Assembly (NCBI RefSeq): GCF_017410345.1
Contig: NZ_JAFQQZ010000044.1
Location: 1 to 64,000, forward strand
From: Methanobrevibacter sp.
Lineage (GTDB): Archaea; Methanobacteriota; Methanobacteria; Methanobacteriales; Methanobacteriaceae
DNA: 64,000 nt
Direction of reading: 5' to 3'
Shown here: positions 1 through 64,000 of the stretch, in pieces
Numbering within the stretch: position 1 is the first letter of the stretch
Layout of the letters: every line of letters begins with the position of its first letter
Translations under genes and position numbers: made by a program
The notes under the pieces: model-generated
What the model was told of the DNA's origin: nothing
The model's database searches: none
What the model saw: only the letters and a program-made list of their open reading frames with translations

Positions 1-84
1 TCAACATTTCAAGCACAAATCAACACATAAAATATACTTTTCTACTCCGCTTCTTTTTAAAAATTATACATAGGAGTTTTTAAA

Positions 85-363
85 ATGGCAAATACAGAAA
101 ACTTAAAACCATTTACTAAATTAAATGCTAAAGAAATGGGAAGACGTGGTGGAATTGCTTCTGGAAAAAGCAGAAAAGAAAAAGCATATATAAAACATAG
201 CTTAACATTACTATTAAATATACAGAATTATATAAACTCTCTTTCTAACATAGAGTTTGAAACCTTTGTATGCGTTTTTTCATTAGAACAGCAAAGTTAT
301 ATACGCACACTATTTAAACCTAGTAAAAAAGAAATAAGACAAATATTAAAAAAATTTAAATAA
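85..363 (+). CDS. small basic protein with phage-type glycine/lysine motif
   Basis: Function unknown. The 92-residue product is strongly basic. Residues 19-34 read GRRGGIASGKSRKEKA, a motif I associate with small proteins of phages and plasmids; the remainder is a predicted helix ending in KEIRQILKKFK. The start is supported by an AGGAG site 9 bases upstream. Base composition is even more AT-rich than the neighbouring genes. It lies at the window edge, so its context to the left is unseen. Origin in a mobile element is an inference from the motif only; no integrase, terminase or capsid gene is visible nearby. Confidence 0.65.
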   Translation: MANTENLKPFTKLNAKEMGRRGGIASGKSRKEKAYIKHSLTLLLNIQNYINSLSNIEFETFVCVFSLEQQSYIRTLFKPSKKEIRQILKKFK

Positions 364-417
364 ATTTTACACCAATATTTATATATCTATTTTTAAGAAT
401 CTAAGAACGGTGACATA

Positions 418-786
418 ATGGTAGAATTAGATAAGGAAGAATTATACAAGCAATTGGAAGAGATGGAAAACGATTTGAGACTTTATCCCATTGAAGATGG
501 GTTGGAAGATGATATAATCGATTACATCAATGGAAAGGAATTGACTGAAAACGAAAAATGGGATTTGGAGAACAGACTTGAAGATTTCTTCTATGGCGCC
601 AAACTCAAATGCAGAAAGCCTACCTACTACTTTACTGATGGATTTGAGTTTTATGTCACTGAAATCTATATAGACTTTAGAATCCTTGAACATGTCAGAA
701 AATCATTCCCTAAATTCAATCAACTTTCAGTTTCATCTGAGATTGAACAAGGATTTTCCTGTCTTTCCGTTAAATTAACCCTATGA
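418..786 (+). CDS. acidic hypothetical protein
   Basis: Not recognised. 122 residues, acidic in the first half (many Glu/Asp) with no membrane segment or signal peptide, so probably cytoplasmic. The middle is rich in aromatic residues (KPTYYFTDGFEFYVTEIYIDF), which suggests a beta-rich core. A GGTGA site 5 bases before the ATG supports the start. It is 54 bases upstream of the DUF4013-like membrane protein gene on the same strand. A shadow frame on the opposite strand is rejected because it has no ribosome site and an unlikely composition. Confidence 0.65.
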   Translation: MVELDKEELYKQLEEMENDLRLYPIEDGLEDDIIDYINGKELTENEKWDLENRLEDFFYGAKLKCRKPTYYFTDGFEFYVTEIYIDFRILEHVRKSFPKFNQLSVSSEIEQGFSCLSVKLTL

Positions 787-839
787 TTTGATTTGCTTAA
801 GCAATTTTCATGCCCACAATTTAATTATGCCTGATAAAC

Positions 840-1637
840 ATGTTAGACCTATTTAAAAATGAATTAAAAGATGCAATAAGATATCCCTTTATAGATTGGA
901 AAAACCTTATCATAATAGGGACCTTAATGTTTGCCATTACCATTTCAAACAAGGCTAATCTTAGCAAAATAGATTTGGCAATTTCTATTTTAGAAAGTCT
1001 TATTCCCAACTATTTTAATTCAAATACAATCATTTTAATCATTTCTGTTATTTTATTATTTCTGGAAATGGGATATGGGTCAAAGATAGTCTATAAAGGA
1101 TTATTGGGAGAAAACAAGCCCCCTAAATTAAATAAAATCAAAAAATTAGTTTGGGAAGGGTTTAAGAAATATTGCATCGTTGTAATTTATGGTATTGTGA
1201 TGACACTTCTGCTTAAGCATGCAAAATCCTATTTCCTTGCAGATGATATTCCTTTGGCAATTGTATTTTTCATATTATTCAATTTTGTTTATTTGGTCTT
1301 GGTAGGGGCTCTTCTTAATAGATATGAAAGTAAGGGAAAGTTCATTAAGGCTTTTCACTACAAGGAAATCTTCGGCTTGATGAAGGACATTGGCGCAAAA
1401 GATGTCTTTACAATTTTCATCTGTGCTGTCATAGGCCAAATCTTTGTAGTGAGCGGTTTTGTTGACATTACAGAAGGTGGCCTAACCCTTTTTGAAATTG
1501 GCATTTCAATCCTGACTTTCTTTTTGGCTCCGATTAGTTTAATATCTACAAAAAGACTGATCTCCTTGAATCTAAGAAGAGTATACGCTGAGAAGGATAA
1601 AAAATTAAAATCATCCGAAAAAGAATATTTGGAATAA
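840..1637 (+). CDS. DUF4013-family membrane protein
   Basis: Integral membrane protein of unknown function. The N-terminal signature (ELKDAIRYPFIDWKNLIIIG) matches the DUF4013 family, which is abundant in Methanobacteriales. About six hydrophobic segments are visible, near residues 20-40, 60-80, 110-125, 138-158, 190-210 and 218-238, and the tail is lysine-rich and cytoplasmic-looking. Length (265) fits the family. The ribosome site is weak (a TGAT 5 bases upstream). It ends before an AT-rich spacer and faces the nitroreductase gene, which runs the other way. Confidence 0.75.
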   Translation: MLDLFKNELKDAIRYPFIDWKNLIIIGTLMFAITISNKANLSKIDLAISILESLIPNYFNSNTIILIISVILLFLEMGYGSKIVYKGLLGENKPPKLNKIKKLVWEGFKKYCIVVIYGIVMTLLLKHAKSYFLADDIPLAIVFFILFNFVYLVLVGALLNRYESKGKFIKAFHYKEIFGLMKDIGAKDVFTIFICAVIGQIFVVSGFVDITEGGLTLFEIGISILTFFLAPISLISTKRLISLNLRRVYAEKDKKLKSSEKEYLE

Positions 1638-1695
1638 TAAGTTTAAATTAAGATAAAAACAAGCAATAAAATTGTAAACAATTAAGTTAAAATAA

Positions 1696-2493
1696 TTATT
1701 TATAATAAACATCTATTTTTTTATGAGGAACTGTCCTTTTGTATTTTACTCTTGGATAACCGATTACAAAAGCGGAATACATATGCTTATTTGAATCTAT
1801 TTCAGGGAAGAATTCCATCAGCTTATCATGATTCAATTCATCAGCCTTAAGAGTGAATAAGGAATAGAATCCTCCAAGCCCCATTGTATAAGCCAATAAT
1901 TCAATCCTTGCATTTGCAATAAGAGCATTTGCCTGGCTATTTGAAAAAGACAGAATCATCTGATGGCCTTCCCAAAGAAGCGGGTGATTCTTATAGTTTC
2001 CCTCACCTCTAAGATACTCTCCAAATTGCTTTATTCTAAAGAATTTTTCTTCTTCAACACTGATTATATCATAGACCAAATGCATGAATTCATCCAATTT
2101 CTCATCCATCACTACAAATTCAACATCCTGTGCATTTTGAGCACTTGGACTGTAATAGGCAGCTTCAAATAGCTTATCAAATGTTTCATCATCTATTTTT
2201 TTCTTCTTAAACCAGCGAATGCTTCTACGCTGCTTTAATAAATCAAGAAAATCTTCACTGGATACTGGAATTTCCTTAGGGTTATAATCAATAACCCGAC
2301 TCTTCTGATTTTCAAATACCTTTAGAGAAATAGAATTAGTTGGACAAATTGCTAAACAATGCCCACAATCAAAACAGTCCCCATTATCGACTTCCACTGC
2401 CTTTTTATCAACAATAGCTATATTATCCCTAATACAAACCATTTCACATAATTTACATCCAGAACAAGTTTCTGTGTTGATGTTTAATTTCAT
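1696..2493 (-). CDS. nitroreductase with N-terminal two-cluster ferredoxin domain
   Basis: Putative flavin-dependent reductase that can take electrons from its own iron-sulfur domain. Cysteines 10, 13, 16 and 20 form the first cluster motif (CSGCKLCEMVC) and a second, CFDCGHCLAICP, follows at about residues 40-51. The rest is the FMN-binding nitroreductase fold, with the RRSIRWF start and the YSPSAQNAQ motif. Such fusions are common in anaerobic archaea; the substrate is unknown. Start supported by a GTGAT site just upstream of the ATG. It belongs to a local group of redox genes (peroxidase, flavodoxin) on the same strand. Confidence 0.88.
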   Translation of the reverse strand: MKLNINTETCSGCKLCEMVCIRDNIAIVDKKAVEVDNGDCFDCGHCLAICPTNSISLKVFENQKSRVIDYNPKEIPVSSEDFLDLLKQRRSIRWFKKKKIDDETFDKLFEAAYYSPSAQNAQDVEFVVMDEKLDEFMHLVYDIISVEEEKFFRIKQFGEYLRGEGNYKNHPLLWEGHQMILSFSNSQANALIANARIELLAYTMGLGGFYSLFTLKADELNHDKLMEFFPEIDSNKHMYSAFVIGYPRVKYKRTVPHKKIDVYYK

Positions 2494-2625
2494 TTAATCA
2501 CTGGTAAATGCTATTTTAATTAAAATATTTAAAATTGATTAAGTTTTGTCAATACAAAAATTTTTAAAAATTTATGAAAAACAACTAACTCTTTTTACAA
2601 AAAATAAAATAAAAAAAGTTGAAAT

Positions 2626-3165
2626 TTATAATAATTCTTCAATTCTTGCCTTTACATCATCCAAACTTTCAGTAGGTTCGAATCTTTGGACTACATTTCC
2701 TTCACGGTCAACCAAGAATTTAGTGAAATTCCATTTGATGTTTGGATTATTCATATAATCCTCATCAATCTGTTTTAATATGCCATCCATCAATTCGGCT
2801 TTTTCACCTGTAAATCCTTTGAATCCCTGTTCACTTTTAAGATAGGCATATAAAGGCTCTTCATTTTCACCATTCACTTCAATCTTTTCAAAGATTGGGT
2901 ATTGAACTAAAAAGTCAACACGGCAGCTTTCAGCAATTTCCTCTCCAGTTCCAGGAGCCTGCTGGCCAAATTGATTGCATGGAAAATCCAAGATGGTGAA
3001 TCCCTCATCCTTAAATTCATTGAAGATTTGAGTCAATTCATTATACTGTGGAGTGAACCCACATTTGGTTGCTGAATTAACAATTAACAATACTTGTCCC
3101 TCAAAATCCTTTAAGGATACCATATTTCCTGCAGTGTCCTTTACTTCAAAATCATAAATTGACAT
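2626..3165 (-). CDS. glutathione peroxidase-family thiol peroxidase
   Basis: Reduces hydrogen peroxide or organic hydroperoxides, probably with thioredoxin-like donors because methanogens generally lack glutathione. The catalytic residue is Cys35 in the motif NSATKCGFTPQY (Cys rather than selenocysteine), followed by FPCNQFGQQAPG with the catalytic Gln at about residue 69 and the WNF motif near residue 145. Length (179) is normal for the family. Start supported by GGTGA. The flavodoxin gene lies 57 bases upstream on the same strand, suggesting shared use in oxidative-stress defence. The family is mainly bacterial, so acquisition by transfer is plausible but not shown here. Confidence 0.92.
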   Translation of the reverse strand: MSIYDFEVKDTAGNMVSLKDFEGQVLLIVNSATKCGFTPQYNELTQIFNEFKDEGFTILDFPCNQFGQQAPGTGEEIAESCRVDFLVQYPIFEKIEVNGENEEPLYAYLKSEQGFKGFTGEKAELMDGILKQIDEDYMNNPNIKWNFTKFLVDREGNVVQRFEPTESLDDVKARIEELL

Positions 3166-3204
3166 CTTTTCACCTTTGTTTTTTATTTGAATGAAAATCT
3201 GAAA

Positions 3205-3229
3205 TAAAAAGAATAATAAAAGTTATTCT
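3205..3229 (-). terminator. hairpin overlapping the flavodoxin stop codon
   Basis: On the minus strand AGAATAA (3229-3223) pairs with TTATTCT (3216-3210), and the flavodoxin stop codon TAA lies inside the first arm. A T-rich tract (CTTTTTATTTC) follows. This looks like a compact intrinsic terminator. Confidence 0.5.
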
Positions 3230-3681
3230 ATAAATGAAGAGAGTTCCTCACTGAATTCATCACGTTTTACTTCCTTTGTAGTAAGTGCCAATGTCTTTAA
3301 GGGAGCCTTACCAACATACTTTTCCATTTGTGCAAAAGTGCCCTCAAATCCAGAACCCCCGGCAGTCACAAAGAATTTCACATCATTGAACTTGCCTTCA
3401 TTCTGTTTAATATATGAAATCATAGGGTTTGCAGCCTTTCCTGCCCATACAGGAACGCCCAAATAAACCAAGTCATAATCTGAAGGGTCGAATTCCAAAG
3501 CTTCCAAATCAATGATCTTTTCTGAAATGGCATCCTTTCCACCACGCATATAACCTATTTTACCATCATAATTGACTTTGGATACGATTTCTTCAATATC
3601 CGCACCAGTTTCTCTTGCAATAGCTTCCGCCAATTTCTTTGTAACGTTTGATCTTGAATAATAAGCGACTAAAACACTCAT
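3223..3681 (-). CDS. flavodoxin
   Basis: FMN electron carrier or flavodoxin-like oxidoreductase, cytoplasmic. The N-terminus (MSVLVAYYSRSNVTKKLAEAI) is a phosphate-binding loop of the flavodoxin type; later segments YLGVPVWAGKAANP and FVTAGGSGFEGT are the expected second and third FMN-contact regions. 152 residues, normal length. Start supported by GGTGAT 5 bases upstream. It lies upstream of the glutathione peroxidase gene, which may share its transcript although a hairpin sits at its stop codon. The precise partner is unknown. Confidence 0.88.
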   Translation of the reverse strand: MSVLVAYYSRSNVTKKLAEAIARETGADIEEIVSKVNYDGKIGYMRGGKDAISEKIIDLEALEFDPSDYDLVYLGVPVWAGKAANPMISYIKQNEGKFNDVKFFVTAGGSGFEGTFAQMEKYVGKAPLKTLALTTKEVKRDEFSEELSSFIE

Positions 3682-3852
3682 GATATCACCATTTTTAAAA
3701 TAAATTTAATTGATTTGATTGAAATAATTTTTTAATAAAATCATATAATCTTTTAATTTTCAAAATATAAAAAATTAATTATATAAAATATGAAAATTAA
3801 AGAATTAATTAACTAAAAATTACTTTTAAAATATTTGAAAAGAGGTTAAAGA

Positions 3853-4203
3853 ATGTTATTTATTTACTATCCGAAATGCAGCACATGCAGAAAGGCCAAG
3901 AAATGGTTGGATGAAAACGGATTCGAATACGACGAGCAGCATATCGTTGAAGACAATCCTGACTACGACCAATTGAAGGCATTATATGAGAAAAGCGGAC
4001 TTCCCCTCAAGAGGTTCTTCAATACCAGTGGCGGAATTTACAGGGAGATGCAATTAAAAGACAAGTTGACCGACATGAGTGAAGAAGAGCAATTGAATCT
4101 TTTAGCTAGTGAAGGCATGCTTGTAAAGCGTCCAATAATAGAGACTGAATCTATCTGCCTTACTGGATTTAGGCAAAAAGAGTGGGAAGAGAAGTTAAAG
4201 TAA
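3853..4203 (+). CDS. ArsC/Spx/YffB-family thioredoxin-fold protein
   Basis: Thioredoxin-fold protein of the arsenate reductase/Spx family. Residues 3-17 (FIYYPKCSTCRKAKK) carry a CXXC pair at Cys9 and Cys12, and RPIIETESICLTGFRQKEW is the family's conserved C-terminal motif. 116 residues is the usual length. With a CXXC and no arsenic resistance genes nearby it is better read as a redox or regulatory Spx/YffB-like protein than as a proven arsenate reductase. GAGGTTAA precedes the ATG. It is divergent from the flavodoxin gene, with about 170 bases of promoter DNA between them. Confidence 0.85.
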   Translation: MLFIYYPKCSTCRKAKKWLDENGFEYDEQHIVEDNPDYDQLKALYEKSGLPLKRFFNTSGGIYREMQLKDKLTDMSEEEQLNLLASEGMLVKRPIIETESICLTGFRQKEWEEKLK

Positions 4204-4240
4204 TTAACTTATCCCCTTTTTACTTTTTTTTAAAAATTTT
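4192..4240 (+). terminator. hairpin around the arsC-like stop codon with T-tract
   Basis: AAGTTAA (4192-4198) and TTAACTT (4204-4210) form a perfect 7-bp stem whose loop contains the TAA stop codon; CCCCTTTTTACTTTTTTTT follows. This is a likely intrinsic terminator. Confidence 0.55.
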
Positions 4241-4263
4241 TCTATTTTTCTTAAATTTGTATC

Positions 4264-5462
4264 TTATTTTCTTATTTTGAATTTTTCAATTCCCTCTTTT
4301 AATGCATTTAATCCTTCAACCAGTAATTCTTCAGGGCATGCAATGTTCATTCTTAGGAAATTGTCTCCATTTTGACCTAATTGAACTCCTGGAGACAGGA
4401 ATAAACTGACTTCCTTCCTTAAGAATTCGGACAATGCATTGGAAAATTCTCCATTTTCAAAATTTTTATTCAAATCACTGCAATCCAGCCATAAGAGATA
4501 GGTTGCATTGGCGGGAACCAATTTGATTTCAGGAATCTCACTTCTTAAAAAATCATCCACAATCATCTTATTGTCAAATAATACTTCTTTTAGCTCGTTT
4601 AGCCAATCTTCACTTTTATACGCTGCAATTGTAGCGTCAATGGAGAATATGTTCGGCTGATTGAAGCAATCAATTGACAATTGCCTTTCAAGAACTTCAT
4701 AAAGCTCTTTGCTTCTGGTGAAGACCGCAGAACTTTGAAGCCCAGCAATGTTAAATGTCTTGCTTGGAGAAATGCAATTAATGCTGTTATCGGACAATTC
4801 ATCATCTAAGGATGCAAACGGAACATATTTTAAATCAGGATCTGTCAAATCACAATGAATCTCATCCGATACGACTATGACTCATTCTCTTTTGCCAAAA
4901 TAGCTATTTTTTCTAGAGTCTCCTTATCCCAGATTCTACCAATAGGATTATGAGGATTACATAATAACATCAATTTAGTCTTTGGATTTTTGAATTTCTC
5001 TTCCAAGTCATCAAAATCAATTGCATAAGCGGTTTCCACATCTTCAGAGTCAGGATTGTAAATCAATTGATTTTCCACCACGTTTCTATTATTATTCTCA
5101 ATCACATAAAAGAAATCATGATAAACTGGTGTTTGGATTAAGACATTATCCCCCTCATCTGAAAAGGCACGAATAATGCTTGTTATTAAAGGCATTACTC
5201 CAGTTGCAAACAGTAATTCCTCCTTTTTCATTGAAAGACCATATCTTTTCCACCAATTGATATAGGAATCAAATACCTCCTCATTTACAAAGGAATAAGC
5301 ATAAACTCCATGCTTGGCTTTTCTACTGACTGATTCATAAATGAGTGGAGAGGCATAGAAATCCATATCTGCAACCCACATTGGATATTCATCATCAAAC
5401 AAATCCCATTTCAGTGAATTGGTGTTTTTCCTATCAATAATAGATTCAAAATTGTATTTCAT
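4264..5462 (-). pseudogene. frameshifted MalY/PatB-type aminotransferase (C-S lyase)
   Basis: A PLP-dependent aminotransferase/cystathionine beta-lyase of the MalY/PatB type, split into two frames. The N-terminal part (5462-4875) runs from MKYNFESIIDRKNTNSLKWD to CNPHNPIGRIWDKETLEKIA and stops after AKENES. The C-terminal part continues in the next frame as VIVVSDEIHCDLTDP and then SPSKTFNIAG, with the PLP lysine. The two parts abut exactly, and adding one base near 4882-4883 restores a continuous protein of about 399 residues, the normal family length. AGGAG precedes the N-terminal start. Either a recent inactivating deletion or a sequencing error; all other motifs look intact. Confidence 0.85.
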
Positions 5463-5592
5463 AAATAATCTCCTAATGAGAAATTGTTAATTATATTAGT
5501 CTTTAATTAATAAACTAAACAATAATAGAAATTAAAAAAAAAATGATAAAAAATAAATTTTAAATTTTAAAATGAAACATCCATTTTTAAAA

Positions 5593-5970
5593 TTATGGTT
5601 TAACTATAAAAGAAACAAATCCATATGGTAAAAAAGAACTTTGCTCTTGTACAACTTCACCATGTTTAACGACTTGGACATTTAAAACATCTGAACTGCC
5701 ATCTTGTTTTGAAACTTGGACATTAATTTTTTCACTACCATTAAAGTCTAAATCAATAATTTGATCTCCATGCCCTACTATTACTTTAACTGTATCATCA
5801 TTTTGAACAATACCTTGCCATTGCCCATCATAATTAACTTTTAATTGTGTCCCAGAGCCTATGCCTCCAAGGGCAAGTAATAAGATTGCCGCTAAAATAA
5901 AGAAAGCAACTATAATGACAATTGCCTTTTTATTCATATCCCATTCATTCCAAGTATCTAAAATACTCAT
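5593..5970 (-). CDS. single-pass membrane-anchored hypothetical protein
   Basis: Not recognised as a named family. 125 residues: a short cytoplasmic start, one hydrophobic segment at about residues 15-37 (KAIVIIVAFFILAAILLLAL), then a beta-rich domain of about 85 residues that should lie outside the cell (KVNYDGQWQGIVQNDD onward). Small proteins with this plan are common in Methanobrevibacter. A GAGG site lies upstream of the ATG. It is transcribed alone, with about 240 bases of promoter DNA shared with the divergent DUF308-like gene. Confidence 0.7.
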   Translation of the reverse strand: MSILDTWNEWDMNKKAIVIIVAFFILAAILLLALGGIGSGTQLKVNYDGQWQGIVQNDDTVKVIVGHGDQIIDLDFNGSEKINVQVSKQDGSSDVLNVQVVKHGEVVQEQSSFLPYGFVSFIVKP

Positions 5971-6221
5971 CTTAAAAACCTCACATATTTAAATCACTTT
6001 GCTTTGATAATAAACATCCGAAAATTATTATCTAAACTAAAATTTGTTTAATTTTAAATATATACATTATGATTTGATTTTAGACTTAATAGATAATTAT
6101 ATGACCATTATAAAAGAATATAAAATTTAAAAGAATAATAACAAATTAAGTTAAGATAATAATTTTTATATACATAAATAAATAGAATATAAAACAATTA
6201 AATGTAAATGAGGTGAAAATA

Positions 6222-6713
6222 ATGGAATCAAATAAGATTTTAGCAATTATCTCAATAATCATTGGTTTAATATTCATCATATTCCCAATATTCAGTTCCA
6301 ATTTAATTTCCATTCTAATTGGTGCTGCAGTATTGATATTCGGTATTGCATTGGCTTATACAGGAATCATCTCAAAAGAGATTTCCCCTGCTTTTTCAAC
6401 CATTGCAGCAATATTTGGAGTGGTAATGATCATCTTAGGATTGGCATTCATCTTTGGAACAAATGCAATTGCCTTCCTGGTAGGATTGCAATTCTATATA
6501 GTAGGATTCATGATGGTTATTGTTGGTGTAATGGGGTTGCTTGGCGGTCCGGCCATTCAAAGAACCGGCTCTATAATCTGCTTGGTATTAGGAATAGTCA
6601 TTTTATTGATTGCAATGTTTGCAGCAAACAATCCTGTATTGATTACCATCATTTTAGGTATTGCATTAGTGGCTTATGGAGTATCCGGATACTTGCATGC
6701 TGATGAATACTAA
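6222..6713 (+). CDS. DUF308/HdeD-like membrane protein
   Basis: Small integral membrane protein with six hydrophobic segments arranged as tandem two-helix repeats, in the style of DUF308/HdeD proteins; function unknown, sometimes linked to acid or envelope stress in bacteria. The longest frame starts with a GTG at 6213, but that GTG is part of the ribosome site GAGGTGA; the ATG at 6222, correctly spaced behind it, is the better start, giving MESNKILAIISIIIGL. A clear terminator follows the gene. It stands alone between two promoter regions. Confidence 0.82.
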   Translation: MESNKILAIISIIIGLIFIIFPIFSSNLISILIGAAVLIFGIALAYTGIISKEISPAFSTIAAIFGVVMIILGLAFIFGTNAIAFLVGLQFYIVGFMMVIVGVMGLLGGPAIQRTGSIICLVLGIVILLIAMFAANNPVLITIILGIALVAYGVSGYLHADEY

Positions 6714-6725
6714 GAGACTAATTTT

Positions 6726-6759
6726 GAAGAATAATTATTCTTCATTTTCTTTTTTTTTT
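6726..6759 (+). terminator. palindromic intrinsic terminator of the DUF308-like gene
   Basis: GAAGAATAATTATTCTTC (6726-6743) is a perfect 18-base palindrome 10 bases after the stop codon, followed by a run of ten T (6750-6759). Its sequence resembles the serS terminator hairpin at 8581-8602. Confidence 0.75.
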
Positions 6760-6803
6760 GATTTTTTATTCTATTTTTTTTTTTCGCAAAATAATTATTT
6801 TTA

Positions 6804-6928
6804 TTTGTTCATATATTTTTTTTAGAAATTTTTTAATAACGGTTTTTCATTTTGTTCATATATTTCTTAAAAATGTTCAAAAATTCATAAAAAAATATAT
6901 AAAAAAAGACATATACTATCTTTATAAG
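6804..6928 (+). promoter_or_regulatory. promoter region of the symporter gene with a 15-base direct repeat
   Basis: TTTGTTCATATATTT occurs twice, at 6804-6818 and 6851-6865, 47 bases apart. A TATA-like box CTTTATAAG (6920-6928) lies downstream, which would start transcription near 6950, 45 bases before the ATG. The repeats are placed as regulator sites upstream of a promoter would be; that role is inferred. Confidence 0.4.
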
Positions 6929-6994
6929 TAAAATAAGCAAATTCAACTTAGTTAAAACTGATTTTGTATAAATTATCATAAGGTAGTGTATTAG

Positions 6995-8449
6995 ATGAAT
7001 GAAAATTCCGGATGGGGTTCAATAGCAACATTTTTATTTGCAATGATTGGCCTTACAATTGGTATCGGCAATATTTGGCGTTTCAGTTATGTATTCTATA
7101 CCAATGGAGGAGGATCATTCTTCATCCCCTATTTGATTGCCATCGCAGTTATGGGAATACCGTTCCTGATTTTAGAGTACGGACTTGGATTTAAATTCAA
7201 AAAGAGCTTTTCAAAGCTTTTATATGACATCGACCCAAGATTTGAGATTGTCGCATGGGCATTGGTGCTCTTTGTATTCATTGTTGCAATTTACTATATG
7301 GTCATTTTAAGTTGGGATTTCATTTATCTGATTAACAGCTTTACATTCGGATGGGGAAATGACCCATCACTCTTTTTCACCACAAATGTCGGAGGATCCT
7401 CCAATCTTAGTGGAATCGGTTCTGTAATATTGCCTACCTTCATTGCCATCATAATATTATGGGCCTTGTTCTGGCTTGTTTCAAACAGGGATGTTGATAA
7501 AGGAATCGGCAGAGCATCAAAAGTTCTAATGCCACTTCTCTTCATTATAATGTCATTCATCCTCATTTACTCATTTACATTGCCTGGATTTGAATTGGGA
7601 TTGGCCACTTTATTGAAGCCTAACTGGCTGGCCCTTCTTGATGTGAACATTTGGCTTGCTGCATTTGCCCAAATAATATTTTCATTAAGCATAGGCCAAG
7701 CCATGGTATATACCTATGCAAGCTACCTATCCAAAGAATCCAGATTGATTGACGATGTCTTTATGGTCGTTGTTGCAAACTGCCTATATGAAATATTTGT
7801 TGCCATAGGAATATTCTCCATATTGGGATACATGTCTGTGACAAGCTCAATTCCTATAACAGAATTGATAAGTGAAGGAACCGGTTTGATTTTCATCGTT
7901 CTTCCGGAAGTCTTTGCAGTAATGGGACCTATCGGCAGAATAATAGCTCCATTATTGATGCTGTCCATATTATTTGCAGGATTCACCTCATCACTTGCAT
8001 TGTTCGAACCGCTATTGTCTTCAGTCTGTGACAAGCTCAATTGGTCCCGTAAAAAAGGAGTTACCGTTCTAGTCATTATTGCATGTGTCTGTTCATTATT
8101 CTTCTCAACAGGAATAAGCAGCTATCTGGTTGAGATTGTTGACACTTTTGTCAATGAATTTGGAATTTTGATTCTGATAGCAATACAGGCAATAATATTT
8201 ACCAGATATTTGGATATGGATGAGATAACTGCCGTTCTAAATGAAAACTCCACCATTAAGGTTGGAAGAAAATGGAAATTTGTTCTTAAATATCTGCTTC
8301 CATTGATGCTGATTATAATGTGGATTATAGGAATTTACAACTTAATCTACAATGTTGACGGGTTTAAGATAGGAATTTATCTTTTAATCACATTGATTGT
8401 TATTGGATTGTCAGTATTCTTCGTTAAAGTCAATCCAAAAAATGACTGA
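6995..8449 (+). CDS. sodium:neurotransmitter symporter family (NSS/SNF) transporter
   Basis: Sodium-dependent transporter, probably of amino acids, in the cytoplasmic membrane. The first membrane segment carries the diagnostic unwound motif GIGNIWRFSYVFYTNGGGSF, whose residues form the sodium and substrate site in LeuT-like proteins. Around 11-12 hydrophobic segments follow over 484 residues, a normal size for prokaryotic members. Start ATG is preceded by AAGGTAGTG. Monocistronic: a terminator precedes it and serS faces it. Substrate cannot be read from sequence. Confidence 0.93.
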   Translation: MNENSGWGSIATFLFAMIGLTIGIGNIWRFSYVFYTNGGGSFFIPYLIAIAVMGIPFLILEYGLGFKFKKSFSKLLYDIDPRFEIVAWALVLFVFIVAIYYMVILSWDFIYLINSFTFGWGNDPSLFFTTNVGGSSNLSGIGSVILPTFIAIIILWALFWLVSNRDVDKGIGRASKVLMPLLFIIMSFILIYSFTLPGFELGLATLLKPNWLALLDVNIWLAAFAQIIFSLSIGQAMVYTYASYLSKESRLIDDVFMVVVANCLYEIFVAIGIFSILGYMSVTSSIPITELISEGTGLIFIVLPEVFAVMGPIGRIIAPLLMLSILFAGFTSSLALFEPLLSSVCDKLNWSRKKGVTVLVIIACVCSLFFSTGISSYLVEIVDTFVNEFGILILIAIQAIIFTRYLDMDEITAVLNENSTIKVGRKWKFVLKYLLPLMLIIMWIIGIYNLIYNVDGFKIGIYLLITLIVIGLSVFFVKVNPKND

Positions 8450-8571
8450 AAAAAGATTTGAAAAAAAGATAAATAAAATTAAAATAGATAAAAATAGCAA
8501 TGAACTAAAATATACTTAAAATTAAGAAAATAAAAAAAGTATTTGACTAAAAAAATACTGAAAAAAATAAT

Positions 8572-8602
8572 AAAAAAAGTAAAAGAATAAAATTATTCTT
8601 TT
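8572..8602 (-). terminator. serS terminator hairpin sharing the stop codon
   Basis: On the minus strand AAAAGAATAA (8602-8593, ending in the serS stop codon TAA) pairs perfectly with TTATTCTTTT (8590-8581) across a 2-base spacer; a T-tract (8579-8573) follows. Very similar in sequence to the terminator at 6726. Confidence 0.7.
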
Positions 8603-9870
8603 GCTTCAATAACTGTTTTTCCTCCCATATAAGGCACTAAGACCTCTGGGACCTTTACACTTCCATCCGCTTGCTGATAGTTTTCCAAAATGCAACATAT
8701 GGTTCTTTCAGTAGCAATAGCTGTACTGTTTAATGTGTGCAATGTTTGAGCGTCTCCAGATCCTGCCCTACCGACTCTGGTCTTGGTCTTTCTTGCTTGA
8801 TAATCGCCACAATTGGTACAGGACACCAATTCCCTGAATGCACCTGAACCTGGGAACCATGCCTCAAGGTCATACTTGATGGCTGCATTGTCATTCAATG
8901 CAGATGAAACAATAGCCACAATCTGATATGGAAGACCTAATTTCTTATAGATGCTTTCAGTGACTTCCAAGAGTCTCTTATGCTCATTCTTGCTCTCTTC
9001 AGGATTTGAGAAAATGAACTGTTCAATCTTTTCAAACTGGTGAACCCTAAAGATTCCTAAAGTGTCCTTTCCATGGGATCCTGCCTCTTTTCTAAAGCAG
9101 GTGGAAAGCGCACAGTATCTTAAAGGCAAGTCTTCAGGATTGATGATTTCGTCCCTGTGAAGAGCTGCAAGTGTCTGTTCAGCAGTTGCAATCAAGTATA
9201 AGTCCTCATTTTCTACCTTATATAAGGTCTCTTCAAACTCACCGAGCTCTGAAGTCTCAGCTGCAACTTCACTCTTTACAAAGAAAGGAGTTTGCATAGG
9301 AATGTACCCTTCTCCTTCAAGCTCGTTCAATGCAAATTGAATCAAAGCTAAATTGAGATGCAATATGTCTCTTTTCAAGTAGTAGAATCTTGCACCTGCA
9401 ATGCTTGCTGCAGTTTCAATGTCTGCACCATCGATCTTTTCAATCAAGTCCACGTGGTTTAAAGGCTCAAAATCAAATTCAGTCAATTCTCCAACAGTCC
9501 TTACAACCACATTGTCATCTTCAGTGTCTGAAACAGGAACATCCTCATCGATGATGTTTCCAACTTTGTATCTGTAATCATCCCTAAGCTCAAGGTATTC
9601 TGCATTTTTGGCATTCAATTCCTTTATTTCATCTGCCACCGCCTTACTTTTGGCAATGACTTCCTCCATATTGCCTTCCTGCTTAGCTTTTTTGAATGAT
9701 TTGGATAACTTGTTTTTCTCTGCCCTTAATGAGTTTAATCTCCTTTCACCTTCTCTCCATAAGGTGTCATATTCAATAACCTTTTCAGCATTTTCTGTGC
9801 TTCTGAACCTTTTCTCCTCAGAGTCAAATATCAAATCAGGGTTTTCTCTGAATAATTTAATGTCTAGCAA
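8593..9870 (-). CDS. serS: serine--tRNA ligase, canonical type
   Basis: Charges tRNA-Ser (and tRNA-Sec where present) with serine in the cytoplasm. Residues 1 to about 105 form the coiled-coil tRNA-binding arm (RAEKNKLSKSFKKAKQEGNM), followed by the class II catalytic core with motif 2 (CFRKEAGSHGKDTLGIFRVHQFEKIEQF) as two adjoining blocks and motif 3 near TLNSTAIATERTICCILENY. 425 residues is normal for the common bacterial/eukaryal-type enzyme. It is clearly not the divergent zinc-dependent methanogen-type SerRS found in some relatives. Monocistronic, with its own terminator. Confidence 0.95.
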   Translation of the reverse strand: MLDIKLFRENPDLIFDSEEKRFRSTENAEKVIEYDTLWREGERRLNSLRAEKNKLSKSFKKAKQEGNMEEVIAKSKAVADEIKELNAKNAEYLELRDDYRYKVGNIIDEDVPVSDTEDDNVVVRTVGELTEFDFEPLNHVDLIEKIDGADIETAASIAGARFYYLKRDILHLNLALIQFALNELEGEGYIPMQTPFFVKSEVAAETSELGEFEETLYKVENEDLYLIATAEQTLAALHRDEIINPEDLPLRYCALSTCFRKEAGSHGKDTLGIFRVHQFEKIEQFIFSNPEESKNEHKRLLEVTESIYKKLGLPYQIVAIVSSALNDNAAIKYDLEAWFPGSGAFRELVSCTNCGDYQARKTKTRVGRAGSGDAQTLHTLNSTAIATERTICCILENYQQADGSVKVPEVLVPYMGGKTVIEAKE

Positions 9871-10012
9871 TTTTTATTCTCCTTCTAAATGAATAAATGA
9901 TTAATAATTATAATTTGATAATTTTTATTAAATTGAATAAATTTTTTTAAAAAAAATTTTACTATAAACTAATATATTTTTCTTATTTAATAATTATTTT
10001 GATTGATTGAGA

Positions 10013-10642
10013 TTATTTTAATTCATTGATTAAAAAGGAATATCTTGATTCGGCTTTCAAAATCGGGTCTTTGGAAATGTTATTATGACTTAATATCCTT
10101 ATGAATCTTTTAGTGTCATCTTCAAGATCTTCCCTTTTTAAGACTTCTTCCTCCAAATAGTCAGGATAAACCAAATAGCCATAATCCAAATCAGAATTAT
10201 CTTCATCATTGCCATCTTTATCATATTTGAAATCGATTACATTTGCTCCAATATCTGAAACTATGTCCTTTAAGAACTCTGAATAGACCTTTACTTTTTT
10301 ATCCTTATTGAGTTCTCTTATTTTATCAAATTCCTCTTCATCAAAAAGAGCATATTCAACATCATCCTTATAATCATTAAAAATGACTTCAATCTCTTCA
10401 CAATCAATTGCTTTTTCAATCAAATTCTTTTCAAAAAGATAATCGGACACTGTTTTAATGCTTTCCTTGATTTGACTGAATGTATTTATTCTGATGGCTA
10501 ATGAATCCATTTTCACCTTGCTTTCAGAAAGCAAAATGGCAAAATCCCCTTCTTCCTCATCTGGGAACCTGTTTACCTTAAAGTCTTCAAGTCCTGCCCA
10601 TTCCACTATCTGCCTGCACATTGGAGTTGTAACAACTATCAT
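10013..10642 (-). CDS. conserved hypothetical acidic protein
   Basis: Not recognised. 209 residues, acidic, with no membrane segment. The N-terminus (MIVVTTPMCRQIVEWAGLED) looks like a Rossmann-like strand-helix and the centre is dominated by Asp/Glu/Lys. It lies divergently opposite comB with 100 bases between the genes; I believe relatives exist only in Methanobacteriales but could not check this. No motif allows a functional call. Confidence 0.6.
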   Translation of the reverse strand: MIVVTTPMCRQIVEWAGLEDFKVNRFPDEEEGDFAILLSESKVKMDSLAIRINTFSQIKESIKTVSDYLFEKNLIEKAIDCEEIEVIFNDYKDDVEYALFDEEEFDKIRELNKDKKVKVYSEFLKDIVSDIGANVIDFKYDKDGNDEDNSDLDYGYLVYPDYLEEEVLKREDLEDDTKRFIRILSHNNISKDPILKAESRYSFLINELK

Positions 10643-10742
10643 AATATTCCTCTAATAAAAATAGAACTTAATACTTATTAAATATTATATATTACAAAAT
10701 ATAAAAATTATATTAGTTAAGCATAGAATTAGAGGCTTGAAA

Positions 10743-11486
10743 GTGAAGGTAAGTTTAAGTTTTGAAAAAGGTTCATCAAAAGACCTATCCATTATGGTTG
10801 ATGCGTTAAGGGCAAGCAGCACAATGATTTTTGCTCTGGATAAATTCAAGGATATCTATCCGGTATACACTCCAGAGGAAGCAATGGAAATTGCTAAGGA
10901 AAAAGATGCTGCATTGGCAGGGGAGAGGACCGGTAGAACAATTGAAGGGTTTGAACTTGGAAATTCACCTGGTGAAATGAAAGCATATAATGGTGAAAAG
11001 GATTCCTTGGTTCTTACAACAACAAATGGAATAAGGGTGTTGGAAAATATGGAATCTGAAATCGTTCTGATTGGATCATTTGTCAATGCAAAGGCCTGTG
11101 CAAAGGCAGCATGCAAGCTTGCAAGAGAGCACATTGAAATCGTCATGGGAGGATTTGAAAGAACATTTGCAATAGAGGACTTCTTGGCAGCAGGTGAAAT
11201 AATTTATTGGATCCAAAAGGAATTGGAAGAGGAAAATAAATTGAATATCGATGACATAGCCTACTATGAAGAGGAAACAGGCATAACAGAATATGCGCTT
11301 TCAGCCATATTGGCAAGCAGAGACAAGGAAAAGGTAGAGAAAGTCTCCATAAAATCAAAATCAGGACGTCGTCTTGCATATTTGGGATATGAGGATGATG
11401 TCAATCTATGTGTGAAAATCAATATAAGTGAAAATGTTGGAATCTATAAGGATGGAAAAATCACACTATATGAAAATCAGGAATAA
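10743..11486 (+). CDS. comB: 2-phosphosulfolactate phosphatase
   Basis: Removes phosphate from 2-phosphosulfolactate, the second step of coenzyme M synthesis from phosphoenolpyruvate. Family motifs are VDALRASSTMIFAL near the N-terminus, LAGERTGRTIEGFELGNSP and TTTNGIRVLE. Length is right for ComB. The longest frame begins at a TTG (10737) that nearly touches the AGAGG ribosome site; the GTG at 10743 is spaced 7 bases from it and gives VKVSLSFEKGSSKD, so it is preferred. The CoM gene comC lies about 23 kb away in this window. Confidence 0.93.
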   Translation: MKVSLSFEKGSSKDLSIMVDALRASSTMIFALDKFKDIYPVYTPEEAMEIAKEKDAALAGERTGRTIEGFELGNSPGEMKAYNGEKDSLVLTTTNGIRVLENMESEIVLIGSFVNAKACAKAACKLAREHIEIVMGGFERTFAIEDFLAAGEIIYWIQKELEEENKLNIDDIAYYEEETGITEYALSAILASRDKEKVEKVSIKSKSGRRLAYLGYEDDVNLCVKINISENVGIYKDGKITLYENQE

Positions 11487-11595
11487 ATTGAAAATCATAA
11501 TCCCATTTACACAAAGTTTATAAGCATAACTAATATAATTAATATAGTAATGAAAAACAATAATTCATAAAGAAATTTTATAAAGAAGGAATCTA

Positions 11596-12762
11596 ATGAT
11601 TAGAGAATGTTTAAAGATTATAGGAACCGCACATGTGTCTCAAGATAGTGCCGATGAAGTAAGGGCAGCCATTTTGGAAGACCAGCCTGATGTGGTGGCC
11701 ATTGAATTGGATAGAGGACGATACCAAAGATTGATGAATGAGAGAAACGGTATCGTGGAAGATGACTCAATCCATATCACTGAAATCATCAAGGAAAACA
11801 AGGTAGGGGTTTTCCTGGTCACAACAATCCTTTCCTATATGCAAAATAAGATCGGTGAGGATGTGGACATCAAGCCGGGTGCCGAAATGGTTTCTGCAAT
11901 TGAAGCCTCAGAAGAGATCGGCTGCAGAATCGCACTCATTGACAGAGACATCAATGTCACTTTGCAAAGGGTATTGAACAGCATGAGCGCTTGGGAAAAA
12001 CTGAAGTTCCTGTATGGAATTGTCGCCTCAGTATTCTCCTCAGATGAAGAGGAACTGGACATTGAAGAGTTGAAACAGCAGGCCAATATTGACCAGGCCA
12101 TGGAATACTTCAAGGAAATCTCACCTGGAGCATACAACGCACTTGTTAAGGAAAGGGACGCTTATCTTGCAAAGGGAATATTGAACATTCCGGAAGATAA
12201 GGTAATAGCTGTTGTAGGTGCAGGACACAGGGAAGGAATAATCAGTTTTCTTGACAATCCAGAAACCATACCAAGCTATAGAGAACTGAATGATATGAAC
12301 AGCAAAGGAGGAATTCCTTGGCTTAAAATCATTTTGGCATTGATTCCAATCTCATTTGTCGTGATATTTTTTCTTGCTTGGATGAATGGAATTCACATAG
12401 AAGGGGACATTGCACAGTTCATTGTAATCAGCATGATAATGGGTTTCATAGGTTCAATCGTCTCAGGATCCAAAATCCAATCAGCCATCATCGGAGGACT
12501 TGTCGCTCCACTTACCATCATTCACCCATTGCTTGCTGCAGGATGGTTTTCAGGACTTGCAGAAGCCAAATTCAGAAGGGTGAGAAGACAGGACATCAAT
12601 AATTTAGGCAAGATAGAAAGCTTTAGGGATTTATGGAACAATAATATCATTAGGATTTTGCTTGTGGTTGTTGGAACAAACATTGGAGTGAGCATTGCAA
12701 CACTCATCATATTGCCATCACAAGTGTTTATTCCATTGTTCATGAAATTATTTGGAGGATAA
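11596..12762 (+). CDS. TraB/PrgY-family membrane protein
   Basis: Member of the TraB/PrgY/GumN family, named for proteins that shut down peptide pheromone activity in enterococci; its archaeal role is unknown. The N-terminus has the two family GxxH/E motifs: IIGTAHVSQDSADEV and VVAIELDRGRYQRLM, with VVGAGHREGI near residue 210, which together suggest a metal-dependent hydrolase-like fold. The last 150 residues contain about four membrane helices. Start supported by AAGGA. It lies between comB and the DUF1922 gene on the same strand; from memory that order also occurs in Methanothermobacter. Confidence 0.88.
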   Translation: MIRECLKIIGTAHVSQDSADEVRAAILEDQPDVVAIELDRGRYQRLMNERNGIVEDDSIHITEIIKENKVGVFLVTTILSYMQNKIGEDVDIKPGAEMVSAIEASEEIGCRIALIDRDINVTLQRVLNSMSAWEKLKFLYGIVASVFSSDEEELDIEELKQQANIDQAMEYFKEISPGAYNALVKERDAYLAKGILNIPEDKVIAVVGAGHREGIISFLDNPETIPSYRELNDMNSKGGIPWLKIILALIPISFVVIFFLAWMNGIHIEGDIAQFIVISMIMGFIGSIVSGSKIQSAIIGGLVAPLTIIHPLLAAGWFSGLAEAKFRRVRRQDINNLGKIESFRDLWNNNIIRILLVVVGTNIGVSIATLIILPSQVFIPLFMKLFGG

Positions 12763-12804
12763 AAATTAATTAATTTGAATTTTTTCCTAAATGAGGTTAT
12801 TTAG

Positions 12805-13065
12805 ATGTATTTAATATTTAGATGCGACTGCGGAAGGGTATTGTATGCAAAAAAAGGAGTCGCTACCAGAAAATGTCCATGCGGAAAGACAATCAAGGTA
12901 AAAAGCCGCAGAATCCTTCAAAAAGTGGAAACTGCAGAAGATGCAATATATGTGGTGCAGAAGATGCAAGAGGAAATTTACGGAGAATCCGTATTCAGCA
13001 CTGCAGAGGAATTCAAGAACAATAAGTTTCTCAATCAATTGGATAGAAAAATGAAGGAATTATAA
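12805..13065 (+). CDS. DUF1922 zinc-ribbon protein
   Basis: Small zinc-ribbon protein of unknown role. Residues 8-27 carry CDCGRVLYAKKGVATRKCPC, two CXC half-sites expected to bind zinc, followed by GKTIKVKSRRIL and a helical C-terminal half. This matches DUF1922, whose type member is MTH1184 of Methanothermobacter. 86 residues. GAGGT precedes the start. It closely follows the TraB-family gene (42 bases), so co-transcription is likely. Confidence 0.88.
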   Translation: MYLIFRCDCGRVLYAKKGVATRKCPCGKTIKVKSRRILQKVETAEDAIYVVQKMQEEIYGESVFSTAEEFKNNKFLNQLDRKMKEL

Positions 13066-13206
13066 TATTCTAATCAATCAAAGAAATTATAATGAAATTG
13101 TTATAAAATCATAAGAAAATCGTGATTAAATTGCTCAAAAAACATTAAATTTATAAATAGAATTATAAAAAAATTATTTTTAAAAATATAATCTTTTAAG
13201 GACTTA

Positions 13207-14553
13207 ATGGAAATGGACTCGATAATTATAGGAATTGAAATTTTAGTAATAATAATTTTAATCGTGCTCAATGGACTTTTCTCCCTTGCAGAAATTGCAG
13301 TGGTATCCACAAGAAGAATCAGAATGCAAAAAATCGCAGACGATGGAGATAAAAGAGCGGCCGCTGTTTTAGGCTTTATGGATAATATCAGTGACTTCTT
13401 ATCTACCGTTCAAGTAGGTATAACCTTTACTGCAATTATCACAGGGGCAATCGGCGGAACTACTTTTTCTGAACCTTTAGGTAATTTCTTAAGCCCATAC
13501 ATACCTTACAGTTACCAATTAAGCTTCATATTCGTTATTCTTGTAACCACATACTTTACAATCTTGATTGGTGAAATCGTACCTAAAAGAATGGCATTGA
13601 ATGACCCTGAAGGATATTCCTTGAAAACCGCAAAATTCATGAAAATAAGTTCATTGATCTGCAAGCCAGTTGTAAAATTGCTTGACAGTTCCACTAATCT
13701 CGCTTTAAGAATTGTTGGCTCCAAACCAAAGGAAGACCTTGTCACTGAAGAGGAAGTCAAGCTTCTTATTGAAGAGGGTATTGAAGACGGAACAATAGCT
13801 GAAGAGGAAGAAGAGATCATTAAAAGAGTGTTCCGTTTGGATGACCAAAAAGTGGATATGATAATGACTCCAAGAAGTGAAATCATCTGGCTGGACTTGG
13901 AAGATGACTTGGAAGAGAACAAGGAAAGAATCATTGAAAGTAAAAGATCTATCTTCCCTGTAGCCGATGGAGAATTGGATGACTTCATTGGTGTTGTTCA
14001 GGCAAAGGACTTGTTAAGTGAAATCTTTTCAGGAAATGATGTTGACATTAAGGAAAGCGTCAAATCCCCATTGGTCGTTCCTGAGAATATGCTTTCAATG
14101 GACTTGCTTCAAGAGTTCAAGGAAAACAGAGAATATGTTCATATGGTTCTTGTTGTGGATGAATTCGGAAGTGTTGTGGGACTCATTACCTTAAACGACC
14201 TTCTTGAAGGAATCGTAGGGGATATTCCTGGTATCGATGAGGAAGATGATCCTAAAGCGATTGAGAGAAAAGACAATTCATGGTTGATTGATGGAAGGTT
14301 CTCCATTGAAGACTTTAAGGACTTATTTGAGATTGAAAAGGAAATGCCTAATGAAGTGGAAGATGGTTATACAACCATTGCAGGATTCATCCTTTCACAC
14401 GCAGGAAAGATTCCGGACACTGGTGAAATATTCCATGAAGGCAAGTTTACCTTTGAAATAGTTGATATGGATGCAAACCATATCGATAAGATCTTGGTAA
14501 CAGTCAACGAAGAGGATGCTAATAAGTTAGACTTAGAAAGCGATGAAGACTAG
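13207..14553 (+). CDS. CorC/HlyC-type membrane protein (DUF21-CBS-CorC)
   Basis: Membrane protein of the CNNM/CorC family, probably involved in magnesium or other cation efflux. The N-terminal DUF21 domain has three to four membrane helices (IIIGIEILVIIILIVLNGLF; YFTILIGEIVPKRMAL), then a CBS pair (VDMIMTPRSEIIWLDLEDD; MVLVVDEFGSVVGLITLND) and the C-terminal CorC/HlyC domain (SWLIDGRFSIEDF). 448 residues, normal length. The next gene, a sodium/calcium exchanger, starts 10 bases after its stop, so the two form an ion-homeostasis operon. Confidence 0.92.
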   Translation: MEMDSIIIGIEILVIIILIVLNGLFSLAEIAVVSTRRIRMQKIADDGDKRAAAVLGFMDNISDFLSTVQVGITFTAIITGAIGGTTFSEPLGNFLSPYIPYSYQLSFIFVILVTTYFTILIGEIVPKRMALNDPEGYSLKTAKFMKISSLICKPVVKLLDSSTNLALRIVGSKPKEDLVTEEEVKLLIEEGIEDGTIAEEEEEIIKRVFRLDDQKVDMIMTPRSEIIWLDLEDDLEENKERIIESKRSIFPVADGELDDFIGVVQAKDLLSEIFSGNDVDIKESVKSPLVVPENMLSMDLLQEFKENREYVHMVLVVDEFGSVVGLITLNDLLEGIVGDIPGIDEEDDPKAIERKDNSWLIDGRFSIEDFKDLFEIEKEMPNEVEDGYTTIAGFILSHAGKIPDTGEIFHEGKFTFEIVDMDANHIDKILVTVNEEDANKLDLESDED

Positions 14554-14563
14554 GGGATGAAAG

Positions 14564-15505
14564 ATGGAACTTATCATTCAAATCATTTTACTTATCATAG
14601 GATTTGTGCTTTTGATTAAAGGTGCGGACGTATTTGTAGATGGTGCAAGTAATGTAGCCTACAATTTGAAGATTCCTACAATAATCGTTGGATTGACAAT
14701 AGTCGCATTCGGTACAAGCGCACCTGAAGCTGCAGTTTCCATTACCTCAGCATTCGCTGGAACCAATGCAATTTCATTAGGAAACGTTATTGGTAGTAAC
14801 ATCTTCAATATTTTAGCTGTTGTCGGTGTTTCCGCATTGGTCGGAACATTAACCGTAGATAAGATTCTAATTAAAAGAGATTTCCCATTTTTAGTTATTT
14901 CAACAATAGGCCTGCTTGCAATAGCTATCATCTTTGGAGAGCTTAGCAGACTCTGCGGAATAATCTTCCTTATCATTATCATTGCTTATGTTTATGTTCT
15001 TGTCCAAGAGGCAAGACAGGACAAGGAAGCCATGTCTGAAGAGATTGAAGTGAAGCTTTCAATACCAAAAGCATTCCTTTACATCATCATTGGTATTGCA
15101 GGCATCATAATCGGTTCCGATTTGGTTGTAGATGGTGCAAGCTTCATTGCAAGTACATTCGGATTAAGCGATGTGCTCATTGGTCTTACCATTGTTGCAA
15201 TAGGAACATCTCTACCTGAGCTTGTTACATCTGTTACTGCTCTTAAAAAAGGAGATAATGGTATTGTAATCGGTAATGTGCTTGGATCAAGCATTTTCAA
15301 TATCCTATTTATTTTAGGTATCAGCAGTGCAATAATGCCTTTGCCAATTGAAGCGGAAATGATATCTGATATAGGATTGATGACTGTAATTACAATCATT
15401 GGTGCAGCATTCGCCTATACTAAAAATGAAGTGGATAAAAAAGAAGGAGCAGTATTGGTTGCCTTATTCATACTCTATATGGCATTTGTTATTTTAAGAA
15501 ATTAA
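14564..15505 (+). CDS. calcium/sodium antiporter (CaCA family, YrbG-like)
   Basis: Exchanges sodium for calcium or a related cation across the membrane. Ten hydrophobic segments are arranged as two inverted halves, each with the family alpha repeat: GTSAPEAAVSITSAFAG with GNVIGSNIFNIL in the first half, and GTSLPELVTSVTALKKG with GNVLGSSIFNIL in the second. 313 residues, normal for prokaryotic members. Translationally close to the CorC-type gene upstream. A hairpin element follows its stop codon directly. Confidence 0.94.
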   Translation: MELIIQIILLIIGFVLLIKGADVFVDGASNVAYNLKIPTIIVGLTIVAFGTSAPEAAVSITSAFAGTNAISLGNVIGSNIFNILAVVGVSALVGTLTVDKILIKRDFPFLVISTIGLLAIAIIFGELSRLCGIIFLIIIIAYVYVLVQEARQDKEAMSEEIEVKLSIPKAFLYIIIGIAGIIIGSDLVVDGASFIASTFGLSDVLIGLTIVAIGTSLPELVTSVTALKKGDNGIVIGNVLGSSIFNILFILGISSAIMPLPIEAEMISDIGLMTVITIIGAAFAYTKNEVDKKEGAVLVALFILYMAFVILRN

Positions 15506-15506
15506 T

Positions 15507-15550
15507 CCAAACTTTTACTTGCCTTCGGCTCGCAAAAGTTTGATCAAAAC
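15507..15550 (+). terminator. GCCTTCGGC-core hairpin after the antiporter gene
   Basis: CAAACTTTT (15508-15516) pairs with AAAAGTTTG (15534-15542), enclosing a GCCTTCGGC core (15521-15529) that forms an inner hairpin. It starts one base after the stop codon. A closely similar sequence follows the geranylgeranyl reductase gene (26862-26897, opposite strand), so this is a repeated terminator-like element. Confidence 0.6.
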
Positions 15551-15600
15551 CTTTTCTATCCTATTTTTTGAAATTTATTCTTAAACAACAATTTCTAATT

Positions 15601-16458
15601 TTATTTTTTATTTTCATTAACAATATCCTTTATTTCACAAGCTTTACAAATCTTAGCTGATGTTGGCTCTCCACATCTTTCACATTCATTTAGAACTGTT
15701 CTGACATTCTCAACATCAAGTGTTTTGATAAATGAATTCAATACATTCTGTTTTGTTCCAGGATGCGTGGACTCTGTATTGTTTAAAAACTCTTTAATCT
15801 TAGCCCTTAGAGAAAGGTTTGAATAAGGACATTCATCCAAATGAATCTCTATTCCATTTAGAATTGCCCACATGCCAACCTCTTTTTCTGGTGTGTTCCA
15901 TAATGGCTTGATTCTTGGAACCAGCTTTTCATGAATCTGATCAAGCTCCGGACCGAATTTAGAGAACTTTACAGTATCCCCTCTTGAAAAGCTCATCAAA
16001 AATGATTGGATCTCATCATCAAGATTATGTCCAGTAGCTATCTTATCTGCACCTATTTCATAAGCAGTCTTATTTAGAATATTACGTCTGAAGACACCAC
16101 AAGGAATGCATGCGCTTTTGAAATAGGAATAAATGTCATCCAATGCAAATCCTTCCTCATCCTTAAAGGATTTTTGAATTAATGGAACATCCAAAAGCTT
16201 TGCATTGCTTACTGCAGCATCGATTCCATGCTGACGGTATCCTTCTATCCCTTCATCAACTGAGATGGCTACAAGCTCAAAGTCAAAATCAGCATTGTCT
16301 TGATAATTCTTAAGTGCATGAAGAGTCAATACGCTATCCTTACCTCCAGATAAGGCAATAGCTATCTTTTCACCAGATTTGATCAATTGATAATCATCAA
16401 TCAACTTGTCTATTCTGCTGAAAATCTTTTCATTGAATTCATCTTTATTCAAACTCAT
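15601..16458 (-). CDS. ncsA: tRNA 2-thiolation protein of the NcsA/Ctu1/TtcA family
   Basis: ATP-dependent tRNA thiolase, expected to make 2-thiouridine at wobble position U34. The PP-loop ALSGGKDS is at about residues 35-42. CIPCGVFRRN holds a CXXC pair (iron-sulfur or catalytic), CPYSNLSLRAK is the family signature, and a C-terminal zinc motif CERCGEP...ICKACEI ends the protein. Most relatives also start with a zinc ribbon; here the protein begins with a short helix instead and no such ribbon can be recovered upstream. Converges on the antiporter gene. Confidence 0.88.
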   Translation of the reverse strand: MSLNKDEFNEKIFSRIDKLIDDYQLIKSGEKIAIALSGGKDSVLTLHALKNYQDNADFDFELVAISVDEGIEGYRQHGIDAAVSNAKLLDVPLIQKSFKDEEGFALDDIYSYFKSACIPCGVFRRNILNKTAYEIGADKIATGHNLDDEIQSFLMSFSRGDTVKFSKFGPELDQIHEKLVPRIKPLWNTPEKEVGMWAILNGIEIHLDECPYSNLSLRAKIKEFLNNTESTHPGTKQNVLNSFIKTLDVENVRTVLNECERCGEPTSAKICKACEIKDIVNENKK

Positions 16459-16828
16459 GATACCACTTAAAAATTAAATTATATTATCTTCTAAAAAAAG
16501 TTTTTCTATTAAATCTTTTATCATACAAAGTATAAAAACTAAACTATGATTGGGAGAGTGATCTTTTAGAATTTATTGATCCTTCTTCTAATCACTCATT
16601 ATCATCACATGAAAAAATTATCAAAACAAGAAACTTTTAACATAATGATTAAATTTTATCATTATATTCAATTTTTTAAAAGTATTATAATATTTTTTTC
16701 AATCTAAAAGAAACTTTTATATTTATTGTTCAATAAACTTTCCCATAACGAATATAATATTTTTATCACATATTATTAGATTTTTCTCTAAATTGTGAAG
16801 AATATTATTATTCAACGAGGTGTTATAA
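16459..16828. other. 370-base intergenic region with structured segment and SDR promoter
   Basis: No gene is evident. Near 16556-16598 GAGTGAT pairs with ATCACTC, flanked by ATGAT/ATCAT, forming a two-part stem; ATAATGA/TCATTAT at about 16639-16663 form a second. A TATA-like box (CTTTTATATTTA, 16714-16725) lies about 105 bases before the SDR ATG, and GAGGTG (16817-16822) is its ribosome site. The upstream half must also hold the divergent ncsA promoter. Confidence 0.4.
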
Positions 16829-17599
16829 ATGAAAAACTATTTTGATATCAAAGATAAAGTAGCTGTAATCACTGGTGGATCATCAGGTTTAGGATTCCAA
16901 ATCGGTAAAGCATATGCTGACCAAGGCGCTAAAGTCATTCTCTTAGCAAGAAGAGAAGAAAGATTAAAAGAAAACGTTGCAGAAATCAAAGAAACATACG
17001 GAGTAGAAGCAGACTACGAAGTTGTTGACGTAACAGACTATGCAAATGTTGAAGCTGCTGCTAAAAACATCATTGACAAATTCGGAAGAGTTGACATCCT
17101 TGTAAACTGTGCAGGTAGAGGATACATGGCTCCTGTAGTTGAACAACCTGTTGAAGAATGGGACAAAGACATTGCAATCGACTTGACCGGTGTATTCTAC
17201 TGCTGCAAAGCATTCGGAGAATATATGGTCAAACAAGAATACGGTAAGATCATCAACATGGGTTCCATCCACTCCAGAGTAGCATTGACTGGTGGATTAA
17301 TTACCGGATATACCGCTGCAAAAGGTGGAGTATACAACCTTACCAAAACATTAGCAGCTGAATGGGCTCCATACAACATTACTGTAAACGCAATCGGTCC
17401 TGCATACTTCGAATCCGAATTGACCGCAGATGTTGTTGGCGATGAACAATTTGATATGTTAATCAAAGCATTCTGTCCAATGGGCAGATGGGGTAAAGAA
17501 GGAGAATTAGATGGAATCGCAATTTACTTGGCATCTGATGCATCCAGTTTCTGTACCGGCCAATTGATTAACATTGACGGCGGATGGACTGCTATCTAA
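16829..17599 (+). CDS. short-chain dehydrogenase/reductase
   Basis: NAD(P)-dependent oxidoreductase with the classical SDR fold. The nucleotide-binding motif TGGSSGLGFQIG is at residues 13-24, NCAGRG near residue 92, the catalytic Ser in NMGSIHSR and the active-site YTAAKGG (YXXXK). 256 residues; most similar in style to gluconate 5-dehydrogenase and 3-oxoacyl-ACP reductases, but the substrate cannot be assigned. Codons are biased to a few AT-ending but translationally favoured forms and the ribosome site is strong (GAGGTG), suggesting high expression. Single gene with a leader of about 85 bases. Confidence 0.92.
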   Translation: MKNYFDIKDKVAVITGGSSGLGFQIGKAYADQGAKVILLARREERLKENVAEIKETYGVEADYEVVDVTDYANVEAAAKNIIDKFGRVDILVNCAGRGYMAPVVEQPVEEWDKDIAIDLTGVFYCCKAFGEYMVKQEYGKIINMGSIHSRVALTGGLITGYTAAKGGVYNLTKTLAAEWAPYNITVNAIGPAYFESELTADVVGDEQFDMLIKAFCPMGRWGKEGELDGIAIYLASDASSFCTGQLINIDGGWTAI

Positions 17600-17822
17600 A
17601 ATTATTGAATATTATTTTCAAAAAGCTAATTCCAGTCTTTAGATGGAAATAGAAAAACCATTTAATATTTTAGTAGGATTATTCTAAAATAGTCTTGCTA
17701 AAATATTCTCCTTTTAAAAAAATTTAAAAAATAAATATATTCTCTTTTTACAATAATTAAAAAAAAAACTATTCTCTCATTTTATAAAGATTAAAAAAAA
17801 AAGTAAAAAAAATTAAAGAAAA

Positions 17823-18920
17823 CTATTCAAAGAATTCTTTAATTGCCTTAATGATTAAATCCAAGTCTTCTTGAGTGAGCTTTGCATGAATAGGAAGTGA
17901 CAATACCTCTTCAACAATCTCATCAGTTACTGGAAGAGCTTGATCATAGCCCATATTGGTGTATAGGACTTGATTATAGAGAGGAATTGGATAATAGATA
18001 CCATTTCCAATGCCATTTTCAATCAAGAAATCAGAGAGCTCATCTCTTTTTCCATCCTTGACCTTAATTGTGTATTGGTGGTAAACATGCTTGTAGCCAT
18101 CCTTTACAATAGGGGTTTCAATTCCATCAATGCCCTTCAAACCTTCATTAAGGTATTTTGCATTTGCAATTCTCTTTTCATTGAAGGAATCTATTTTCTT
18201 AAGCTGTTCAATACCAATGGCCGCTCCAATGTCAGTCATCCTGAAGTTGTATCCCAATACGTCATGATGGTATTTGGTGGCAGAACCGTGAGCCCTGTAT
18301 ACCTTTGCGTTTTCTGCAAATTCCTCATTGTTTGTGGTGATCATACCGCCTTCACTGGTTGTCATGTTCTTGGTAGGATAGAAACTGAAACAGGCCATGT
18401 CTCCAAGATTGCCTACCTTGACACCATTGTATTCGGCACCATGGGCTTGAGCGGCATCTTCAATCACAATCAAATCATGTTCCTTTGCAATTTTCATTAT
18501 GGCGTCCATATCTGCAGATTGTCCATACAATTGAACAGGCATAATGGCTTTTGTCTTGTCAGTGATTGCCTCTTCGATTTTTGCAGGGTCTAAAGTAAAT
18601 GTTTCAGGGTCGATATCTACAAAGACAGGTTTTGCGCCAGTGAATAGAATGGAGTTACCGGTAGCTGCAAATGTGAACGGACTGGTAATCACTTCATCAC
18701 CTTCGCCGATTCCTGCAGCCAAGACAGCCACATGCAATGCGGAAGTTCCTGAATTGGTGGCAATTCCATACTTTGCACCTACATATTTTGCAAATTCCTC
18801 TTCAAATTCAATTACTTTCGGTCCCTGTGCAATCATACCTGATTTCATTACATCAATTACTGCATTTATCTCTTCCTCTTCAATAACAGGACTAGCTATT
18901 GAAACTTTAATGTCTGCCAT
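17823..18920 (-). CDS. DegT/DnrJ/EryC1/StrS-family aminotransferase
   Basis: PLP-dependent sugar aminotransferase, usually acting on nucleotide-linked keto sugars for surface polysaccharide or glycoprotein synthesis. Motifs: [11 protein letters not shown] near residue 60, [15 protein letters not shown], the PLP lysine in [15 protein letters not shown], and [17 protein letters not shown]. 365 residues, normal. No other sugar-nucleotide genes adjoin it, so its product is unknown. A promoter must lie in the 260-base gap to trm1. Confidence 0.93.
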
Positions 18921-19181
18921 ATTTTCACCTATAATGAATAAAACAATTGTTTTAATTAAAACTTATTTCAATGAAATTTTAATATTTTTTAATATGAAAA
19001 TTAATTATTTCTAAGATTTTTTGTAGTTAAATAGTTTATAATAGTCTATTTATACTTTGTATTATATTAGTTTTATTATAATTCTTAAATTTATTTAAAT
19101 AAAATGAAAAATAAATATTTATAAGAATATTAAATTAAAAGAATTTTAAAAGCAAATGAAAATTTAAAAAGGACAGAAAAT

Positions 19182-20396
19182 ATGGATAATAATCAAAATA
19201 ATAATTATCAAAATGATTACAATATAGAAATCAAGGAGTATAGGGAGGATGAACTCAAGGTCATCGAAGAGGGTGAAGTGAAGATAAAATTCCCTGACTT
19301 TGACAAGGTTTCATCAGATGCTCCCGTCTTCTATAATCCAAGAATGGAATTCAATAGGGACAACTCAATTCTTGCACTTCAGGCATACCAAAGGGAAGTT
19401 GATAGGGAAATAAACATCTGCGATCTCTTTGGAGGAAGCGGAATCAGAGGAATCCGCTATAAGAAGGAAATCGATGGTGTCGGTGATGTTGCAATAAACG
19501 ACATCAGCCCCCTTGCAAATGAATTCACCAGAATCAATGCAGAGCTGAATGAAGTTGAAGTTGAAATAGACCAAAAGGAAGCGAACAACGAACTGCGAAG
19601 CAATATGGGAAGGTTTGATGTAATTGACATCGATCCATTCGGAACCCCTTCACCATTTGTGGATTCTGCAGGATACAATCTAAAAAGGGATTCACTTCTT
19701 TGCCTAACTGCAACAGACACTTCATGCCTTTGTGGAACATACGAAGAGCCATGCATCAGGAAATACAATGCACAGCCATACAAGAGCGAATACTGTCATG
19801 AAAACGGAATCAGGATTCTCATTGGATTTGCAGCATTGACCCTTGCAAAATATCAGAAATACATTGAAGTGAAGATGTCCCACAGTAGCGAGCATTACAT
19901 GAGAACCTATCTGAAGGTAAGAAAAGGCTCAAAAGCGACAGACGAATCATTGAAGAACATTGGATATATTGCACATTGCAGAGATTGCCTATATAGAGAG
20001 GAATACAAAGGCCTTGCAAGCAGCACCCCTGAATTCTGTCCGGTATGTGGTGAAAAGCTGATTGCAGCTGGCCCAATGTGGCTGGGACCTATCCAAAATG
20101 AGGAGTTTATAGATTCAATGATTGAAATAGCTGAGGAAAAGGAGCTTAATCAAAAGGACAAGGTCTTGAAGCTATTGAATTCATGCAAGATAGAGGCAAA
20201 TGCACCAAGCACATTCTATGATATCCACAAGGTCTGCAGAGTATTGAAGATCAGCGCACCTAAGTTTGACAAGGTATTTGACAGCCTGAAAGAAAAAGGA
20301 TTCGTTGCAGTTAAGACACATTACAGTCCTCTTGGAATAAAGACCGATGCAAGCAATGAGGAATTGATGGATATTATAAAGGAATTGGCTGAATAG
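19182..20396 (+). CDS. trm1: tRNA (guanine(26)-N(2))-dimethyltransferase
   Basis: Uses S-adenosylmethionine to methylate G26 (to m2,2G) in tRNA. Visible motifs: VFYNPRMEFNRDNS, the SAM site DLFGGSGIRGIRY, NDISPLANEF, and the catalytic DIDPFGTPSPFVDSA. A zinc pair typical of archaeal Trm1, CRDCLYRE...CPVCGEK, lies at about residues 268-291, before the C-terminal helical domain. 404 residues, normal. Start preceded by AAGGA; a TATA-like box (ATATTTATAAG, near 19117-19127) lies about 60 bases upstream. Confidence 0.95.
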   Translation: MDNNQNNNYQNDYNIEIKEYREDELKVIEEGEVKIKFPDFDKVSSDAPVFYNPRMEFNRDNSILALQAYQREVDREINICDLFGGSGIRGIRYKKEIDGVGDVAINDISPLANEFTRINAELNEVEVEIDQKEANNELRSNMGRFDVIDIDPFGTPSPFVDSAGYNLKRDSLLCLTATDTSCLCGTYEEPCIRKYNAQPYKSEYCHENGIRILIGFAALTLAKYQKYIEVKMSHSSEHYMRTYLKVRKGSKATDESLKNIGYIAHCRDCLYREEYKGLASSTPEFCPVCGEKLIAAGPMWLGPIQNEEFIDSMIEIAEEKELNQKDKVLKLLNSCKIEANAPSTFYDIHKVCRVLKISAPKFDKVFDSLKEKGFVAVKTHYSPLGIKTDASNEELMDIIKELAE

Positions 20397-20721
20397 AAAT
20401 TGAAACTAAACTCAATTAAGTATAATATAAAAGATTGAAAGTTTTTAAGGGATTTTATCCAAGAAAATGAGATTATAATAAAAAAGAATTTCTTAAATTG
20501 GAATATACGAACAAATTATTAGTAAAATATACTTTAAATAATTAAAATAAAATTTATTTTAAAAAATATTTGATAATCAATAAAATAAACAAATAAAAAT
20601 AAAATTTATCAAAAATTAGAAAAAAATAAGAAAAATAAGAAAAGTTTTATATATAAATTATTACAAAAATAAGTATGTTATATTAATATGGTTTTAACCT
20701 ATAAACACGAAACTAGTTGCA
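20397..20721. other. 325-base intergenic region with the Lrp-type regulator promoter
   Basis: Very AT-rich with no gene. The clearest signal is a TATA box (GTTTTATATATAAATT, 20644-20659), itself nearly palindromic, predicting transcription from about 20675. Confidence 0.45.
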
Positions 20722-20775
20722 ATGATTAAAACCCCTATAGAATTGCAATTCAATAAAAACTCAAAAAGTGAAAAT

Positions 20776-21255
20776 ATGTGTGCAAAAAAGAATGATGAAA
20801 TAATCAAATTAGATGAAACTGATATCAAAATTCTAAAGATTATCAACGATGACGTTAGAATTTCATACAGACAGATATCACGTGATTTAGGAATTTCTGT
20901 AGGAACTGTACACAATCGTATCGATAAAATGCTTAAATCCGGTGTCATTGAAAAATTCGCACCAGTTTTAAACCATAAGAAATTAGGCTATGCACTTACC
21001 AGCATTATCGGCGTCAACGTAAAAGGTCAGGAACTTGAAGCTTGGGAAGCTGAAATCTCAAACAACAAGAATGTTGTAGGCCTTTATGACGTTACCGGCC
21101 AATACGATGCAATTGTAATTGCAAAATTCAAAGATACTGATGAATTGGACAAATTCCTTAAAGAATTGCTTAAATCCGGTTGTATTGAAAAGACAATTAC
21201 ACAAACTGTACTTAATATCGTTAAAGAAGATATTGGATCCGCCAATATCCTTTAA
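20776..21255 (+). CDS. Lrp/AsnC-family transcriptional regulator
   Basis: DNA-binding regulator, probably oligomeric and responsive to an amino acid. The helix-turn-helix is LDETDIKILKIINDDVR...QISRDLGISVGTVHNRIDKM, followed by an AsnC effector domain (GVNVKGQELEAWEA; VTGQYDAIVIAKF). The longest frame starts at 20722 without a ribosome site; the ATG at 20776, behind a GTGA, gives the usual short arm before LDETD and is preferred, but this choice is uncertain. Single gene; target genes are unknown, though autoregulation is common in the family. Confidence 0.88.
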   Translation: MCAKKNDEIIKLDETDIKILKIINDDVRISYRQISRDLGISVGTVHNRIDKMLKSGVIEKFAPVLNHKKLGYALTSIIGVNVKGQELEAWEAEISNNKNVVGLYDVTGQYDAIVIAKFKDTDELDKFLKELLKSGCIEKTITQTVLNIVKEDIGSANIL

Positions 21256-21656
21256 TCTTAAGTGCATTCAAATTTAAATGATAGTAATTAAATAATTTTA
21301 TATTAAACCCCTTTTTAAGATTATAAAATTATTTTAATTATTATTCAACCCCTTTTTTTAACTCCTTTTTTATTCATTTTAAATTCTTGAAGTTAATTTT
21401 ATGGACTTTTTTTAATTGAAAATATCATAAGTGTTTTCAAGAATCCAAATATTTCAAGCTAATTTTACTAATGGATTGGCAAAATGCAATTTTAAAACAA
21501 TTTAATATAGAAAATTTTATTAAATTAATCAAAAAATATATAAATATACAATTATATTATTGTAATTATAGAAAAAATAAAAAAGTTAATTCTAAAAACT
21601 TTTAGAATAAAGTAAAAATTTTTTATTTTTATCAATTATAAAGAAGGTAAACAAAA
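21256..21656. promoter_or_regulatory. mptA promoter and leader with 9-2-9 palindrome
   Basis: A 400-base AT-rich gap. A TATA box (AAAAATATATAAATATA, 21532-21548) predicts a start near 21570 and a leader of about 90 bases. In that leader ATTCTAAAA (21589-21597) and TTTTAGAAT (21600-21608) form a perfect inverted repeat with a 2-base spacer, a possible operator or RNA hairpin. Upstream only T-rich terminator-like stretches following the Lrp gene are seen. Confidence 0.5.
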
Positions 21657-22598
21657 ATGGTAGTTTGTCTCCCAGACACACAAGATGATGAACCACGTAT
21701 CCCTATTCACTTAAGTAGAGTAGGCGTTACTGGCGTCAAAAAACTTTTAACTATTAATAGAAAAGAAAAAAGACCAATCATATTGCTACCTACTTTTGAT
21801 GCTTTTGTAGATTTGCCAAGCACTCAAAAAGGTACACATATGTCTAGAACTCCTGAAGCTATCAGTGAAGTTGTTGATGAGGTTGCTACTAGTTCCACAA
21901 CAGGTGTCGAATCACTTTGTGCTGAAATCGTCACCAGGATGCTTGAAAAGCACGAATACGCTAAACGTGTTGAAGTGAACATGACCAGTGACTACATGTT
22001 CATGAAAGAGTCTCCAGTAACCGACAATAGGTCACAGGAAATGGCTAAGCTAATAGCTCATGCTGTTGGTATCAGAAACGATGACGGATCCATTTCCATC
22101 AGAAAAGCCATTGGAGCTCAAGTTCTTGGAATGACTGTCTGTCCATGTGCACAGGAATCTGTAAGGGAAGTTGATAAGAGCAATTTATTGAAATTCTTAG
22201 ATGAAGAGACCTGTCAAAAAGTATTGGATACTGTAACTTTCGCTTCTCACAACCAAAGAGGAGAAGGAACAATCTTGATAGAAGTTCCTGAAAAGGAATA
22301 CATCGATGGTGAGAAATTGATTGAAATCATTGAATCCTCCATGAGTTCCCCTATTTCAGAACTTTTAAAACGTCCTGATGAAAATGCAGTTGTAATGAAT
22401 GCTCACAAGAATCCTGTATTCGTAGAGGATTGTGTAAGGACAATGAATGAAAAGATCGTTGAGGCATTTTCATACTTGCCTGATGACACATTGATCACTA
22501 CAAGACAGGAAAACCATGAAAGTATTCACAGACACAATGCTTATGCAGAAAAAGTTTCAACTTTAGGTTCCCTTAAAGAGGAACTTAATTTAGAATAA
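21657..22598 (+). CDS. mptA: GTP cyclohydrolase MptA
   Basis: Iron-dependent GTP cyclohydrolase that starts pterin synthesis for tetrahydromethanopterin, giving 7,8-dihydroneopterin 2',3'-cyclic phosphate. The N-terminus PDTQDDEPRIPIHLSRVGVTG and the segments LPTFDAFVDLPSTQKGTHMSR and VCPCAQESV match the COG1469/FolE2-type family. 313 residues, typical for methanogens. Start preceded by AAGGTAA. Single gene with a structured leader and its own terminator. Confidence 0.95.
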   Translation: MVVCLPDTQDDEPRIPIHLSRVGVTGVKKLLTINRKEKRPIILLPTFDAFVDLPSTQKGTHMSRTPEAISEVVDEVATSSTTGVESLCAEIVTRMLEKHEYAKRVEVNMTSDYMFMKESPVTDNRSQEMAKLIAHAVGIRNDDGSISIRKAIGAQVLGMTVCPCAQESVREVDKSNLLKFLDEETCQKVLDTVTFASHNQRGEGTILIEVPEKEYIDGEKLIEIIESSMSSPISELLKRPDENAVVMNAHKNPVFVEDCVRTMNEKIVEAFSYLPDDTLITTRQENHESIHRHNAYAEKVSTLGSLKEELNLE

Positions 22599-22607
22599 GA
22601 AGTTTTC

Positions 22608-22649
22608 ATTAAGTCAATGGACTTAATCCAAACTTTATTTTTTCTTTTT
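22608..22649 (+). terminator. mptA terminator
   Basis: ATTAAGTC (22608-22615) and GACTTAAT (22620-22627) form a perfect 8-bp stem with loop AATG, followed by a T-rich tract (22636-22649). It begins 9 bases after the mptA stop codon. Confidence 0.75.
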
Positions 22650-22849
22650 AAACACATGCAAATATTGCTTATTTGCTTAATATACTAAAAAATAAGATAA
22701 TAAAAATAAGAACTATTTTTAATATTTAATAGACCTAGTCAATATAAGGTTTATTAAACTAATTTTATCAAAACAATTAATGACCAGTGAATAGATTGAA
22801 CTAATTTTATTAAAAAATAAATTTCCATCCCCCATTTCATGATTTAAGT

Positions 22850-22888
22850 ATGCAAGTAAGTACTTGCATTCGAAAACCTTTATATAAT
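22850..22888 (+). promoter_or_regulatory. operator-like palindrome next to a TATA box
   Basis: ATGCAAGTA (22850-22858) and TACTTGCAT (22861-22869) form a perfect 9-bp inverted repeat with a 2-base spacer. It adjoins CGAAAACC and the TATA box CTTTATATAAT (22878-22888), so it sits just upstream of the core promoter for the small membrane protein at 22952. The predicted start of transcription is near 22912. The remainder of the 353-base gap after mptA is AT-rich without other signals. Confidence 0.6.
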
Positions 22889-22951
22889 CGTTTTAATAGA
22901 TAAAAGAGTAAGCAAAATTAATTTCACTTAAAAAAATTGGGGGAAAAAATT

Positions 22952-23110
22952 ATGAGTACTATTCTAATAATAAGTTTAATATTAATTTTAATTTCAGTCG
23001 GTGTTTCATATCTGTCTTATCTTTCTTTCATTAAGACTTACTCCGACGAAGCTAAAATCATTAATGAAATAATGGTTAAATATCCTAATAACTTAAGATA
23101 TTACGCATAA
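22952..23110 (+). CDS. 52-residue single-pass membrane protein
   Basis: A small gene below usual length cut-offs. It begins MSTILIISLILILISVGVSY, one hydrophobic helix at about residues 3-25, then a short polar tail ending NNLRYYA. GGGGGAAA lies 4-11 bases before the ATG, and a TATA box with a neighbouring perfect palindrome lies about 70 bases upstream, so the case for a real, regulated gene is good. No homology is recognised; function unknown. Confidence 0.7.
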   Translation: MSTILIISLILILISVGVSYLSYLSFIKTYSDEAKIINEIMVKYPNNLRYYA

Positions 23111-23153
23111 ATATCTAAAAAATAGTAAAAATCAAAGAATTAAATAATAAAAT

Positions 23154-23426
23154 TTAATCCTTTGCCCATCTTTTCAATTGAGGAAATACTTCATTCATCA
23201 TTTTAGAAGCTTCTTCAATGTTCATTTCCGGATGAACTTCCACCATCTTTTCACTGCAGAATGCAATCATTTCTTCCATAGTCATATCGGAAGTGAATTC
23301 ACCATCCTTAAAGCAGTAGATGCAGTAATCCTCATTTTTGGATCCGTCTGCATTGGTTCCATAAAGCTCTTCGGTCATAGGCATTGCACATGATTGACAA
23401 AATTTCTGATTTTCAAAATTTTCCAT
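23154..23426 (-). CDS. zinc-ribbon protein (putative Zn_ribbon_2 family)
   Basis: Small protein with a zinc ribbon: CQSCAMPMTEELYG near residues 10-23 and YCIYCFKDGEFTSD near 34-47 provide two CXXC pairs, and the C-terminal half is an amphipathic helix region (MTMEEMIAFCSEKMVEVHP). 90 residues. This matches the putative zinc-ribbon family often found in anaerobes; role unknown. Converges on the small membrane protein gene with 43 bases between them. Confidence 0.82.
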   Translation of the reverse strand: MENFENQKFCQSCAMPMTEELYGTNADGSKNEDYCIYCFKDGEFTSDMTMEEMIAFCSEKMVEVHPEMNIEEASKMMNEVFPQLKRWAKD

Positions 23427-23496
23427 AATATCTTTTTCCTAAATTTATACTTATATCTATTGAATCTTACCAATATTATAATTTTCGAAAGAGCAT

Positions 23497-24666
23497 TTAT
23501 AAAGTATTCTGATTCATGATTTCCAAAATGGAATCAATTCCATTAAGTGATTTCAGTTTTTCTCCAATTTGGAGAGCGTTTTCTCTAAAAATAGAATCAT
23601 TTATCAGTTTTTCACTTTCAGATTTTATGATATCGCTTTTAAACTCATCAATTCCCAATACTTTACCAGAACCTGCCTTTTCAACAGATCGGCCATTATA
23701 AATACGTTCAAACACTCGTCCAGGACATATCAATTGGGGAACTCCATATATCAGGCCATCTATTACGCTATTTTGACCGCCATGATTTATGAACAATACA
23801 GCATTCTTAAGCAGTTTGGAAAAATCCCAGCGATTGTCAACATGAATATTATTATAATCCTGCTTTTCAAGTCCTAAAGAAGCAATGTAAACCTCATATT
23901 TGCTATCAATAAAGGCATCTTTAACTTCATTGAGCATCTTATTTGGTGAAATGGTTCCGTTTCCCATATAAACCAATATGACGTTCCTATCATCATCAGA
24001 ATAATCGTCTTCATTAAACTCCACATCTTTCCAAGTTCCACAAAAAGTCACATTATCCTTATCAAACGGTTCCAGTTCATGAATGCTTGGAACGAATGAC
24101 TCATCTGCCCACTTGAAAAGATCCAATGATGAATCAACTTCTGGAAGGTCATTTTCCTTTAAAAACTTCTTCAGCCCTTTGGCATACTTTGGACTGGAGG
24201 CATATTCAGTCTGTGTCGGATAGCTTACAGTTGAATATAATGGCTTATTCTCAAGTTTTGAAGCAATAATTGCAGACATATTGAACTCCGAATAGACAAT
24301 ATCCGGATTGAAATCCTTAATGGCATCTTGCATATTCTGAACACTTTTTACTAAATAATTATAATCAATATTTCCTGTAAAATGCAAGACATCCTCAAAG
24401 CTCCCTACATTCTTCCTTTCAATGATTCCCAATTTCTGAGCCATAGGAAATGTTCTACTGGCAATGGCTTTAGGAAGCCCAAGTGGCATAGGGACTTCAA
24501 GATAATAGTTCTTGACTCCATCAATTGGCTTATAATTCACATCTTCTGCCATACAAGTGGCAACTTCAATACCTGCATCCCTAAAATGTTCAACGAGCAG
24601 CCTAGCTCTACCGGAAGGACCAGCGGTTTCCGCCATTGCAGACATTGAACCAACCAATACTCTCAT
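23497..24666 (-). CDS. glycosyltransferase, MGT/MurG-like GT-B fold
   Basis: Probable UDP-sugar-dependent glycosyltransferase. The N-terminal domain starts MRVLVGSMSAMAETAGPSGR (a GT-B acceptor-domain loop) and the C-terminal donor site is LFINHGGQNSVIDGLIYGVP followed by GRVFERIYNGRSVEKAGSG, typical of GT1/GT28-like enzymes. 389 residues. Acceptor unknown; lipid or cell-surface glycosylation would be usual. It starts 2 bases after the stop of the small gene upstream, so the two are translationally coupled. Confidence 0.87.
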   Translation of the reverse strand: MRVLVGSMSAMAETAGPSGRARLLVEHFRDAGIEVATCMAEDVNYKPIDGVKNYYLEVPMPLGLPKAIASRTFPMAQKLGIIERKNVGSFEDVLHFTGNIDYNYLVKSVQNMQDAIKDFNPDIVYSEFNMSAIIASKLENKPLYSTVSYPTQTEYASSPKYAKGLKKFLKENDLPEVDSSLDLFKWADESFVPSIHELEPFDKDNVTFCGTWKDVEFNEDDYSDDDRNVILVYMGNGTISPNKMLNEVKDAFIDSKYEVYIASLGLEKQDYNNIHVDNRWDFSKLLKNAVLFINHGGQNSVIDGLIYGVPQLICPGRVFERIYNGRSVEKAGSGKVLGIDEFKSDIIKSESEKLINDSIFRENALQIGEKLKSLNGIDSILEIMNQNTL

Positions 24667-24668
24667 AT

Positions 24669-25001
24669 TTACACCATAATCTCTTTTACAAACATTGAAT
24701 TATTGCATTCATAAGCAAAAGCCTCTTGCTCCAATACATCATTATTTTCTATAAACCAGCATTCAAATATGGATTCCGGTAAACTATCATATGATGAAGT
24801 GAAAATAGTTATCAACAGCTCATCAAACTCTCTGGATTTATAAAATCCCTTCACTTCAGTAATATATAAGCTATCATAGCCATTTTGATTTAATCGATCA
24901 ATCAGCACATCAAGAATCTCTTCATATTCTATAGGAATCAAGCCCATTTTCAAGAACTTATAGATAGGTATGTGAAATACATATTTTTTATCTAATTCCA
25001 T
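24669..25001 (-). CDS. hypothetical protein coupled to the glycosyltransferase
   Basis: Not recognised. 110 residues without membrane segments (MELDKKYVFHIPIYKFLKMG start; many aromatic and acidic residues), compatible with a small alpha/beta protein. GGGGG/GCG-type purine-rich DNA (GGGGGGCGAAATA) lies before the ATG. It is followed after 2 bases by the glycosyltransferase gene, so a shared function, perhaps as an accessory subunit, is possible but inferred only from position. Confidence 0.65.
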   Translation of the reverse strand: MELDKKYVFHIPIYKFLKMGLIPIEYEEILDVLIDRLNQNGYDSLYITEVKGFYKSREFDELLITIFTSSYDSLPESIFECWFIENNDVLEQEAFAYECNNSMFVKEIMV

Positions 25002-25172
25002 TATTTCGCCCCCCTTTAAAATTAATTGATTTTAATTCTTTAAAAAATCCGATAAAACATATATTGATTTCATGTTATATATTATTTTGTAAAATATATA
25101 TACTATCTAAATTAAAAATAAGATATATAAAAAATAAATTAAAATAATCAATTTAAAATAACAAGTGATTTT

Positions 25173-25634
25173 ATGTCAGAAATATTACTAAGAACTACAG
25201 GGCAGATTATAGGTCATTTCAACGCATATAAAGGTTCCAGACCAGCATTTCATGGAGAACATGTTGTCATTGTAAGAGGAATCAGCCGTGACCCAATCGA
25301 AATTGATGAAATGGAAGCCAAATTGGCAGAAGTCAAGGATATCCTCCAAGCGGAAGAAGCGGATGTCATGTCAGATGACGGCAAAGCATTTGTAGAAAAG
25401 GTAGACTCCTATATCAGAGATACAGAAGCTGCCGATACCGCACCTGATAATGGAGGAATACTTAAAATGAAAGAGCAATTGGAAGCTATGGGTTTGAATG
25501 TGGAGTACAAATTGTTCCTAATGCCTAATGTAGGTGCATTTGTAGCAATCTGGAAAGACAAATCCGGATTCGGACCATTATATGTTGAAGTAACCGCTTC
25601 TGAGAGAGGAGAAGCTGATACTGAAATGATATAA
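25173..25634 (+). CDS. DUF2120-family protein
   Basis: Conserved protein of unknown function that I match to DUF2120, a family of methanogenic archaea. 153 residues, cytoplasmic, with GRG-like start LLRTTGQIIGHFNAYKGSRP and a C-terminal beta segment FVAIWKDKSGFGPLYVEVTA. GTGAT precedes the start. The next gene on the same strand, cofG, begins 49 bases later; from memory the same pairing is seen in Methanothermobacter, suggesting a link with F420 or its use. Confidence 0.75.
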   Translation: MSEILLRTTGQIIGHFNAYKGSRPAFHGEHVVIVRGISRDPIEIDEMEAKLAEVKDILQAEEADVMSDDGKAFVEKVDSYIRDTEAADTAPDNGGILKMKEQLEAMGLNVEYKLFLMPNVGAFVAIWKDKSGFGPLYVEVTASERGEADTEMI

Positions 25635-25683
25635 GATATAATTTTAATTCTTAATTAAAACAAATAATAAAAAACTGGTTAAA

Positions 25684-26814
25684 ATGTCTGATTTATCTAA
25701 TATTGACTTTGAAAACCTTGGTCGTGAGGACCTAATAGCTATTTTGGAATGCAAGAAAGAGGACATTCTAAAGATTATGGCTTTAGCCAATTCCAAAAGG
25801 GAAAGCGATTATGTGACATATTCCAAAAATGTCTTCATTCCACTTACAAAGATATGCAGAAATGATTGCGGATACTGTGCATTCAAGCAAAGCCCGGATG
25901 ATCCTGATGCAATCATATTGTTGGACAAGGAAGAGGTATTGGCTACATTGAAGGAAGCTGAAAAGTACGGCTGCAAGGAAGCATTGTTTACAATGGGTGA
26001 GGATGCAGATACAGAACCTGCTGTAAAGGCAAAGTTAGAGAAATCAGGCTATAATAACATGATTGATTACATCTATGACATCTGCAAGATGACCGTTGAG
26101 GAAACAGATCTCCTTCCTCACACAAATGCAGGAAACTTCCCATACGAAGATATGAAAAAACTTAAAGAGTACAATATCTCAATGGGAATGATGCTCGAAA
26201 GTTCATCAGAGAGATTGATGAGCACAATAGCTCACGAAAAAAGTCCTGGAAAAGATCCTAAAATAAGACTCCAAACTATAGAAAATGCCGGAAAGCTCAA
26301 TATTGCATACACCACTGGAATATTGATTGGAATCGGTGAAACCAAGGAAGAAATAGCTGATTCACTGCTTAAGATAAAGGAGCTTTGCGATAAGTATGGC
26401 CACATTCAAGAGGTGATCATACAAAACTTTACTGTAAGCCCTGGAATTGAAATGGAAAGCTATGAAGAGCCAAGCCTTTTGGATATGGTCAGAACCGTTG
26501 CAGCTGCACAGCTCCTTTTCGATGAGGACGTTTCAGTTCAGGTCCCACCAAACCTAAACTATGAAACAAGCCAGATATTCCTTCTCTGCGGCACTGATGA
26601 CTGGGGAGGAGTCTCACCATTAAGCGAAGATTACGTGAACCCATCATCTCCATGGCCAACATTGGAAAAACTTGAAAAACTGACTAACGATGCAGGATAC
26701 GAATTAAAGGAAAGGCTTGCAATTTATGAAAAATACATAAATGAGAAATACATTGAAAATCCAGATTTGCTGGAAAAAACAAAAAGAGCTCAAGAAGAGA
26801 TTAATAATAATTAA
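25684..26814 (+). CDS. cofG: FO synthase subunit 1 (7,8-didemethyl-8-hydroxy-5-deazariboflavin synthase)
   Basis: Radical SAM enzyme that with CofH joins a tyrosine-derived fragment to a ribityl-uracil to make FO, the chromophore of coenzyme F420. The radical SAM cluster is CRNDCGYC with Cys58, Cys62 and Cys65; other blocks are CKEALFTMGEDADTEP, LLPHTNAGNF and GILIGIGETKEEI. 376 residues, normal. No cofH is visible in this window, so the second subunit is encoded elsewhere. Confidence 0.95.
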   Translation: MSDLSNIDFENLGREDLIAILECKKEDILKIMALANSKRESDYVTYSKNVFIPLTKICRNDCGYCAFKQSPDDPDAIILLDKEEVLATLKEAEKYGCKEALFTMGEDADTEPAVKAKLEKSGYNNMIDYIYDICKMTVEETDLLPHTNAGNFPYEDMKKLKEYNISMGMMLESSSERLMSTIAHEKSPGKDPKIRLQTIENAGKLNIAYTTGILIGIGETKEEIADSLLKIKELCDKYGHIQEVIIQNFTVSPGIEMESYEEPSLLDMVRTVAAAQLLFDEDVSVQVPPNLNYETSQIFLLCGTDDWGGVSPLSEDYVNPSSPWPTLEKLEKLTNDAGYELKERLAIYEKYINEKYIENPDLLEKTKRAQEEINNN

Positions 26815-26861
26815 TCTCCTTTTTTTAAAAAAAAGATTTAATAATAATATTGAAAAAAATT

Positions 26862-26897
26862 TTGGTCAAGGTTTTGGCCGAAGGCCAAAAAGCTTGG
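26862..26897 (-). terminator. GCCTTCGGC-core hairpin after the geranylgeranyl reductase gene
   Basis: TTTTGGCC (26872-26879) and GGCCAAAA (26883-26890) form a perfect 8-bp stem with loop GAA. On the minus strand it begins immediately after the reductase stop codon (CCAAGCTTTT...) and ends in a T-tract. It is the second copy of the element at 15507-15550 and may also end cofG transcripts from the other side. Confidence 0.65.
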
Positions 26898-28085
26898 CTA
26901 TAAAAAAAGTCTGGCTAACTTCAAAAGTGCTTTTGGATTGGATTTAATAACTATTTTTACAATATCACTTGTAGTCAGCTTATCAAATTCAGTTTCCTTG
27001 AATTTATGGGCAATCTTATTTATGTCATCATCATCCAAAGTCCATAGATACTCAGTTACTTTAGTGTACTTTTGCATTTCACTGCCCATTTCCTCTAAAT
27101 ACAATTTTTCATACTTCTTAAGGAAATTCTTTGAACAGTCCCCTGCCTTGATTGCTTCTGCAGCCACTTGGCCGGCGAATTTTCCACCTAACATACCATT
27201 GGTTATTCCACCACCGGTCAAAGGATTGACCTGACTTGCAGCATCCCCAACAAGCATGATGTTGTCTCCGTACATTTCCTTGACAAGACCTCCAACCGGA
27301 TCCCCACCTGAATTCAATTCAACTGCCTGAGCATCTTGAGTTGCATAACAGTTGTCAGCCGCATCAACAAGGTATTCATAAGCGGATTTTTGAGCCATGT
27401 TTGTAATGACACCAAGACCTACATTTGCAACATCTCCACCTTTAGGGAATAGCCAGAAATAACCTCCTGGAGCAACGCTTCCGAAATAGAACTCAAGATA
27501 ATCATTCCTTTTCATCTTGACATTGCACATTTCAAACTGCACACCCGCCACCATATGCTGGGGCTTGAGGTATGCATTCAAACCTGCCCATTTGGCAACA
27601 TGAGACTCCGGACCATCTGCACCGATTATGATTTTGGCATGAATGTCAAAGGTCTCACCCATTGATTCACAAGTTACGATGAATGTTCCATCATCTGCTC
27701 TTTCAAGGCCTTTAGCTTGGGTCTTGATTCTGATTTTTGCCCCTTCCCTTGCAGCTTCAGCTGCCATATGCTTATCAAAGACCTTACGTTCCAATACATA
27801 GCCTGCATCAGGCAGGTCTATCTGATCCTCACCAAGCCATATGTCAGTTCCGTCAGGAGCAACGAATCTTACCCCGCTAATTTCATTGGTAATCCAATGA
27901 GGATCCGCCTCAAGGTCCAATTTCTCAAAAATCTTCTTTGAAACCCCTTCAGCACATCTTTTAGGAAATCCAATTTCGGATTTCTTGTCTATAATGATTA
28001 CATCAACTCCTCCTTTAGCTGCAAATCTTGCAGCTGAAGAGCCTGCAGGTCCTCCGCCAATTACCAATACATCAGTTTCAATCAT
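26898..28085 (-). CDS. digeranylgeranylglycerophospholipid reductase (geranylgeranyl reductase family)
   Basis: FAD-dependent reductase that saturates the isoprenoid chains of archaeal ether lipids. The N-terminus has the dinucleotide motif VLVIGGGPAGSSAARFAAKG, followed by GFPKRCAEGVSKK (the conserved Cys region of the family), IIGADGPESHVAKWAG and the C-terminal FAD contact MLVGDAASQVNPLTGGGI. 395 residues, normal. Reads toward cofG. Start has an AGGAAG site. This is a membrane-associated enzyme in its relatives. Confidence 0.93.
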   Translation of the reverse strand: MIETDVLVIGGGPAGSSAARFAAKGGVDVIIIDKKSEIGFPKRCAEGVSKKIFEKLDLEADPHWITNEISGVRFVAPDGTDIWLGEDQIDLPDAGYVLERKVFDKHMAAEAAREGAKIRIKTQAKGLERADDGTFIVTCESMGETFDIHAKIIIGADGPESHVAKWAGLNAYLKPQHMVAGVQFEMCNVKMKRNDYLEFYFGSVAPGGYFWLFPKGGDVANVGLGVITNMAQKSAYEYLVDAADNCYATQDAQAVELNSGGDPVGGLVKEMYGDNIMLVGDAASQVNPLTGGGITNGMLGGKFAGQVAAEAIKAGDCSKNFLKKYEKLYLEEMGSEMQKYTKVTEYLWTLDDDDINKIAHKFKETEFDKLTTSDIVKIVIKSNPKALLKLARLFL

Positions 28086-28181
28086 GATACTTCTTCCTTA
28101 AAAATAAAAAGTGCAATCATAAGTTCTTATGAAAATAATTATTACATATTATAGTTTTAATGAACAGTTATAAAAAATTTT

Positions 28182-28940
28182 TTAAAAAATTCTCGCATCC
28201 AATACTATATGCTCAACACCTGGAGAATATCTTTTAATCCTTTGAACATTCAAGACTTCAACTTCCCTCTCGCCACATTCCCAAGCCATCTCCTTTACTC
28301 TCTCATACGGACGGGTCCCAATCAGCTTATCCGGAACCGTTTCATGATAATGTATTATCCCTCCGTCCTTAACGCATTCCATTGCCGGCTTTAGGAAGTG
28401 ATGGGTTGTCTTCACATATCCCATCAATACCCTATCTGCAGAGTATTTGGGAGCTTCCACAGCGCAATCCCCTAAGATTGGAATCATTCTCTCATAATTT
28501 GCCTTTTCATTGATCTTATTCAATTCAATGTTTCTCTTCAGGAAATGATAGGAATTTGGATTGATTTCAATTGAATAGATTTTCTTAGCCTCACTATGAA
28601 CTCCAATTGGAATGGAAAAATAGCCGATTCCGGCAAACATGTCCACTACAGTCTCTCCCTTAGTGACTAATTTGGCAATTCTGAGCCTCTCATTATTGTT
28701 TCCTTTGGCCCACATCACCCTAGAAAGATCCAAATTAAACAAGCATCCGTTTTCCTTATGTATGGTCTCAGTTTCGCTACCATAAAGAAGACTTATGGTC
28801 GGCTCTCTTTTTTGTCCTTCGATTCTTTCTATCCTAATAATTGACTTGACATTATGCTTTGATGCAATGGCTTCCAAATCCTGATTCTCATTGAACTTGC
28901 TGTCAACTATTAGAATATCTCCAATTTTCTTCCATTTCAA
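28182..28940 (-). CDS. taw2: wybutosine-pathway aminocarboxypropyltransferase Taw2 (Trm5/TYW2 fold)
   Basis: Transfers the aminocarboxypropyl group of SAM to 4-demethylwyosine at position 37 of tRNA-Phe. SAM-binding motifs are VVDMFAGIGYFSIPIG and IYSIEINPNSYHFL; the later MGYVKTTHHF and GGIIHYHE have the Taw2 form rather than the NLP motif of Trm5 methyltransferases, which decides the call. The longest frame starts at 28979, but AGGTG lies 5 bases before a TTG at 28940, giving LKWKKIGDILIVDSKF, the better start. About 252 residues. Confidence 0.85.
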   Translation of the reverse strand: MKWKKIGDILIVDSKFNENQDLEAIASKHNVKSIIRIERIEGQKREPTISLLYGSETETIHKENGCLFNLDLSRVMWAKGNNNERLRIAKLVTKGETVVDMFAGIGYFSIPIGVHSEAKKIYSIEINPNSYHFLKRNIELNKINEKANYERMIPILGDCAVEAPKYSADRVLMGYVKTTHHFLKPAMECVKDGGIIHYHETVPDKLIGTRPYERVKEMAWECGEREVEVLNVQRIKRYSPGVEHIVLDARIF

Positions 28941-29581
28941 AATAACACCTGAAAAAGTGAATAAGATCATCTTATACAATCAATGAAATAAATTCAATAA
29001 TTATAATTTATTCTAATAAAATAAAATATTTTTTGTAAATAAGCAAATAAAGACTTAACAGAATAAACCATTCAATAAAAATATTAAACTAATTTAAAAA
29101 CATTTATATAATACAAAATTAATAATAAATGTAGATACATTAAAATAAATTAAAGTTATTAAAATCAATATTAATTCTTAAAGAAAAATATTGATTGGCA
29201 ATAGGTAGTTTGAATAAAAAAATAAAAATATTAAGTTAAATTAAAAATAAATAATGAATTAATCTTCAATAAAAGAATAATCTGATTTAAATAAATTAAA
29301 AAATTATAAAAAAATAAATCTGAAACATGAAATTATTATAAAATTACCAAAAATAACGAAACTATTATATATAATGTATAACATAATAAGAATAGGTTAG
29401 GAAAAGCGGTTATATTCTAAGAACATTAACTTAATTTTATGAATTTAATATGACTTGAAAACCTGACAGCTCTAATTTTAATTAATAATAATTTCAATCA
29501 TTATTTTAGATTATATTTTATTATTTAAGATTACTTTATACTTTAAATTTAATTTTACATTATTATGCGAGGTGTATTAAT
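28941..29581 (+). promoter_or_regulatory. 640-base region upstream of psmB with two TATA-like boxes
   Basis: No coding frame. A TATA box CTTTATACTTTA (29534-29545) lies about 40 bases before the psmB ATG, and GAGGTG (29570-29575) is its ribosome site. A second, TTATATATAAT (29365-29375), would start an RNA near 29397 (AGAATAGGTTAGG...) reading toward psmB; a weak AGAATA/TATTCT hairpin follows. The first half (28980-29350) is featureless A/T and must hold the taw2 promoter. Confidence 0.4.
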
Positions 29582-30205
29582 ATGGCTGAAAAAAACACTT
29601 TTGAAGGTACCACCACTGTGGGAATTACCTGTGTTGACGGTGTTGTATTCGCAAGCGAAAGAAGAGCAAGTATGGGAAACCTTGTTGCTCACAAAGTAGC
29701 TGAAAAGATATTCAAAATTGACAATCACATTGCAGCAACCATTGCAGGATCTGTTGCAGGTGCACAAAGCCTAATGAAAATCATTAGCGCTGAAACCGCA
29801 TTATACAGATTAAGAAATGGCAAGGATATCAGTATCGAAGCAGCTGCAGCTGTAAGTTCTAACATATTACACTCCTCACCAGCATATGTACAAACTCTTA
29901 TCGGAGGAGTAGATGAAACCGGCGCATCAATCTATTCATTGGATGCAGCAGGTGGTATGATTAAGGATACCTTCATTTCTACCGGTTCCGGTTCTACATT
30001 TGCATATGGTGTTCTTGAAGACAGATTCCACGAAGACATCACTGTAGAGGAAGCTAAGGAATTGGCTATTAGATCCATCAAGGCTGCTACAGAAAGAGAC
30101 ACTTACTCTGGAAATGGCTTCTTAGTAGCGGAAGTTACTAAAGACGGATTTAAAATGTTAGAAAAAGAAGAAGTTGAATCTATTATTGAAAAGATCAATA
30201 AATAA
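29582..30205 (+). CDS. psmB: proteasome beta subunit
   Basis: Catalytic subunit of the archaeal 20S proteasome. A 9-residue propeptide (MAEKNTFEG) precedes the catalytic threonine of TTTVGITCVDG; counted from that Thr1 the partner residues Glu17 and Lys33 are present (FASERRAS; VAEKI), and the GSGSTFAYGVLE block is the usual second active-site loop. 207 residues, normal. The alpha subunit is not in the window. A diverged copy of its last codons lies directly after the stop. Confidence 0.96.
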   Translation: MAEKNTFEGTTTVGITCVDGVVFASERRASMGNLVAHKVAEKIFKIDNHIAATIAGSVAGAQSLMKIISAETALYRLRNGKDISIEAAAAVSSNILHSSPAYVQTLIGGVDETGASIYSLDAAGGMIKDTFISTGSGSTFAYGVLEDRFHEDITVEEAKELAIRSIKAATERDTYSGNGFLVAEVTKDGFKMLEKEEVESIIEKINK

Positions 30206-30262
30206 AAAAGATTCAATTAAAAGTTGAATCTATTGTTGAAAAATCCAATAACTAAAAAATTT
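30206..30262 (+). repeat. copy of the psmB 3' end forming a hairpin
   Basis: The last codons of psmB (from 30171) recur 50 bases later (from 30221) as about 38 matching bases with a few differences. The copy is out of frame with the gene but its own frame reads K V E S I V E K S N N stop beside the true E V E S I I E K I N K stop. GATTCAA (30210-30216) pairs with TTGAATC (30224-30230), so the junction also forms a hairpin. Confidence 0.65.
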
Positions 30263-30664
30263 ATACGAATTATTAATTTTTTAACTTTATTTTACAACTA
30301 ATTTTACATATTACAGTATAGATAGTATATGCAATAAATTAAGTAAACATCTTTTTTATGACACACAAGCTGTTTATTTAATAAAAGAATATTGATATTG
30401 AAATCAATATTCTTTAATTTAATTTTAATTTCATAATTCCTAGTTAGATTTAGGATTATCCGATAGTTAATTATTTTAATTATTTAATTTACTTATTTGA
30501 GTTATAAGCAGCTTATTTAAAAATTAACCAAAATTTACTTAACGAATATTTTTAAAAGAACAATTCTATAAACGAAATTTAAAGAACTGAAAATTAGAAG
30601 ATTACAAAAATATTGACTTTATGCCATATGCTAATTTTATACGTCTATTTTTCGAAGTGATAAT
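30263..30664 (+). other. intergenic region before fttA with a 13-bp hairpin
   Basis: No gene. The strongest signal is AAAGAATATTGAT (30384-30396) and ATCAATATTCTTT (30403-30415), a perfect 13-bp stem with a 6-base loop followed by T-rich DNA. TAAACA/TGTTTA arms lie just upstream. This may be a processing site or distal terminator of psmB, or part of a small RNA. GTGAT before 30665 is the fttA ribosome site. Confidence 0.45.
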
Positions 30665-32575
30665 ATGGCTTCAAACGTTTTAGAAGAAATCAAACAAAAA
30701 ATCATAAAAAAACTACCTGATGAAGTTCAATTGGCAAATATTGAATTTGAAGGTCCTGAGGTAGTCATTTACACAAAAAACCCAGACATTGTAGCAGACA
30801 ATGGTGACCTGATTCGAAACTTGGCAAAGGAACTTAGAAAAAGAATCATAATCAGATCAGACAAATCAGTTTTACTTCCATATGATGAAACCATTAAAAA
30901 GGTTGAAGAGATAGTTCCGGAAGATGCTGAAATCTCAAACATCACTTTTGATGAAGTTACCAATGAAGTGGTAATAGAAGCTACCAAGCCTGGTCTTGTC
31001 ATTGGAAAATATGGAGTCACCTCAAGGGAAATCGTTAGAAAAACCGGTTGGGCTCCAAAGATCTTAAGGACTCCTCCAATCAGATCTGATGTGATTGACA
31101 GAATCAGAAATACATTGATGCACAACAGTAAGGAAAGAAAGAAAATCCTACAGACTTTAGGTGCAAGAATTCACCAAGGGGGAAAATATCCTAACGAATG
31201 GACCAGATTGACTGCTATGGGAGGATTCAAAGAGGTAGGACGTTCATGCATGTTGCTTCAAACCCCAAACAGTAGAGTATTGCTTGACTGCGGAGTGAAC
31301 GTAGCAGGACAGGATGACAAAACCAAATTCCCAATGCTTGGAGTTCCTGAGTTTTCAATCCAGGACTTGGATGCTGTTGTAGTGTCACACGCTCACTTGG
31401 ACCACTGCGGATTCATTCCTTACCTTTACCACTATGGTTACGAAGGTCCCGTCTACTGTACCACAGCAACAAGAGACCTGATGACCCTATTGCAAATGGA
31501 TTACATCGACATTGCACATAGGGAAAACAACCCTCTTCCTTTCAATGTGAAGCATGTGCAGAAAATGATCAAGCACACAATCACTCTTGATTACGGTGTG
31601 GTGACTGACATCTCTCCAGACATCAAATTGACCTTGCATAATGCAGGACACATCTTAGGTTCCGCTATGTGCCACTTCCACATCGGTGACGGTGCACACA
31701 ATATGCTTTACACCGGAGACTTCAAATACGAAAGAAGCAGACTCCTGGAACCTGCAACCACCAGATTCCCAAGGGTGGAAAGCTGTGTGATGGAAAGTAC
31801 ATATGGTGGACATGAGGATGTCACCCCTTCAAGAAACAATGCGGAAAAAGAATTGATGAAGACCATCTACAAAACCTTGAAACGTGGCGGAAAAGTCTTG
31901 GTTCCTGTATTTGCCGTAGGAAGAGCACAGGAATTGATGATTGTGCTTGAGGAATACATGCGCCATGGCATGATTGATGAAGTGCCAATCCACTTGGATG
32001 GTATGATTTGGGAAGCGACTGCAGTCCATACTGCAAGGCCTGAGTACCTAAGCAAGGACTTGAGAGACCAAATCTTCCATATGGGCAGAAACCCATTCAT
32101 TTCAGAATCATTCAATAAGGTTCAAAACAATGCTGAAAGAAAGCAGATTGTTGAAGGAGAGCCTTCAATCATACTTTCAACCTCTGGTATGATGACTGGA
32201 GGAAACTCTGTAGAGTACTTCAAATGGCTATGTGAAGACAAGAACAACACAATCGTCTTCGTAGGTTACCAATCCGAAGGTTCCCTTGGTAGAAAGATTC
32301 AAAAAGGACACAAGGAAATACCACTTGAAGATGAAACAGGAAAAACCAGAGTCTTCAATGTTAAGATGGACGTAAAGACAATTGAAGGATTCAGTGGTCA
32401 CTCCAACAGAAGACAATTGATGGAATTTGCAAAAAGATTGCATCCAAGACCAGATAAGATCATCACCTGTCACGGAGACCCATACAAGACTGTTGATCTC
32501 GCTTCAAGCATTCACAGAAGCTATAAGGTAGAGACCAAAACTCCACTTATTCTTGAAGCGACCAGACTTCAATAA
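30665..32575 (+). CDS. fttA: transcription termination nuclease FttA (aCPSF1)
   Basis: Beta-CASP ribonuclease of the CPSF73 family, the archaeal factor that cuts RNA and ends transcription. The N-terminal 170 residues hold two KH-like RNA-binding domains ([20 protein letters not shown]). The metallo-beta-lactamase motifs are [36 protein letters not shown] and the beta-CASP motifs FAVGRAQE and [11 protein letters not shown] with the final GFSGHS and CHGDP. 636 residues, exactly the family length. All catalytic residues appear present. Confidence 0.96.
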
Positions 32576-32859
32576 ATCTAAATTTTATTTTTTAAGATTG
32601 GAAATTATAAATTTTTAATCTTAAAATTTTATATTTTGAGAGTGGAAATTATTATAAAATTTTTAATCTAAAAATTTTATTTTAAACTAAATTTTATTTT
32701 TTTTTAATTTTTAATACTTAAAATAATTAATATAATATAAATAATAGCTAAAACAAATATTATAATGTTAGCTATTATTTAATTCATTATAATAGCCTAT
32801 TTAAAATAAAGAACTTTTAAAAAAATATAGATTATTAAAATTATTATTAGGTGAATTTT

Positions 32860-33879
32860 ATGGTTACTTATTCAGAATCCGGTGTTGACATTGACCTTGA
32901 AGCATTGACCGTTTCAAAATTAGCTTCAAAATTGCAGCCAACATTGGAATATAGGAATATCATTACTGACAGCGGACACTTTGCGGCATTGGTTGAACTT
33001 GGCGATAAGGCCATTGCAATGAGTACTGATGGTGTAGGAAGCAAGATATTAGTAGCAAAAATGATGGAAAAATATGATACCGTTGGAATTGACATGATTG
33101 CAATGGTAGTCAACGACATCCTTTGTGTAGGTGCGGAGCCTATTGCATTGGTAGACTACTTGGCAGTTGAGGAACCTGATCCAAAAGTAGCTGAAGAGAT
33201 TGCAGACGGCCTTGTTAAAGGAGCAGAAGAATCCCAAATCGCTATCATCGGTGGAGAAACCGCTTCCCTTCCTGGAATTGTAAAGGACTTTGACTTGGCA
33301 GGAACCGGAATCGGATTTGTGGACAAGGACAAAATCATAACCGGTGCAGACATTGAGGAAGGAGACATCCTTATCGGTCTTAGAAGCAGCGGTATTCACA
33401 GTAACGGTTTAAGCCTCGCAAGAAGGGCAATCTTTGAAGACGGCGGATTCACTGTAGATGACAAGATGCCAAATTCAGACACTACCATCGGTGAAGAATT
33501 GTTAAAGCCAACTCAACTATACGTAAAAGCCATTGTTGAACTTCTTAAACATGACTTCAACATCAAAGGTCTTGCTCATATGACCGGTGGAGGGGTAAAT
33601 AACCTTTCAAGACTTAAGAAAGGAATCGGTTTTGACATTACAGATTATCCTGAACCACAGGACATCTTCAAATTGATCTACGAACAAGGAGTTCCTTTGG
33701 AAGAGATGTACAAGGTCTTCAATATGGGAATCGGATTCTGCGTAATCGCAAGTCCAGAAGAAGCTGATGCAGTAGTTGAAGCATTAAGCGAAAACATCGA
33801 AGCCTACAAAGTGGGAACAGTTACCGGTGAAGAGAAGATCACCGTTAAAACCTTTGAAGGAACTGTAATCGAATATTAA
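32860..33879 (+). CDS. purM: phosphoribosylformylglycinamidine cyclo-ligase
   Basis: Fifth step of purine synthesis: closes FGAM to AIR with ATP. Typical blocks: [43 protein letters not shown], and [16 protein letters not shown]. The longest frame begins at a GTG (32851) that is part of the AGGTGA ribosome site; ATG 32860 follows at the right distance and gives [15 protein letters not shown]. About 339 residues, normal. It lies between fttA and comC on the same strand. Confidence 0.95.
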
Positions 33880-34037
33880 TTCAATCATAATTAAAAATAA
33901 AAAATAACATAAAATTCCAATAATAATTTTAAAAAATTTAAAGATTAATTACTATTTATTAATCTTAAAAAATGCATTAAAAAAAATAATAATTACAAAG
34001 ATATTTCAACAAATGCCAATCATTAAGGAGGGAAAAT

Positions 34038-35066
34038 ATGAGAATTAGTGTTGAAAATGAGAGAAAACTTGTAAATGAAATCTTGGTCAATATTGGAGTG
34101 CAGGAAGACCATGCAAAGATAATTACCGAAGCGACCTTAGACTCTGACTTGAAAGGTTTCACTTCACATGGACTTGGAAGATTCCCACAATACATCAGAG
34201 GAATCAACAACGGTTTCATTGAAACCAAAGGAGACTACGAAGTTGTAAAGGATGAGGATTCCATTGCATTGATTGACGGTAAAAGCCTATTCGGACAATA
34301 CATTGCACATGAAGCAATGATGATGGCAATCAACAAGGCAAAGGAAACCGGTATCGCTGCAGTAGGTACATTCAATTCAAACCACTTTGGAATAACCGGA
34401 TATTATTCCGACTTGGCCATTAGAAATGACATGATTGGTATTGTAATTTGTAACACTGAACCTGGAGTAGCACCTTTAGGCGGTAAAAAGGCTATTCTTG
34501 GAACCAACCCAATAGCTATTGGTATCCCTTCTGAAACCTACATTGCTGTAGATATGGCAACTGCTGTAAGCGCAAGAGGAAAGATCCTTGAAGCTAAAAG
34601 AAAAGGTGTCGAAATTCCTCCAAACACTGCAATTGACAAGGATGGAAATCCTACCACTGATCCTGAAGCTGCATTAGGCGGTTCAATCCTTCCATTCGGT
34701 GGAGTAAAAGGATACGCTTTAAGCTTCATGATTGAAATCATGTGCGGCCCTCTCGTAAATGCTGCATTCGGTACCCATGTGACCGGTACTGCAGGAGATT
34801 ACAAGGAAGACTGTAACAAAGGGGACTTGTTTGTAGCAATCAACCCCGCTAAATTCGTTTCAATTGACGCATTCAAGGAACAGGTCGAGGAATTCGTCAA
34901 GGAAATCAGAGAATCCGGTGACACATTCGTACCAGGAGACCTTGAAGTCAGAATGATTGCTCAAAATGAGAAAAATGGTTTGGAAATAGATGAAAAACTC
35001 TATGAAACCTTAAAGACCATTTGTGATGCTGAAGATATTGATTTAGACAGTTACTTGACTGACTAG
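34038..35066 (+). CDS. comC: L-sulfolactate (malate/lactate-type) dehydrogenase
   Basis: Member of the LDH2/MDH2 family; in methanogens ComC oxidises sulfolactate to sulfopyruvate for coenzyme M synthesis, and related enzymes also reduce oxaloacetate. Motifs: SDLKGFTSHGLGRFPQYIRG, SNHFGITGYYSD, ILGTNPIAIGIPS and GVKGYALSFMIEIMCGPL. 342 residues, normal. GGAGGG precedes the start. comB is also in this window, supporting the CoM role, but substrate choice cannot be proven from sequence. Confidence 0.9.
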   Translation: MRISVENERKLVNEILVNIGVQEDHAKIITEATLDSDLKGFTSHGLGRFPQYIRGINNGFIETKGDYEVVKDEDSIALIDGKSLFGQYIAHEAMMMAINKAKETGIAAVGTFNSNHFGITGYYSDLAIRNDMIGIVICNTEPGVAPLGGKKAILGTNPIAIGIPSETYIAVDMATAVSARGKILEAKRKGVEIPPNTAIDKDGNPTTDPEAALGGSILPFGGVKGYALSFMIEIMCGPLVNAAFGTHVTGTAGDYKEDCNKGDLFVAINPAKFVSIDAFKEQVEEFVKEIRESGDTFVPGDLEVRMIAQNEKNGLEIDEKLYETLKTICDAEDIDLDSYLTD

Positions 35067-35078
35067 ATTAAAGTTTAA

Positions 35079-35119
35079 GAAAAAGTTTGAACAAAACTTT
35101 TTCAATTTATTTTTTTTTT
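35079..35119 (+). terminator. comC terminator
   Basis: GAAAAAGTTT (35079-35088) and AAACTTTTTC (35094-35103) form a perfect 10-bp stem with a 5-base loop, followed by a run of nine T (35111-35119). Similar to the GCCTTCGGC-core elements but without the core. Confidence 0.7.
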
Positions 35120-35555
35120 ACAGCTTTTTTTATTTTTACTATTTTTACTAATTTTACTATTTTTACATATCAACTGTTTCTAAGAAAAAAGATATTTTAA
35201 AATTTTCTCATTTTTCACTAATTTTTTTAAAATTTTTATGAAAAAAATACTAAAATTATGACATTTCAATTACTATAAAAATTTTAATAATAAAAGTTCA
35301 TTAAATTATAGTTTATATTGATAAGTATTAAAATAATTAATCAAATAATGAAAATACTAAAAGTTTGAATAATATTGTTAATTTTGATAATAGGTAATCT
35401 ACATAACACAAATGAAAAATAGAAAAATAGTTAAAAAGTGAAAAAACGATTTTGTGAATATGTGAAATTTAATAAAAAAATAAATTATGAAAATATGAAA
35501 GATGAAAATTTTTAAAAAATTGAAAAAAAGAAATAATGAAAAAATTTTAAAAAAA
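35120..35555. other. low-complexity gap between convergent genes
   Basis: About 435 bases between the ends of two convergent genes. It holds short direct repeats of the type TTTTTACTA(A/T)TTT near 35130-35170 and otherwise A/T-rich sequence. I see no promoter, hairpin or coding frame that I would support. Confidence 0.4.
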
Positions 35556-35948
35556 TTAAATTGCACAAGATGGTGCAAAACCTATATCATGTAAGAATTT
35601 ATCAAGACCCTTTTCTGCCATGACCACATCATCGACCAGACAGAATATTCCTAACTTGCCCTCTTTGATGAAAGTTGAAAGTTTGCTTGGATCATCTAAC
35701 AGTTCAGCTGCATCATCTTCAGCAACTGTGAAAAACAAATCTGTTTCCATCATGTTGAGGGAACTATTAACATTGAACTTTGAATCAATAGCTCCTTCTG
35801 TTCTTTCTACAAGCAAGAAATTCTTATCGCTCTCACCAACAAAGAATGCGATTTTAGTCCCTGGGCTTAAGACTGCAAAATATTGTTCTGATTCTTTTAT
35901 GAAATTATCCCATAGATTATTATCATGAACTTTAACCGGCTTTACCAT
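35556..35948 (-). CDS. conserved hypothetical protein
   Basis: Not recognised. 130 residues, cytoplasmic; the pattern FFVGESDKNFLLVERTEG and a C-terminal FLHDIGFAPSCAI with a conserved-looking final cysteine suggest a small alpha/beta or SCP-2-like fold, unproven. The frame opens at 35957 with a GTG inside the AGGTGAT ribosome site; ATG 35948 (MVKPVKVHDNNLWD) is preferred. It follows the DGC-type gene by 32 bases on the same strand, so co-transcription with it is likely. Confidence 0.7.
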   Translation of the reverse strand: MVKPVKVHDNNLWDNFIKESEQYFAVLSPGTKIAFFVGESDKNFLLVERTEGAIDSKFNVNSSLNMMETDLFFTVAEDDAAELLDDPSKLSTFIKEGKLGIFCLVDDVVMAEKGLDKFLHDIGFAPSCAI

Positions 35949-35980
35949 AGAAATCACCTAAAGTGAAAAAATATATTAAA

Positions 35981-36364
35981 TTATAAATCGAATTCATTGA
36001 TCTTATCTTCAATGATTTCCTTGACAATCTTTACACAGATTTCCCCTTCATCATCCAATCTTGCAGCATCATTTGCCTTGTATTCTGTTTCAGCCAAAAT
36101 GTCTCCAACATTGAGCTCATCAATGACTTCCACACCTTTATCCCTTAGAATCTTTCCAACACAATTTCCTTCACAACCATTGATTGCCAAAATCGGATAC
36201 TTGTCAAGAACTCTTGTAAAACCTTCAACATTTGCGGAAGTTGAACCCATGCAAATGGATAGGATCTCCACATCATCAATAGCCAAGTCATGAACTGCAA
36301 CTCTTGCCACCAATCCATTCGGACTCATGCCGCTACATGCTGCCAAAGCAATTTTTTCTTCCAT
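35981..36364 (-). CDS. putative zinc-binding DGC-domain protein
   Basis: Small cysteine protein resembling the DGC (putative zinc-binding) family: AACSGMSPNGLVARVAVHD near the N-terminus and INGCEGNCVGKILRDKG with a CXXXC pair near residue 65. Relatives are thought to bind zinc or another metal; role unknown. ATG 36364 (MEEKIALAACSG), behind AGGATGTG, is chosen over the GTG at 36370. About 127 residues. It lies downstream of polB1 in the same direction. Confidence 0.75.
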   Translation of the reverse strand: MEEKIALAACSGMSPNGLVARVAVHDLAIDDVEILSICMGSTSANVEGFTRVLDKYPILAINGCEGNCVGKILRDKGVEVIDELNVGDILAETEYKANDAARLDDEGEICVKIVKEIIEDKINEFDL

Positions 36365-36479
36365 AAACACACATCCTAAATAATAATTATAATGATAATT
36401 CTAATGAAAATCTAATGAAATTTTTAAATAATAATTTTAATAATAAATAATAATTCTAATTTTTAACTAATGATTCAAA

Positions 36480-38399
36480 CTATTCCTTTTTCATTTCAGG
36501 AACATACTTTGCATAGAAACCATCGGTATCTGCATAAATGGCCTTGAATCCATAAGCCTCAGCTTCCTTCATGGCTTTCTTAATGTGCTGACGTCCCCAT
36601 GCTGTAATGGACTGTGCACATTCAAATGAATACCAACGGAAACGCAGGAATCCATAAACTCCATACATTGTATTTGCCAAACGCTTTAAAGCCTGCTGCT
36701 GAACATCAAGACTCTTCCTTAAAACAGGGTCATCAGTTGCCTTCATCCTATTCTTTACGGCAAACCTTTCATTCAAAATGTCTTCCAAAGCGGATGGAAT
36801 GAAACCTTGAGGCTCCTTCTTGAACTTGAAGAAGTGCTCAGGTGAGATATAATACTCTTCATCGTTATCAATCTCTGAAGATAACTCTTCCTCTCTTAGA
36901 TTATCTATATCATCATAGCCGGTTTCAAAGTCTTCAAACTTGGCATTATATGACACATTGTCCTTAACCAAAACATCTGGAGAAATGTTCTTTGAAATAA
37001 TCAATGTAGGATACAGACTCTTGAAGTCGAACTGAACCAGATTCTCATGCAAACCGATTTCAGGATCCTTCACATATCCCCCAGAATTGCTTCCTCTTTC
37101 CTTGATGTTCTTTTGAGTCAAGTTAGGCTTGTTCGGTACAACCTCATCAACTTCATAAGCCTTTCTCACCAGATACCATTCTGCCTGTTGGCCTGTAGCC
37201 ATACGGGTCACGTCTACGAATGGCTGACCTACAATACGGGTGAGTTCCAAGTTCAACGGCAATGTTTCCTGAGCTATCTTCAATGTTGATACCACATCAT
37301 CAAGAGAGTATTTGAACAGATTCTTCAGTTCCTTGCCGCCATTGTCCCAGAATTCATATATTCTGTCTCCTGGAACATCTATCTTTTCCTCTCCAAAGAA
37401 CTCAAAGTAAACCCTCTCTAAAGTGTATCTGTCAAGGGACATGTATCTTCTCATGACCAAATACAAATCAACGTGAAGAAGGCCTTTGAATACTGCTGCA
37501 TTGTTGAATCCTCTTCTAATTGATTTCATGGTGGAACCATCAACACCAAGGTCCAAGTCAAGACCCCATAACTTTGCCCTATCCTTGAGATATGGGAAGT
37601 CAAAGAGGTCAGAGTTATATCCGATGATAATATCAATATTGTTTTCCTTTACGGTTTTGATAAAGGATTCGATCATTTCCTTTTCATTGTCAACCTTTTC
37701 TATGAAGTACATTTCAGGGTCGTTTTCAAACTCATCTCCCTTGGTTGAAATTACTTTTCGAACTCCAACATTACTGTCGATTCCAATCATGATGATCTCA
37801 TCTTCACTAGGATTTGGCATTCCATGAGGGTTTCGAACCTCCAGGTCAAAGCTCATCATCCTGAAGTTTTGAAAATCAGCGTTTGCAGTAATTGGAGATT
37901 TGGATAATTTAAGAATTTCAAGAGAATCATTATCGCTATCAATAGTCTCAAATGAATCAATGAGTTCTCCTTCCAATTCCAGTTCAGCCATAGGAACCAA
38001 TGCATTGTCAATCAGATAACGTCTGTAAAATGGAATGTCATGTTCTCTAAGCTGTTTTACAGAGTCCAGATCCCAAATCTTATCTCTGTATTTAGGTACG
38101 TCTTGAGGATGGTTGAAGCTGATTTTAACGAATTCGGTTGGAACCTGAAAGTCCTTTTTAGTTACCTTTTCAAGCTTTACATATTCCACTTCCCCATTAT
38201 CAGATAGTTCTTCCAAATCTTTTATGCATCTATCAATATTGGATGAAGGCAAAACATACAAGTAAGGAACGAAACTGTCGTCCAATGCAATCAGATTATT
38301 GGACTCTCCCCCTTTTACCTTCCCAAATAATCTCATGACTGGCTTTTCGTCATGAGTTATGTAATCAATATCCAAAAGAACTATATTTCTTTTTACCAT
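36480..38399 (-). CDS. polB1: split family-B DNA polymerase, large subunit PolB1
   Basis: Replicative/repair DNA polymerase with proofreading. Exonuclease motifs: FDLEVRNP, YNSDLFDFPYL and YSLDDVVSTL; polymerase motifs: FDFKSLYPTLIISKN (A), KRLANTMYGVYG (B) and YADTDGFYA (C). It stops 12 residues after motif C. Methanobacteriales are known to encode this enzyme in two genes, with the rest of palm and thumb in PolB2, so the end is natural rather than a truncation; 639 residues is near the known PolB1 size. PolB2 is not in this window. Confidence 0.92.
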   Translation of the reverse strand: MVKRNIVLLDIDYITHDEKPVMRLFGKVKGGESNNLIALDDSFVPYLYVLPSSNIDRCIKDLEELSDNGEVEYVKLEKVTKKDFQVPTEFVKISFNHPQDVPKYRDKIWDLDSVKQLREHDIPFYRRYLIDNALVPMAELELEGELIDSFETIDSDNDSLEILKLSKSPITANADFQNFRMMSFDLEVRNPHGMPNPSEDEIIMIGIDSNVGVRKVISTKGDEFENDPEMYFIEKVDNEKEMIESFIKTVKENNIDIIIGYNSDLFDFPYLKDRAKLWGLDLDLGVDGSTMKSIRRGFNNAAVFKGLLHVDLYLVMRRYMSLDRYTLERVYFEFFGEEKIDVPGDRIYEFWDNGGKELKNLFKYSLDDVVSTLKIAQETLPLNLELTRIVGQPFVDVTRMATGQQAEWYLVRKAYEVDEVVPNKPNLTQKNIKERGSNSGGYVKDPEIGLHENLVQFDFKSLYPTLIISKNISPDVLVKDNVSYNAKFEDFETGYDDIDNLREEELSSEIDNDEEYYISPEHFFKFKKEPQGFIPSALEDILNERFAVKNRMKATDDPVLRKSLDVQQQALKRLANTMYGVYGFLRFRWYSFECAQSITAWGRQHIKKAMKEAEAYGFKAIYADTDGFYAKYVPEMKKE

Positions 38400-38454
38400 C
38401 CTATCAACCTAAAAATTAATGAAATAATTATTTGATAATTATCAATTTTCTCTA

Positions 38455-39513
38455 TTAATATTCTTCAGTATCCCCTTTATTATCGCTTTCAAGCTCTTCC
38501 TTAAGGGACTTGATAACCGCATAAGTTATTCCTAAAATCAATGGTCCTAAAATGAAACCTACAATTCCAAATACATAAGGTCCTGCCATGAATCCAACCA
38601 AAAGAATCAATGCATGAATATCAGCATACTTACCAGCCAATGCCGGACGGATATACATATCACTTAGGCTAAGCACAAAACCCCAAATAAGGGTCAGGAC
38701 TGCCTGTACGACATTGCCAGTTACAAAAACATCATAAGCTGCCAATCCCCAGTAAATAGGCCATGGCCCGAATATAGGAATCAATTGAAGTATTCCAGTG
38801 ATTACTCCCAAGAGCAATGCAAACTGATATCCTAAAAGGGCATAACCAATTCCTGCCATTATACCAATGATTACTGCTGTCAGGAAGTGACCATAGAAAA
38901 TGCTTTTCAATACATTTGCAATCTCATCGATTGTCTTGTCAAAGAAGTCCTTATGGGCATCTGGAACAAATGCAAACAAATATTCCCAAACACCGTCTCC
39001 ATCCTTAGCAAAGTAATATATTGAACAGAACAATACAAATAGTTTTATTATAATGTCTGAAAAGCTTTTAGCCAAAGCCACAATGTATTGCAAGATATAA
39101 GTGAAGCCTTCCTGCAAGTATAGGGAAATTGAATTGAAGAAGTTCTGTGCGGTCAATTGCACATCAACCGGCAAACTGCCCACAATATTTGAAAATCCTT
39201 TATCCAAAGTTACTTCAGAGCCGCTTGGATTAGAAGCCAGATACATTGTAGCGAAATTGGAAATATCCCAAAATACATATCCGAGCAATAAGATCAATGG
39301 AATGACAACCAATATTATCGCCAAAATGATTGAAATTGAAGGATACTTCAATTTGGTCTGTATTCTTCCAGCAACCGGCCTAACACCATAAGCTATCATT
39401 GCCCCTAACAATACCATATTCAAGACTGGAGCAATGGTAATGAATGAAAGTATCAGCAAGACCACTATGATAATAATATGCAAGCCATATTTGTTTTCAC
39501 TTAAATTAAACAT
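38455..39513 (-). CDS. AI-2E/PerM-family membrane permease
   Basis: Polytopic membrane protein with about seven to eight helices: two near the N-terminus (IIIIVVLLILSFITIAPVLN), two in the middle and four in the C-terminal half (GHFLTAVIIGIMAGIGYALLGYQ; GILQLIPIFGPWPIYWGLA). The latter is the family signature. 352 residues. Family members were named for autoinducer-2 export but many are now linked to sodium/proton exchange; substrate unknown here. Lies upstream of polB1 (55 bases) on the same strand, which may reflect shared transcription. Confidence 0.9.
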   Translation of the reverse strand: MFNLSENKYGLHIIIIVVLLILSFITIAPVLNMVLLGAMIAYGVRPVAGRIQTKLKYPSISIILAIILVVIPLILLLGYVFWDISNFATMYLASNPSGSEVTLDKGFSNIVGSLPVDVQLTAQNFFNSISLYLQEGFTYILQYIVALAKSFSDIIIKLFVLFCSIYYFAKDGDGVWEYLFAFVPDAHKDFFDKTIDEIANVLKSIFYGHFLTAVIIGIMAGIGYALLGYQFALLLGVITGILQLIPIFGPWPIYWGLAAYDVFVTGNVVQAVLTLIWGFVLSLSDMYIRPALAGKYADIHALILLVGFMAGPYVFGIVGFILGPLILGITYAVIKSLKEELESDNKGDTEEY

Positions 39514-39584
39514 AATATCAAAACTAATAATAAGTTCTATCTAATAATCTTAAATTCTATTTTAAATAATCTAATTAGTCCTAT

Positions 39585-40394
39585 TTAAAAGTATTGTTTT
39601 AATCCAGAGGCAGTTCTATGGAACTTACCAAACTCTACGATTTGTGAAACCTGATCTGATGAGAAAACAGGCCCTTCAGCACATATTCTCCAACCGGTAT
39701 TGTCTACACAGCATTGGCCGCAAACACCTATGGCACATTTCATATAACGTTCCATTGAGTATTCTCCCTCAATCATATTGGCTTCAAGACTGCCGTACAA
39801 TGGCCTCATCATTACTTCAGGACCACAAACAACCGCCCAGTCATACTCCTTATGCTCAATCAATTGCAATACCCTATGGATTGCAAATCCCTTGAAACCG
39901 CAGGATCCATCATCAGTACAGGTATAAACCTTTGCGCCTTTTGCCTTCAAGCGGTCATTGAACAAGAGTTCATCCTTGGTCTGTGCGGCACAAACAACAT
40001 CAACTTGAGCTTTTTTCTTCAATGCCTCTTCAGTAAAGGAAGCAATAGGAGCCATTCCAACTCCACCGCCAATGGCCAAGACTTTCATGCCTTTCAAATC
40101 AGTGTCAAATCCATTTCCATAAGGTCCTCTAATGCCTAACTTGTCACCTTCCTTCAATGTATGCAAGGCTTCAGTGAATTCACCTACCTTCTTGACGGTT
40201 ATTCCAAACTCGCCTTCAGCAACATCAATATATGAAATGGACATTGGCTTTTCATCCTTGAAATTCCATACCATTACAAATTGACCAGGAGTAGGAATGT
40301 TTTCACCAACCATAGTCCAATCAAAAATAAAGGTTTTAATTGTAGGAGTTTCTTCTATAATCTTTTTAATCTCTATAACTTTAGGTACATTCAT
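39585..40394 (-). CDS. pyrK: dihydroorotate dehydrogenase electron-transfer subunit
   Basis: FAD and 2Fe-2S subunit that passes electrons from dihydroorotate dehydrogenase to NAD+. FAD-binding motif GQFVMVWNF, NAD site VLAIGGGVGMAPIASF, and the C-terminal 2Fe-2S cysteines in KCAIGVCGQCCVDNTGWRIC. 269 residues, normal. GGTGAT precedes the start. pyrD lies 41 bases upstream, so both subunits of the type 1B enzyme are made together. Confidence 0.93.
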   Translation of the reverse strand: MNVPKVIEIKKIIEETPTIKTFIFDWTMVGENIPTPGQFVMVWNFKDEKPMSISYIDVAEGEFGITVKKVGEFTEALHTLKEGDKLGIRGPYGNGFDTDLKGMKVLAIGGGVGMAPIASFTEEALKKKAQVDVVCAAQTKDELLFNDRLKAKGAKVYTCTDDGSCGFKGFAIHRVLQLIEHKEYDWAVVCGPEVMMRPLYGSLEANMIEGEYSMERYMKCAIGVCGQCCVDNTGWRICAEGPVFSSDQVSQIVEFGKFHRTASGLKQYF

Positions 40395-40435
40395 CTTATC
40401 ACCAACAATACCAAACTTTTCAACCTCAATTTAAA

Positions 40436-41347
40436 CTATGGTTCCTTATGAGCAAAACCTACCATTTCACTAATTGAATCAAATTCGCTTTCCTCTATGA
40501 ATTCTTCCAAGTCACTTGCGACCCTTCCGAATATCTCAGGACCTTCATACATAATGGAGGTTCCAATCTGAACGGCAGTGGCACCGGCATACAGGAACTC
40601 CACAACATCGGCATAATTGCGTATTCCTCCAACACCTACAATTGGAATGTCAGTTGCCGCATAGGCATCATAAACGCAACGAACTGCTATCGGCTTTATT
40701 GCAGGTCCGCTCATTCCGCCAAACTTATTGGCAAGTATTGGATTTCCGGTCACTATATCTATTTTCATTCCAGGACCTAAGGAGTTGATCAATGTCAATC
40801 CGTCTGCTCCACCATCTTCAGCTGCAACTGCAATCTCTGAAATGTCTGTTACATTTGGAGTCAATTTTGCAAGTATTGGAACATCCACAGCATCTTTCAC
40901 TGCCTTTACGACATTTTTGGTGAGTTCCGGATTCTGACCAATTGATGCACCGTAGCCTTCCATTGCATGAGGACAGGAAACATTGAGTTCAATCATATCA
41001 ACCAAATCCTCCACCTTTCCTGCAACATAAGCAAATTCATCTGGAGTTGCACCATAAATGGAAGCGATTGATTTGCCCTTTATCCTATTGACCTTTTCCA
41101 ATTCGTCAATAAAGGCTTCAACACCAGGACTTGAAAGCCCGATAGCATTGATGATTCCTCCCTCTACAGCAACGGTAGTTGGATTTTTATAGCCGTCATT
41201 AGGCTCTTTTGAAAATGATTTGGATACAACTGCACCGGCACCAGATTTTATCATCCAATTAAGGGAAGATGCATGACTACCCAATACGCCTGCAGCAAGC
41301 ATCAATGGATTCTTTAAACTGACACCGCATAATTTAGTTTTTAACAT
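40436..41347 (-). CDS. pyrD: dihydroorotate dehydrogenase, catalytic subunit (type 1B)
   Basis: Oxidises dihydroorotate to orotate in pyrimidine synthesis, with FMN. Motifs: NPLMLAAGVLGSHASSL, ELNVSCPHAMEGYG with the catalytic Cys, AKLTPNVTDISEIAVAAEDG, and GVGGIRNYADVVEFLYAGA for phosphate binding. 303 residues, typical of PyrD type 1B, which needs the adjoining PyrK. GGAGG precedes the start. First gene of the pyrDK pair, with its promoter in the gap toward nop5. Confidence 0.95.
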   Translation of the reverse strand: MLKTKLCGVSLKNPLMLAAGVLGSHASSLNWMIKSGAGAVVSKSFSKEPNDGYKNPTTVAVEGGIINAIGLSSPGVEAFIDELEKVNRIKGKSIASIYGATPDEFAYVAGKVEDLVDMIELNVSCPHAMEGYGASIGQNPELTKNVVKAVKDAVDVPILAKLTPNVTDISEIAVAAEDGGADGLTLINSLGPGMKIDIVTGNPILANKFGGMSGPAIKPIAVRCVYDAYAATDIPIVGVGGIRNYADVVEFLYAGATAVQIGTSIMYEGPEIFGRVASDLEEFIEESEFDSISEMVGFAHKEP

Positions 41348-41529
41348 GAATAACCTCCAATAAACATGATAATTTTGATAAGTTGATAATCTTAAAATTC
41401 TTTATTATATTAATCATATAATTTTATACTATTTTAATATATGAAAACTATTAGATATAAAATATTTGATTTTTTATGAAAAAATCAGTCCTAATTTAAT
41501 CAAAATCATAAGAATTTGCAAGAGAATAA

Positions 41530-41684
41530 GTGAAAATAATGTAAAATATATTAGAAATAAAAATTGAAAAAATAGAAAAATAAGGAAAAATAATGTAAAA
41601 TATATTAGAAATAAAAATTGAAAAAATAGAAAAATAAGGAAAAATAATGTAAAATATATTAGAAATAAAAATTAAAATAAGATT
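41530..41684 (+). repeat. 54-bp tandem repeat carrying the nop5 promoter
   Basis: A 54-base unit begins at 41541, 41595 and 41649; the first two copies are identical and the third is cut short at the nop5 start. Each contains GTAAAATATATTAG, a TATA-like sequence. The last TATA (about 41652-41660) lies 25-33 bases before the ATG, with no ribosome site between, which fits a leaderless transcript. Confidence 0.75.
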
Positions 41685-42917
41685 ATGGTATTTTATATAA
41701 CACAATGTATTGCAGGATTTATTGCATTTGATGAAGATTTTCAAATAGCCAACTATAAACTGTTCAATGAAGAGGATATAGTTTCAAATCTCATTAAAAT
41801 AGAGGAAAATGAGATTTTGGATGAAGAGATTGAACTGATTAATGAGATTGCATTTGATGAATCTTCTGATGAAAAAAAGATCATCATTGAAACCACTAAA
41901 AGAAAATCCCAATATAAGGAACTTGAAAACTATGAAAACATTGAAGTGAAAACTCCAAACAAAGGTGGAGAACACTTAAGAAGCAATATGGATAGTGTTT
42001 TAGAAGAGATTGGATTTTCAAAAGGCCAAGAGGAAATCATTCGGATTTATGAAAAACTGGCCATTTACAAAATAAAGAAATCATCACAGGAAGAGGACAA
42101 GCTGCTCATTCAGGCAATAAACTCTGTAGATGACATTGATGAATCAATCAGCAAATTAGTCGAACGTATCCGTGACTGGTACACCATTTATTTCCCGGAA
42201 ATGGATACAATAGGCAATAATGAAACTTATATCAAATTAATAGCTGAAAGCGAAAATAGAGAGGATATCCTAGAAAACTTCAAGGAACATTTCAGTGAAG
42301 AGATTGAAGAGAGCACTGGAGCTGACATTGAAGAGGAAGATCTGGAAATGCTTAAAAGCTTTGCAGAATCCATCTATTCACTTCAAAAGTCAAGAAAGGA
42401 ACTTGAAACTTATATCGATTCCAAGATGGAAGCCATTGCTCCAAACTTAAGGGACCTCTTGGGAGCTACCTTAGGTGCCAAATTGATTGCACATATCGGA
42501 AGCATAAAGAGATTGGCCACCTATCCTGCAAGTGTCATTCAAATCATGGGCGCTGAAAAGGCAATATTCAGACACTTGAAAACCGGAGAGCGTCCTCCAA
42601 AGCATGGATTGATATTCCAACACCCAAGCGTTCGTGGAGCCAAATGGTGGAATAGAGGAAAAATAGCCAGAAACCTGGCTTTAAAGATCACTCTTGCAGT
42701 CAGGAAAGATGTGTTCTCTGGAGAATATGATCCGACCATTGCAGAAGACTACTTGAAAAAGGTAGAGCAGATTGAAAAGGAAAATCCTTTCCCTAAAAAG
42801 ACTAGCCAAAAAAGGGCAAAAGAAAGAAAATCCGAAAAGGATAAGGGAAAAGGAAAAAGCAAGAAATACAAAGGAAACAAGAAAAACAAGAAGAACAAAA
42901 AGAAGAGAAGAAAATAA
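41685..42917 (+). CDS. nop5: Nop5/Nop56-family C/D box RNP core protein
   Basis: Scaffold protein of archaeal C/D box ribonucleoproteins that guide 2'-O-methylation of RNA. A coiled-coil region (about residues 110-260) precedes the Nop domain with PNLRDLLGATLGAKLIAHIG, the signature GAEKAIFRHLKTG and HGLIFQHPSVRGAKWWNRGK. A lysine-rich tail (KKYKGNKKNKKNKKKRRK) follows. 410 residues, normal. No ribosome site precedes the ATG. Fibrillarin, its partner, follows after 112 bases. Confidence 0.94.
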   Translation: MVFYITQCIAGFIAFDEDFQIANYKLFNEEDIVSNLIKIEENEILDEEIELINEIAFDESSDEKKIIIETTKRKSQYKELENYENIEVKTPNKGGEHLRSNMDSVLEEIGFSKGQEEIIRIYEKLAIYKIKKSSQEEDKLLIQAINSVDDIDESISKLVERIRDWYTIYFPEMDTIGNNETYIKLIAESENREDILENFKEHFSEEIEESTGADIEEEDLEMLKSFAESIYSLQKSRKELETYIDSKMEAIAPNLRDLLGATLGAKLIAHIGSIKRLATYPASVIQIMGAEKAIFRHLKTGERPPKHGLIFQHPSVRGAKWWNRGKIARNLALKITLAVRKDVFSGEYDPTIAEDYLKKVEQIEKENPFPKKTSQKRAKERKSEKDKGKGKSKKYKGNKKNKKNKKKRRK

Positions 42918-43029
42918 TCAATTGAATTTAAATCTGCAAATTTATAAAATTCCTATAAAACAAAATATAAAATCAAGAAATGAGAAAATCACTATAAAAA
43001 TTATCAAATTCATATAAAGATGTGAAAAA

Positions 43030-43674
43030 ATGAACATATTTTACAAAGATGGTGAAATAGCTACTAAAAACTTGGCTCCTGGAATTAGGGTTTATGATGA
43101 GAAACTCATTCAAGATGGAGATGAAGAGTACAGGATATGGAATCCGAGAAGGTCCAAATTAGCTGCAGCATTATTGAACGGATTGGAAGGGCTTAATCTG
43201 GAAAACGATTCAAAAGTCCTCTATTTAGGCGCTTCAACAGGAACAACCGTTTCACACATTTCAGACATTTGTGATGAAGGATTGATCTATGCTGTTGAAT
43301 TTTCACCTGTCAGCATGAAAAAATTGGTGAGGCTATCCCAAAAGAGAAACAATATCATTCCATTGCTTGCTGATGCCACCAAACCGAAATATTACCTAAA
43401 CAAAGTTGAAAAGGCAGACCTTGTTTACTGTGATGTGGCACAGGAAAAACAGAGCGAATTATTCATGGATAATATGAATCTCTTCCTAAAGGAAGACGGA
43501 CAAGGCCTAATTACCATAAAAGCAAGAAGCATTGATGTTATCCAAAAGCCTAAAAAAATATTCAAGGATGAAGCAAAAAAAATAAAGGAAAATGGTTATT
43601 CCATTTTGGAAAAGATTAAGTTAGAACCTTATGAAAAGGACCATATAGCTTTTCTTGTGGAGAAATCTTTTTAA
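43030..43674 (+). CDS. flpA: fibrillarin-like rRNA/tRNA 2'-O-methyltransferase
   Basis: Catalytic subunit of C/D box RNPs, transferring methyl from SAM to ribose 2'-OH. Motifs: KLAAALLNGLEGL, the SAM site VLYLGASTGTTVSHISDI, YAVEFSPVSMKKL, and the catalytic region LVYCDVAQEKQSEL with ITIKARSID. 214 residues, normal. TGTGA lies before the ATG. In an operon with nop5, the usual archaeal arrangement. Confidence 0.95.
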   Translation: MNIFYKDGEIATKNLAPGIRVYDEKLIQDGDEEYRIWNPRRSKLAAALLNGLEGLNLENDSKVLYLGASTGTTVSHISDICDEGLIYAVEFSPVSMKKLVRLSQKRNNIIPLLADATKPKYYLNKVEKADLVYCDVAQEKQSELFMDNMNLFLKEDGQGLITIKARSIDVIQKPKKIFKDEAKKIKENGYSILEKIKLEPYEKDHIAFLVEKSF

Positions 43675-44136
43675 AAGAACATATATTCCTTTTTCAAAAA
43701 AAACCATTTTCAAAAACCATATAAAACTCTTATTTTAAGTTAAAACCACCATTTTTTTATTAAAATTATAAAATAAAAATTTATTTTATCTAATAATTTG
43801 TTTAATCCATTTATTTATAATATTATTAGAAAATATTAATATATCATTCTAATATCAATTATTCAACTACTTTTTATGATTAGATTGTAATTTAAAGCTC
43901 TAAAAATCCTTGTTTTATAAGTATTACTTTTATCAAAAAATTTCATTTCAAAAAAGAAAAAATACAATAGATTTTTTAAAAAAAATTGATTAAAATTAAC
44001 TGAAAATTAAAAATAAAACTAATATAATTTTAAAAATGAAACTTGGAAAAATTTAGCATAATAAACAGTAATTTTAAGTAAAAATAAGAATTTAGTATAA
44101 TCACGAACAATATCAAAAAAGTATTACTACTGAAAC
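43675..44136 (+). other. first half of a 908-base gap between convergent genes
   Basis: AT-rich with no gene. AAGTATTACTTTT (43919-43931) is an exact inverted copy of AAAAGTAATACTT (44383-44395), and AAAAGTATTACT recurs at 44117-44128 just before the promoter of the candidate RNA. These may be binding sites around it. Confidence 0.35.
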
Positions 44137-44149
44137 CTTTTTATATAAG
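44137..44149 (+). promoter_or_regulatory. promoter of the candidate RNA
   Basis: GAAACC followed by CTTTTTATATAAG (44137-44149) has the form of an archaeal BRE and TATA box and predicts a start near 44170. Neither flanking gene needs a promoter here because both run toward this gap. Confidence 0.55.
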
Positions 44150-44169
44150 AATATTACAAATATATATTT

Positions 44170-44270
44170 GCTAATGCAATAAAAAAAGAGTTCATAAAAA
44201 TATCCTCTAGGTTAATTCACTCATAAAAAACACTCCATAATTAAATAACTTAGAGGATTGAACTTTTTTT
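44170..44270 (+). ncRNA. candidate small structured RNA between flpA and coaBC
   Basis: Predicted transcript of about 100 bases. ATCCTCTAGGTT (44202-44213) pairs with AACTTAGAGGAT (44247-44258), 12 pairs with one G-U wobble and a 33-base loop. AGTTCA (44189-44194) and TGAACT (44259-44264) extend the stem after a 7-base bulge on the 5' side. A T-tract ends it (44264-44270), and a TATA box lies 25 bases upstream of the start. It has no usable reading frame and I find no C or D box, so despite its position beside nop5-fibrillarin it is not evidently a C/D guide. Function unknown; an orphan terminator is the alternative. Confidence 0.5.
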
Positions 44271-44582
44271 GCAAAATAAACTATTTTTAATGCTTTTTTT
44301 ACAAAATTTTATCAAAATTTTAAAAAATATTTCTAATTTTCCCTTATTTTCAAAAATAAGAAAGAACTACTAATTTTTATAAAAAAGTAATACTTTTTTT
44401 AATTTTTATCAAAATAAAAGCAAAAAAGAAGTATTAAGAATAATAAAGGAAAATATTTTAAATTTTTAAAGAAAAATAAGGAAAAATATAAGAGAAAAAT
44501 TATATAACGAACAAAAAAAATCATGACTAAAAATAGATAAAGAAATAATTAAAAAAAATTATGAAAAAAAATAAAGAAATAA
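44271..44582 (-). other. AT-rich end of the gap downstream of coaBC
   Basis: No gene. It holds an AAAAGTAATACTT copy at 44383-44395, and ATAAAGAAATAATTA occurs twice near 44536 and 44571. Long A/T tracts probably act in ending coaBC transcription. Confidence 0.35.
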
Positions 44583-45767
44583 TTAGTTTAATTTTTTAGA
44601 GACCTCATCAAATATTGATTTGGAAATCTCTCTTTTGGAGCTTAATGAAACCTTCTTGACTTCATCGCTTACAAGAATGACTTCATTGGTCTCAGATCCA
44701 AATCCGCATCCTTCATGGGAAACATCATTGGCCACTACCAAATCAGTGCCCGCTTCCTGCATTTGGGTTTTAGCGCAATTGATCATCTTCTCTTCTGAAA
44801 TATTGTATTCAGCCTTAAATCCAACCAGGAATATGTCCTCATTGATCTTCTTAATCCTTTGGATTATCTTTGCAACAGGCTCGAATTCCAATGACAAGTT
44901 ATATGATGATGAGATCTTGGATTCCTCCTTATTGATTGGAGTAAAGTCAGAAACAGCTGCAGTGGCTATGAAAACATCAAAGTCAGGAATCAATTCATCT
45001 ATCTTCTCGTTCATTGCACTGGTTGATTCCGCATCAATCACATTGAATGCCTTTGGAATGGAAACGGAATGATGAGCTGCCAATATTGTCAGATTAGCTC
45101 CTCTAATGAATGCTTCCTTAGCAAGTTCCAGCCCCATCCTTCCTGAAGACCTGTTGGAAATTCCTCTTATAGGATCAATCTCTTCAAAGGTTCCTCCTAA
45201 GCTGATCAATACGTTTTTCCCTGCAATCTTGGATACTTCCTCATCTGCAATGCCTTTTTTTACCTTATCCAAATTAACTGCCCTTACAGATTCAAGAACT
45301 ATATCCTCAATGGCTGGGAATTTGGCCTTTCCTTCATCAATGCGAGGATTGACAAATCTGATGCCCTCTTCTTTAAGTTTCTCCACATTCTCACTTACCG
45401 CATCATACATGGAATCATGCATTGAAGGGACGAAAACAATAGGTGTGTCATGGCCATAAGCGGTAATCAGTAGAGTGCTTACTGGATTGTCAGAAATCTT
45501 ATATGCAAATTTGCTGATTGTATTTGCAGTAGCTGGAGCAACCAAGATCAAATCGACTTGAGAATACCTTACATGCTCTATCTTTCCAGTCAATTCCAAG
45601 ACGACTTCCTGACCTGTTGCAAACTCAAGAGCATTCGGATGAATGATCTTTGTCGCTTCCTTGGTCATGAATGCCTTGACTGAATGGCCTTGCCTTCTAA
45701 ATTCCCTTGCAAGCTTAATGGTTTCAGTTGCTGCAATGCTTCCAGTAACACATAAAACTATTTCCAT
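44583..45767 (-). CDS. coaBC: bifunctional phosphopantothenoylcysteine synthetase/decarboxylase
   Basis: Two steps of coenzyme A synthesis. The N-terminal flavoprotein half (CoaC) shows VLCVTGSIAATETIKLARE, HPNALEFATGQEV and LILVAPATANTISKFA; the C-terminal half (CoaB) begins near residue 190 with VLISLGGTFEEIDPIRGISN and SSGRMGLELA, then VVANDVSHEGCGFGSETNEV. 394 residues, normal. GTGAT precedes the start. Archaeal CoaB uses ATP or CTP; the choice cannot be read here. Confidence 0.94.
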   Translation of the reverse strand: MEIVLCVTGSIAATETIKLAREFRRQGHSVKAFMTKEATKIIHPNALEFATGQEVVLELTGKIEHVRYSQVDLILVAPATANTISKFAYKISDNPVSTLLITAYGHDTPIVFVPSMHDSMYDAVSENVEKLKEEGIRFVNPRIDEGKAKFPAIEDIVLESVRAVNLDKVKKGIADEEVSKIAGKNVLISLGGTFEEIDPIRGISNRSSGRMGLELAKEAFIRGANLTILAAHHSVSIPKAFNVIDAESTSAMNEKIDELIPDFDVFIATAAVSDFTPINKEESKISSSYNLSLEFEPVAKIIQRIKKINEDIFLVGFKAEYNISEEKMINCAKTQMQEAGTDLVVANDVSHEGCGFGSETNEVILVSDEVKKVSLSSKREISKSIFDEVSKKLN

Positions 45768-45809
45768 AAGATCACTTCAATAAATTTAAAATACTTAATT
45801 AAAAACAAT

Positions 45810-45850
45810 TTAAAAATAAAAATAGTGAATTGCCTAAGACAATCACTATT
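45810..45850 (-). terminator. terminator of the PsbP-like gene
   Basis: On the minus strand AATAGTGATTG (45850-45840) pairs with CAATTCACTATT (45832-45821) with one bulged base and a short loop, followed by a T-rich tract (45820-45810). Confidence 0.6.
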
Positions 45851-45870
45851 GAACCAATTATAAATAACTA

Positions 45871-46419
45871 TTATAATCTAACGCTGTTAATGATAAAATC
45901 AAAAGTTCCCACTTCATCATCATATTGGGATTGCGGAGCAGAACATAGGATAACATAAATGTCAGAGCCTTTCTTAAACCAAATGGCCTTATGCTGTTTT
46001 GTTATGTTATCTGATACGGAAGTGTAGTCTGCCTCCAAAGCAGGTTCGCCATTGAATGAAACATTACCCATATATAGGATATTGAAATCAGAATTACGAG
46101 CTAATATATTATAATTAGAATTGAATTCAGATTGCAATGATTTGGCCTTTGATTTCTTTTCAATGTTCACATTAATGCTATTAAATCCTGAAGAATCTTT
46201 TGAATTGGAATCTGCAACTGCCAAAACTGTATCATTGGACTTGGAATTTGCAGCAACCCAATCTCCAGGCATTGATAATGATATTCCATTTTCAGTATAG
46301 TTTACTGATTGCTGTGACAAATCCACTTCATTGTCAGTATTGATAGGATTGTTTATAAAAAATGAAATACCTACAATCAATAAAATCAATATTAATCCGA
46401 TACCAATAATCTTTTTCAT
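45871..46419 (-). CDS. secreted or membrane-anchored PsbP-related protein
   Basis: N-terminal hydrophobic segment (KKIIGIGLILILLIVGISFF, residues 2-21) acts as a signal anchor; the remaining 160 residues form an extracytoplasmic domain whose pattern (YTENGISLSMPGDWVA; FNGEPALEADYTS; KAIWFKKGSDIYVILCSAP) fits PsbP-related proteins of Methanobrevibacter. Function unknown. GGAGATA precedes the ATG. Next to another membrane protein with an exposed tail, suggesting a small surface-protein cluster. Confidence 0.8.
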   Translation of the reverse strand: MKKIIGIGLILILLIVGISFFINNPINTDNEVDLSQQSVNYTENGISLSMPGDWVAANSKSNDTVLAVADSNSKDSSGFNSINVNIEKKSKAKSLQSEFNSNYNILARNSDFNILYMGNVSFNGEPALEADYTSVSDNITKQHKAIWFKKGSDIYVILCSAPQSQYDDEVGTFDFIINSVRL

Positions 46420-46460
46420 ATTATATCTCCAAAAAACAATAGTAGTACCATCAATAAAAT

Positions 46461-47225
46461 CTATTCCTCAGTGCTTCCAGATGAACCGCCACCAGAAGAA
46501 GAACCTCCACCAGAAGATCCGCCACCGGAACTGCCTCCAGAAGAAGAACCTCCACCAGAAGATCCGCCACTAGAACTGCCTCCAGAAGAAGAACCTCCAG
46601 AATCACTGCTAGAACCACTGCCAGAAGATGAACTGGAAGAGGAGCTAGATGAACTGGAAGAACTGGATGAGCTTGAAGAACTTGAATCATCATCTGTAGA
46701 ACCATACTTAGTGGTATTAGAGTAAGATTTTGTATAATTATAACTGAGAGACTTGTTTATCTTAACTTCCGGGAATGCTGTATCGTTAATGGTTGCCTCA
46801 TGGCCAGTTAACATATGAGAGACATCCCCGTCTATGCCAATGCTAGACATACCAAAGCCTATACCTGCACCAAAGGCCACAAGCAGGAATACGACTGCCA
46901 AAGCTATATACCATGGACTTGTGCTTGAAGATTCCTCCGGCTTTTTAGATACTGTATAAGTCTCAGGATTGTGAATGTATTTCCTAACCAATTTTTCCTT
47001 TTCCTCTTGATATCTTCTAGAATCAGCATAATTGGATTTTAATGAAGAAGGAGTTTCCTCTTTTCCTTGCATCGCACGAATTCTATCACTGACTTCAATA
47101 GTTTCAAGCTTATGCTCATACTGGTCCCTGAAATAAACATACTTCTCTTCAGAAATAAGACCGGCTTCATAATCCCTTTGAAGATTTTCCAAAATCTGCA
47201 TAAGCTTCTTTCTATCTGGATTCAT
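46461..47225 (-). CDS. membrane protein with extracellular Ser-run and Gly/Ser repeat tail
   Basis: Unrecognised protein of 254 residues. Residues 1-60 are a charged helical region with a SHOCT-like pattern (YEAGLISEEKYVYFRDQYEH); a membrane helix lies near residues 105-128 (WYIALAVVFLLVAFGAGIGF); then an exposed part ends in about 21 consecutive serines and a Gly/Ser tail. The tail DNA has a 45-base tandem repeat (46501, 46546, 46591). The serine run uses all six codons, so it is kept by protein-level selection. GGAGGAG precedes the start. It may be a glycosylated stalk. Confidence 0.75.
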   Translation of the reverse strand: MNPDRKKLMQILENLQRDYEAGLISEEKYVYFRDQYEHKLETIEVSDRIRAMQGKEETPSSLKSNYADSRRYQEEKEKLVRKYIHNPETYTVSKKPEESSSTSPWYIALAVVFLLVAFGAGIGFGMSSIGIDGDVSHMLTGHEATINDTAFPEVKINKSLSYNYTKSYSNTTKYGSTDDDSSSSSSSSSSSSSSSSSSSSSGSGSSSDSGGSSSGGSSSGGSSGGGSSSGGSSGGGSSGGGSSSGGGSSGSTEE

Positions 47226-47389
47226 ACTTCTCCTCCTATATCGATTGATTGAATAAAATACTATAAATTAAAAATATCAAACTACTTATTATTTTTATAT
47301 ATTTATATTATATTAATATATAAATTTCATATTTAATAAACTATACTAAATAAATATGCTAAAAAAATGAATGAAAAATAGAAATATAG

Positions 47390-47440
47390 TTAAAAAATTT
47401 TGAATAAATGTTCTCTGAATGCCTGAAAAGAACCTAAAAT
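47390..47440 (-). repeat. diverged in-frame copy of the pheA 3' end
   Basis: Starting 9 bases (three codons) after the pheA stop, the minus strand reads I L G S F Q A F R E H L F K I F stop, in frame with pheA. The true end is I L G S Y P V F S E D L F K stop: 9 of 14 residues agree. A remnant or duplicate of the gene end. Confidence 0.75.
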
Positions 47441-47449
47441 TAAAATAAA

Positions 47450-48277
47450 TTATTTGAATAAATCCTCACTGAAAACAGGATAAGACCCTAAAATCTTAAA
47501 GAATGAGGTATTGTTTTCCAAATCTTCCAAAATACGTTTTATATCCTCATCTAATCTGTGTCCTTCAAGATCTATGAAAAATATGTAGTGGCCCAATCCC
47601 TCTTTGGAAGGTCTTGATTCAATTTTAGTCAAGTTAACATCATTCTCTGCAAAGAGGCCTAAAAGCTCATAGAGTCCACCAGGCTTATCCACAAACAATG
47701 AAAATGAAATTGAAGTCTTGTCCTTACCGGTTATTGGAGAATCTTCATGGTCCAAAACAATAAAACGGGTTTCATTATTGAAATTCTCCTGTATGTTTGT
47801 ATCGATAACCTTCAATCCATAGAGTTCCGCTGCCTTCAATGTTCCAATAGCTGCATCCTCACCGGTTTCAGCAACCCTTTTTGCAGCTGCTGCAGTACTT
47901 AATGTATAATGTGCGGTTATTCCATGCCTTTCCAAATAAGGCTGGCATTGCCCTAAAGCCTGTGAGTGTGAATAGACATTTTCCACTTCATCTACACTCA
48001 TTTCCTTAGCAGCCAATAGGTTATGGTTGATTGGAATGACAATTTCATTCTTGATCTTCAAGTCGAAATTATGAATCAGGGAGTCTAAAGTCAAGCTGAC
48101 TGGACCTTCAATGGAATTTTCAATTGGAACAACACCACATACACAGTCTCCACTTTCTACAGCACCCATAACCTGCTGTATTGAACAGTAGGAAACCAGA
48201 TTGTCACTGACCAATGATGCCGCTTCATGGGAAAATGTACCTTGAGGTCCTAAAAATGCTACTTTGTCCTTTGTCAT
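47450..48277 (-). CDS. pheA: prephenate dehydratase
   Basis: Converts prephenate to phenylpyruvate in phenylalanine synthesis. The catalytic domain begins VAFLGPQGTFSHEAASLV and includes VVPIENSIEGPVSLTLD and the conserved Thr/Phe region NNETRFIVLDHED; the regulatory ACT domain follows (GGLYELLGLFAENDVNLTKIE...SRPSKEGLGHYIFF) and should bind phenylalanine. 275 residues, normal for stand-alone PheA. AGGAG precedes the start. A copy of its last codons follows the stop. Confidence 0.95.
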   Translation of the reverse strand: MTKDKVAFLGPQGTFSHEAASLVSDNLVSYCSIQQVMGAVESGDCVCGVVPIENSIEGPVSLTLDSLIHNFDLKIKNEIVIPINHNLLAAKEMSVDEVENVYSHSQALGQCQPYLERHGITAHYTLSTAAAAKRVAETGEDAAIGTLKAAELYGLKVIDTNIQENFNNETRFIVLDHEDSPITGKDKTSISFSLFVDKPGGLYELLGLFAENDVNLTKIESRPSKEGLGHYIFFIDLEGHRLDEDIKRILEDLENNTSFFKILGSYPVFSEDLFK

Positions 48278-48463
48278 GATTAAACTCCTAATTAAAAAAA
48301 ATAAATTATTATATTTTGCTTCGTACTTTAGTTTACTATTTCTTATATATTAATCATAGTATAAAAAGGGATAAGGTTAAAATAACTTAAATAAAATAAG
48401 TAAATCGAAAAAATAGCTAAAAAATAGTGAATAAATCAAATAAAAACTGTTTAAAATAAATAA

Positions 48464-48506
48464 AAATAGAAAAAAGAAAAATAAAGCATAAGAAAATCTT
48501 ATGCTT
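48464..48506 (-). terminator. terminator of the downstream CBS gene
   Basis: AAGCATAAGA (48484-48493) and TCTTATGCTT (48497-48506) form a perfect 10-bp stem with loop of 3 bases. On the minus strand a T-rich tract (48482-48464) follows, 26 bases after the CBS gene stop codon. Confidence 0.75.
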
Positions 48507-48531
48507 AAGACTAAAATCAATCGAAAATGAC

Positions 48532-49353
48532 TCATTGAGTTTCAATTTCATAAATCAATTTTAGCAAATCTGATTGAGTTACAATTCCTATAATCTGATC
48601 TTCATCATCGACTACAGGGTAACCATTATAACCAGTTTCCAACATCGCATCGGCAAGTGTTGGAATTGTTGCATACTGTGAGATTGTCTCCACATTTGTG
48701 GACATGTAATCTCCTGCAATCAACTCCTTGATTTGAGAAGCTTGATACTTGTCAGGAGTGTGTTTCCTAAAGGAAACGAATGCCTTTGCAATGTCTTTTG
48801 AAGTTATAATTCCTGCAAGCTCATTGTCTTCAGTCAACAATAGACGTCCTATCTTTGAGTCCATAATGACCTTTCTTGCATGAACTAAACGATCATCTGC
48901 AGATATTGAAACAATATCTGTTGTCATAATATCCTTAACTGAAATCTTTTCATATGCTTTTGCCTTGCATAAATATATGAAATCAGATTTAGTTACGATT
49001 CCTACCATTTCACCATCGGACATGACTGGAATGGCACCAATGTTCTTGTCAATCAATATCTTTGCCACATCGGTTACATCATCATCCTCATCAACTGTAA
49101 TCAAGTCCTTGACCATCACAGTTGATACATGGAAATGGGAAGGAGCCATATTACCATATTTAGCGGAGCCTAACTTATCAGCTATATCCTTTTCTGAGAT
49201 AATTCCGACTAAAACTTTCTTATTGTTTTCATTGGTACTAGTGACTGGTATTCTTGATAAGTTATCCTTATACATCATTCTTAGACAATCACATATGTTT
49301 AAATTCTTATCAATAGATACCACGTTTTCAGACATTATATTTTTGATTTTCAT
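48532..49353 (-). CDS. four-CBS-domain protein
   Basis: Cytoplasmic protein of four tandem CBS domains, which bind adenine nucleotides or SAM and usually sense energy state. The repeats end in VGIISEKDIA, VGIVTKSDFI, AGIITSKDIA and IGIVTQSDLL. No other domain is present, so it probably acts on a partner or on DNA. The frame opens at 49377, but ATG 49353 (MKIKNIMSENVVSID), behind GGTGAAAGT, is the likely start. Its neighbour upstream is a second four-CBS protein. Confidence 0.88.
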   Translation of the reverse strand: MKIKNIMSENVVSIDKNLNICDCLRMMYKDNLSRIPVTSTNENNKKVLVGIISEKDIADKLGSAKYGNMAPSHFHVSTVMVKDLITVDEDDDVTDVAKILIDKNIGAIPVMSDGEMVGIVTKSDFIYLCKAKAYEKISVKDIMTTDIVSISADDRLVHARKVIMDSKIGRLLLTEDNELAGIITSKDIAKAFVSFRKHTPDKYQASQIKELIAGDYMSTNVETISQYATIPTLADAMLETGYNGYPVVDDEDQIIGIVTQSDLLKLIYEIETQ

Positions 49354-49568
49354 ACTTTCACCAACGATAAAATACAATGAAATAGCTATTAGATAAATTT
49401 GAAATTGAAATAATCATTAAATTTTAATTCAATTCTTATTTGATAATTAAATCTCATAGCGTATCTAATCAAAGATATAAACCATTACCTACCAATAGCT
49501 ATCTCTTAAAGTTCAACAATAGCTACCTGATTGCAAAGCAATCAACAATTCCTTAAAAAATAATTCAA
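49354..49568 (-). promoter_or_regulatory. spacer between CBS genes with AATAGCTA copies
   Basis: AATAGCTAT/AATAGCTAC occurs near 49380, 49493 and 49517, and GATTGC/GCAATC with a 3-base loop forms a hairpin near 49530-49546. The spacer holds the promoter of the downstream CBS gene; the repeated octamer could be a regulator site. Confidence 0.3.
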
Positions 49569-50486
49569 TTATTTGTTAAGAACTGTATTCAAAATATCTC
49601 TTTCAGTGACGATTCCCACTAGTTCATCATCATCAACTACAGGAACACCACCAATGTTCTTTTCAGCTAATAATTCACATAAGTCTCCTAATCTAACATT
49701 AGATTCAGTTACTAATATGTTTGGTTTAATGATTTCAGAAATTTTTCTTTTCAATACATCTAAACCACTATTAGAGGTCATAGAAGCAAACATTTCTTTA
49801 TCACCAAAGAATCTTAAGATATCAGTTGAAGTTACAATTCCTATTAGCTTTTCTTCTTCGACTACAGGAATTCTTCTTAAGTTATTTCTTACCATGATCT
49901 TGGAACAACTTTCAATAGGGGTTCCAGGAGTGGTAGTAATAACATCTTTAATCATGATATCACCTACAGTTTCAGTAGTCAATGAACCTGCAAGTGCTAA
50001 TGCGAAATCTCTTTCAGTGACTATTCCCACTAATTTTTCTTCCTTATCTACAATAGGTAAAGATCCAATGCCGTTTTTGGTCATTACATCTACACTTTCT
50101 CTAATAGAATATTTAGGGCTAATAGAAATAACATCTCTTGTCATGATTTCCTTGACATGATCATTGATTGCTGCCAAGAAATTGTCATTGTGTTTCTTTT
50201 CTATTATGTCAAATTTACTTCCTCCACCAAGGAAGTCAAGAATATCCATAGCAGTTACAATACCCAAAAGTTTATCTGAGCCAGGATGGGTTACTGGTAA
50301 TCTTCTGAATCCATGTTCAATCATCATTTCAGCAGCTTCCTTGATAGTCTTGGTTGGAGGAATGCTGATCACTTCTCTTTTAGCGAGAGTCATGATTTCC
50401 CCTTCATTTTCAGCCACTTTTGTTTCATGTTCAACTGAACCACGATTCATAGATTTTCTCAAGTTTTTAGTGTTTTTGTCTTTCAT
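49569..50486 (-). CDS. four-CBS-domain protein
   Basis: Stand-alone protein with four CBS domains after a 30-residue charged start (KDKNTKNLRKSMNRGSVEHE). The repeat ends are LGIVTAMDIL, VGIVTERDFA, IGIVTSTDIL and VGIVTERDIL. 305 residues. Similar CBS arrays in methanogens act as nucleotide sensors; target unknown. It is preceded by a very strong ribosome site (GGAGGTG) and a long leader with alternative hairpins, suggesting post-transcriptional control. Confidence 0.88.
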   Translation of the reverse strand: MKDKNTKNLRKSMNRGSVEHETKVAENEGEIMTLAKREVISIPPTKTIKEAAEMMIEHGFRRLPVTHPGSDKLLGIVTAMDILDFLGGGSKFDIIEKKHNDNFLAAINDHVKEIMTRDVISISPKYSIRESVDVMTKNGIGSLPIVDKEEKLVGIVTERDFALALAGSLTTETVGDIMIKDVITTTPGTPIESCSKIMVRNNLRRIPVVEEEKLIGIVTSTDILRFFGDKEMFASMTSNSGLDVLKRKISEIIKPNILVTESNVRLGDLCELLAEKNIGGVPVVDDDELVGIVTERDILNTVLNK

Positions 50487-50760
50487 ATCGACACCTCCGG
50501 ATTTAATAATTCTTCCAGGTCTAAATTACAAATCCTATCATAACAATCAAGCTATAGAACTCTGGGAAATACCATTAACCAGATGACAAGTTCAATTGAT
50601 TTTTTTTATTTCACTAAAAATCAATTAGATTCATGTGAACTTAAAAAATTCCTCAAACCTACATCCAATTTAACAATATAGAAATTAAGCCTATAATCCG
50701 TCATTACGATAATTGACGATCCGTAATCTATTTTTGAAATTATGGATTTGTGGGAAGTTC
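50487..50760 (-). promoter_or_regulatory. long structured leader of the CBS gene
   Basis: About 275 bases upstream of the CBS start. CGTCA/TGACG (50699-50703 with 50714-50718) and ATTACG/CGTAAT (50703-50708 with 50722-50727) are overlapping hairpin options that exclude each other; AATTGATTTTT/AAAAATCAATT (50594-50604 with 50616-50626) form a perfect 11-bp stem. A TATA-like sequence read on the minus strand near 50787-50802 is a possible start. Confidence 0.4.
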
Positions 50761-51077
50761 TTATGTATCTTTAATTCTATCATCCAAGTCTTTAAATAAT
50801 AAAAACTCTCTAGAAATCCAAATGAAAAATTTGGATAAATGACATAGAACTAACTACAATATTAGATAGGTTTTGATAGTTAATATTATTATCGATTTAA
50901 TTCTTACTCACTTATAAAAGAAGTGATTTTTTATTGAAAATCATTGAAAATATACACTTGAAAAAACTAAGAAATCATGAAAAATCAAAAATATAAAAAT
51001 TAATTAATAATAAGACAATATAGTAAATACTATAATAGAAATTATACTTATCAAATCATCAAGAATTAGTGATTAAA
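50761..51077 (+). promoter_or_regulatory. promoter region of the COG1665 gene
   Basis: TATA-like CTTATAAAAG (50911-50920) is flanked by the inverted arms CACTT (50909-50913) and AAGTG (50921-50925), as an operator over a promoter would be. A second TATA-like ATACTATAATAG lies near 51027-51038. ATCCAAAT/ATTTGGAT (50816-50823 with 50829-50836) form an 8-bp hairpin. Confidence 0.4.
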
Positions 51078-52190
51078 ATGACTCAAATTAAAAAAACTGT
51101 TAGAACAAGAGACTTCATTATAAGTACAGACGGATTATTATTCGCTTCAACAAATTACATTCACCCTGAAGACAGAATCATTTGCTTCCTAAGATACATT
51201 CCAGATGAAAACGGAGACAGGAAAAAGGATGGAATCAGATATTCAAAAGTAGGTTCAGAAGAGGCTTACGCATATTTAAGGGAAAACCATCCTGACTATC
51301 TATACTTCTGTGATGTGACAAATGTAGAGATGATGGGAGTTCCTATAGACAAGGTTGAAAGAATCATCAAGCCAGAAGAAAGATTAAAGGGTCTCAGGGC
51401 AACCTACTACGAAGAAATAAATGATAAAGTAAAAGCTGGAGAAGAATTGGATTACAAGGAAGAACTCTTGAGCAAACTCTTTGACTTATCAGACTTCTTC
51501 CATTATGTTGCAGGAATCGATTATGATGACCTTGGAATCTCAGGATCAATCTTGCCAGGACTTCAAAAGGCAGGAACTTCAGACCTTGACTTTGTAGTCT
51601 ATGGCCTTGAAAACCATAGGAATGCAATCAAAGCATACAAGGACAACAAGGACAAAGCTGTTTTCATAGAAGATATCGACAAATCAATCACACTAAATAG
51701 AATCAACGATGACTTCTGGGACTTTGTATATGATAAGAGAATCAAAGACGACTCCCTGACAAAAGAAGAGTTCGCTTGGTATGAGGAAAGAAAAAGCAAT
51801 AGAGGATTGATTAGAGAAACCCTTTTCGACATCTTGGCAACCAGAAACTATGATGAGATTGAAGGAACCTGGGGAGATACAGTATACGAACCAGAAGGAT
51901 TTGCGAAAGTTAACTGCACAATAAAAAGCGCACTTGGAGCCTTCGACAATCCTGCAGTATATACAATAGAAGATGTTGAGATTCTAGAAGGACCAGATAT
52001 CGAAATCTCAGAGCTCGCTTCACTAACACACACTTACGCTGGAGAAGTAGTGGATGGAGAGGAAGTAGTGGCAAGAGGAAAAATAGAAAAGGTCTTGAAA
52101 AACGGAGAGTTTGAGAAATATAGGATCTTGGTAGGTACTACTAGGGAATCCTTGAATGAATATATCAAACTTAGAGAGAGTCCTGTATAA
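51078..52190 (+). CDS. COG1665-type predicted nucleotidyltransferase
   Basis: Archaeal protein with a nucleotidyltransferase-like core: GSILPGLQKAGTSDLDFVVYG near residue 157 has the GS...SDLD pattern of the polymerase beta superfamily, which would hold two metal-binding aspartates. The flanking N- and C-terminal domains are not recognised. About 370 residues. The frame opens at 51069, but that GTG is the GTGAT ribosome site; ATG 51078 (MTQIKKTVRTRDF) is preferred. Substrate unknown. A copy of its last codons follows the stop. Confidence 0.8.
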   Translation: MTQIKKTVRTRDFIISTDGLLFASTNYIHPEDRIICFLRYIPDENGDRKKDGIRYSKVGSEEAYAYLRENHPDYLYFCDVTNVEMMGVPIDKVERIIKPEERLKGLRATYYEEINDKVKAGEELDYKEELLSKLFDLSDFFHYVAGIDYDDLGISGSILPGLQKAGTSDLDFVVYGLENHRNAIKAYKDNKDKAVFIEDIDKSITLNRINDDFWDFVYDKRIKDDSLTKEEFAWYEERKSNRGLIRETLFDILATRNYDEIEGTWGDTVYEPEGFAKVNCTIKSALGAFDNPAVYTIEDVEILEGPDIEISELASLTHTYAGEVVDGEEVVARGKIEKVLKNGEFEKYRILVGTTRESLNEYIKLRESPV

Positions 52191-52199
52191 ACTCATACT

Positions 52200-52223
52200 A
52201 AATTAAGAGAAAGTCCAGTTTAG
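52200..52223 (+). repeat. synonymous copy of the COG1665 gene end
   Basis: Nine bases after the stop codon and in frame, the DNA reads codons for K L R E S P V stop, exactly the last seven residues and stop of the gene, but with different codons at CTT/TTA, GAG/GAA, CCT/CCA, GTA/GTT and TAA/TAG. All differences are silent. Confidence 0.8.
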
Positions 52224-52250
52224 ACTGGATTTCTTATTTTATTTTTTTAC
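52207..52250 (+). terminator. terminator of the COG1665 gene
   Basis: Within and after the codon copy, GAAAGTCCAG and CTGGATTTC (about 52208-52233) pair with one bulge, followed by a T-rich tract. The hairpin is thus built from the copied gene end. Confidence 0.6.
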
Positions 52251-52634
52251 TTTTTTTAATAAATTTACTATTTTAAATTAATTTACCTACCTACATTTAA
52301 AACTATTTTTATAATTTCCATATATGATAAACTATTTTTAAAAAATGAATTAAAATTACCAAGTTTTAATCAACAAACCTCATTTTAATTAATCGTATTT
52401 ATAATTAAAATGTAGGAAAAATTTTTGTAAAAAATTGAACTATTTTTCAAATAAAATCAATTTTTCAAGCTAATGTAAAAATTGATTTAAAATTATTAAA
52501 TTCTAATAAAACTGCAAAATTATAATTATTTCGTAAAAATAACTATTTTTATAAAATTATAATCAAAAATAACTGCATACTATTTATTAAATGAAAAATA
52601 AAGAATAATTTAACAAATAATATGGAGTTAAAAA
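52251..52634. other. AT-rich gap before the Cas4-like gene
   Basis: About 380 bases without a coding frame or clear RNA fold; it probably holds the promoter of the Cas4-like gene. GGAG at 52624-52627 is that gene's ribosome site. Confidence 0.35.
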
Positions 52635-53507
52635 ATGATAAGTGTGTCAACAATTAAAAGTTATATGTTCTGTCCTTTGAAATTATATTTTCAAAGCAAT
52701 ATCGATGAAGAAACCGAAGAAGATTATTTTATCTCAAAGACATTAAAGGATCTTAGAATGGACATACAAGATCTTCTTCGTAAGAACCTAAGGCATATCA
52801 AAAAGGATATGTCTGAAGAAGAGATTGAAAAAAGAATTGCAATAGGAATAAACAATCAAATAAAAACCACATTCGATATTATAGAAGAGATAAATGAGAA
52901 GAACAAGAACAATGAAAACAGCAATTTAAAAAAAGATGAGGAAATAGAATTCATTGATGAAACTAAAACCGAAGATGAAAAGCTAAATGAACTAAAAAAA
53001 GAACTGATTAGCGAAATAGACTTCAATCTCAAAATACTTTCCCTAAAGGTATCACAATCCATGAAAGTCCTTGATAAGGATGGAGATGAACTTCAGGGAC
53101 TCTTCTTCCCAACTTCCATGTACAGCTATCTTATACGAGACATCGGTTTGGACCTGATAGGACTAATAGACAAGATAGAAGTTGAAAAGGGGAATTATTT
53201 CCCAATATCATTGAAATCATCAAATCCTCCTATAAAGGGAGTTTGGGATGGTGATTTCATGGAGGCAATCGCCAATGCACTCCTGATTGAACAGGAATTC
53301 AATACCTATGTTACAGTTGCCTATGTGGATTACTTGAAAATAGGGGAACGTAGAACTGTAATAATAGATACCGAAGCAAGAAAAAGCTTTTTTAAAGTTC
53401 TGACCAATATAAATAGAATAATCGAAGGTGGGGAAATACCTACAGTTAAAACCGGTTTGAAAAAGTGTGAAAGCTGTGAATATAAGGAACTATGTGATAA
53501 CAGTTAA
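52635..53507 (+). CDS. stand-alone Cas4-like (RecB-type) protein
   Basis: Resembles Cas4/Dna2-type PD-(D/E)XK nucleases with an iron-sulfur cluster: one Cys near the start (SVSTIKSYMFCPLKLYF) and three at the end (KCESCEYKELCDNS) in the usual arrangement. The core has GLIDKIEVEKGNYFPISLKS, where the usual E/D-x-K triad reads S-L-K, so the acidic catalytic residue seems to be missing. A charged insert of about 70 residues interrupts the N-terminal half. No CRISPR array or other cas gene is near. 290 residues; role unknown, perhaps DNA repair or a non-catalytic DNA-binding function. Confidence 0.75.
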   Translation: MISVSTIKSYMFCPLKLYFQSNIDEETEEDYFISKTLKDLRMDIQDLLRKNLRHIKKDMSEEEIEKRIAIGINNQIKTTFDIIEEINEKNKNNENSNLKKDEEIEFIDETKTEDEKLNELKKELISEIDFNLKILSLKVSQSMKVLDKDGDELQGLFFPTSMYSYLIRDIGLDLIGLIDKIEVEKGNYFPISLKSSNPPIKGVWDGDFMEAIANALLIEQEFNTYVTVAYVDYLKIGERRTVIIDTEARKSFFKVLTNINRIIEGGEIPTVKTGLKKCESCEYKELCDNS

Positions 53508-53526
53508 AAAAATAAAGAAAAAAGAA

Positions 53527-53853
53527 CTAAATCAAAACTGGGAAAAACGGCACTAACAAGTAAACTGCAATCAGCACAATCACAGTCAAAATTACAATAG
53601 CTCCAAGAGGTACCTTTTTCCATGCGAGTCCTCCTGCTATGATTGCTCCAATAAGTCCAATGTACCATAATTCAGGGTCTACAGTAAGCACTCCTGGACA
53701 GATCAATGCTGCAAGTGCAGTGTATGGAATCAGATTCAGGAACTTCTCAAATTTAGGTGAGAAATTCAATCTTTCCATAAAGATTGCTGGAATTACCCTT
53801 GGAATAAAGGTAACAAGTGCACAAAGAATAATGAGTAAAGTAATATTCATCAT
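53527..53853 (-). CDS. azlD: branched-chain amino acid exporter, small subunit AzlD
   Basis: Small membrane subunit of an AzlCD exporter for branched-chain or related amino acids. Four hydrophobic segments over 108 residues, with the family pattern TFIPRVIPAIFMERL and LIPYTALAALICPG. It overlaps the end of azlC by 4 bases (ATGA), so the two are translationally coupled. Converges on the Cas4-like gene. Confidence 0.9.
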   Translation of the reverse strand: MMNITLLIILCALVTFIPRVIPAIFMERLNFSPKFEKFLNLIPYTALAALICPGVLTVDPELWYIGLIGAIIAGGLAWKKVPLGAIVILTVIVLIAVYLLVPFFPVLI

Positions 53854-54572
53854 TGCACCTCCTCATTACTGCCATTCACTCTGCAATGGTCATCACTTGT
53901 ATTATAGGCATCCCCTAAAACTGTATCATCATCGACTATATACATTCCAATGAGAGCACCTAAAAGAATGGCTATGATCAATGACCAATTTCCAATGAAA
54001 AACTGCAATACAACATTTAAAATAGCTGTTATTACAACTAAAATAGCCAATTCCTTACTTTCCTTAACTGCAGGAACCAATAGTGCTACAAATAGGGCAT
54101 ATAAAGAAATGTTAAAACTATTTGCAACAATTATAGGAAGCACATTCAAGACTATAACACCAATAATTGCACCAAAAATCCAAGACAGCCATGCAATTCC
54201 TGCAAGACCTATATAAGTCCATATTGAAGACTCTTCCATTAGCATGAACATTGCAAAGGCTTCATCAACAGCAAGGTGTGATGAAGGTATCCTCACAGCA
54301 AGGGAAGCATCATCAACCTTGTTGTAAATGCAAGTGTTCATTACAAAATATCTGAAATTAAGTACAAATGAAGTCAAAACGATATTGAAAAGAGTGGCCC
54401 CTTGAGCCAACATGGTAGCTATCATGATTTGTCCGGCACCTGCATAAATAAGCACAGACATTGAAACTGTCTCAAATGGAGAGAGCCCTGCCTTAATAGC
54501 TAAAGCAGCATATCCAATTCCCATTGGAATATATCCAAATGTGATTGGAATACCTAACTTTAAACCATGCAC
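53850..54572 (-). CDS. azlC: branched-chain amino acid exporter, large subunit AzlC
   Basis: Large membrane subunit of AzlCD. Motifs GIPITFGYIPMGIGYAALA, AGAGQIMIATMLAQGA and LNFRYFVMNTCIY are typical; about seven hydrophobic segments precede an acidic cytoplasmic tail. 240 residues. The start is a GTG behind AAGGA (7-base spacing). First gene of the azlCD pair. Confidence 0.9.
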   Translation of the reverse strand: MHGLKLGIPITFGYIPMGIGYAALAIKAGLSPFETVSMSVLIYAGAGQIMIATMLAQGATLFNIVLTSFVLNFRYFVMNTCIYNKVDDASLAVRIPSSHLAVDEAFAMFMLMEESSIWTYIGLAGIAWLSWIFGAIIGVIVLNVLPIIVANSFNISLYALFVALLVPAVKESKELAILVVITAILNVVLQFFIGNWSLIIAILLGALIGMYIVDDDTVLGDAYNTSDDHCRVNGSNEEVQ

Positions 54573-54660
54573 AAACTTTTCCTTTCTAGTAATTTAAAAC
54601 AACTCCAAAAATAGATAAAAAATCATGAAAAAAATAGATAGAGAGATGAAAATAAAAAAA

Positions 54661-55320
54661 TTAGAACTTATTGTTCTTTGCTAATCTTTTCACATCAAAG
54701 ACTGCAGTGCTTGCAACAGCCATGACCGCCATTACACCTGCTTGAATAGGATCTGTCACAATCAAGTCAGCCTCTTCTGTTACGCTTCCAGGCATATTCA
54801 AAGTGATGACAATCAAGTCCTCATGCTTTTCCTTAAGGCTTCTGACTGTTTCAGTTATCTTGCCGCCCATCAAAGATCCTGCAAGGACAAGGGCGCCTAC
54901 ACGAGGCAATCTGTTTACTGCATCTACAGCTTCGGCAATATTCTCTTCGCCAACTAAAGGAATAGTATCCACACTTATGCGCTCTCCACGGATATTATGC
55001 CTATCCGCTTCTGTAATTGCACCGACTGCAACTTGAGATACCTGAGCTCCACCACCGAAAATAAGAACCCTTTTACCGAAAATGTCATTCAAGGAACCGT
55101 GGATTTCAATATCTAAAATAAAATCAGTGGATTTCAAATCCTCTATGAGCTCATCAAGATGCTCCACATTATCAAGTTCAAGATTCAATGTGCCGACATC
55201 CTCATTAACATAAAGATGAACATAGGAAATGTTTATTCCATGACGTGAGAGAATGTCTGTTATCTCATCTAGAACTCCCTTCTCTTCCTTAGTTGTAAGT
55301 GTTAAAGAAATACTATTCAT
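54661..55320 (-). CDS. ehbQ: ACT-domain protein EhbQ (DUF5612)
   Basis: Last gene of the ehb cluster. An N-terminal ACT domain ([20 protein letters not shown]) of about 75 residues is followed by a second domain with a nucleotide-binding-like strand ([19 protein letters not shown]) and the DUF5612 pattern. ACT domains bind amino acids, so it is more likely a regulator than a hydrogenase subunit. 219 residues. Its name EhbQ rests on position and my memory of the Methanothermobacter order. AGGTAAT precedes the start; about 190 bases separate it from ehbP. Confidence 0.75.
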
Positions 55321-55512
55321 AATATTACCTAATAATACTTAAAATATTCAATTATTTAAATATTGTCTAAAAATCCAAAGAATACTTAAAAAAATCAAAT
55401 TTTAAAAATATAAGATTTATTCAATAAATTTAAAAATAATAAAAAAGATTAATTGAAGATAAAATAATCAAGAAAATATTTATGAGGAAAACTAATATTA
55501 AATTATCTCCAA

Positions 55513-55776
55513 TTAATCTAATTTTGCTTTTAGCGCATCTAATTCCGCATGCGCCTTCTTATATAAGTTTAAATAGCTGTCATGCTCTGTGACAGGAATA
55601 ACCTTTAGACCTAACTTTTCATATTCCTCAATATAAGATCCGTCAAATACAGGAATCTCAAATTTGATTTCATCTGGAGTCTCATTCACAATAATCAAAT
55701 CCCTGTAAGGGAAATCATATTCCACAATGTATCCTCCAAGACTCATCATATGGTAAGGTCTGATTACAAATTTCAT
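55513..55776 (-). CDS. ehbP: energy-converting hydrogenase B subunit P
   Basis: Small soluble protein (87 residues) of the ehb operon, with no membrane segment or cofactor motif; sequence begins MKFVIRPYHMMSLGGYIVEY. Role in the complex unknown. GGTGAT precedes the ATG. It lies 74 bases after ehbO on the same strand. Confidence 0.82.
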   Translation of the reverse strand: MKFVIRPYHMMSLGGYIVEYDFPYRDLIIVNETPDEIKFEIPVFDGSYIEEYEKLGLKVIPVTEHDSYLNLYKKAHAELDALKAKLD

Positions 55777-55850
55777 TAAATCACCACGATTAAATTTAAA
55801 AAATTTAATAGTTTCTATAATTCTAAACTCTTATATCCAAATTCCCAAAT

Positions 55851-56849
55851 CTAGAACAATGCAATTACCATAGCCAATACTCCAAGTGCAGAACTGACCA
55901 AAATGGTAGGATATAACTGTCTGTTGGTAAATATTGGAGAGAATGCACTGACAATTGCCATAATCACAGGCAACAATAGGGACACTATAATACATACTAT
56001 GAATTTAAGTGAGAACAGTTCAGGAGCAACTCCCAAGAACAATACACAGTACATCAATCCTAAAGTAAATATCAGGAATCCTCTGGTCAGGTAAACAAAT
56101 GTTCTGTATTTGGACGCAAGTTCCATATATGGTCCTTCAATCACATCTGACTTGGCCTTGATGTATGAAAACGGATATTCATTCAAAAGAATCATGTATC
56201 CTATAAAGAAGACCACTGTTCCGATGATACCTGCCAAAGTAAACAGGAATGGTCCGTTTGCTTGCTGATAAGCTACAATATCCGCCAGGAATATACTTTT
56301 TGATAAGGCTGCAGGTATGAATAAAGCCAAATACAATGGGAATGAACCGAAAATAATCATCCTAAGTGACCTGTTAGAACTGATGTCCTCAATGGATGAT
56401 ACAAGCAAACCTGGTCTTTCAGCACCTTTTGCATGGTCTGGGAACCTTAAGTTAATGCTCATAACGGATTTTGATAAGGAACCCATCAACACATAAGCGA
56501 TTTCTTCAACTTTTAAGAATCCAACAATAGCTATTAGGCTAGCAAAGGCCATGAACTGATAATTCTCCGGCATCAATGCTAGAAATACTGCGAGCACTGC
56601 AATGAAACAAAGGATAGGCATTGCCTTATACAATCCAGGTGCAGGGGAATTAGGCTGTATGTTCTCCTTGAAGAGGAACTTGACTGATGCCCATAGTCCC
56701 GGACTTGTAACAGGCGGCCCGATTCTTTGCTGAATCCTTGCCTGAACATATTTCCTTTCAATTCCAGGAATCAAAACACCTATGAACAATGCTATGATAA
56801 GTGTTAGAATAACCTCTAAAATTGAAATAAGTGATATTTCATAAGCCAT
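55851..56849 (-). CDS. ehbO: energy-converting hydrogenase B subunit O (NuoH-like)
   Basis: Membrane subunit homologous to NuoH of complex I; it couples the hydrogenase module to ion transport. About eight hydrophobic helices; the loop PGIERKYVQARIQQRIGPP matches the NuoH quinone-site loop, followed by KFLFKENIQPNSPAPGLYK. 332 residues, normal. Start after GAGGAAAG. Sits between the hydrogenase large subunit and ehbP. Confidence 0.93.
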   Translation of the reverse strand: MAYEISLISILEVILTLIIALFIGVLIPGIERKYVQARIQQRIGPPVTSPGLWASVKFLFKENIQPNSPAPGLYKAMPILCFIAVLAVFLALMPENYQFMAFASLIAIVGFLKVEEIAYVLMGSLSKSVMSINLRFPDHAKGAERPGLLVSSIEDISSNRSLRMIIFGSFPLYLALFIPAALSKSIFLADIVAYQQANGPFLFTLAGIIGTVVFFIGYMILLNEYPFSYIKAKSDVIEGPYMELASKYRTFVYLTRGFLIFTLGLMYCVLFLGVAPELFSLKFIVCIIVSLLLPVIMAIVSAFSPIFTNRQLYPTILVSSALGVLAMVIALF

Positions 56850-56948
56850 TTTTCTTTCCTCATAAATTTTTAATAAATGTTATCATAAATGATTAAATCA
56901 TCTAAATTAAATTTTAATACTATCTTTTAATGAGATTTTATTTTTCAA

Positions 56949-58124
56949 TCAATGAATGTTTGAACGTAAAATTGATTTGTCCAACTTATTGTTCCTTGTA
57001 TCATAAACCTCTATTGCCCTGTCTGAACAGGTAAAGCATGGATCACACTGGACAATGCATAACTGACCGTCAGTGATGTGATTGCCGATGCAGGCGTATT
57101 GCATGGCCCCGATGTTACTCATTGAAGGGGTTCTTATGATGCAATGCCTAACCCTTCCATCCTCAATTGCATAGGAGTGATACAATGTTCCCCTAGGAAC
57201 TTCAATATAGCTTTCAATCAAGTCGGTGTCAACCATTTCCCAGGACCTGTCAGTGATTTTTCCTTCAGGCAAGTCCCTTATGGCTTGGCGAATGATCTTG
57301 ATCGCTTCAAAAATCTCAAACACTCTCATAAGAAGCTGAGCCTTTACGTCACAAGTGTCTTGAGTGATTATATCATAATCGAAATTGTCATACTCATACA
57401 TATCAGTTCTTAAGTCTCTCTTTACACCTGTAGCACGTAAGGTAGGTCCAGAAACCGCTAACTTAATAGCCTGTTCCTGTGGAATGTATCCGGTTCCTGT
57501 AATCCTTGACAATACAATTGAATCATGAACGAATCTGTCTGCAAAGTCTGCAACATTCTTTTCCACAAGGTCCAATCCATCCAATATCCTTTGGATTCTG
57601 TTCTCATCCAATTCGCATCTTGGCCTTACTCCACCAATGATGGAACATCCGTATTGGACACGGTTTCCCCCAATCATTCCCAAAAGGTCCATGATGGTTT
57701 CCCTAATGTAAAACACCCTCATGGAGAATGTCTCATGAGCCAAGGTTTCACAACCATGCCCTAAGTACAATAAGTGACTGTGCAATCTTTCAAGCTCACC
57801 GACTATTACACGAATGTAGACTGCCCTGTCCGGAACTTCAACTCCAAGACCTTTCTCGGCAGTCCTTACGGAATTCCATGTATGTGAGTTTGAACAGATC
57901 CCACAAATCTTTTCTGTAAGCATATTGGCTTTTTCCACTGGAAGACCTTCCATAATACGCTCAATACCTCTGTGGTTAACACCAATTGTAATTTCCGCAT
58001 CCTTGATTATCTCATCCTCTACGAAAAATCTAACCCTATAAGGTTCTAAAGCAGCAGGGTGAACCGTACCCATTTGAATCTCAGTCTCTATGATTTCCTG
58101 CTTTTTAGCTTTTTTCTCTTCCAT
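56949..58124 (-). CDS. ehbN: energy-converting hydrogenase B large subunit (NiFe)
   Basis: Catalytic subunit of a membrane-bound [NiFe] hydrogenase related to NuoD. Both nickel-binding CXXC pairs are present: [12 protein letters not shown] in the N-terminal third and DPCFTCSDR near the C-terminus, so it should carry the NiFe centre. The maturation peptide is short (about 18 residues after DPCFTC). 391 residues. Start after GAGAGGA; next to small subunit ehbM. Confidence 0.95.
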
Positions 58125-58152
58125 ATAAATCCTCTCTTTAATACATTAATGA

Positions 58153-58599
58153 TTAATCAGCATTCAATAAATGTGGCAATGATGCAACTACTCCTGCCAA
58201 TACATCCTGTGGCCTTACGGCACAGCCTGGAATCTTTGCATCAACTGGAATGACATTTTCAACAGGACCTTCAATCTCTTCTGAAGGAATGTCTCCATAA
58301 CAGTTCTTATAGACACCACCCATCACTGCGCAAGCTCCTGCAGCAACAACAAGCTTTGGATTTGGAATGGCATTGTAAATGTCTTCCAATGGCTTTCTGT
58401 TGTCATGTGTGACCGGTCCTGTAACAACTAAAATGTCCGCTTCACGAGGGTTCCATGTCAAGAAAACACCATATTGTTCCATGTCAAATTTAGGAGATAA
58501 TACTGCGTTTACAATCTCAATATCACAGCCATTGCATCCGCCGGTATAAACCAGCATGACATGGATAGCTTTTGACCTTGAAAGTGTTTTAAGACTCAT
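58153..58599 (-). CDS. ehbM: energy-converting hydrogenase B small subunit (NuoB-like)
   Basis: Carries the proximal 4Fe-4S cluster next to the NiFe site. Cysteines lie in [29 protein letters not shown] and [12 protein letters not shown], the usual NuoB/hydrogenase small-subunit set. 148 residues. GGAGGTGAA precedes the start, which follows the ehbL stop immediately. Confidence 0.94.
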
Positions 58600-59268
58600 C
58601 TATTCACCTCCCTCATCTGAAGACTCAACAGTTTCACTATCGACCTCATCAGCAGAACTTTCATTGATTTCAGCACTTCTTTGAACGTCCTTCTCATATT
58701 TCTCATTAATATTATCCTGAATGTCCTTGATTTTGGAGACCTTTTCAAGACCTACTCCCACATTCTCAATATCATCCGCTACAACATTCTCAGACAGCAA
58801 TGACTTGTCAGACAGGTATTGTGCAATGAATGATATCTTCTCTTGTGATATCTTGATAGGTTCCTCCAGCAATTCGCTGGTGTCAATATGAATTTCACCG
58901 ACATTTCCTGGGTGAATTGTTCCTGCCTCTTCAAAGAATGAATATATAGGACAGAAATCGTGACACCAGTAACATACCACACATTTTAAAGGATCCAACT
59001 CTGGAACTTCGGTCTTTACCCATCCTTCCTTAAGCTTTACAGGGTTTTGCAATGGCTTCATTGTAACCGCACCGGTCGGACAGACATTTGCACAACCTCC
59101 ACATCCAATGCAAGCCTCTTCATCCACTTTCTTGTCAGGCTCAACTGTTCCTGTAAGAATAGCGTTACGGAGTTCCATATCAGTTACTCTATCTGCTGCG
59201 AAGAGAATCCTTTTGAAATTAGTATAGGCTCCATTAAGCATAATTTTCAATACATCTTTCATTTCCAT
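58600..59268 (-). CDS. ehbL: energy-converting hydrogenase B ferredoxin subunit
   Basis: Two-cluster 4Fe-4S ferredoxin of the Ehb complex (NuoI-like): CIGCGGCANVCPTGA near residue 52 and CVVCYWCHDFCPIYS near residue 93. A long acidic C-terminal extension (about 100 residues, many Glu/Asp/Ser) is unusual for simple ferredoxins and may bind partners. Start at ATG 59268 is preferred over the TTG at 59271; an in-frame ATG at 59262, 10 bases from AGGAG, is possible too. Confidence 0.92.
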   Translation of the reverse strand: MEMKDVLKIMLNGAYTNFKRILFAADRVTDMELRNAILTGTVEPDKKVDEEACIGCGGCANVCPTGAVTMKPLQNPVKLKEGWVKTEVPELDPLKCVVCYWCHDFCPIYSFFEEAGTIHPGNVGEIHIDTSELLEEPIKISQEKISFIAQYLSDKSLLSENVVADDIENVGVGLEKVSKIKDIQDNINEKYEKDVQRSAEINESSADEVDSETVESSDEGGE

Positions 59269-59275
59269 CAAACTC

Positions 59276-60724
59276 CTAATTCACCCTATCAAACTCTCTT
59301 TCGAAAATAAATGATTTGGATGGACATATATTCATACAAGCTCCACAGTAAATACATTTATCATCATCTACAGCGAATTTAAGGTTCTTATTTCTAGTTC
59401 CGAGATTAACTTCATCGCTTGGAATCTCAACTGTATAGATTGCCTCTTCCGGACAGATGTCCTTACATAATCCGCATTTCACACATAGGTTCTCATCAAT
59501 GTAATTGAATCCTCCGGAAATTTCATATTTGACTGCTGTTGTTTTAGGAATCGCATCCTTAGGACAGTGTATTCCACAGGTTTCACACATTATACATTTA
59601 TCCAAGTCGACGTTGATTGCACCTCTTTGAAGTGTAATCGCTTCCTCAGGACAAAGCTCAGCACATATTCCACAGGAAATGCAGTCATCACTGACTTCTC
59701 CGTCCCATGAGATGACTTGGAAACTTCTTGCCTCTTCCTTACATTCATTCACACATTTTCCACAGGAAACGCAGTATCCGAATAATTTGTTGTCTTCGCT
59801 TTCTGTCAAGGAAGAAACAGGACAGGCATATATCGCTTCAAGACGTTTAGCCTTGTTCTCTTCAGTATCCTCATCAAGTGAAGGGTCATATCTCAATGCG
59901 TTCTCATCCCTGATCAATGCCTTGCTGTCAAATGTTTCCTTACACAATCCGCAATTGAGACAGCTTATTATGCTTCCTTCAGTGTTTGAATATAATGTGT
60001 CATCCTTAATGCTTCTTACAATCTTGAAGTCCCTTGCGGTCAATGCGTCATTGATACAGTTTTCAACACATGCCAAACACAAGGTACAGATGCTCTTATC
60101 GTAGTCGCCATCCTTCAATGCACCTGTAGGACAGACATCCTCACATACCTTGCATCCTATACAGTATCCCTCATCCAGAATAATAACCTCTATCGCACGA
60201 GTAGGACAGTAATATGCACATCTTCCACATTTCACACATTTTTCCAAGTCTGTGCTGACACATATTCTATCTGCTGTCTTGTCAGACTTTACAGGAAGCT
60301 TCATGCTTTCAATCTTCTTGACTCCTGCACCGAAACCGACAGTATTCGCAACCATTTTCAAGGAATTGAGCAGTACTTTCTGCTTGTCCAATACCAGGTT
60401 GTCAGTGTCCACTCTTGCCTTTCTGGTACATACATCCTCACAAACTCCACAGCGTGAACAGATACCTTTGACGATTCCATTATCAAGATGAATGCTTTCT
60501 ATAGGGCAGGTGAATTCACAAACACCGCAACCATTACATTTTGCCCTATCAACCACATATCCGCCGTATTTATTTTTGAATATCGCATGATTCGGACAAG
60601 CTTCGAAGCAAGCACCACAACACATACAGCTAAAAGCCTTGTTATCAACAAAGCGTATTGCTTCACTTGGACAATTCCTTATGCAATCCCCTTGTCCATC
60701 ACACTTATTAGTTGTTAAATACAT
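59276..60724 (-). CDS. ehbK: energy-converting hydrogenase B polyferredoxin
   Basis: Electron-wire protein: eleven complete CX2CX2CX3C motifs (e.g. CNGCGVCEFTCP, CVKCGRCAYYCP, CISCGICAELCP) plus two irregular ones (CDGQGDCIRNCP at the N-terminus and CLNCGLCKETF, which lacks its fourth Cys nearby), so about 12-13 4Fe-4S clusters. 482 residues. The longest frame starts at 60754, but AAGGAGA lies before ATG 60724 (MYLTTNKCDGQ), which is used. It would store or pass electrons to ferredoxin partners. Confidence 0.93.
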   Translation of the reverse strand: MYLTTNKCDGQGDCIRNCPSEAIRFVDNKAFSCMCCGACFEACPNHAIFKNKYGGYVVDRAKCNGCGVCEFTCPIESIHLDNGIVKGICSRCGVCEDVCTRKARVDTDNLVLDKQKVLLNSLKMVANTVGFGAGVKKIESMKLPVKSDKTADRICVSTDLEKCVKCGRCAYYCPTRAIEVIILDEGYCIGCKVCEDVCPTGALKDGDYDKSICTLCLACVENCINDALTARDFKIVRSIKDDTLYSNTEGSIISCLNCGLCKETFDSKALIRDENALRYDPSLDEDTEENKAKRLEAIYACPVSSLTESEDNKLFGYCVSCGKCVNECKEEARSFQVISWDGEVSDDCISCGICAELCPEEAITLQRGAINVDLDKCIMCETCGIHCPKDAIPKTTAVKYEISGGFNYIDENLCVKCGLCKDICPEEAIYTVEIPSDEVNLGTRNKNLKFAVDDDKCIYCGACMNICPSKSFIFEREFDRVN

Positions 60725-60757
60725 GATTCTTCTCCTTATAATAAGTAAGACCAAAAT

Positions 60758-61033
60758 CTAATGGTCCCCTTTCGCTCGTCCTCCTAACAATGCACTACCA
60801 ATTAAAACACCGAAAATAGTGGCTAAAAATACAGTAGCTATCGGCAAGTCCTGATAAGTGGCAAATTGACCAATATCATAAGACATTATAAATCCGCCTA
60901 CAATAAGAGCAACAATTGCGCCTAAAGTAAATTTAAAACTATTTTCCTCACTTAAATGGAGTCTTGTGCCTACTATAAATCCAAAGATCAAGGCAATTAG
61001 AATTGGTCCGATTACAATATTAGCGATACTCAT
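60758..61033 (-). CDS. ehbJ: energy-converting hydrogenase B subunit J
   Basis: Small membrane protein (91 residues, about three hydrophobic helices) of the ehb operon, ending [13 protein letters not shown]. Role unknown. Its ATG overlaps the end of ehbI (4 bases, ATGA), showing tight coupling. Confidence 0.85.
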
Positions 61034-61542
61034 TCCTCTTCCTCCGCTAATTTTTTAAACTGTGAAAATGCAATCACGACTGCACTTAAACCAACAAATA
61101 CCTTTAATCCCACTGCTATATTCAAATAAGGAACAATTCCCGCATGGGTCACATCAGGATATGAGAATATTGCTGCAATGGCTTGAGGAACCAGTCCATA
61201 AAGATTTCCACCTACATTATAGAGGAATGAACCGGTCAATGCAAGTCCTGCCAAACCGAGCAATACATAAGCCAATGCTCCAACAGATTCCAAAGTGGAA
61301 ATGAATTTGTGAGACAATTTGATTGGACTGCCATCAACACCGTAGACTATGACACAGAATATGATTGCCCCTGCAATCATGGCTCCACCTTGGAAACCTC
61401 CACCAGGAGTTATATGCCCTCCTAAAATGGTCATGATTCCCAAAGCAATCATGATAATGGCTATTGGAAGAGTCATAATCTTCAATATAGGGCTGCTCTC
61501 ATCCTTGTTCCAGTTTGGAGATTTTTTACCTTCCACCATCAT
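61030..61542 (-). CDS. ehbI: energy-converting hydrogenase B subunit I (MnhB-like)
   Basis: Membrane subunit of the Mrp/MnhB type: [20 protein letters not shown] and [20 protein letters not shown] match the MnhB helix pattern with its GGGFQGG loop. 170 residues, four helices. Part of the ion-translocating module. The start overlaps ehbH by 4 bases. Confidence 0.9.
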
Positions 61543-61856
61543 TCATCATCTCCTTCATCAATATCTGCATTTATGTTCTTGTCTAAAATCTTTCCTTTTC
61601 CAAAGACAAGCAATACAACAAGGACTGCAGTGACTAGAATCAAAGATTCTCCCAATGTATCAAAGCCTCTCCAATCGAATACAACCAATGTAACCATGTT
61701 CGGAGCAAGCTGGGTTCCGATTGCATTGTAGACCAAGCTTATTCCAGGCTGAATCAAGCTTTTGAATCCATAAATCGCATCGAAGAGACTTGCCGCAAAG
61801 ATCAATGTGGCCAAGCCCATTATTAAAGACCTTACACTAGTAATTTTATCAGACAT
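61539..61856 (-). CDS. ehbH: energy-converting hydrogenase B subunit H
   Basis: Small membrane protein (105 residues) with two to three helices, Mrp-like ([20 protein letters not shown] resembles the MnhB N-terminal DUF4040-type segment), and a short acidic tail. Overlaps ehbG by 8 bases and ehbI by 4. Role: membrane arm of Ehb. Confidence 0.87.
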
Positions 61857-62184
61857 ACTTTAACCCCCAATAAATTACTGCAATGAGAATTCCAAGAGTT
61901 ATGATGACATAGAATGTCATCTTTTCCAAGGAATCTGACTGTTCGGATTTTATCTTTCCTGCAAGAGGCATGTTTGTAAAGAATAATATAGCTACCAAAA
62001 GCACTACAACAATTGAAGCAACCAGACTAACGTGCCTTAGGAATAATGCCGCAAGTATCAATGAAACGAACACCAGGAATTCGGCAGCTATTGCTCCTGA
62101 AACGTTATTCATGGTTGTAGGGTCTTTGGATAAATTAGACTTAAGTTCTTTCATTGAAACTAAGAATTTACTGTATAAACCCAT
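61849..62184 (-). CDS. ehbG: energy-converting hydrogenase B subunit G
   Basis: Small membrane protein (111 residues) with three to four hydrophobic helices and a soluble N-terminus ([20 protein letters not shown]). No cofactor motif. Its ATG shares one base with the ehbF stop codon. Assigned from operon position. Confidence 0.85.
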
Positions 62185-63665
62185 CAGATCAATCCTCCTG
62201 CAAATGGAATGAATACATCAGTTACTATATTTGGGAAAATACCCAATGCCAAACAAATAATCAATAGAATGGCTACAGAAAATACGGTAGCCTTTGGAAT
62301 CTTATCATGAGCAAATTTCAAGTCCTTTGGTTTTGGCTGCAAGTATACAGTATGGAATGCCTTTACAAAGGTGAAGAATATAACTACACTTACAATGATT
62401 GCAAGTATGGCCAACTCTGTGTATCCTGCATCCAAGGCAGCCTGCACAAGCATCAGCTTACTTTGGAAACCGTTGAACGGTGGAACACCTGCCAAAGCAA
62501 ATCCTCCAAGCAATACCATTATTGCCATTGTGGAATCCACTCCAATCAATCCTCCTAACTTTCTGGTGTCAGAGGTTTTTGTAAGGTAATATACAGTACC
62601 GAATCCAATGAACAGCAATGCAGTGATCACAATCTCATTCGCTGCCTGGAACAATGCCGCTGCAATTGAGTATTGTGTGCCTATACCGAAACCTAAGGCA
62701 ATGAAACCAAGTTCCCCTACAGCCAGGAATGCTATCATTCTTCTAAAGTCTACCTCCATTGCAGACATTGCCACACTTAAAACCATCGCAAGAATGGCAA
62801 ATACGATTATGGCTGTATTGAAGTAAGGGATATAAGCAAATATCTTATACATTGCAAGTCCGAATGCGAGCATGCACAATACTGAAAATCCTTGCAATAT
62901 TGCAGATCCGTTAGGTCTTGCCTTTGAGTAAACCGCTGATTTGATTGTGTGGAATGGAGGCAATCCTGCTGAGTATAGCCATCCAAACAAGATCAATGCA
63001 AAACCGATCACCAGGCTTGGAGAATATGGGTTTACGAAATTGTTGCTAATTGCATATATAATGTCATTTATGTTTACAGAACCGATTGTTCCGAGTATGA
63101 ATGCAATTCCCAACAAGAGCATTGGTCCGCCGATTGCACCTAAAATCAGGTATTTCAAGGCAATTTCATAATTGTCCTCAGTGCTTGATGCTATGATAAT
63201 ACCCACTTGGGTCAAGGCTGTAATTTCAAAGAACACATACATATTGAAAATATCGTTGGAAAGCATCAATGCGGTTACAGATGCTATACCCATAAAAATA
63301 AGGTATAGGTAAGGTCCGGAGACTTCCTTCTTCTCAGAGAAGTAAGTAAGCACTGCAAGGAATGCAACGATTCCCATAAGGAATATGAATATCCTTTCAA
63401 TATTTTCAAATACATAAACAATACCAGTATTGTAGCTTGCTGCAAGAGTGCCTGCAAGATTTGCTGGAAGTGAATTGGCCAATAGTGTTGGGTCGTGTCC
63501 TCCGAAGAATTGGACACCGACAGCTGCAATAACTGCAATTATAGGAATTGCAATGGCCACAACAAGTGAAATGGCCTTTACGGTCTTGTCCTTTCCACCA
63601 AATATGTTAACGATCAAAGCAGCCAATATTGGAATGACAACCATCAATGGAATCAGATAATTCAT
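62184..63665 (-). CDS. ehbF: energy-converting hydrogenase B subunit F (MrpD/NuoN-like antiporter)
   Basis: Large ion-pumping membrane subunit of about 14 helices: the family blocks [20 protein letters not shown] with the conserved Glu, [19 protein letters not shown] with the conserved Lys, [20 protein letters not shown] and [20 protein letters not shown] are present. 493 residues, normal. It should carry proton or sodium flow driving ferredoxin reduction. GGGGATGA precedes the start; overlaps ehbE by 4 bases. Confidence 0.94.
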
Positions 63666-64000
63666 TTTTCATCCCCCATTATCTCAGATACGCTTAAGGT
63701 TCCATGCTTTCTGTAAAGAACCATAGCCAAAGCCAACATCACTGCTAAAGTACTTGCACCAATTACAATGCTTGTAAGAACTAATGCTTGAGGCAAAGGA
63801 TAAGCCGCATTCGCTGCAAACCAGTCTGCAGTCATGCCTGGCAGGAAGATAGGAACAACGCCTCCTGCCTTGTATCCTAGGCAAATCAGGAAAAGGTTAA
63901 CCCCTTCCTCAATGAAAGCAATACCGATAATTTTTTTAATCAGATTATCTATGAATATTGCTGCAAATAGTCCGATAATTATAAATGCGCCAGAAGCGAA
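63662..64000 (-). CDS. ehbE: energy-converting hydrogenase B subunit E (MrpC/NuoK-like), partial
   Basis: The gene runs off the window; 112 C-terminal residues are visible. Translation on the minus strand gives three hydrophobic segments and the MrpC/NuoK signature [20 protein letters not shown], ending [10 protein letters not shown]. Stop overlaps the ehbF start (ATGA). Subunits A-D of the operon should lie beyond the window. Confidence 0.9.

Follow-up and report, generated by a model that had tools for sequence, protein, structure and literature searches.

A conserved, probably nickel-regulated small RNA gene between flpA and coaBC in Methanobrevibacter and its relatives

In the window (the whole 64,000-nt stretch of Methanobrevibacter DNA that was analysed), flpA, encoding a fibrillarin-like 2'-O-methyltransferase, and coaBC converge on an intergenic gap. 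Judged from its sequence, this gap holds a stand-alone gene for a non-coding RNA of ~100 nt, located ~500 bp beyond the flpA stop codon; its transcription is predicted from an own promoter, a conserved structure and a terminator, and the segment 44170-44270 contains no reading frame (Table 1). The initial annotation had proposed an independent small RNA gene at this position with both neighbours pointing into the gap. The proposal is supported by synteny, by compensatory base changes and by the presence of the RNA in 95 of 139 genomes of the family, and the flanking genes converge in nearly all homologs.

Table 1. Features of the flpA-coaBC region (positions in the window).
Feature	Position	Strand	Basis or remark
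flpA, convergent neighbour	43030-43674	+	NCBIfam NF003276
Distal 5' operator AAGTATTACTT, perfect palindrome GTA-W-TAC	43919-43929		at about -250; kept in the window's genus only
Promoter-proximal operator AAGTATTACTA	44119-44129	+	directly upstream of BRE
BRE GAAACC (44132-44137) and TATA TTTTTATATAA (44138-44148)	44132-44148	+	conserved in homologs
Small RNA gene	44170-44270	+	covariance-model match 44170-44272; covariation; fold z -4.15
5' tag GCUAAUGCAAU, nearly invariant; mini-hairpin UUGC-UAAU-GCAA	44170-44180	+	identity 0.97 across nine genera
Lower helix, 5' arm	44183-44194	+	pairs with 44259-44270, 12 pairs
One-sided bulge, 7 nt	44195-44201	+	fold
Upper helix, 5' arm	44202-44214	+	pairs with 44246-44258, 13 pairs
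Conserved 31-nt loop with two CACUC motifs	44215-44245	+	homolog conservation
CACUC motif copies in the loop	44216-44222 (UUCACUC); 44230-44237 (ACACUCCA)	+	
Upper helix, 3' arm	44246-44258	+	fold, covariation
Lower helix, 3' arm, with first U-tract (44264-44270)	44259-44270	+	
Further U-runs (44284-44288 and 44294-44300)	44284-44300	+	U-rich pattern recurs in homologs; probable alternative termination points
Downstream operator AAGTAATACTT	44385-44395		site at +163 to +220 in 49 of 50 homologs
coaBC, convergent neighbour	44583-45767	-	NCBIfam TIGR00521

The predicted RNA start lies ~24 bases past the centre of the TATA element, and the BRE/TATA-like box noticed in the initial annotation is present. 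The motif AAAAGTATTACT, which had also been seen just before the promoter, is borne out there, but it had not been recognised as an operator common to nickel genes. Its identification as the operator AAGTAWTACTT in front of the BRE/TATA box, made by sequence comparison, is the main new point of the present analysis. The centre of this operator is ~-46 from the predicted start, and 47 of the 49 homologs with upstream sequence carry AAGTA[AT]TAC at -47 to -51 relative to the 5' tag, the remainder being degenerate. The flanking copies at 43919-43931 and 44383-44395 are indeed exact reverse complements; their 'inverted' orientation adds little, because the 11-mer AAGTATTACTT is palindromic.

The stretch 44114-44290 folds with a minimum free energy of -30.1 kcal/mol, compared with -15.6 in shuffled sequences (z -4.15), and none of 200 shuffles is as good. 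The 12-pair stem and the 7-base bulge described earlier both stand, but the extension past the bulge comprises 13 pairs instead of six; the T-tract after the stem is where it had been placed. The CACUC-containing loop is a candidate seed or protein-binding region. An archaeal C/D box RNA was rejected, as 44170-44270 contains neither RUGAUGA (the C box) nor CUGA (the D box), in agreement with the initial reading that neither a C/D box nor a reading frame is visible, and no Rfam hit was obtained. In Rfam 15, nothing scores above the gathering threshold, and the best chance hit at E up to 10 (E 0.37) lies outside the RNA, which agrees with the suggestion that the element is undescribed. A cis-acting metal riboswitch was also rejected, both neighbours being convergent in nearly all homologs.

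A DNA similarity search located the region in relatives. The covariance model, built from 16 sequences, matches the 95 Methanobacteriaceae genomes in 9 of 17 genera at E <= 0.001, with one copy per genome save a second, contig-end match in one of them. A refined model applied to the whole order matches 99 of 151 genomes at E <= 0.05; all belong to the Methanobacteriaceae, and one carries two partial hits. The genera without a match include two with reasonably complete genomes (g2 and g3), and six genomes of the window's own genus, mostly incomplete (62-90%), also lack one. The gene order flpA-RNA-coaBC is preserved in nearly all loci having both genes in reach, and the stem is kept in the relatives that share this order. 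In an alignment of 50 homologs fitted to the covariance model, which leans towards structure, standard pairs occupy 87.8% of the pair cells and 16 of 24 pairs change on both sides, compared with a shuffled mean of 9.8. The covariation score in this alignment is 0.277 versus 0.170 in shuffles (reached in 0 of 500), and sliding the pairing partners destroys the signal. An unfitted MAFFT alignment yields covariation of the same sign (score reached in 0 of 500 shuffles), with double changes in 6 of 24 pairs.

Across nine genera, the operator has a mean pairwise column identity of 0.94, the BRE/TATA box 0.77, the RNA 0.71 and the 3' arm of the lower helix 0.92, compared with 0.42-0.43 in the flanks. 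Because the operator, promoter, RNA and 5' tag lie so far above the flanks, the region is not a product of chance. When 85 thousand species genomes were scanned for the operator followed by 34-46 bases and the 5' tag, 49 of the 50 matching contigs came from Methanobrevibacter or its near relatives (M. filiformis, M. cuticularis, M. olleyae, M. millerae, Methanovirga, Methanorudis and another Methanobacteriaceae archaeon). The sole bacterial contig, from Winogradskyella (L219, 1895-1961, minus strand), probably matches by chance.

The operator recurs throughout the genome. The 11-bp palindrome AAGTAWTACTT occurs 21 times per strand, compared with 4 for the reversed control, and 36 copies of the 15-mer AAAAAAGTATTACTW are present when up to one mismatch is allowed, compared with 3 for its control. 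Operator-adjacent ORFs were read and then matched to protein families. Sites were found at CbiM, two NikA-like binding proteins and a heavy-metal P-type ATPase; at McrB, FrhA, Hmd and HmdC; at HypA, which is followed by HypB; at the sirohydrochlorin nickelochelatase CfbA; beside CfbB; at an ECF ATPase (cbiO); and in a feoB-side intergenic region. Several sites precede an operon of FdhA-like, FrhB-like and MvhD/FlpD-like genes (L090 2932-4527; L028 514-1590, minus strand), which resembles the Elp module and may tentatively be named so. The same operator-defined regulon contains a nicotianamine-synthase/CntL-like gene (Pfam NAS; L027 2423-3244, minus strand), hinting at a nickel-binding metallophore in Methanobrevibacter. 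Other genera carry the operator at mcrB, cbiM, nikA, hmd or the ATPase. Some sites are not at nickel genes; several adjoin genes of unclear role, and certain weaker matches fall inside ORFs. Taken with its gene list, AAGTAWTACTT is read here as the mark of a nickel regulon, to which the RNA gene is assigned.

The arrangement of the sites differs among promoters. At importers, GTAWTAC sites are paired 31-33 bp centre to centre, over or downstream of the TATA box; such pairs were found in four genomes (G000, G055, G051 and G127; loci L025-L038 and L102-L152), at the promoters of nikA, cbiM, hmd and the metal P-ATPase. This spacing corresponds to about three helical turns, compared with 20-22 bp in bacterial NikR operators. 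Single upstream sites are located at mcrB, frhA, hypA and cfbA, and the RNA promoter lacks the 31-33 bp two-repeat spacing.

A nikR gene is present in the genome, and NikR is the most likely protein to bind AAGTAWTACTT. In Helicobacter, the half-sites of NikR are the pentamers TRTTA/TAWTA, spaced by 20 nt (PMC5385501), and TAWTA is the core of GTAWTAC, which thus resembles a Helicobacter half-site; the E. coli NikR operator is GTATGA-N16-TCATAC (PMC7055735). The assignment is kept provisional because the spacing of the importer pairs is unlike that of bacterial operators. In Methanothermobacter, nickel limitation lowers Frh and Mvh and raises Hmd, Elp and a NikR homolog (PMC12350162, PMC3087415).

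Precedents exist for a small RNA under such control. The promoters of NikS (HPnc4160/IsoB), Nrr1 and Nrr2 of Helicobacter pylori contain NikR sites (PMC5385501, PMC8322730), and the promoter described here likewise carries the nickel-regulon operator (AAGTATTACTA, 44119-44129), for which NikR is predicted. These RNAs are bacterial and are likened to the present one by logic, not by sequence; NikS further differs in targeting virulence and outer-membrane genes and in having a phase-variable promoter tract. Closer in domain is sRNA154 of Methanosarcina mazei, an archaeal, intergenic RNA of ~130 nt whose promoter contains the operator of NrpR, a global nutrient regulator (PMC3177094). It differs in answering to nitrogen rather than nickel, in its operator and family, and in belonging to Methanosarcina rather than the Methanobacteriaceae.

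We consider it likely, with a probability of about 0.7, that the RNA is a nickel-regulated, trans-acting small RNA of a Methanobrevibacter-type nickel regulon. A nickel-responsive regulator, most likely NikR, would bind AAGTAWTACTT beside the BRE/TATA box, probably together with the second operator copy ~265 bp downstream, and the operator position would tie RNA synthesis to nickel supply. The exposed 5' tag, the CACUC-containing loop or both would then let the RNA act in trans to adjust messages that serve the use or uptake of nickel. Metal-sparing small RNAs such as RyhB, which are made at metal scarcity within the regulon of a metal repressor, follow a similar logic; the RyhB type is bacterial, Fur- and iron-dependent and requires Hfq, and sparing is only proposed in the present case. 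As a tentative extension, the RNA could be a nickel-sparing or nickel-switching RNA that is made at scarce nickel and helps to shift both electron flow and metal use off nickel enzymes.

Target prediction covered stretches around the operators plus the window, and no conserved mRNA partner was found among the genes examined. The prediction is weak because the loop core, ACUCCA, would pair with a ribosome-binding context that is very common. In six genomes, the bipartite TGGAGT...GAGTG pattern was found only at the RNA locus itself and in unrelated places. Two candidates were rejected. For the loop and the leader of the mcr operon, a pairing of -18.1 kcal/mol was obtained, an energy that 1.4% of random tiles reach, and the leader arm varies between species. 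In a ribosome-binding-site scan, the metal P-ATPase came second of 141 here and fourth of 42 in another genus, but it failed in close relatives, and its gene is absent from several genera having the RNA. The mcrB leader of the window's genome (L099, about 5602-5720, minus strand) is in its own right a strongly conserved, structured 5' leader. An invariant outer stem GUAUACC/GGUAUA, inner hairpins and a conserved GGAGGG site are observed in most aligned genomes (others L156-L178), and the leader has no Rfam match; it could be a riboswitch or a protein-binding leader.

The sign of the regulation and the mode of action each admit another reading. Repression by Ni-NikR, with the RNA made under nickel limitation as are the NikR-repressed Helicobacter RNAs, is given slightly better than even odds by analogy, and might involve looping to the downstream operator. 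With the opposite sign, a nickel-bound regulator would activate the RNA from the BRE-adjacent site, and the RNA would shut nickel-independent or uptake functions at plentiful nickel. This scheme, which we regard as somewhat doubtful, fits the position of the operator just upstream of BRE, where importer operators are instead paired over or downstream of TATA, and single upstream sites also occur at mcrB, frhA, hypA and cfbA; some of these require nickel. By operator position, activation is nearly as good as repression. The precedents are nonetheless repressor-controlled: Nrr1, Nrr2 and IsoB/NikS are under NikR (PMC5385501, PMC8322730), and sRNA154 carries the operator of the nitrogen repressor NrpR (PMC3177094). 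The conserved second operator also suggests looping repression, and precedent thus gives repression a slight preference. As to the mode of action, the presence of two almost identical CACUC motifs within a single open loop, the conservation of loop and 5' tag beyond structure, and the absence of a conserved mRNA partner from the searches around operators and window would all suit a protein-binding decoy, as in CsrB, rather than an mRNA-pairing RNA. There are only two motif copies and no known archaeal protein partner, and a decoy appears unlikely.

It is improbable that the operator is that of a different metal regulator, such as one responsive to zinc or cobalt, and that the RNA answers another metal. 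Sites at cbiM-type importers and in the feoB-side region would agree with such a regulator, and according to one review, a Methanothermobacter homolog of NikR might be zinc-responsive (PMC3087415); nickel, however, is the common factor of hypA, cfbA, mcrB, frhA and hmd. A stem flanked by an A-run and a T-run between convergent genes could be expected of a bidirectional terminator or 3'-UTR element of flpA and coaBC, but this explanation is very improbable for an element with its own conserved BRE/TATA box and operator, ~500 bp past the flpA stop, with a conserved 31-nt loop, a 5' tag outside the stem and two operators that have no other gene to serve. Hardly credible is a minus-strand small protein gene, GGAGTG...ATGAGTGAA, suggested by a ribosome-site-like string: in the window the frame spans 5 codons, and it is not conserved, as the largest genus group lacks its start codon.

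The preferred reading, a nickel-regulated RNA acting in trans, bears on a central dependence of these organisms, as methane formation relies on nickel enzymes, namely methyl-CoM reductase and the NiFe hydrogenases. Methanogens re-route their metabolism at scarce nickel (PMC12350162). Methanobrevibacter is the predominant group of methanogens in the guts of humans and ruminants; no description of how it controls this switch was found in the open-access papers searched, nor was an earlier metal-regulon small RNA in archaea. The operator AAGTAWTACTT and its gene list provide a testable operator and testable targets for archaeal NikR. A conserved small RNA within the operator-defined nickel regulon would add a post-transcriptional layer to nickel control, and the RNA presented here probably represents a hitherto undescribed regulator through which methanogenic archaea of the gut adjust their use of nickel.

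Follow-up and report, generated by a model that had tools for sequence, protein, structure and literature searches.

According to the available part of a published study, Methanobrevibacter ruminantium carries a surplus of tandem repeats, the so-called satellites, which in this species and in M. olleyae are local direct repeats with mutually unrelated, scattered units of more than 30 nt (PMC6749651). No mention of gene ends was found in the available text on satellites (PMC6749651), and no report of duplicated gene ends was found in the open-licence literature searched. Archaeal terminators, in turn, generally need no hairpin, and the U-tract terminators used with aCPSF1 are characterized by a T-rich tract in the part of the work available (PMC8716108).

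Here we describe a gene end that is encoded twice in 64,000 nucleotides of DNA (the window). Like the satellites known from the same clade, it consists of direct copies at a short distance, with a unit of about 30 nt or more, in a genome where the sample scanned has an excess of local repeats in non-coding DNA. In contrast to the satellites as far as they are described in the available text, it comprises two diverged copies, one of them coding, and the divergence is exclusively silent. A T-rich tract follows the downstream copy as in archaeal U-tract terminators, whereas the conserved hairpin of putative function that precedes this tract is unusual in archaea, judging from the same partial source. 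The gene end is a well-preserved case of the local repeats that are abundant between genes in this lineage.

The duplicated gene end in G000 and its relatives

The genome containing the window is referred to as G000, and other G numbers denote genomes that were compared with it. The gene concerned, labelled COG1665 in the original prediction, was taken to begin at the ATG at 51078 because its relatives begin with MDKIKKTV, and its product gave no match in Pfam, NCBIfam or PDB sequences at E ≤ 0.01. The original prediction had stated that the terminal KLRESPV and stop codon are encoded again nine bases further on, in frame and with six silent differences, and both coordinates and frame proved to be exact: the two copies differ at 6 of 24 bases, every change including that in the stop codon being silent, and they follow each other in direct orientation with a lag of 33 nt. 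Clear likeness extends over 24 of the 33 nt of the period. The 9-nt spacer matches the 3' flank at 4 of 9 positions (hand count) and is no clear copy of either flank, so that a clean tandem duplication is not visible, which counts against a local duplication.

Table 1. Positions of gene, gene-end copies and associated features (window coordinates unless a locus is named).
Feature	Position	Strand	Remarks
Protein gene (COG1665 by the first label)	51078..52190	+	ATG start at 51078
Copy 1, translated terminus KLRESPV + TAA	52167..52190	+	AAA CTT AGA GAG AGT CCT GTA TAA
Spacer between copies	52191..52199	+	9 nt
Copy 2, untranslated KLRESPV + TAG	52200..52223	+	AAA TTA AGA GAA AGT CCA GTT TAG; orthologous to single native terminus of G015, G012, G009, G010
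Terminator-like hairpin TCCAGT-TTAG-ACTGGA	52214..52229	+	5' arm inside copy 2; fold z about -3.2 to -3.5
T-rich tract 3' of hairpin	52230..52258	+	
psmB gene-end copy	30221..30255	+	lag 50, 30/35 nt; psmB end at 30205; common to G012
pheA gene-end copy	47399..47419	-	lag 54, 18/21 nt
G016 309-aa ORF between gene end and old terminator	L045:4189-5118		

An identity of only 18 of 24 bases in AT-rich sequence and an assembly of 63 contigs might suggest that the resemblance arose by chance or through faulty assembly, and the DNA-only score of the pair at 52167-52223 indeed lies below the threshold of our genome-wide scan. However, 2 of the 476 sampled G000 genes re-encode their full last seven residues and stop within 120 nt, whereas a mean of 0.05 was expected from 20 permuted pairings; one of the two is the gene studied here and the other shows a single base difference and is out of frame. 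Also, G018, another and independently assembled MAG, possesses both copies with the same lag and with substitutions of its own, which disposes of the assembly error that the original prediction had considered. We hold either source to be hardly credible; the repeat of the gene end is neither chance nor assembly error, and our conviction rests on the protein comparison and the relatives, not on the DNA score.

G000 groups with Methanobrevibacter. Among 19 genomes of the genus that were searched, 17 contained the gene and 15 a complete terminus; most of the named records for the matching loci are MAGs from rumen or gut that bear the label Methanobrevibacter. Of the 15 complete termini, 4 (G000, G018, G016 and G003) were followed by a copy at lag 33, and another 4 (G015, G012, G009 and G010) were single and ran directly into ACTGGA or CTGGA. 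Neither a lag-33 copy nor a single hairpin end was found in the remaining 7 (G008, G006, G007, G011, G013, G014 and G017), and in G011 A-rich repeats occupied the gene end. The single terminus of G015 agrees with copy 2 of G000 at 23 of 24 bases, and the next 25 bases are identical (by eye). Since the single ends of the four relatives align with the downstream copy, copy 2 is the old, native terminus, followed directly by hairpin and T-tract; the question posed in the original prediction, which terminus aligns with which, is thereby answered from the relatives.

In G016 the gene ends with ESPVHN-stop and IKLRES follows at a lag of 33 nt (6 of 18 bases differ, all silently), and in G003 ESPVKN-stop is followed at the same lag by KLRES, with 15 of 15 bases identical. 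The G003 copy includes a TCT serine codon that is private to the gene end of this genome, which points to a local origin of the copy or to conversion. According to hand counts, the spacers of G000 and G018 match at 5 of 9 bases, and the G018 spacer is like those of G016 and G003 at 10 of 15 and 11 of 15 bases, respectively.

In each of the four species with the copy the lag is divisible by three, as would be expected if readthrough of the stop codon, an alternative raised in the original prediction, led to translation of the in-frame copy as a C-terminal extension under coding selection. The extension is not conserved, however. No lag-33 copy exists in 11 of 15 termini, four of these being the single ends described above; the copy of G003 meets a TGA after KLRES and that of G016 breaks off after the same residues. 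Furthermore, G000 and G018 are unlike each other in the spacer and in the stop codon (TAA and TAG, respectively), and gene-end copies elsewhere are mostly out of frame. We therefore consider readthrough extremely improbable.

Outside the genus, in a Methanovirga MAG (L020/L069), a short tandem repeat of the gene end, TATTAAAGGATAGATAG, is located downstream of KLKDR-stop.

Hairpin and T-rich tract at the downstream copy

The region 52214-52258 displays a stable stem followed by a T-tract, the arrangement that defines the hairpin/U-tract class of terminators. Fold z values of -3.5 (52195-52250) and -3.2 (52200-52246) were obtained for the hairpin region, whereas a sequence of equal length beginning at copy 1 gave a z of +0.4 and no such fold. 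Similarly, the eight sequences that contain the downstream copy with the hairpin showed z values between -1.8 and -4.0. In their alignment, 19 of 48 columns are invariant and the hairpin is nearly so, with one mismatched stem position each in G016 and G003; this alignment is too invariant to lend covariation support, and the conservation may be due in part to descent. A 40-nt segment beginning at 52200 is 0.97 identical between G000 and G015, compared to 0.65-0.90 just beyond it. The codon CCA, which an in-gene hairpin requires, occurs in all 4 genomes that have a single copy with the hairpin and in 3 of the remaining 11, counts that ignore kinship. From these sequence features we infer that the hairpin probably acts as a terminator or 3'-end signal.

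The explanation that we prefer, and to which we give somewhat better than even chances, is an ancient local duplication after which the translated copy drifted silently and the untranslated copy kept the hairpin. In the ancestor of G000 and its near relatives, about 33 bp across the gene end would have undergone local duplication, through the process that also gave rise to the many short direct repeats in the intergenic DNA of the clade. The original end would have had two roles, its last codons AGT CCA GTT encoding protein and at the same time pairing, as 5' arm, with the bases after the stop to form a terminator-like hairpin. Following duplication, copy 1 would be bound by the protein only, so that its changes must be silent, and these would include the change from CCA to CCT that breaks the hairpin. 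Copy 2, untranslated and retaining hairpin and T-tract, would be bound by the hairpin and hence remain almost unchanged.

Replacement of the gene by a diverged allele, which the original prediction had read from the silent-only divergence, is not required under such constraints, as copy 1 is translated and copy 2 lies in a nearly invariant terminator-like hairpin. More generally, neither readthrough nor a foreign allele is needed for silent-only divergence beside a gene where protein holds one copy and a terminator-like RNA structure the other. Over the entire gene, G000 and G015 have a third-position identity of 0.68, and a special donor is therefore not required to explain silent differences in the last codons.

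Inserted genes and ancestry of the flanks

DNA that integrates at a gene's 3' end can displace the old end. Applied to the present locus, recombining or inserting DNA would have provided a new end, sometimes accompanied by a new gene, and the old terminus with its hairpin would have stayed downstream; G000 and G018 would have lost such cargo or would never have contained any. The final sequence expected from a displaced old terminus is identical to that expected from local duplication. G016 and G003 resemble 3'-end integration systems in having a new translated end, cargo and the old terminus beyond; on the other hand, neither an integrase nor an element was observed at the locus and the two ends of G000 are only 9 nt apart.

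In G016, a 309-aa orphan gene separates the translated terminus and its 33-nt copy from an old terminus with hairpin that is still recognisable, and the stop codon of the insert falls within this old terminus. The 309-aa ORF had no Pfam or NCBIfam match and, in a search of 118 other genomes, gave no clear relative and only two matches, with E of about 3e-4. The corresponding region of G003, between the terminus with its 33-nt copy and the old terminus with the ACTGGA hairpin, contains a GNAT gene and a 49-aa ORF. Inserts 3' of the gene end are present in G008 (a GNAT module as in G003) and G007 (an HxlR regulator and a PNPOx-like gene) as well. The site therefore has received new DNA repeatedly, and displacement of the old terminus, as judged from these arrangements, evidently does occur at this locus. 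A mobile cargo family as driver was rejected: relatives of the GNAT gene exist in 27 of 119 genomes searched, at the gene-end site only in G003 and G008, and the 309-aa gene is without clear relatives. At this site in L036 (G003) and L005 (G008), the GNAT acetyltransferase gene is accompanied by the 49-aa ORF facing it, and the G003 copy is interrupted.

Exchange of gene bodies between species, as displacement by recombination would entail, is indicated by G006, whose gene is like that of G008 to about position 850 and then like that of G007 (1.00 over the last 60 nt). Yet this apparent recombinant (an incomplete MAG; L007/L035; last 200 nt like G007) has no gene-end duplicate left. A mosaic boundary at the terminus itself was found in G018. 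At the level of the gene, G018 and G000 are sisters (identity 0.988), and at 52060-52119 their identity is 0.97-1.00, but at 52220-52400 it falls to 0.55-0.78, where G015, G012, G009 and G016 mostly reach 0.6-0.9, and from 53600 onward G018 is once more nearest to G000. In the right segment G018 is far from all (0.71-0.77) and groups with G003, whereas G000 is at ordinary distances (0.83-0.84 to the G015 group). This recombination breakpoint at the gene-end hairpin favours displacement and counts against local duplication. The genome that is mosaic is G018, however; discordant ancestry of gene body and right flank was looked for in G000 and not found. Allele replacement as the original prediction had formulated it is not supported for G000, which has no foreign tract at the junction and both of whose flanks are ordinarily diverged from the G015 group.

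In G018, at about 3820-5264 of L034, the intergenic region and a Cas4-like gene have been swapped for a divergent version that groups with G003.

As a rather speculative extension, which we judge improbable, a gene-end duplication may separate the coding from the terminator role and so open a slot in which new genes settle and take over the terminator. Empty slots would then be represented by G000 and G018, and filled ones by G003 and by G016, where the stop of the orphan gene lies in the old terminus. If this were true, local gene-end duplication would be a simple route for operons of this clade to gain genes.

Local repeats at gene ends and between genes

In a genome-wide scan, copies of the last 36 nt of each sampled gene were sought in the 120 nt that follow, at a score of at least 14 and with permuted controls. 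For G000 the sample comprised 476 genes with at least 40 nt downstream, taken from 683 kb of the 1.84 Mb genome. Gene-end copies were found for 9 of 476 genes in G000, 14 of 250 in G011 and 5 of 279 in G008 (permuted means 0.37, 0.20 and 0.22), so that the comparison with shuffled sequence for which the original prediction had called yielded copies far above expectation in all three Methanobrevibacter genomes. Thus, about 2-6% of the genes sampled in these genomes, all with 40 nt or more downstream, possess a local duplicate of their end, a potential source of error for annotation, for the detection of recombination and for readthrough searches. In the control genomes, 5 of 219 genes in G035 and 0 of 163 in G022 had copies (permuted means 0.00 and 0.05), and mid-gene segments gave no copies in any of the five genomes with the same scan. 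At least six of the last eight codons were re-encoded by 7 genes in G000, 8 in G011, 3 in G008, 2 in G035 and 0 in G022, as compared to an expectation of at most 0.10. Most of these protein-level copies are out of frame and several differ by 0-1 base.

Many gene-end copies are 94-100% identical to their own gene, and this near-identity does not fit the diverged alleles that displacement would leave. Likewise, no clear enrichment of copies was observed at 120-6000 nt downstream, and old termini displaced by cargo were rejected as a general cause. The repeat excess climbs from about 40 nt before the stop codon to an intergenic plateau and is nearly absent around start codons, and local repeats inside intergenic DNA are as common as at gene ends or commoner. 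A process specific to gene ends was rejected as well, the gene end being the edge of the plateau. The shared process supposed in the original prediction does act in G000 and its relatives, though not in the form of allele replacement confined to gene ends; what takes place is a local duplication of non-coding sequence, with gene ends at its edge.

Intergenic tandem arrays were also in excess over shuffles, with 105 versus 12-28 in G000, 127 versus 11-14 in G011 and 84 versus 8-18 in G008, and in the controls 6 versus 1-7 (G022) and 2 versus 0 (G035) were counted. That G035 has gene-end copies without a high tandem-repeat load counts against the local-duplication reading. Exact or near-exact gene-end copies in G035, a higher-GC relative at the level of the order, include those at L122:2231 and L119:5051.

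Because G000 lacks discordant flanks, the copy in G003 contains a private codon of that genome and local repeats form a genome-wide background, we infer local duplication as the type of event and the order of steps proposed above; displacement of the old terminus, for which the inserts in G016 and G003 speak, we regard as less likely but as a serious rival.

The original prediction had placed psmB and pheA in the same class, which applies to psmB and less so to pheA. In G000 and G012, psmB has a new end KINK-stop and a short spacer, followed by VESIVEKINS-stop in G012 that is decayed in G000. Other relatives have a single psmB terminus, and near relatives end with KINS; the downstream copy thus appears to be the native terminus, as at the main locus. 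G000 and G012 are not sisters in the tree, which means either an old duplication with losses or spread via recombination. The pheA copy is weaker and occurs only in G000 among the 16 pheA loci listed, and its changes (S to R and D to H) are not silent.

At 30205-30255 of the window, an inverted repeat, GATTCAA-TTAAAAG-TTGAATC, is made up of the psmB spacer and the start of the copy and may be a hint of template switching. In the psmB of G012 (L212/L215), the match to residues 1-58 is directly followed by that to residues 76-207, so that 17 internal residues seem to have been deleted.
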